Source: Spirochaetia bacterium
GTDB taxonomy: Bacteria > Spirochaetota > Spirochaetia > Treponematales > Breznakiellaceae
DNA: 13,556 nt
Assembly (NCBI GenBank): GCA_025997715.1
Contig: BNUY01000081.1
Coordinates: forward strand, 1 to 13,556
Direction: 5' to 3'
Shown: piece by piece, positions 1 to 13,556 of the stretch
How positions within the stretch are numbered: position 1 is the first letter of the stretch
Layout of the letters: every line of letters begins with the position of its first letter
The notes under the pieces: generated by a model
Seen by the model: the letters and a program-made list of their open reading frames with translations, nothing else
Told to the model about the DNA's origin: nothing
Database searches by the model: none
Position numbers and translations under genes: made by a program

Positions 1-54
1 TATGATGGAAATGTAGATGAATTAGATGATGAGTGGTACTTCTACATAGAGTAG
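1..54 (+). CDS. C-terminal end of an unidentified protein (partial)
   Basis: Frame 1 is open from the window edge to a TAG at 52-54 and reads YDGNVDELDDEWYFYIE. The 17 residues are acidic and aromatic, and the stop is followed 20 bp later by a strong rho-independent terminator. This is what the 3' end of a real gene looks like. Too little is present to name a family. Confidence 0.55.
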   Translation, partial: YDGNVDELDDEWYFYIE

Positions 55-74
55 AAACAAAGTAGATTAAGTTT

Positions 75-102
75 AGGTGGGTCAATTTGACCCACCTTTT
101 TT
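75..102 (+). terminator. Rho-independent terminator of the left-edge gene
   Basis: A perfect 10-bp stem (AGGTGGGTCA at 75-84 and TGACCCACCT at 88-97) has a 3-nt loop and is followed by a run of six T (97-102). It lies 20 bp past the stop codon of the gene entering from the left. Confidence 0.85.
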
Positions 103-429
103 AGGCCCCGTGTTATGGAACAGAGCCTAATAATATCTTTTTTAAAAGCATTCAGAAGCATACACCAAACCTCCTTCGCACTAAAAGTAACGGTACAGCA
201 CATGGTGCCGCACACGGTGCAGCCATCAGGGCAAATTTTCTCCCCTTGTACGTACACCTCTTGTACCCGTTTTTTTGAATGAATGAAAACTGAACACCTT
301 AATTCGTGCGCCGTCAACAGCATCGAATAGGTAATCCGGTTGCTGTCTACGGTTCTTTAAAACCGCCGGGCTCTAAAGAGCCATGTTCCCTTCGCATTTT
401 GCTGAGTAGATTCTCGCGTATATGTATAT
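103..429. other. Gene-poor stretch with small hairpins
   Basis: No convincing gene is seen. An imperfect inverted repeat (TTAGGC at 101-106, GCCTAA at 125-130) and a perfect hairpin (GGCTCT at 369-374, AGAGCC at 377-382) are present. On the minus strand an AGGAGG-like site precedes an ATG near 160, but that frame reads through the terminator at 75-102 and codes for nothing recognisable. The stretch may be decayed sequence. Confidence 0.4.
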
Positions 430-570
430 ATGGAAGAGAAATATAAAAAAGCCGATATTCCAACAGGGAACCCGGCGCATTTTGAGAAATTAAAGTATCA
501 GTTGATTGAGCTAATTCGTTACTATATAAGGAATTACATGGGGGGGGGGGTAGTTTTAGATAAAATATAA
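430..570 (+). CDS. Possible 46-aa ORF containing an 11-G tract
   Basis: An ATG at 430 opens a 46-codon frame beginning MEEKYKKADIPTGNPAHFEK, rich in Lys, Tyr and Leu, and ending at TAA 568-570. The codon content looks protein-like, but there is no good Shine-Dalgarno site and no family is recognised. Codons 37-41 are built on a run of 11 G (540-550). After the stop the same frame stays open to 672 (AGIPEPYDKMPYVICIAPCK and onward), so this could be the broken remnant of a longer gene. Changing the G count does not restore a long frame: each alternative ends within a few codons. It may be a small gene, or decayed sequence. Confidence 0.25.
   Translation: MEEKYKKADIPTGNPAHFEKLKYQLIELIRYYIRNYMGGGVVLDKI
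540..550. repeat. Homopolymeric G tract (11 G)
   Basis: Eleven consecutive G lie inside the possible ORF at 430-570. Long G or C tracts are prone to slipped-strand length change and, in several bacteria, act as phase-variation switches. Here no frame gives a long product, so a coding switch is not supported; a promoter-spacing effect is possible. Confidence 0.8.
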
Positions 571-675
571 CACAATGTAAATGCGGGTATACCGGAACCG
601 TACGACAAGATGCCGTACGTCATTTGCATTGCCCCGTGTAAAGATACTCCACAACCCCGTTTGAACATGTAAAGG

Positions 676-704
676 AATATATCGCATGTGGAAAGAAACG
701 TCAA
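676..704 (-). promoter_or_regulatory. Candidate sigma-70 promoter on the minus strand
   Basis: On the minus strand TTGACG (704-699) and TATATT (681-676) are separated by 17 bp. Downstream there is only weak coding potential: a 44-codon frame from 668 that ends in a C-tract. Either it drives a non-coding or remnant transcript, or the match is chance in AT-rich DNA. Confidence 0.3.
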
Positions 705-787
705 GTGTTCACGATGCCTCATCAAGCAAGTTTTGCCCCGTATTATCGGTTGTTCTGGCATACCTTGATGTCAAAACTTCAAGTTTA

Positions 788-1040
788 TCAAATTAACTGT
801 ATTCCTTCTTCAACGGCTAATCTAAAAAAAGCTTCATGGCCGTTTTTTGAAATAACTATATCTAATTTTTGTTCGCCAATTCGGTTACAAATAGACCGTC
901 TTAGAAAGGATAGCAATATCAATGTCGCCGCCTTTTTTGCTATCGTCTGTTCGGGAGCCAAAAAGCCAAATAGTGGCATTGGGATCGGTGTTCCTTACAG
1001 AATCAATAATCACGTTTTTTTCATAGTCTGATATTCGCAT
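788..1040 (-). pseudogene. Frameshifted MNT-type nucleotidyltransferase
   Basis: The first frame starts at ATG 1040-1038 and reads MRISDYEKNVIIDSVRNTDP, then WLFGSRTDDSKKGGDIDIAI. This is the nucleotidyltransferase signature: GSR, then GGDIDI carrying the two metal-binding Asp. It stops at TAA 887-885 after 51 codons. The downstream half of the domain lies in another frame and ends at TGA 790-788: RIGEQKLDIVISKNGHEAFF then RLAVEEGIQLI, typical of this roughly 100-aa minimal NTase family. The break lies near 885-915, and the spacing suggests a short deletion as well as a frame change. Its ATG shares one base with the TGA of the upstream ATPase gene (TGATG at 1040), so the pair was translationally coupled. 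In MNT/HEPN modules such NTases act as antitoxins or modifying enzymes; no HEPN partner is visible here. A sequencing error cannot be excluded. Confidence 0.75.
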
Positions 1041-2614
1041 CAGCAACCTACCACCGTTATGCCTTTTTCTTCCGCCCAGGTCAGGCGGGTATCCCAGGGG
1101 GCTTTTTTACTTTCCGACCGGCGATCGAACAACACCAGATATGCCGGGGCTGCGCTGTCGATGGTATCGCGGTATTTCGCTGTCTGCGCCAGCCCCTGTT
1201 CTTTTACCGTTTCCGCATTTTTTTTATCCCGCAGCAATTTTACTTCGATTATGTATTTTTTCTTATTGTACTCAACCGCTAAATCCATTCTGCCCCGGCC
1301 TGCCGCAAATTCGCGGGTAATACGGCCGCCGCCGTTTAGTACCCGCTGCAAAAAAGCCTGCAGCAACAGATGCGGAAATGCTTCGGTATACATATCCCTC
1401 TGCTTGCGCTGATCTTCCCATACTTCAGAATTTTCCCGCCAGAACTGCTGAAACTCCTTGAGTAACGCATCCATATCAAGCAAGCCCTCCGCATCTTCCC
1501 ATTGCCATTCAGGCGCGGGTATAGCGTCCTGGGCGCCTTCGGTACTATACCGCGCCAAAACTTCCCGGTAGATGGGGTTTGCTACCTGGGGTGTACCCCC
1601 CTCTTTAGACACCAGCCCCAGGTCCAGGCAATAATTAAAGGCATCGGATTGGGTAATAAACTGGTCCACATCTCCTATCATCAGGGTTTCAATAATCTGC
1701 CGTACCCGGTCATCAAGTAACCGCGTTGCCAGTGCGTCCAGGTGTGTTTCCCGGGCAAGGATCATCTGCTCCCGCGCCGCAAGGATATGCTCTATGGTTA
1801 CGGTTTCAGAGCTGTCTTTATCTAAAACACGCATGGTGGCCCGTTGAAAAAGCGAATTGACTATCCATGGCTGGCCGCGAGACTGGTCATAAACATAATC
1901 CAGCGCTTCTTTAGTTATTTGTTGTCCGATTTCCGCTGTCCGCTGGGCAAATAGCCGCCCTACATCGTCTTTTTGAAAATTTCCCAAGAATACCGAATCA
2001 GACTTAACATTAAAGGGGGAGCCGGGATTAGGCGCAACGCCGCCTTTTGCTGCGGTGATATAATCCTTAAGGTCCCTCATGCCTACCAGGGCAATTGAGA
2101 CGGGAAACTTCCCCACCCCATGTCCGGCAAACCCATTTCTAAGCTGCCGTAAAAACCGGATGAGAGGTTCCCCCTGTAAAACATCAACCTCATCAAATAA
2201 CACCACAAGTGGCTTCGGCGCAGTCTTTTGTGCCCAATCCGACAACATGTCGGCAATCGCTGTTTCCGAATCCATATCAGCTTCAGGCGCCGGTAAACCG
2301 TTAAGCTCTGCCCATCTTCTTATGTAACGGCATATTATCCGCTTAGCAACATCAGGGTCTTCCACCGCCTGACAGGTTTCTACGCTCACATAGCAAGCAA
2401 CCGCTTCATCCCCGGCGTTTATCTCGCGCATCCAGGACATCAGAAAGGTAGTCTTGCCGGTTTGCCGGGGCGCATGGAGCACCCAGTAGAGCTGATCCTG
2501 TATATACCGGCTGAGTTGGGCGCCCACCAGTCGTTCTTCCGGGGGGAGCATATAGTGCATGTCCGGATTGCACGGACCGGTTGTATTAAAAAACCGTACC
2601 TCTCTTTTAGCCAT
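1040..2614 (-). CDS. AAA/STAND-type ATPase with C-terminal PD-(D/E)XK nuclease-like domain
   Basis: From the ATG at 2614 this is a 524-aa protein; an in-frame ATG at 2641 would add 9 residues. Numbering from 2641, the N-terminal part (FFNTTGPCNPDMHYMLPPEE) and the Walker A motif APRQTGKTT (57-65) match the AAA-like family that includes PF14516. Walker B is LVVLFDEVD (145-153) and a sensor-like VGMRDL follows at 186-191. The C-terminal segment GRGRMDLAVEYNKKKYIIEVK (448-468) has the D-x(n)-ExK core of PD-(D/E)XK nucleases (D453, E466, K468), followed by AQTAKYRD. Proteins of this build are common in gut bacteria; their function is not established. The 2614 start is preferred because 2641 lies in the spacer of a near-consensus promoter and neither ATG has a clear ribosome site. 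The frameshifted nucleotidyltransferase follows with a 1-nt overlap. A nucleic-acid-directed or defence role is inference only. Confidence 0.9.
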   Translation of the reverse strand: MAKREVRFFNTTGPCNPDMHYMLPPEERLVGAQLSRYIQDQLYWVLHAPRQTGKTTFLMSWMREINAGDEAVACYVSVETCQAVEDPDVAKRIICRYIRRWAELNGLPAPEADMDSETAIADMLSDWAQKTAPKPLVVLFDEVDVLQGEPLIRFLRQLRNGFAGHGVGKFPVSIALVGMRDLKDYITAAKGGVAPNPGSPFNVKSDSVFLGNFQKDDVGRLFAQRTAEIGQQITKEALDYVYDQSRGQPWIVNSLFQRATMRVLDKDSSETVTIEHILAAREQMILARETHLDALATRLLDDRVRQIIETLMIGDVDQFITQSDAFNYCLDLGLVSKEGGTPQVANPIYREVLARYSTEGAQDAIPAPEWQWEDAEGLLDMDALLKEFQQFWRENSEVWEDQRKQRDMYTEAFPHLLLQAFLQRVLNGGGRITREFAAGRGRMDLAVEYNKKKYIIEVKLLRDKKNAETVKEQGLAQTAKYRDTIDSAAPAYLVLFDRRSESKKAPWDTRLTWAEEKGITVVGC

Positions 2615-2620
2615 GTCTTC

Positions 2621-2649
2621 AGTATAGCGGTATTTCACCATACAAACAA
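2621..2649 (-). promoter_or_regulatory. Sigma-70 promoter of the ATPase operon, predicted leaderless
   Basis: On the minus strand TTGTTT (2649-2644) and TATACT (2626-2621) are separated by exactly 17 bp. The usual start site, 7 nt past the -10 box, falls on the A of the ATG at 2614, so the mRNA would have no leader. This agrees with the lack of a Shine-Dalgarno sequence there. Confidence 0.55.
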
Positions 2650-2691
2650 GGGAGTTTGCGATATTAAATCACCCCTTCCCGAATTGTTTAG

Positions 2692-2735
2692 TTGACTAAA
2701 AATTGACCTTTTCTTGACAACCAGTTTACATCTAT
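2692..2735 (+). promoter_or_regulatory. Four 11-bp direct repeats, putative response-regulator site
   Basis: TTGACT (2692), TTGACC (2703), TTGACA (2714) and TTTACA (2725) start at an exact 11-bp period, one helical turn apart. Such arrays are typical of OmpR/PhoB-family response regulators, and the TTTACA unit is the same core seen in the two Pho-like boxes at 6426 and 9573. The array lies between the divergent ATPase and 2828 genes, about 100 bp before the latter. No -10 box with standard spacing from the TTGACA was found, which fits an activator-dependent promoter. Confidence 0.5.
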
Positions 2736-2781
2736 AGACTACCTTAAAAATATCAAGAGTGAATTAACTATTTGCTTTTGG

Positions 2782-2805
2782 TTTTTACACCGTAGGGTGT
2801 AAAAA
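2782..2805 (+). promoter_or_regulatory. Palindrome upstream of the 2828 gene
   Basis: TTTTTACACC (2782-2791) and GGTGTAAAAA (2796-2805) form a perfect 10-bp inverted repeat around GTAG, ending 10 bp before the ribosome site. It could be an operator or a hairpin in the mRNA leader. It lacks a T-run, so it is not a typical plus-strand terminator. Confidence 0.55.
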
Positions 2806-2827
2806 AATATTTTTGAAGGAGTCTATT

Positions 2828-3268
2828 ATGACTAAAAAGAAAAAGATCATCATTGGTGTGGCCGCAGGTGTGGTCGTAGTGAGTTGGGCTATCCTTGGCA
2901 GCCTGGCTTCGTTTGGCGCAGGGGCGGTGATGTGGAATTCCGGCGGTTTGGGTACGGAGTACAATACTGCGGTAGCGGTAAAAGACTTTGAACCTTTGGA
3001 ATTAGTCTTTGTCACGACAACCGTGAAAAACGACCGCGACGCAGCAGAGGTACATGACTTGTTGCTCAAAGAAGCGCAAAAATTAGGCGGTCATGGGATA
3101 ATCAATGTGAACATTGATACTCAACGGAAGGGATGGTTCGGGGAAGTGACCGTGACGGGTTCTGCTCTCGCCATAAAATACACCGATTCGGTCGGAGTAC
3201 CCACAACAGGTAATAGTTTTGGTGGTCTATCGCGGATGATGCGCGGTTTTGGCGGCTGGCGGAACTAG
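2828..3268 (+). CDS. Small membrane-anchored protein of unknown function
   Basis: A 146-aa protein starting at ATG 2828, with GAAGGAG at 2815-2821 six bases upstream. An in-frame TTG at 2813 overlaps that ribosome site and is not used. The N-terminus is MTKKKK followed by a hydrophobic segment (residues 7-36), either a signal-anchor or an uncleaved signal. The soluble part (about 45-118) includes the stretch LLLKEAQKLGGHGIINVNID and then GEVTVTGSALAIKY. This recalls the YbjQ-like alpha/beta fold, in which an Ala/Gly-rich helix precedes a strand, but the match is weak. The tail is rich in Gly, Met and Arg (FGGLSRMMRGFGGWRN). It stands alone on the plus strand between divergent and convergent neighbours, behind an 11-bp repeat array and a palindrome, so it is probably tightly regulated. 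Function not assigned. Confidence 0.8.
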   Translation: MTKKKKIIIGVAAGVVVVSWAILGSLASFGAGAVMWNSGGLGTEYNTAVAVKDFEPLELVFVTTTVKNDRDAAEVHDLLLKEAQKLGGHGIINVNIDTQRKGWFGEVTVTGSALAIKYTDSVGVPTTGNSFGGLSRMMRGFGGWRN

Positions 3269-3278
3269 TAAAAGTAAA

Positions 3279-3312
3279 ACTACGGTTGCCCTTCCTTAAA
3301 GACAACCGTAGT
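3279..3312 (-). terminator. Hairpin between convergent genes
   Basis: ACTACGGTTG (3279-3288) and CAACCGTAGT (3303-3312) form a perfect 10-bp stem with a 14-nt loop. Read on the minus strand it is followed by TTTTACTTTT, so it best fits termination of the VOC gene. It also lies 10 bp past the stop of the plus-strand gene and may serve both. Confidence 0.6.
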
Positions 3313-3351
3313 CTACTTGCTTGACAATACTATACCGCCCTACCCTGCTTT

Positions 3352-3765
3352 TTACATTTTAGTCATGATCATCCAGCTAACGCCGAATTTATCCACCAAA
3401 GAACCAAAAAATTCACTCCAGAATGTTTTTTGGAGTTCCATAGTAACGGTGCCGCCTTCTTTGAGCTTGTCGAAGGCGGATTTGACGCTATCGGCGTTAT
3501 CCAACTCTACCGAAATAGACATGCCGCTACCAAAGGTTACCGGCATATCCGGCGTCACATCAGCAAGAAAGACGGTATAGTCATCACGATTGGTAAGGCA
3601 TGCGTGCATCACAAAATTTTCTGTTCCCTGCGGCGGCTTGTAACCTTCGGACGGAGGCGCATCACTATATCTCATTACCTTGGCTTTGACCCCGAAGGCT
3701 TTTTCATAAAACTCAATTGCTTCTGCGCAATTCCCATTGAAATTCAAATACGGTGTAATTTTCAT
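3352..3765 (-). CDS. PhnB-like VOC (glyoxalase/bleomycin-resistance fold) protein
   Basis: A 137-aa protein beginning MKITPYLNFNGNCAEAIEFY, the standard N-terminus of the PhnB/YjdN-type VOC family. It carries the characteristic FYEKAFGVKAKVMRYSDAPP, a central VMHACLTNRDDYTVFLADV strand pair, GSGMSISVELDN, and the closing WSEFFGSLVDKFGVSWMI. Length and motif order match intact family members. The ATG at 3765-3763 is chosen because GGAGGA (3776-3771) lies 5 bases upstream; an in-frame ATG at 3792 has no such site. Family members are dimeric and bind small molecules, often with a metal; the substrate here cannot be read from sequence. It is a single-gene unit with its own consensus promoter and a terminator hairpin after the stop. 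Confidence 0.9.
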   Translation of the reverse strand: MKITPYLNFNGNCAEAIEFYEKAFGVKAKVMRYSDAPPSEGYKPPQGTENFVMHACLTNRDDYTVFLADVTPDMPVTFGSGMSISVELDNADSVKSAFDKLKEGGTVTMELQKTFWSEFFGSLVDKFGVSWMIMTKM

Positions 3766-3786
3766 TCTTATCCTCCAAAAGATTTT

Positions 3787-3808
3787 ATCCACTTTTTTTT
3801 AAGTGGAT
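3787..3808 (-). promoter_or_regulatory. Hairpin or operator in the leader of the VOC gene
   Basis: ATCCACTT (3787-3794) and AAGTGGAT (3801-3808) form a perfect 8-bp inverted repeat around six T. The predicted start site (about 3810) is 2-3 bases upstream, so the transcript would begin with this hairpin. It could stabilise the mRNA 5' end or be an operator overlapping the start site. Confidence 0.5.
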
Positions 3809-3816
3809 TCTATTAT

Positions 3817-3845
3817 AGTATATCCTACCCTGCCATTTTTGTCAA
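3817..3845 (-). promoter_or_regulatory. Consensus sigma-70 promoter of the VOC gene
   Basis: On the minus strand TTGACA (3845-3840) and TATACT (3822-3817) are separated by 17 bp. A second -10-like TATAAT lies at 3817-3812. The predicted start is near 3810, about 45 nt before the ATG. Confidence 0.75.
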
Positions 3846-3876
3846 TCCAGAAATAAATTTGCAAGACGCTTATGGG

Positions 3877-4146
3877 CTATGTTTCATTTTTTGATAACAA
3901 TATAAATATACCAATACTTGTTATAAATGCCATTATTCCACCAACTATAAAAGGCATTGACTGTCCCATTAAATCCCATAAAACACCTGCAATTATTGAA
4001 GCGGGTAACAGCCCTAACCCAACTATTGCCGAATGTAAACCCAGCGAACTTGCCTTTTGTGTTTCCGGTACAATTTCCACAATAAGAGCCCGTTCTATTC
4101 CCGTCGTTAATGCAGTATAAAATCCATAATGTTTTATACAATACTT
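3877..4146 (-). pseudogene. C-terminal remnant of an MFS transporter
   Basis: The minus-strand frame from 4146 to TAG 3879-3877 reads HYGFYTALTTGIERALIVEI, VPETQKASSLGLHSAIVGLG, LLPASIIAGVLWDLMGQSMP, then a final hydrophobic helix and LLSKNET. This is the usual end of a 12-TM major facilitator protein: the cytoplasmic turn before TM11 with GLH, the conserved LLPASIIAG helix, and TM12. About 85 of the expected 400 or so residues are present. An in-frame TGA at 4149-4147 cuts it off, and no start or ribosome site is seen. No transporter sequence was found further upstream, so the rest of the gene is deleted. The remnant abuts the promoter region of the TetR operon on the other strand. Confidence 0.75.
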
Positions 4147-4149
4147 TCA

Positions 4150-4363
4150 ACAAATCTTAGCATGGACGGCGCGGGGAGCTACTACTTTAGCCATTATATT
4201 TATTTTACATGATTTTTTTAAAGGAAAACCTCTAAAAAATTCAATTTCATATCATATTCCATAGGTTTTATACGGTTTTACCCCAGGATTTAGCCATTTT
4301 TACGGCTTTTTGAGGTCCCGCTAACATTTTTCATAAATTTTTTCAAAAAAACGCATTTTTCTC
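4150..4363. other. AT-rich intergenic spacer
   Basis: Nothing coding is seen between the MFS remnant and the TetR-operon promoter. The sequence is AT-rich with short poly-T and poly-A runs, and a weak AGCC/GGCT hairpin near 4291-4308 is followed by T. An ATG near 4163 opens only 16 codons with no ribosome site. Confidence 0.5.
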
Positions 4364-4392
4364 TTGACATTTCCGAAGTCCCAAGGTATATT
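4364..4392 (+). promoter_or_regulatory. Consensus sigma-70 promoter of the TetR operon
   Basis: TTGACA (4364-4369) and TATATT (4387-4392) are separated by exactly 17 bp. The predicted start site, about 4399, falls inside the TetR-type palindrome, so repressor binding would block initiation. Confidence 0.85.
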
Positions 4393-4395
4393 CAA

Positions 4396-4419
4396 ATAGG
4401 AATGAACGTTCATTCCTAT
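4396..4419 (+). promoter_or_regulatory. 24-bp perfect palindromic TetR-family operator
   Basis: The half-site ATAGGAATGAAC (4396-4407) is followed directly by its exact reverse complement (4408-4419). The core GAATGAAC/GTTCATTC is typical of TetR/AcrR-family operators. It lies 3 bp after the -10 box and precedes a gene cluster encoding a TetR regulator, so autorepression is the simplest reading. Confidence 0.85.
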
Positions 4420-4441
4420 ATTTTGACTTTGGAGGACTTTT

Positions 4442-4573
4442 ATGGGTATTATCGCAATCGTTTTGGGGATTATTGGAACCCTTCCAATAATCTGGTGTGC
4501 CGTCCTGGTGTTGGGCCTGTTATCCGTATTGGGGTTAATAGGCAGCGTCACGGCTTTTTTTGTAGGAGGGTGA
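4442..4573 (+). CDS. 43-aa hydrophobic membrane peptide, first gene of the TetR operon
   Basis: ATG 4442 has a strong GGAGGA (4431-4436) five bases upstream and sits in the operon leader right after the TetR operator. The product begins MGIIAIVLGIIGTLPIIWCA and ends GSVTAFFVGG. It is almost entirely hydrophobic, with Gly-spaced helices broken by a Pro at residue 15, so one or two membrane segments are likely. The ribosome site of the tetR gene (GGAGG, 4564-4568) lies within its last codons and the gap to the tetR ATG is 3 bp, which suggests translational coupling. No family is recognised. A toxin-like or transporter-accessory peptide is possible but unproven. The promoter, ribosome site and coupling make it likely to be translated. 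Confidence 0.7.
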   Translation: MGIIAIVLGIIGTLPIIWCAVLVLGLLSVLGLIGSVTAFFVGG

Positions 4574-4576
4574 AGT

Positions 4577-5164
4577 ATGCCTGTCCAGTCGGAAAAAAGG
4601 GATGCCCTCTTGAACGCCGCCCTTAAACTCATTGCCGGTCAGGGCTTCCATGCCGCGCCCATGTCGCAAATTGCCGGGGAAGCCAATATCGGCGTGGGAA
4701 CGATTTACCGCTATTTCAAGAATAAGGACGAGCTGATTAACGGCCTCTACCTTGAAATACGCAAGCGCATGGCCGAGGCAATCGGCAAAGGCCAGGACGA
4801 AGCCGCGCCGGTAAAAGCGCAATTCGTTAAATCTTTGCAAAACCTTATCCGCTATTTGATTGAAAACCCTGAGGAAATACAGTTTACCGAACAGTATGAA
4901 CATTCTCCGTTCATTACCGATGAGACAAAAGCGGAAATCGAAAAAGTAGCGTCCCCTATTTCGGATTTGCTTATCCGCGCCCAAAAAGAAAAACTGTTAA
5001 AGCCCTTACCTTTTCCGGTGCTTATGTCTATGTTTTCAGGCGCGTCAATGGGACTGTTAAAAGCATATTTGCAAAAAAAATCGTCCCCCGCAAAAATGAA
5101 CGAAGCGATTGAGGCAATCTGGGATATGCTTATCCCCAAAAATATTGAAGGAGTAAAACAATGA
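4577..5164 (+). CDS. TetR/AcrR-family transcriptional regulator
   Basis: A 195-aa protein of typical TetR size. The N-terminal domain shows the family pattern: KRDALLNAALKLIAGQGFHA (helix 1), then the helix-turn-helix MSQIAGEANIGVGTIYRYFK (residues 29-48) and NKDELINGLY. The C-terminal ligand domain (about 60-195) is variable; it includes FTEQYEHSPF and LMSMFSGASMGLLKAYL. GGAGG lies 8 bases before the ATG at 4577. The gene sits between the 43-aa peptide and an outer-membrane barrel gene, with a 4-bp ATGA overlap at 5161-5164 into the latter. With a perfect TetR palindrome over the operon start site, it probably represses its own operon and is released by a ligand linked to envelope stress or efflux. 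The ligand cannot be inferred. Confidence 0.93.
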   Translation: MPVQSEKRDALLNAALKLIAGQGFHAAPMSQIAGEANIGVGTIYRYFKNKDELINGLYLEIRKRMAEAIGKGQDEAAPVKAQFVKSLQNLIRYLIENPEEIQFTEQYEHSPFITDETKAEIEKVASPISDLLIRAQKEKLLKPLPFPVLMSMFSGASMGLLKAYLQKKSSPAKMNEAIEAIWDMLIPKNIEGVKQ

Positions 5165-5784
5165 AGAACTGTTTAATGGTGAGCGTGTTTCTTTTGGCGG
5201 CGTCCCTTTGTTTCGCACAAATAACAGGGAATGTTGAAATTTACGGCGGAGCCGCACTGTTCGATGAAACCAGCGGAATGAACGGCCCTGAAACCGTTTA
5301 TAAATCGGCTTCCGTTTCGGCGGGTATTTCCGGCGGAGTTTATTTTAATAACTCCATTGGCCTCAAAGCCTATTTGGATTTTCTCATTCCGCTGGCCTTT
5401 ACCGCCGACCCCGACGGTGGAACTGCGGTAACACGGAAGGACTACGATTTCCTTTTGGGAATGGATGAATTTTTCGGCGTTGTTTATAACGTGGTCAAAA
5501 AAGATCGGCTGAAGGTTCCGGTAATGGCGGGATTTCACGGCAAACTGTTCTTTTCCACTATTTCAGATTATTTTACCGCGGCGATAAACAGCGGTATTGG
5601 TCTTGGAATCGGCGTAGAATATACCTTTAGCAACAACTGGTATATTCTGGGACGGGTAAACGGCTCATTTGATTTCCTGGGATTTTCGATAATGACACCG
5701 CCCGAAGGCGGCCCGAAATTCGACATGGCGTTAATACGCACATGGGGATTTGCGCCTCATATTGGCATCGGTTTTAGGTTTTAG
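5161..5784 (+). CDS. Small outer-membrane beta-barrel protein
   Basis: A 207-aa protein starting inside the tetR stop codon (ATGA overlap), with GAAGGAG at 5147-5153. Residues 1-19 form a Sec signal peptide (MKNCLMVSVFLLAASLCFA, cleavage before Q). The mature part alternates polar and hydrophobic residues with aromatic girdles: VEIYGGAALF, SVSAGISGGVYFNN, GIGLGIGVEYTFSNNWYILG, and a final PHIGIGFRF ending in Phe, the usual signal for barrel assembly. About eight strands are likely, as in OmpA/OmpX-size barrels. No enzyme motif is visible. Being co-transcribed with a TetR regulator and an inner-membrane protein suggests a role in envelope permeability or efflux, but this is inference. Confidence 0.8.
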   Translation: MKNCLMVSVFLLAASLCFAQITGNVEIYGGAALFDETSGMNGPETVYKSASVSAGISGGVYFNNSIGLKAYLDFLIPLAFTADPDGGTAVTRKDYDFLLGMDEFFGVVYNVVKKDRLKVPVMAGFHGKLFFSTISDYFTAAINSGIGLGIGVEYTFSNNWYILGRVNGSFDFLGFSIMTPPEGGPKFDMALIRTWGFAPHIGIGFRF

Positions 5785-5794
5785 GGGGGAATTT

Positions 5795-6343
5795 ATGAAA
5801 AACAATACTACAAACTTTTCCAAAATGGGCATTGTGCTTTTGCTCATCGGTGTTCTTGGTATTCTCAACGCCATTGGCGATACAGTTACCTTGATTCTGG
5901 CAATAACACAATCATTTGAAGGTAACGCCTTCTTTTCTTTTTTCTTCCATGTCTTTGCCGACAAAGGCTTATTTTTAATCGCAATGCCGCTGACATTACT
6001 TTGCACTGTTTTGTGTTTGGTGTTTATGTTCGGGCGCAAATCATTTTTGTTTCAAGTGTTTTTCTTTGCGTCCTGCATTATTGCGTTGATACATTTACTG
6101 GTCAATTTATTTTCCCTATACCCGCTTACCATTTTTGATATTATGGTAAACGCAGGATTTAACGCTTCAATTACCAGTCTTATTAATCCTATGCTTGGGT
6201 TATTACGGACAATGTATACAGCGTTTTTGATAACCGGGATATTTGGCTGCATGGGTTTATTGATCGTTTGTTTTATATACTTCAAACGTTCAAAACGGAT
6301 TGCCGCCTGGTTTGGTTCATATTTGAGCCAGTTCCAAAATTGA
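5795..6343 (+). CDS. Polytopic inner-membrane protein of unknown family
   Basis: A 182-aa protein whose ATG at 5795 follows GGGGGGA (5784-5790) by 4 bases; an earlier in-frame ATG at 5750 lies inside the previous gene and is not used. Four hydrophobic segments are seen at about residues 11-35, 58-80, 84-108 and 138-163, followed by a basic end (FKRSKRIAAWFGSYLSQFQN). An N-in, C-in topology fits the positive-inside rule. No family signature is recognised. It is the last gene of the TetR operon, 10 bp after the barrel gene. Its final codons form the left arm of an imperfect inverted repeat whose right arm lies past the terminator. Confidence 0.75.
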   Translation: MKNNTTNFSKMGIVLLLIGVLGILNAIGDTVTLILAITQSFEGNAFFSFFFHVFADKGLFLIAMPLTLLCTVLCLVFMFGRKSFLFQVFFFASCIIALIHLLVNLFSLYPLTIFDIMVNAGFNASITSLINPMLGLLRTMYTAFLITGIFGCMGLLIVCFIYFKRSKRIAAWFGSYLSQFQN

Positions 6344-6357
6344 AGAAAAAACCATGA

Positions 6358-6413
6358 AAAACAAGAAACACACGAAAAAGAAATAGTAATTTTTTTCGTG
6401 TGTTTCTTGTTTT
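6358..6413 (+). terminator. Long hairpin terminator of the TetR operon
   Basis: A perfect 22-bp stem pairs 6358-6379 (core CAAGAAACACACG) with 6392-6413 (core CGTGTGTTTCTTG), with a 12-nt loop and a right arm ending in TTTT. It lies 15 bp past the stop codon. A further outer repeat pairs 6324-6339 with 6410-6425 (14 of 16 positions), its left arm inside the coding sequence. Confidence 0.75.
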
Positions 6414-6425
6414 GGAACCAGCTCA

Positions 6426-6476
6426 TTTTACACAAATTTTACATAAAACTGCTGTCAGATTATATATACCCATACT
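6426..6476 (+). promoter_or_regulatory. Pho-box-like promoter, copy 1
   Basis: Two tandem 11-mers, TTTTACACAAA (6426-6436) and TTTTACATAAA (6437-6447), match the arrangement of PhoB/PhoP boxes: a TTTACA-like core at an 11-bp period. A CTGTCA follows at 6452-6457 and a -10-like CATACT lies at 6471-6476, 23 bp after the repeats. There is no good -35 box, which fits an activator-dependent promoter. The same arrangement at 9573 precedes the pstS-like gene. It lies upstream of the truncated peptide and alkaline phosphatase. Confidence 0.75.
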
Positions 6477-6515
6477 ATTTTCAGTTAAGAAAACAAGAAC
6501 AGGAGGAAATTATTG
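6426..6515 (+). repeat. Promoter/leader duplication, copy 1
   Basis: About 90 bp from the Pho-like box through the ribosome site is shared with 9573-9663. Shared blocks include CTGCTGTCAGATTA, CCCATACTATTTT, CAGTTAA and ACAGGAG. Similarity ends at the start codons. This is a duplicated regulatory cassette carried by two phosphate-related transcription units. Confidence 0.85.
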
Positions 6516-6638
6516 AAAAAACTCATTGCTGTTTCGATCTTGTTGATCGCGCTGTCTGCGGCAGTATTCGCACAGGAACTTAAATTTGGGGGCTATGTGG
6601 AAAGCGGCCTTGGGGTGAAGTTTCTAATTGAAGAGTGA
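6513..6638 (+). pseudogene. Truncated secreted or outer-membrane protein (41 aa)
   Basis: AGGAGG (6501-6506) lies 6 bases before a TTG at 6513 that opens 41 codons to TGA 6636-6638. The product has a full Sec signal peptide: Lys-Lys, the hydrophobic core LIAVSILLIALSAAV, and FA-Q cleavage. It is followed by ELKFGGYVESGLGV, a typical first strand of a spirochaete outer-membrane protein, then an abrupt KFLIEE end. The coding strength of the signal region and the early stop suggest the 5' remnant of a larger barrel or porin gene whose body was deleted before phoA. It could instead be a genuine short secreted peptide. It is the first reading frame after Pho-box copy 1, so it should be induced with phoA by phosphate starvation. 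The use of TTG where copy 2 has ATG is unusual. Confidence 0.6.
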
Positions 6639-6717
6639 AAAGACCAGCGTTGCTGGTAAAAATAAAGAAAAAAGCCGGTTAACAGCGAATTCGCCGACTG
6701 ACTTTTAAGGAGTATCT

Positions 6718-8193
6718 ATGAAAATTCGTATCACTGTTTTGATGTGTGTGCTGGCCCTTTCTTTTCAGCCCCTGTTCGCCAAAGGGACCGCTGATGGGGG
6801 AGAGCGGAATACTGCCGTAGCCGGGAAGGGGCAGGCAAAGTACGTGTTCCTGTTTATCGGTGACGGCATGGCAATGTCGCAGATTAGTACGGCGGAGGTT
6901 TTCTCCACAGCCCGATCTTCAAAGGACATAAACGTTACCAGGCTGGGCTTTACCCAGTTCCCCGTGGCGGGGCTTACCACCACCTTCGATGCGGGGACAT
7001 TCATCACCGACTCCGCCTCAGCGGGCACGGCGATTGCCACGGGAAACAAAACCCTGAGCGGCGTTATCAACATGGATGTAGGCAAAACCAAAAGTTTCAA
7101 AACCATCGCCGAATATGCCCATGATGCGGGGATGAAGGTGGGTGTTGTGTCCACCGTAACGTTGAACCACGCGACACCGGCTTCTTTCTACTCCAAAGTT
7201 CCCTCGCGGAGTAATTACTACGATATTGCGGTGCAGCTTGCCAACAGCGGTTTTGAGTATTTCGGCGGCGGCTCCATTGATCAGCGGACCGGGAAAAACA
7301 AGGATCAAGAGGACGCGGTGGCAATAGCCAGGGCCAACGGCTACACCTATGTAGACAGCAAGGAAGGCTTTAACGCCCTCAAACCCGGCGCGGGCAAGGT
7401 GATTGCGGTTAGCCCGGTATTGCAGGATTCCGGTTCCATGCCTTATGACATCGACCGCAAGCCGGGCGATCTTTCGATTGCCGATTATACGAAAAAAGGC
7501 ATAGAGCTGCTGGATAACCCCAAGGGTTTTTTTCTGATGGTGGAAGGCGGAAAAGTTGACTGGGCCTGCCACGCCAACGATGCCGGCGCTGCCATTTACG
7601 ATGTGCTTGCCCTGGACAAGGCAATCGGCGCAGCCCTGGACTTTGCCAAACAGCATCCTCAAGAGACCCTTATCGTGGTTACAGGAGATCATGAAACCGG
7701 CGGCCTCACCATGGGCTTCGCCGGCACCCAGTACAACACCTTCTTTGACAAGGTGGGCCTCCAGAAGCGTTCTTATGTGGCCTTTGACGAAGAAGTGCTC
7801 AAGCCCTACAAGGCCAGGACCGCCGCCGCCGGTGCGAAACTCGCCGACCTCCTTCCGGCGATAAAAGAATCTTTCGGCATTGATTACAACGCGCTTTCGG
7901 CCTTCCAGAAAGAACAGATCGAATTCGCCTTTCAGCGCTCCATGGGGAACGAGCAGCTCCGCTCCTTTGCCGAGGATCAGTACCTTCTCTACGGCGGCTA
8001 CGAACCGTTGACGGTAAAGCTTACTCAGATCCTAAACCAGACTGCGGGCATAGGCTGGACTTCCTACGCCCATACCGGCGTTCCGGTTCCCACTTTTGCC
8101 AGCGGCGCGCATCAGGAAATTTTCGGCGGGTACTACGACAATACGGACATCTTCCGCAAGCTCGCCAGCGCAATGAACCTGAGGGTTCAGTAA
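6718..8193 (+). CDS. phoA: Alkaline phosphatase (PhoA family)
   Basis: A 491-aa exported phosphomonoesterase of typical length, with AAGGAG at 6707-6712. Residues 1-21 form a Sec signal peptide (LFA cleavage), with no lipobox. Active-site motifs are all present: FIGDGM (metal Asp49), FITDSASAGTAIATG with nucleophile Ser99, LNHATPASF (151-157), MVEGGKVDWACHAND (Glu276, Asp281, His285), VTGDHETGGL (Asp324, His325) and SYAHTGVPVP (His452). It should act in the periplasm, releasing phosphate from organic esters. It lies 242 bp downstream of the tandem Pho-like repeats, behind the truncated peptide. No terminator separates them, so it is probably part of the same starvation-induced transcript. A YibE/F-like permease follows after 30 bp. 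The gene appears intact. Confidence 0.95.
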   Translation: MKIRITVLMCVLALSFQPLFAKGTADGGERNTAVAGKGQAKYVFLFIGDGMAMSQISTAEVFSTARSSKDINVTRLGFTQFPVAGLTTTFDAGTFITDSASAGTAIATGNKTLSGVINMDVGKTKSFKTIAEYAHDAGMKVGVVSTVTLNHATPASFYSKVPSRSNYYDIAVQLANSGFEYFGGGSIDQRTGKNKDQEDAVAIARANGYTYVDSKEGFNALKPGAGKVIAVSPVLQDSGSMPYDIDRKPGDLSIADYTKKGIELLDNPKGFFLMVEGGKVDWACHANDAGAAIYDVLALDKAIGAALDFAKQHPQETLIVVTGDHETGGLTMGFAGTQYNTFFDKVGLQKRSYVAFDEEVLKPYKARTAAAGAKLADLLPAIKESFGIDYNALSAFQKEQIEFAFQRSMGNEQLRSFAEDQYLLYGGYEPLTVKLTQILNQTAGIGWTSYAHTGVPVPTFASGAHQEIFGGYYDNTDIFRKLASAMNLRVQ

Positions 8194-8199
8194 AACAGG

Positions 8200-8217
8200 T
8201 TTCCTCTTCCAAGGAAA
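8200..8217 (+). promoter_or_regulatory. Hairpin covering the ribosome site of the YibE/F gene
   Basis: TTTCCT (8200-8205) pairs with AGGAAA (8212-8217) across a 6-nt loop in the 30-bp gap after phoA. The right arm contains the AAGGAA ribosome site for the GTG start at 8224, so pairing would reduce initiation unless upstream translation opens it. The stem is short and could be chance. Confidence 0.35.
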
Positions 8218-8223
8218 TAGATA

Positions 8224-9387
8224 GTGAAAAAAACATTTAAAAAAAGAGCGGCATCTCTCCTGGGATTCTCTCATAAAGAATCCAGGAGGGATGCTATTTT
8301 CATCGCCGTGACGGGACTGCTTACGGTTCTGCTGCTGACGCTTCCCACGGGATTTGAGGGGAGCGCAATTGCATCTAACGCGCTGCGGGCCAGGGTGAGG
8401 GTCGCGGAGGTGAACAACGAGAAGCTCAAGATAATAGGGCCTGTCAGGCAGGGAGAACAGCAGCTTGAGGTGGAGATTCTTTCCGGGCGTTTTAAGGGCC
8501 AGGTCTATTCCACATCGAATAATTTGATGGGGAAAATGGAATTGGACAAGGTCTTTATGAAAGGCGACATTGCGCTGGCGGTGCTGAACCTTACCGAAGA
8601 CGGCGCTGTCGCCCACGCCCAGATCATCGATCACTACCGTACCGGGAAAACCCTTTTCTTGTGCGCTCTTTTTATCGCGGTAATGGTCATCGTCATGGGA
8701 TGGATGGGGATCAAAATATTGATCACCTTTGTTTTTTCCGCCGCAGCGCTTATCCGCATACTCTATCCCATGATACTCCGCGGCTGGGACCCGATAGCGG
8801 GCTCACTGATAATAGTAACAATTATCACCGCGCTGGTTATGTTTCTGGTAGGGGGCCTTTCCCGCCGGGCGCTGGTTGGCTTTTTGGGAGCCGTGGGCGG
8901 AGTGGCCTTTAGCTCGCTCTTGGCCTTTGTCTTTACCGGATGGTTCAAAATCCACGGCGCAGTACGGCCCTTTACCGAAACTCTGCTCTTTTCAGGCTAC
9001 GGCCATCTCAACCTGGCCCATCTCTTTATCGCGGGGATTTTCATCGCCGCTTCCGGCGCGATGATGGACCTTGCCATGGACGTTGCCGCCGCCATGGACG
9101 AAATTAACAAGCAGCAGCCCGCCATTACCCGCTTTGCGCTGATGCGTTCCGGCTTTACCGTGGCACGGCAGGCCGCCGGCACCATGTCTACCACCCTACT
9201 CCTCGCCTATTCCGCCGAATATACTGCCATGATCATGACCTTTATCGCCCAGGGTGTTCCCCTGGAAAACGTTATCAATATGGTCTGGGTTTCCTCGGAA
9301 GTGGTACACACCCTGGTCGGCTGTTTCGGCCTGTTGCTGGTAGCGCCCCTTACGGTTTTTTTCGGCGGGATGATACTGAAACGGTAA
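8224..9387 (+). CDS. YibE/F-like multi-pass membrane protein
   Basis: A 387-aa protein starting at GTG 8224, with AGGAA seven bases upstream. One TM segment (about 24-42) precedes an extracytoplasmic domain (about 50-140: RARVRVAEVNNEKLKIIGPV, then EVEILSGRFKGQVYSTSNNL). About seven TM helices follow. The conserved YibE/F core (PF07907) is seen in WDPIAGSLIIVTIITALVMF, GLSRRALVGFLGAVGGVAFS, GASGAMMDLAMDVAAAMDEI-type residues, and VGCFGLLLVAPLTVFFGG. Length and layout match Gram-positive and spirochaete YibE/F proteins. Transport function is unproven for the family. Close spacing after phoA suggests co-transcription and a possible role in phosphate starvation, perhaps export or uptake of products. 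No terminator precedes it. Confidence 0.88.
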   Translation: MKKTFKKRAASLLGFSHKESRRDAIFIAVTGLLTVLLLTLPTGFEGSAIASNALRARVRVAEVNNEKLKIIGPVRQGEQQLEVEILSGRFKGQVYSTSNNLMGKMELDKVFMKGDIALAVLNLTEDGAVAHAQIIDHYRTGKTLFLCALFIAVMVIVMGWMGIKILITFVFSAAALIRILYPMILRGWDPIAGSLIIVTIITALVMFLVGGLSRRALVGFLGAVGGVAFSSLLAFVFTGWFKIHGAVRPFTETLLFSGYGHLNLAHLFIAGIFIAASGAMMDLAMDVAAAMDEINKQQPAITRFALMRSGFTVARQAAGTMSTTLLLAYSAEYTAMIMTFIAQGVPLENVINMVWVSSEVVHTLVGCFGLLLVAPLTVFFGGMILKR

Positions 9388-9406
9388 GAGATATATACTG
9401 CTTTGG

Positions 9407-9507
9407 GGATGAAATTATAAGAATTCATCCGCGAATAAACGCTAATTAACGCGAATAATACGCTCCGGGTATTTGATTTATTCGCGAACATTTGCGAAAA
9501 TTCGCGG
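9407..9507. repeat. Palindromic intergenic element rich in GCGAAT
   Basis: CCGCGAATAAACGCTAATTA and onward (9429-9458) is an imperfect inverted copy of 9478-9507, which ends AAAATTCGCGG; about 23 of 30 positions match. The motif GCGAA/TTCGC recurs every 10-15 bp. A smaller hairpin (GGATGAA 9407-9413, TTCATCC 9424-9430) lies at its left end. It looks like a dispersed palindromic repeat and may act as a terminator or mRNA-stabilising structure after the YibE/F gene. Confidence 0.6.
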
Positions 9508-9572
9508 ACCCTATTCTTTATTGATATTTTCGTTCCTAAAGGAGTATAAGTAATATGCCGCACGAACCTTGA

Positions 9573-9623
9573 TTTTACACAAATTTTACATAAACCTGCT
9601 GTCAGATTACACATTCCCATACT
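9573..9623 (+). promoter_or_regulatory. Pho-box-like promoter, copy 2, upstream of pstS-like gene
   Basis: TTTTACACAAA (9573-9583) and TTTTACATAAA (9584-9594) are tandem and identical to copy 1. CTGTCA and a -10-like CATACT (9618-9623) follow at the same spacing of 23 bp. The box starts 88 bp before the pstS-like ATG. Confidence 0.8.
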
Positions 9624-9663
9624 ATTTTTCAGTTAACAAACTAGAAACAGGAGAAAGATTATG
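9573..9663 (+). repeat. Promoter/leader duplication, copy 2
   Basis: This is the second copy of the cassette at 6426-6515, matching from the Pho-like box through the AGGAG ribosome site, with a few substitutions and small indels. Here it leads to an intact gene. Confidence 0.85.
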
Positions 9664-10527
9664 ATGAAGAAAACGATTCTACTTTTACTTGCGGTGGTAT
9701 CTCTGTTCGCGGGATGCGCCAAAGGAAATCAGGCGGCTTTTGACAAGGCAAAGGCAATCGGCGTTGTATCACGGGAGGACGGCTCCGGCACCCGGGGGGC
9801 GTTCATTGAACTTTTCGGCATTGAGGCCAGGGGCAGTGACGGAAGCAGAAAGGATATGACCACAAAAGAAGCCGTTATCGCCAAACAAACCGATGTAATG
9901 ATGACGAATATTGGAGGAGACAAGTACGCTATCGGTTACATCTCACTTGGTTCACTGAACAGCACCGTGAAAGCGGCGGATATTGAGGGCGTAAAAGCAT
10001 CTACCGAAAATGTAAAAAACGGTACTTATGCCGTGTCCCGGCCGTTCAACATCGCAACTAAAGGCGAGGCGAAGGAGCTTGCCGCGGATTTCATCGCATT
10101 TATTTTGTCGGCAGAAGGTCAGGCGGTTGTAGCCAAAAGCTATATCGCGATTGTTGACAACGCACCGCCCTATACCGGCGGCAGGATCTCCGGCAAAATC
10201 GTTGTCGCGGGTTCTTCTTCCGTCACGCCAATAATGGAAAAGCTGAAAGAGGCGTATATCGCTCTCAATCCAAACGTCAACATCGAAATCCAGATGAGCG
10301 ATTCATCAGCCGGTATGACAGGCGCTATTGACGGAACCTGTGACATCGGTATGGCAAGCCGGGAATTAAAGGACAGCGAACGTGCCGTATTATCCGCGAC
10401 ACAGATTGCCCTTGACGGAATCGCCATAATTGTGAACAATGAAAATCCGGTAACGAATCTCACCAAAGAAGAGGTAAAGGGCATCTTTACCGGCGCCATG
10501 GTAAACTGGAGTGATGTGATTCAATAG
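9661..10527 (+). CDS. PstS-like phosphate-binding lipoprotein with permuted lobes
   Basis: A 288-aa lipoprotein: signal peptide with lipobox LFAGC (Cys19), and AGGAG 7 bases before ATG 9661. Residues 33-162 correspond to the second half of ordinary PstS: VVSREDGSGTRGAFIELFGI (phosphate-loop GSGTRG), YAIGYISLGSLNSTVKA, ENVKNGTYAVSRPFNIATKG and FILSAEGQAVVAKSYI. Residues 177-288 correspond to the first half: SGKIVVAGSSSVTPIMEKLK, EIQMSDSSAGMTGAIDG, CDIGMASRELKDSE, ALDGIAIIVNNENPV and GIFTGAMVNWSDVIQ. All phosphate-contact loops are present, but in circularly permuted order with a linker (IVDNAPPYTGGR). Ordinary PstS runs GSSSV, then FTG..NW, then GSGTRG. The lack of internal stops suggests a folded, functional protein that captures phosphate for a Pst transporter or acts as a sensor. 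Similar permuted proteins may occur in clostridia (recollection, not checked). No pst permease genes follow. Confidence 0.88.
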   Translation: MMKKTILLLLAVVSLFAGCAKGNQAAFDKAKAIGVVSREDGSGTRGAFIELFGIEARGSDGSRKDMTTKEAVIAKQTDVMMTNIGGDKYAIGYISLGSLNSTVKAADIEGVKASTENVKNGTYAVSRPFNIATKGEAKELAADFIAFILSAEGQAVVAKSYIAIVDNAPPYTGGRISGKIVVAGSSSVTPIMEKLKEAYIALNPNVNIEIQMSDSSAGMTGAIDGTCDIGMASRELKDSERAVLSATQIALDGIAIIVNNENPVTNLTKEEVKGIFTGAMVNWSDVIQ

Positions 10528-10569
10528 GTCATCCTGCCCCGTTGGGTTTACTTTGGGATCGGCGCGCGC

Positions 10570-10662
10570 TCAGGGGCACACAACACGGAAACTGTAGATG
10601 TCGTTCCTGTTGATTGCGCCGGTTTTATCCATCCATGTTACACCCCCTTCCCCTACTGCCAG
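10570..10662 (-). pseudogene. Short C-terminal remnant ending YSFRVVCP
   Basis: On the minus strand 30 codons are open from 10662 to TGA 10572-10570, reading AVGEGGVTWMDKTGAINRND then IYSFRVVCP. The ending resembles the FRVV-type close of formylglycine-generating-enzyme-like (SUMF1) domains found in many spirochaete exported proteins. No upstream part or start exists, so this is at most a gene tail. The assignment is tentative. Confidence 0.3.
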
Positions 10663-10802
10663 TTAGCGTGTATTGAGCCGTAATCGGTCCATGCGGGAAG
10701 TGGGTCCGGGCTGGCAAAAATAGCAAAATGAGTGCCTGGCACCATAGGCGTTCCCGGCACTCCAGAGCTCACCAGGTTTTTTAGAAAGTCTGAACCTTTA
10801 AA
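10653..10802 (-). pseudogene. 3' remnant of a second surface-protein gene
   Basis: A 49-codon minus-strand frame ends at TAG 10655-10653. It reads VSSGVPGTPMVPGTHFAIFA then SPDPLPAWTDYGSIHANWQ. The large surface protein at 11167 ends with DTFASCPASVTVGLHAYWQ, and the DNA after both stops is similar (GGGGAAGG-type). The tail HA-N/Y-WQ preceded by FAS is therefore shared. The frame has a stop just upstream and overlaps the end of the 88-aa gene in another frame, so only the tail of a related gene is left here. It may be scar from recombination or deletion. Confidence 0.5.
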
Positions 10803-11047
10803 TCATTATCAGCGATTTCGTCACCACCGGCAGTAACGGTTATCTGCGCTCCGGTACTATCAGATTGAATGATTATATTGTAGTTTGTATCACACTTAGG
10901 GTTATTACAGCCCAATGGCATGGTATCATACCCGGTTTTCTTCGGAATGCTCTTTGTTCCGCTAAGTGTTCCAACCTTACATTTTGGGCACACAAACTCA
11001 ACCTTTATTTTTGTGTCATTGACACCACTAACTGTTTTTGAAGCCAT
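10781..11047 (-). CDS. 88-aa protein with two Cys pairs, possible zinc ribbon
   Basis: ATG 11047 follows AGAGGAG (11061-11055) by 7 bases. The product has CPKC at residues 20-23 and CNNPKC at 47-52, that is C-x2-C and C-x4-C separated by 23 residues. This spacing fits a zinc-ribbon-like fold. The rest is polar and beta-rich (NYNIIIQSDSTGAQITVTAG), with no signal peptide or membrane segment. It lies 119 bp downstream of the giant surface-protein gene on the same strand, so it may be co-transcribed, although a two-tier hairpin sits between them. No family is recognised. Confidence 0.65.
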   Translation of the reverse strand: MASKTVSGVNDTKIKVEFVCPKCKVGTLSGTKSIPKKTGYDTMPLGCNNPKCDTNYNIIIQSDSTGAQITVTAGGDEIADNDLKVQTF

Positions 11048-11078
11048 TTCTTTTCTCCTCTATTTCCACTTGGCCCAG

Positions 11079-11113
11079 GGGGACATCCCGCCAACGGCGG
11101 TTTTCTTGTCCCC
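11079..11113. terminator. Two-tier hairpin between the surface gene and the 88-aa gene
   Basis: The outer stem GGGGACA (11079-11085)/TGTCCCC (11107-11113) encloses an inner stem CCGCC (11088-11092)/GGCGG (11096-11100) with loop AAC. It lies 24 bp before the ribosome site of the 88-aa gene. No T-run follows on the minus strand, so attenuation or mRNA processing is as likely as termination. Confidence 0.4.
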
Positions 11114-11166
11114 TCTTGTGCCGATATTCCAAAACAATGCCGGTCGCCTTTGCGCCCTCCTTCCCC

Positions 11167-13556
11167 CTACTGCCAGTAGGCATGCAGGCCGACAGTAACC
11201 GAAGCGGGACAAGACGCAAAGGTATCTAAATCAGTTGATGGCGTCGGCGGCGGTGTAGTCGTGTTGCCATGGAACCCCATCGACAGGGCATTTAAAGCAG
11301 AGCCGGTTAAACTTGAACACCCCCTAAATGTCCTACTCATGAAGTAGGTATAATTTTCCTGCCCCGAACTAAATATATTCGATCCTATCAGGTTCTCTAT
11401 GTTTGTGTTTAAGACAGAACAGCCAGAGAACATTAAGTCAAAGATATTGTTTGTCCCGTTGGGAACGGCGGGGAGTTGGAACCCGGCGGGCAGCGAGCTT
11501 AGACTGGTACAGCCACCGAACATACTGGAAAAGATATAGTCGGTTCCGTTGGGAACGGCGGGGAGTTGGAATCCGGCGGGCAGCGAGCCAAGACTGGTAC
11601 AGCCATAGAACATGATAGAAAAGATACTGCTGGTCCCGTTGGGAACAGCGGGGAGTTGGAACCCGGCGGGCAGCGAGCTAAGACCGCTACAGCCATAGAA
11701 CATTTCGTAAAAGATACCGCTGGTCCCGTTGGGAACAGCGGGGAGTTGGAAGGCGGCGGGCAGCGAGCCAAGACTGGTACAGCCCAAGAACATGCCAGAA
11801 AAGATATAGTCGGTTCCGTTGGGAACGGCGGGGAGTTGGAACCCGATGGGCAGCGAGCTAAGACTGCTACAGCCAAAGAACATGCGGTAAAAGATAGTGC
11901 CGGTCCCGTTGGGGACGGCGGGGAGTTGGAACCCGACGGGCAGCGAGCTAAGACCGCTACAGCCATAGAACATGTTGGAAAAAATATCGCTGGTCCCGTT
12001 GGGAACGGCGGGGAGTTGGAACCCGGCGGGTAGCAAGCTAAGACTGGTACAGTTATTGAACATGCTGGCAAAGATACCGCTGGTTCCGTTGGGAACGGCG
12101 GGGAGTTGAAACCCGGCGGGCAGCGAGCTAAGACCGCTACAGCCATAGAACATGTTGGAAAAGATATACCTGGTCCCGTTGGGAATAGCGGGAAGTAAAT
12201 CAGGAGATACTTCATTAAGATTGGTACAGTTGTAAAAACAGTAGTTCCAGGCATTGGGAAAGACGGCAACACTGGTATTTTCTTTAATATGCCCCAGGGC
12301 TTTTAACAGCTTCTGTTTGTTGGCCGCTGTATTGGCGCCGGTTGTACCGGAGCCAAACCCAAAGGCCGCATGGCCGGTATTGCTGTTTGCGGTGATTTCA
12401 ATAGTATATTGCGGGTTCGCGGTGTAGGTGTGGCTAATCCCCGTACCGCTACCGCTTGCCCCGGTTCCGGTTTGGGTCACAATGTTGCCATCGCCCCAAT
12501 CAATGGTCCAGTCATAGGCCCAGGTGTTATTTGTGGGAATGGTGAAAGTGCCGGAACTCCCGTTGATTACCAGCTTGAGTGAGGCGGCAACCCATTTGGC
12601 ATATACGGTGATGTTCGCCGTTACCGGGGTTGATGCAGTAAACGATGTGCCCCAATTGCCGCCAGAGCCGTTTTGCGTCCACCAGCCGTCGAAGGAGTAG
12701 CCGAGTCTGGTGGGTTGTGTTGGCATTGGATTTACGATAGAACCTGCCGCTACTCCCAGGCTATTCGGGCTTGCCTCGGTACTGCCTGAGTCAGTGTTGT
12801 TCTTGTCAAATGTTACCGTGTAGGCGTTTGCCGTCCACTGCGCATACACGGTGATGTTCGCCACCACCGGGGTTGATGCGTCAAACACAGTTCCGCTTCC
12901 ATCGGCTGCCGTGTTCCAGCCGCCGAAGGTGTAGCCGGTTCTGGCGGGTTGCGCCGGCAGCGGGTTTATTGTACCGCCGTCTGCAACAACTGCCGTCTGC
13001 GGGCTTGCCTCGGTACTGCCTGAGTCACTGTTGTTCTTGTCAAATGTTACCGTGTAGGCGTTTGCCGTCCACTGCGCATACACGGTGATGTTTGCCACCA
13101 CCGGGGTTGATGCGTCAAACACAGTTCCACTGCCGTTGGCTACCGTGTTCCAGCCGCCGAAGGTGTAGCCGGTTCTGGCGGGTTGTGTTGGCAGCGGGTT
13201 TACCGTCCCGCCGTCTGCAACAACTGCCGTCTGCGGGCTTGCCTCGGTACTGCCTGAGTCACTGTTGTTCTTGTCAAATGTTACCGTGTAGGCGTTTGCC
13301 GTCCACTGCGCATACACGGTGATGTTCGCTACCACCGGGGTTGATGCGTCAAACACAGTTCCGCTTCCATCGGCTGCCGTGTTCCAGCCGCCGAAGGTGT
13401 AGCCGGTTCTGGCGGGTTGTGTTGGCAGTGGGTTTACCGTCCCGCCGTCTGCAACAACTGCCGTCTGCGGGCTTGCCTCGGTACTGCCTGAGTCACTGTT
13501 GTTCTTGTCAAATGTTACCGTGTAGGCGTTTGCCGTCCACTGCGCATACACGGTGA
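11167..13556 (-). CDS. Giant repeat surface protein: InlB-type repeats, PKD-like domain, BspA-type repeats (5' end outside window)
   Basis: The frame is open from the right edge to TAG near 11167; about 795 residues are visible and the N-terminus is missing. In order: four InlB/Listeria-Bacteroides repeats (Flg_new, PF09479; unit motif YTVTFDKNNSDSGSTEASP, then ARTGYTFGGWNT, DASTPVVANITVYAQW), three almost identical and one divergent. Next is a PKD-like segment (AYDWTIDWGDGNIV, GISHTYTANPQYTIEI). Then come nine BspA/DUF285-like units of 30 residues (GFQLPAVPNGT, IFxxMFxGCxxLxSLP). The tail is GNTTTPPPTPSTDLDTFASC followed by HAYWQ. Such proteins are exported and bind host or microbial surfaces in Listeria, Tannerella and Treponema; the ligand here is unknown. 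The repeats are near-identical at DNA level, which points to recent duplication and possible recombination with relatives such as the remnant at 10653-10802. Confidence 0.9.
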   Translation of the reverse strand, partial: TVYAQWTANAYTVTFDKNNSDSGSTEASPQTAVVADGGTVNPLPTQPARTGYTFGGWNTAADGSGTVFDASTPVVANITVYAQWTANAYTVTFDKNNSDSGSTEASPQTAVVADGGTVNPLPTQPARTGYTFGGWNTVANGSGTVFDASTPVVANITVYAQWTANAYTVTFDKNNSDSGSTEASPQTAVVADGGTINPLPAQPARTGYTFGGWNTAADGSGTVFDASTPVVANITVYAQWTANAYTVTFDKNNTDSGSTEASPNSLGVAAGSIVNPMPTQPTRLGYSFDGWWTQNGSGGNWGTSFTASTPVTANITVYAKWVAASLKLVINGSSGTFTIPTNNTWAYDWTIDWGDGNIVTQTGTGASGSGTGISHTYTANPQYTIEITANSNTGHAAFGFGSGTTGANTAANKQKLLKALGHIKENTSVAVFPNAWNYCFYNCTNLNEVSPDLLPAIPNGTRYIFSNMFYGCSGLSSLPAGFQLPAVPNGTSGIFASMFNNCTSLSLLPAGFQLPAVPNGTSDIFSNMFYGCSGLSSLPVGFQLPAVPNGTGTIFYRMFFGCSSLSSLPIGFQLPAVPNGTDYIFSGMFLGCTSLGSLPAAFQLPAVPNGTSGIFYEMFYGCSGLSSLPAGFQLPAVPNGTSSIFSIMFYGCTSLGSLPAGFQLPAVPNGTDYIFSSMFGGCTSLSSLPAGFQLPAVPNGTNNIFDLMFSGCSVLNTNIENLIGSNIFSSGQENYTYFMSRTFRGCSSLTGSALNALSMGFHGNTTTPPPTPSTDLDTFASCPASVTVGLHAYWQ
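11461..12190 (-). repeat. 90-bp tandem repeats coding BspA-type units
   Basis: Eight units start at exact 90-bp steps (11461, 11551, 11641, 11731, 11821, 11911, 12001, 12091). Each begins GGGAACGGCGGGGAGTTGGA or a close variant (plus strand), and a decayed ninth starts at 12181. Differences cluster in the loop codons after GT and around MF, where the protein is variable, while the FQLPAVPNGT-coding part is nearly fixed. Confidence 0.95.
12604..13556 (-). repeat. 234-bp tandem repeats coding InlB-type units
   Basis: The marker CACGGTGATGTT recurs at 12847, 13081, 13315 and (cut off) 13549, exactly 234 bp apart. A divergent unit starts near 12604, 243 bp before the first. Neighbouring units differ at only a few positions (for example VANGSG against AADGSG), so they arose by recent duplication or are kept alike by gene conversion. 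The array continues beyond the window. Confidence 0.95.

Follow-up and report, generated by a model that had tools for sequence, protein, structure and literature searches.

Two stretches of the DNA analysed here (a contig of 13,556 nt, hereafter the window) closely resemble each other, one lying upstream from an alkaline phosphatase gene and the other upstream from a gene for a PstS-like lipoprotein. We asked whether these cassettes are Pho promoters and how the same promoter came to stand before two separate units. We consider it highly probable that they are Pho promoters acting through the whole mechanism proposed below, and the Pho interpretation as such is well supported by sequence comparison. 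The features are collected in Table 1.

Table 1. Features of the two cassettes and of the genes downstream from them (window coordinates)
Feature	Position	Strand	Remarks
Pho operator 1	6426..6447	+	Tandem 11-mers TTTTACACAAA (6426-6436) and TTTTACATAAA (6437-6447), 5′ of the phoA-yibEF unit
Candidate third half-site TTATATA	6460..6466	+	Cassette position 35
Candidate -10 TATTTT	6476..6481	+	TAnnnT at position 51
Ribosome-binding site AGGAGG	6501..6506	+	Apparently copied along with the cassette (sequence and alignment to the pstS cassette)
41-codon ORF, TTG start	6513..6638	+	Between cassette and phoA; signal peptide and start of an outer-membrane-type protein
phoA, alkaline phosphatase, 491 aa	6718..8193	+	PF00245, E = 3.6e-70, full length
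yibE/F-like membrane protein gene, 387 aa	8224..9387	+	PF07907, E = 1.1e-65; adjoins phoA
Pho operator 2	9573..9594	+	Same 22-mer as operator 1 (9573-9583 and 9584-9594), 5′ of pstS
Candidate third half-site TTACACA	9607..9613	+	Same half-site comparison across cassettes
Candidate -10 TATTTT	9623..9628	+	Conserved TAnnnT
Ribosome-binding site AGGAG	9649..9653	+	Sequence
pstS, phosphate-binding lipoprotein	9661..10527	+	Halves split and swapped relative to conventional PstS; colinear with 4h1x

Extent of the duplication

A repeat search of the window aligned positions 6425-6499 with 9572-9646 at 84% identity without gaps, and blastn of one cassette against the other gave 86.5% over 104 columns (E = 3.5e-28). 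The longest exact repeat between positions 1 and 10700 of the window was 23 nt long (at 6425 and 9572), against a maximum of 17 nt in 200 dinucleotide shuffles, which rules out a chance origin. The operator core is identical at 22 of 22 bases while the 5′ flanks differ, and in the alignment the likeness continues past the ribosome-binding region to about the start codon. An earlier note on this DNA had described two nearly identical cassettes running from tandem 11-mers through the ribosome site, and both were found where it had placed them.

Anatomy of the operator

The PHO box is described in PMC4415409 as tandem 11-nt direct repeats, each combining seven conserved positions with four loose ones. 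We found the repeat pair TTTTACA-N4-TTTTACA, at 12 or more of 14 positions, in 79 of 101 distinct regions upstream from related (permuted) pstS genes (0.94% in shuffles), the other 22 regions scoring below 12/14. Over 30 aligned sites, repeat 1 did not vary at T3-C6, nor repeat 2 at T12-C17. The 79 homologous promoters share with the cassettes at least two tandem direct repeats with an 11-nt period and about seven conserved positions each, and the earlier assignment of this period and of the TTTACA core to a PhoB/PhoP-type site was upheld.

Further downstream, a match of at least 5/7 to TTTTACA starts between +33 and +36 in 70 of 77 cassettes (null 11-13%). In the most distant group of cassettes the sequence at +35 is TTTTACA itself, with a match of at least 6/7 in 22 of 39. 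This candidate third half-site ends 9 bp 5′ of the conserved TAnnnT, in which T51, A52 and T56 are invariant over the 30 aligned sites. The profile for TATAAT is highest at +38, not +51, in the eight closest cassettes, and has its maximum at +51 in the other two groups, which are larger and more distant. Judging from these alignments, TTATATAT at about 6460, which looks like a -10, is more likely a third half-site; the candidate -10 is the conserved TAnnnT at +51. In a simple sigma-70 scan, with counts near the shuffle level, no plus-strand promoter was listed from operator to -10 in either cassette, as would be expected, though this is weak evidence, if the promoter depended on an activator.

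Sites in the draft genome and in other genomes

The scan model covered 57 positions. In the draft genome from which the window comes (3.38 Mb, 77% complete), the scan, in which 150 of 1,054 candidates were scored, recovered three cassettes at E ≤ 5.3e-13, the following match having E = 0.88. Besides the two in the window, there is a third copy outside it (G000:C179:4404-4425, minus strand), which lies 5′ of pstC and heads pstC-pstA-pstB-phoU. The three strong sites all precede phosphate units, i.e. phoA-yibEF, pstS and pstCAB-phoU; matches away from phosphate genes would, by the earlier note's own test, have spoken against its proposal. Since all three belong to the training set of the model, the weight rests on sites outside it. 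The third operon was absent from the earlier note, as were the third half-site, the ORF between cassette and phoA and the permutation of PstS. A pattern search of the same draft with the 22-mer, allowing up to three mismatches, gave one further match (G000:C14:26167, three mismatches), which lies inside a same-strand ORF of 342 codons, is absent from the model matches and was treated as chance.

Outside the training set, seven of the eight matches at E < 0.01 precede pstS (G010, G007, G068, G098 and G063), phoA (G068) or phnS2 (G116; gene start at L221:1575). As one of the scanned sets consisted of 14 genomes all chosen for carrying a related pstS, the phoA and phnS2 matches are the more independent ones. 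The exception was a match in G017 (E = 0.005), in whose neighbourhood no phosphate link was seen; the same was true of a match in G004 (E = 0.01) and of others with E > 0.01, among them G048:C121. Taken with the three training sites, position upstream from phosphate-starvation genes, as in a PHO box, was found in 3/3 and 7/8 cases, respectively. Of 12 genomes with a permuted pstS that lay outside the training set, no more than 5 had their pstS promoter recovered by the model at E ≤ 0.1; in one of the twelve, G065, the promoter is cut by the contig end. A cassette also stands 5′ of phoA in G026 and G068.

The phoA-yibEF unit

The phosphatase matches PF00245 over its full length with 237.4 bits (gathering score 24.4). 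The earlier note had cassette 1 leading to alkaline phosphatase; phoA is indeed downstream, with its start 292 nt beyond that of the box and with its own ribosome-binding site, but the first ORF after the cassette is the one of 41 codons. This ORF had no Pfam match, and a search of 18 genomes returned its own copy, a match of 56% over 35 aa within a 174-codon frame of G010 and a weak match in G003; by this similarity it is probably the remnant of an outer-membrane protein gene.

A phoA match was present in 23 other genomes. In 16 of them yibE/F adjoins phoA; it is not beside the six weakest matches, and one locus ends too early. YibE/F is likely a partner of alkaline phosphatase, and among the literature matches listed we found no description of its role. 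The unit looks imported: a search of the closest genomes that bear pst did not turn up phoA-yibEF, and phoA was not found in G002 or in G116-G118, all of which carry a pst cassette. The phoA cassette is 95% identical to the pstS cassette of another genome (L037, its best match) versus 89% to the pstS cassette of its own genome. Most phoA genes of other genera had no clear box of this type.

A permuted PstS

That cassette 2 leads to a PstS-like lipoprotein was correct, but it had been missed that the halves are circularly permuted, the C-terminal half (aa 32-165) coming before the N-terminal half (aa 175-286). In place of one colinear match above the TIGR02136 cut-off of 206.6, the protein gave 177.4 bits in two stretches, and its predicted fold has a mean pLDDT of 91.9. 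Conventional PstS proteins (PDB 4gd5, 4q8r and 1twy) have homologous halves in the opposite order, and structural alignments with them cover about half of the protein (128-137 columns). SP_2084 of Streptococcus pneumoniae (PDB 4h1x), in contrast, has the same permuted order and is colinear over aa 32-285, with 46% identity and a TM-score of 0.93 on the target; it belongs to another phylum, and here pstS and pstC show no linkage on the contigs of the draft. On the basis of sequence and predicted fold, the protein is a permuted PstS that should work like PstS. The literature matches listed, seen as titles, starts of abstracts and term counts, did not treat circular permutation of PstS.

Candidate regulators

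In several relatives, including G026, a pstS-C-A-B-phoU-regulator-kinase operon encodes a PhoB-like regulator, whose best NCBIfam match is PhoB, and a PhoR-like kinase, for which TIGR02966 (PhoR) is second best; a pair of this kind lies near pst in the genus-mate G002/L034. Even in relatives the PhoB and PhoR models score below their cut-offs. With 224.3 bits in L034 and 218.4 in L141, against 296.2 for TIGR02154, PhoB is the best family, and we call these regulators PhoB-like only. A search of the draft, which is 77% complete, for an ortholog of the relatives' regulator found none (best matches 40% identical); a more distant PhoB-like pair is present on C4. In all, three OmpR-family regulators were found in the draft. 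Those of C18 and C99 match YycF and VanR, respectively, better than PhoB and are unsupported as PhoB orthologs. That of C4 has PhoB as its best model (NF053854, 179 bits, cut-off 270) and is 32% identical to the genus-mate regulator, while its kinase has PnpS as best model and PhoR third; from these matches we regard the C4 pair as a distant PhoB/PhoR candidate.

Alternative explanations

The cassettes could instead be conventional promoters in which TTTACA of repeat 2 serves as -35 and, at a spacing of 17 bp, TATATA (+36) as -10; neither the third half-site nor the +51 element would then be used. The spacing fits the phoA cassette and, with TTTACC, the pstC cassette, and the +38 peak in the eight closest cassettes agrees with it. 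We nevertheless give this reading a fairly small chance: the pstS cassette has TACACA at that place, a poor -10, the invariant columns are those at +51, +35 carries TTTTACA in the distant group, and the sigma-70 scan listed no such promoter. Less probable still is that the cassettes are a mere duplication, one copy, most likely that of phoA with the remnant ORF intervening, being a non-functional leftover. High identity reaching to the ribosome-binding site and the ORF separating cassette from phoA would fit, yet the core is exact in both copies despite their diverged flanks, G026 and G068 likewise have a cassette 5′ of phoA, and phoA has its own ribosome-binding site.

It might also be asked whether another OmpR-family regulator (C18, C99 or C4) acts here and answers to some non-phosphate signal. 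Binding to tandem repeats is common among OmpR-family factors, C18 and C99 fit other families better, and the draft yielded no PhoB-like ortholog. Against this, all three operons consist of phosphate genes, and in relatives the same operator heads an operon in which genes for PhoB/PhoR-like proteins are found as well. The best models for C4 mean that even this pair could serve a phosphate response. We regard such a regulator as very unlikely, and retain the Pho promoter as the preferred reading.

Proposed mechanism

When phosphate runs short, a response regulator of the PhoB/PhoP type would, in its phosphorylated form, bind the tandem 11-bp TTTTACA repeats head-to-tail and probably also the third, weaker half-site two helical turns on, 9 bp 5′ of the -10, and would recruit RNA polymerase to a promoter without a good -35 hexamer. 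The same operator would drive phoA-yibEF, the unlinked permuted pstS and pstCAB-phoU, so that phosphate could be freed from esters, bound and imported, with feedback through PhoU. The phoA cassette, together with its ribosome-binding site, apparently derives by copying from a pstS promoter within this group of genomes and was placed 5′ of the acquired phoA-yibEF operon.

More generally, we tentatively suggest, at somewhat less than even chances, that the Pho promoter is a control unit that can be copied. Two lineages (the genus of the window and that of G026 and G068) would independently have copied the resident pstS promoter 5′ of phoA-yibEF, complete with its three half-sites, its -10 and, in the case of the window, its ribosome-binding site too, and pstC would have gained its own cassette on separation from pstS. 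If so, regulon growth by promoter copying would be visible in progress, and a three-half-site Pho operator would accompany permuted pstS across phyla.

Relation to known Pho systems

In E. coli some 9-10 bp separate the last half-site of the PHO box from the -10. The cassettes resemble that PhoB box in their tandem 11-nt repeats, in the candidate last half-site at a similar distance 5′ of the candidate -10 and in their position before phoA and pst genes; they differ in the half-site (CTGTCAT there, TTTTACA here) and in placing a third half-site beyond one empty 11-bp slot. The B. subtilis PhoP box has repeats of consensus TT(A/C/T)A(C/T)A. Compared by this consensus alone, it is alike in its 11-bp period, in the sequence of the half-site and in having several repeats 5′ of the -10, and unlike in that the slot-3 repeat is missing or degenerate here and the host is probably a spirochaete. 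Among the literature matches listed, those on Pho regulation in Treponema did not name a box of this kind, nor, general Pho papers aside, did those on PhoP boxes with TTTTACA or TTAACA repeats treat it.

The switch is known in kind, its own features being a candidate extra binding half-site and what is apparently a copy 5′ of a newly gained phosphatase gene. It offers a candidate case of a seemingly acquired operon brought under a local regulator through promoter copying, and an operator model usable for the way treponeme-like gut bacteria respond to phosphate; it connects phoA-yibEF with pst and, in a single genome, with 2-aminoethylphosphonate uptake.

Duplicated promoter cassette and copies of the operator

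The draft genome (G000) to which the window belongs, as contig C81, consists of 3.38 Mb in 447 contigs, with an estimated completeness of 77%. The earlier note had described a duplicated Pho-box promoter cassette ahead of phoA and a pstS-like gene, and this observation holds: the two cassettes have a 23-nt exact repeat in common (at most 17 nt in 200 shuffles) and are 86.5% identical across 104 columns. The interpretation of both as putative Pho elements, judged from sequence, holds as well. The kind of system is already known; the additions are a third operon, a candidate third half-site, a permuted PstS, the recurrent phoA-yibEF pair and, likely, promoter copying.

Features of the window
Feature	Position	Strand	Remarks
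11-G run	540-550		in one region (540-2641) with the gene of the minus-strand 533-aa protein
533-aa protein	1040-2641	-	judged ATPase-like by eye
Palindrome AGGAATGAACGTTCATTCCT	4398-4417		followed by a small ORF and a gene of the TetR family (region 4398-5164); candidate self-regulating operator
Perfect 22-bp inverted repeat	6358-6379 and 6392-6413		12-nt loop; between TetR-type genes (upstream) and cassette 1; likely a terminator insulating cassette 1 from these genes
Cassette 1	6426-6512	+	ahead of 41-codon ORF, phoA and yibE/F
41-codon ORF	6513-6638		between cassette 1 and phoA
phoA	6718-8193		PF00245 match
yibE/F	8224-9387		PF07907 match
Imperfect inverted repeat	9428-9508		31 nt, 77% complementary; between yibE/F and cassette 2; possibly a terminator or repeat element
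Cassette 2	9573-9660	+	ahead of the PstS-like lipoprotein gene
PstS-like lipoprotein	9661-10527		downstream of cassette 2
Repeat protein	11167-13556	-	90-nt-period repeat (8 copies, family D1) and 234-nt-period repeat; surface-protein-like by eye

We searched the draft for the operator 22-mer with up to 3 mismatches and obtained two exact copies, a third copy with two mismatches on contig C179 (4404-4425, minus strand), with pstC-pstA-pstB-phoU downstream, and one further match with three mismatches on contig C14; the reversed control pattern gave no match in the draft under the same limit. A sequence model of 57 positions, built on 30 sites, recovered the two exact copies and the C179 copy with E = 1.1e-13 to 5.3e-13, scores that are not independent since all three were among the training sites. 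This genome scan, of the kind proposed in the earlier note, returned three strong sites, before phoA-yibEF, pstS and pstC-pstA-pstB-phoU; the next match had E = 0.88, in a scan that scored 150 of 1,054 first-look candidates and possibly passed over weaker sites.

Conservation and structure of the operator

Close relatives of the pstS gene of the window were found at 127 loci, 80 of which were kept, and we counted full-length single pstS matches in 28 of 116 genomes, G000 included. We considered 101 distinct pstS upstream regions, all of them 100 nt or longer, a few of which may be misplaced as the start codons were picked by script. TTTTACA-N4-TTTTACA was present at 12 or more of the 14 positions in 79 of them and fell below this value in 22, the threshold being attained by 0.94% of dinucleotide shuffles.

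Of the 77 cassettes with enough sequence downstream, 70 (8/8, 26/30 and 36/39 by group) have a further TTTTACA-like half-site, the third, which matches in 5 or more of 7 positions and starts at +33 to +36, counting from the first base of the operator; the null is 11-13%. The TATAAT-like profile had its maximum at +51 in the two larger groups, and T51, A52 and T56 were invariant in the cassette alignment. The operator is accordingly read as putative half-sites at +1, +12 and about +35, followed by 9 bp and the -10 element. A conventional promoter is a possible alternative, since in the 8 closest cassettes, taken alone, the profile scores higher at +38 than at +51. If the -10 element is placed at +51 to +56, as in the three-half-site reading, the start codon of pstC, at +63, falls at the expected transcription start; pstC may therefore be transcribed without a leader in G000 and in the relatives' loci L033, L035 and L037.

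Upstream of a PstS of conventional order, in genome G030, there are three tandem TTTAAC 11-mers (L139:1335-1390), which appear to be a similar operator with a different half-site.

Predictions outside the training sites

Seven of the eight non-training matches with E < 0.01 precede pstS (G068, 8.7e-9; G098, 7.2e-7; G010, 4.5e-4; G063, 0.0041; G007, 0.0099), phoA (G068, 4.1e-4) or phnS2 (G116, 8.1e-5). No phosphate link was seen in the surroundings of the G017 match (E = 0.005), and likewise none for a G004 match (E = 0.01). The 14 genomes of one scan were picked for carrying the permuted pstS, hence pstS matches in them come as no surprise; the selection did not involve phoA or phnS2. The model has limited sensitivity: twelve of the 14 contributed no training site, and among these, with a threshold of E <= 0.1, it detected the pstS promoter of five (G007, G010, G063, G068 and G098) and missed that of seven (G006, G014, G021, G032, G047, G048 and G065). 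The G014 promoter scored E = 0.445 in another scan with the model, and the G065 contig stops 27 nt before pstS.

Within L221:719-2690, the G116 site is placed between the divergent gene of a PhoB-like regulator (229.8 bits vs a cut-off of 296.2) and 2-aminoethylphosphonate transporter genes, whose phnS2 binding protein is above the TIGR03261 cut-off (402.4 vs 392.75). Mixed binning is possible in G116, because L032, said to belong to it, is titled Clostridia bacterium yet has a pstS 93% identical to that of the window.

Origin of the cassettes

Tool placement assigned only G001-G004 to the genus of the window; genomes with a pstS more than 80% identical were inferred to be close relatives. In three of these (L032, L034 and L036) the pstS cassette is followed by pstS and, right after it, pstC; in L033, L035, L037 and G000, a separate cassette precedes pstC. 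The G000 pstC cassette shares 89-91% identity with those of L033, L035 and L037, and no more than 80% with any of the pstS cassettes compared. L033 has two pstS genes in tandem with one box each, a remnant of the pstC start after the second, and unrelated genes inserted ahead of pstC (L033:4873-9720).

The G000 phoA cassette is most similar to the pstS cassette of L037 (95% identity), followed by those of L036 (92%), L034 (90%) and G000 itself (89%). No phoA was found in the drafts G001, G002 and G004, nor in the drafts G116-G119 in a search run without positive control (G119 is apparently G002), and that of G003 is diverged (51% identity). The nearest phoA genes (81-83%; G017, G013 and G005) are all in other genera, with no clear cassette upstream (best 10, 11 and 9 of 14, respectively). 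The phoA cassette of G026 shares 81% identity with the pstS cassette of the same genome and at most 73% with all others compared; this pstS cassette is slightly nearer to those of other genomes (L044, 85%; L051 and L047, 82%) than to the G026 phoA cassette, therefore this copy is not very recent. The simplest reading is that a resident pstS promoter would have been copied in two lineages; gene conversion between old cassette copies could instead have produced these similarities.

Regulator and kinase

A PhoB/PhoR-like pair, to be looked for according to the earlier note, was found near pst in relatives, and for G000 the search gave more distant candidates. Among the loci listed, response regulator and kinase genes lie downstream of phoU in many relatives, as in G026 (box-phoA-yibEF-box-pstS-C-A-B-phoU-regulator-kinase) and, about 1.6 kb past phoU, in L034, part of the genus-mate G002. 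The best NCBIfam match of the relatives' regulator is PhoB (224.3 and 218.4 bits, under cut-off), and for the G026 kinase TIGR02966 PhoR ranks second, likewise under cut-off. Of the three OmpR-family regulators found in G000, none exceeds 40% identity with the regulator of the genus-mate, and two best match models other than PhoB. The regulator on contig C4 (32% identical to the genus-mate protein) best matches a PhoB model, under cut-off, and the C4 kinase best matches PnpS, with PhoR third. Either a PhoB-like ortholog is encoded in the quarter of the genome that the draft lacks, or its role falls to a different regulator, possibly the C4 pair.

Permuted PstS and the phoA-yibEF pair

TIGR02136 matches the PstS of the window as two pieces. 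Among solved chains, with alignments for the best three, 4h1x (S. pneumoniae SP_2084) matched colinearly across aa 32-285, and 4q8r and 4gd5 in two pieces of swapped order. The predicted structure is confident (mean pLDDT 91.9); its top match is 4h1x (TM-score 0.93 on target), and among the matches listed the conventional chains 1twy, 4gd5 and 4q8r align over about half of it. Being colinear with 4h1x and swapped with respect to conventional chains, this PstS is therefore a circular permutation of a complete protein. The permuted order is common to many bacteria, with record titles including Oscillospiraceae, Synergistaceae, Helicobacteraceae, Desulfobulbaceae, Treponema and others.

Besides G000, 23 genomes gave a phoA match. 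In 16 of them a yibE/F-like gene is immediately 3′ of phoA, a recurrent adjacency that suggests a shared role. The 6 weakest phoA matches (E >= 1.6e-49) have no yibE/F next to them, and in one genome (G013) the locus ends too early to show this neighbour.
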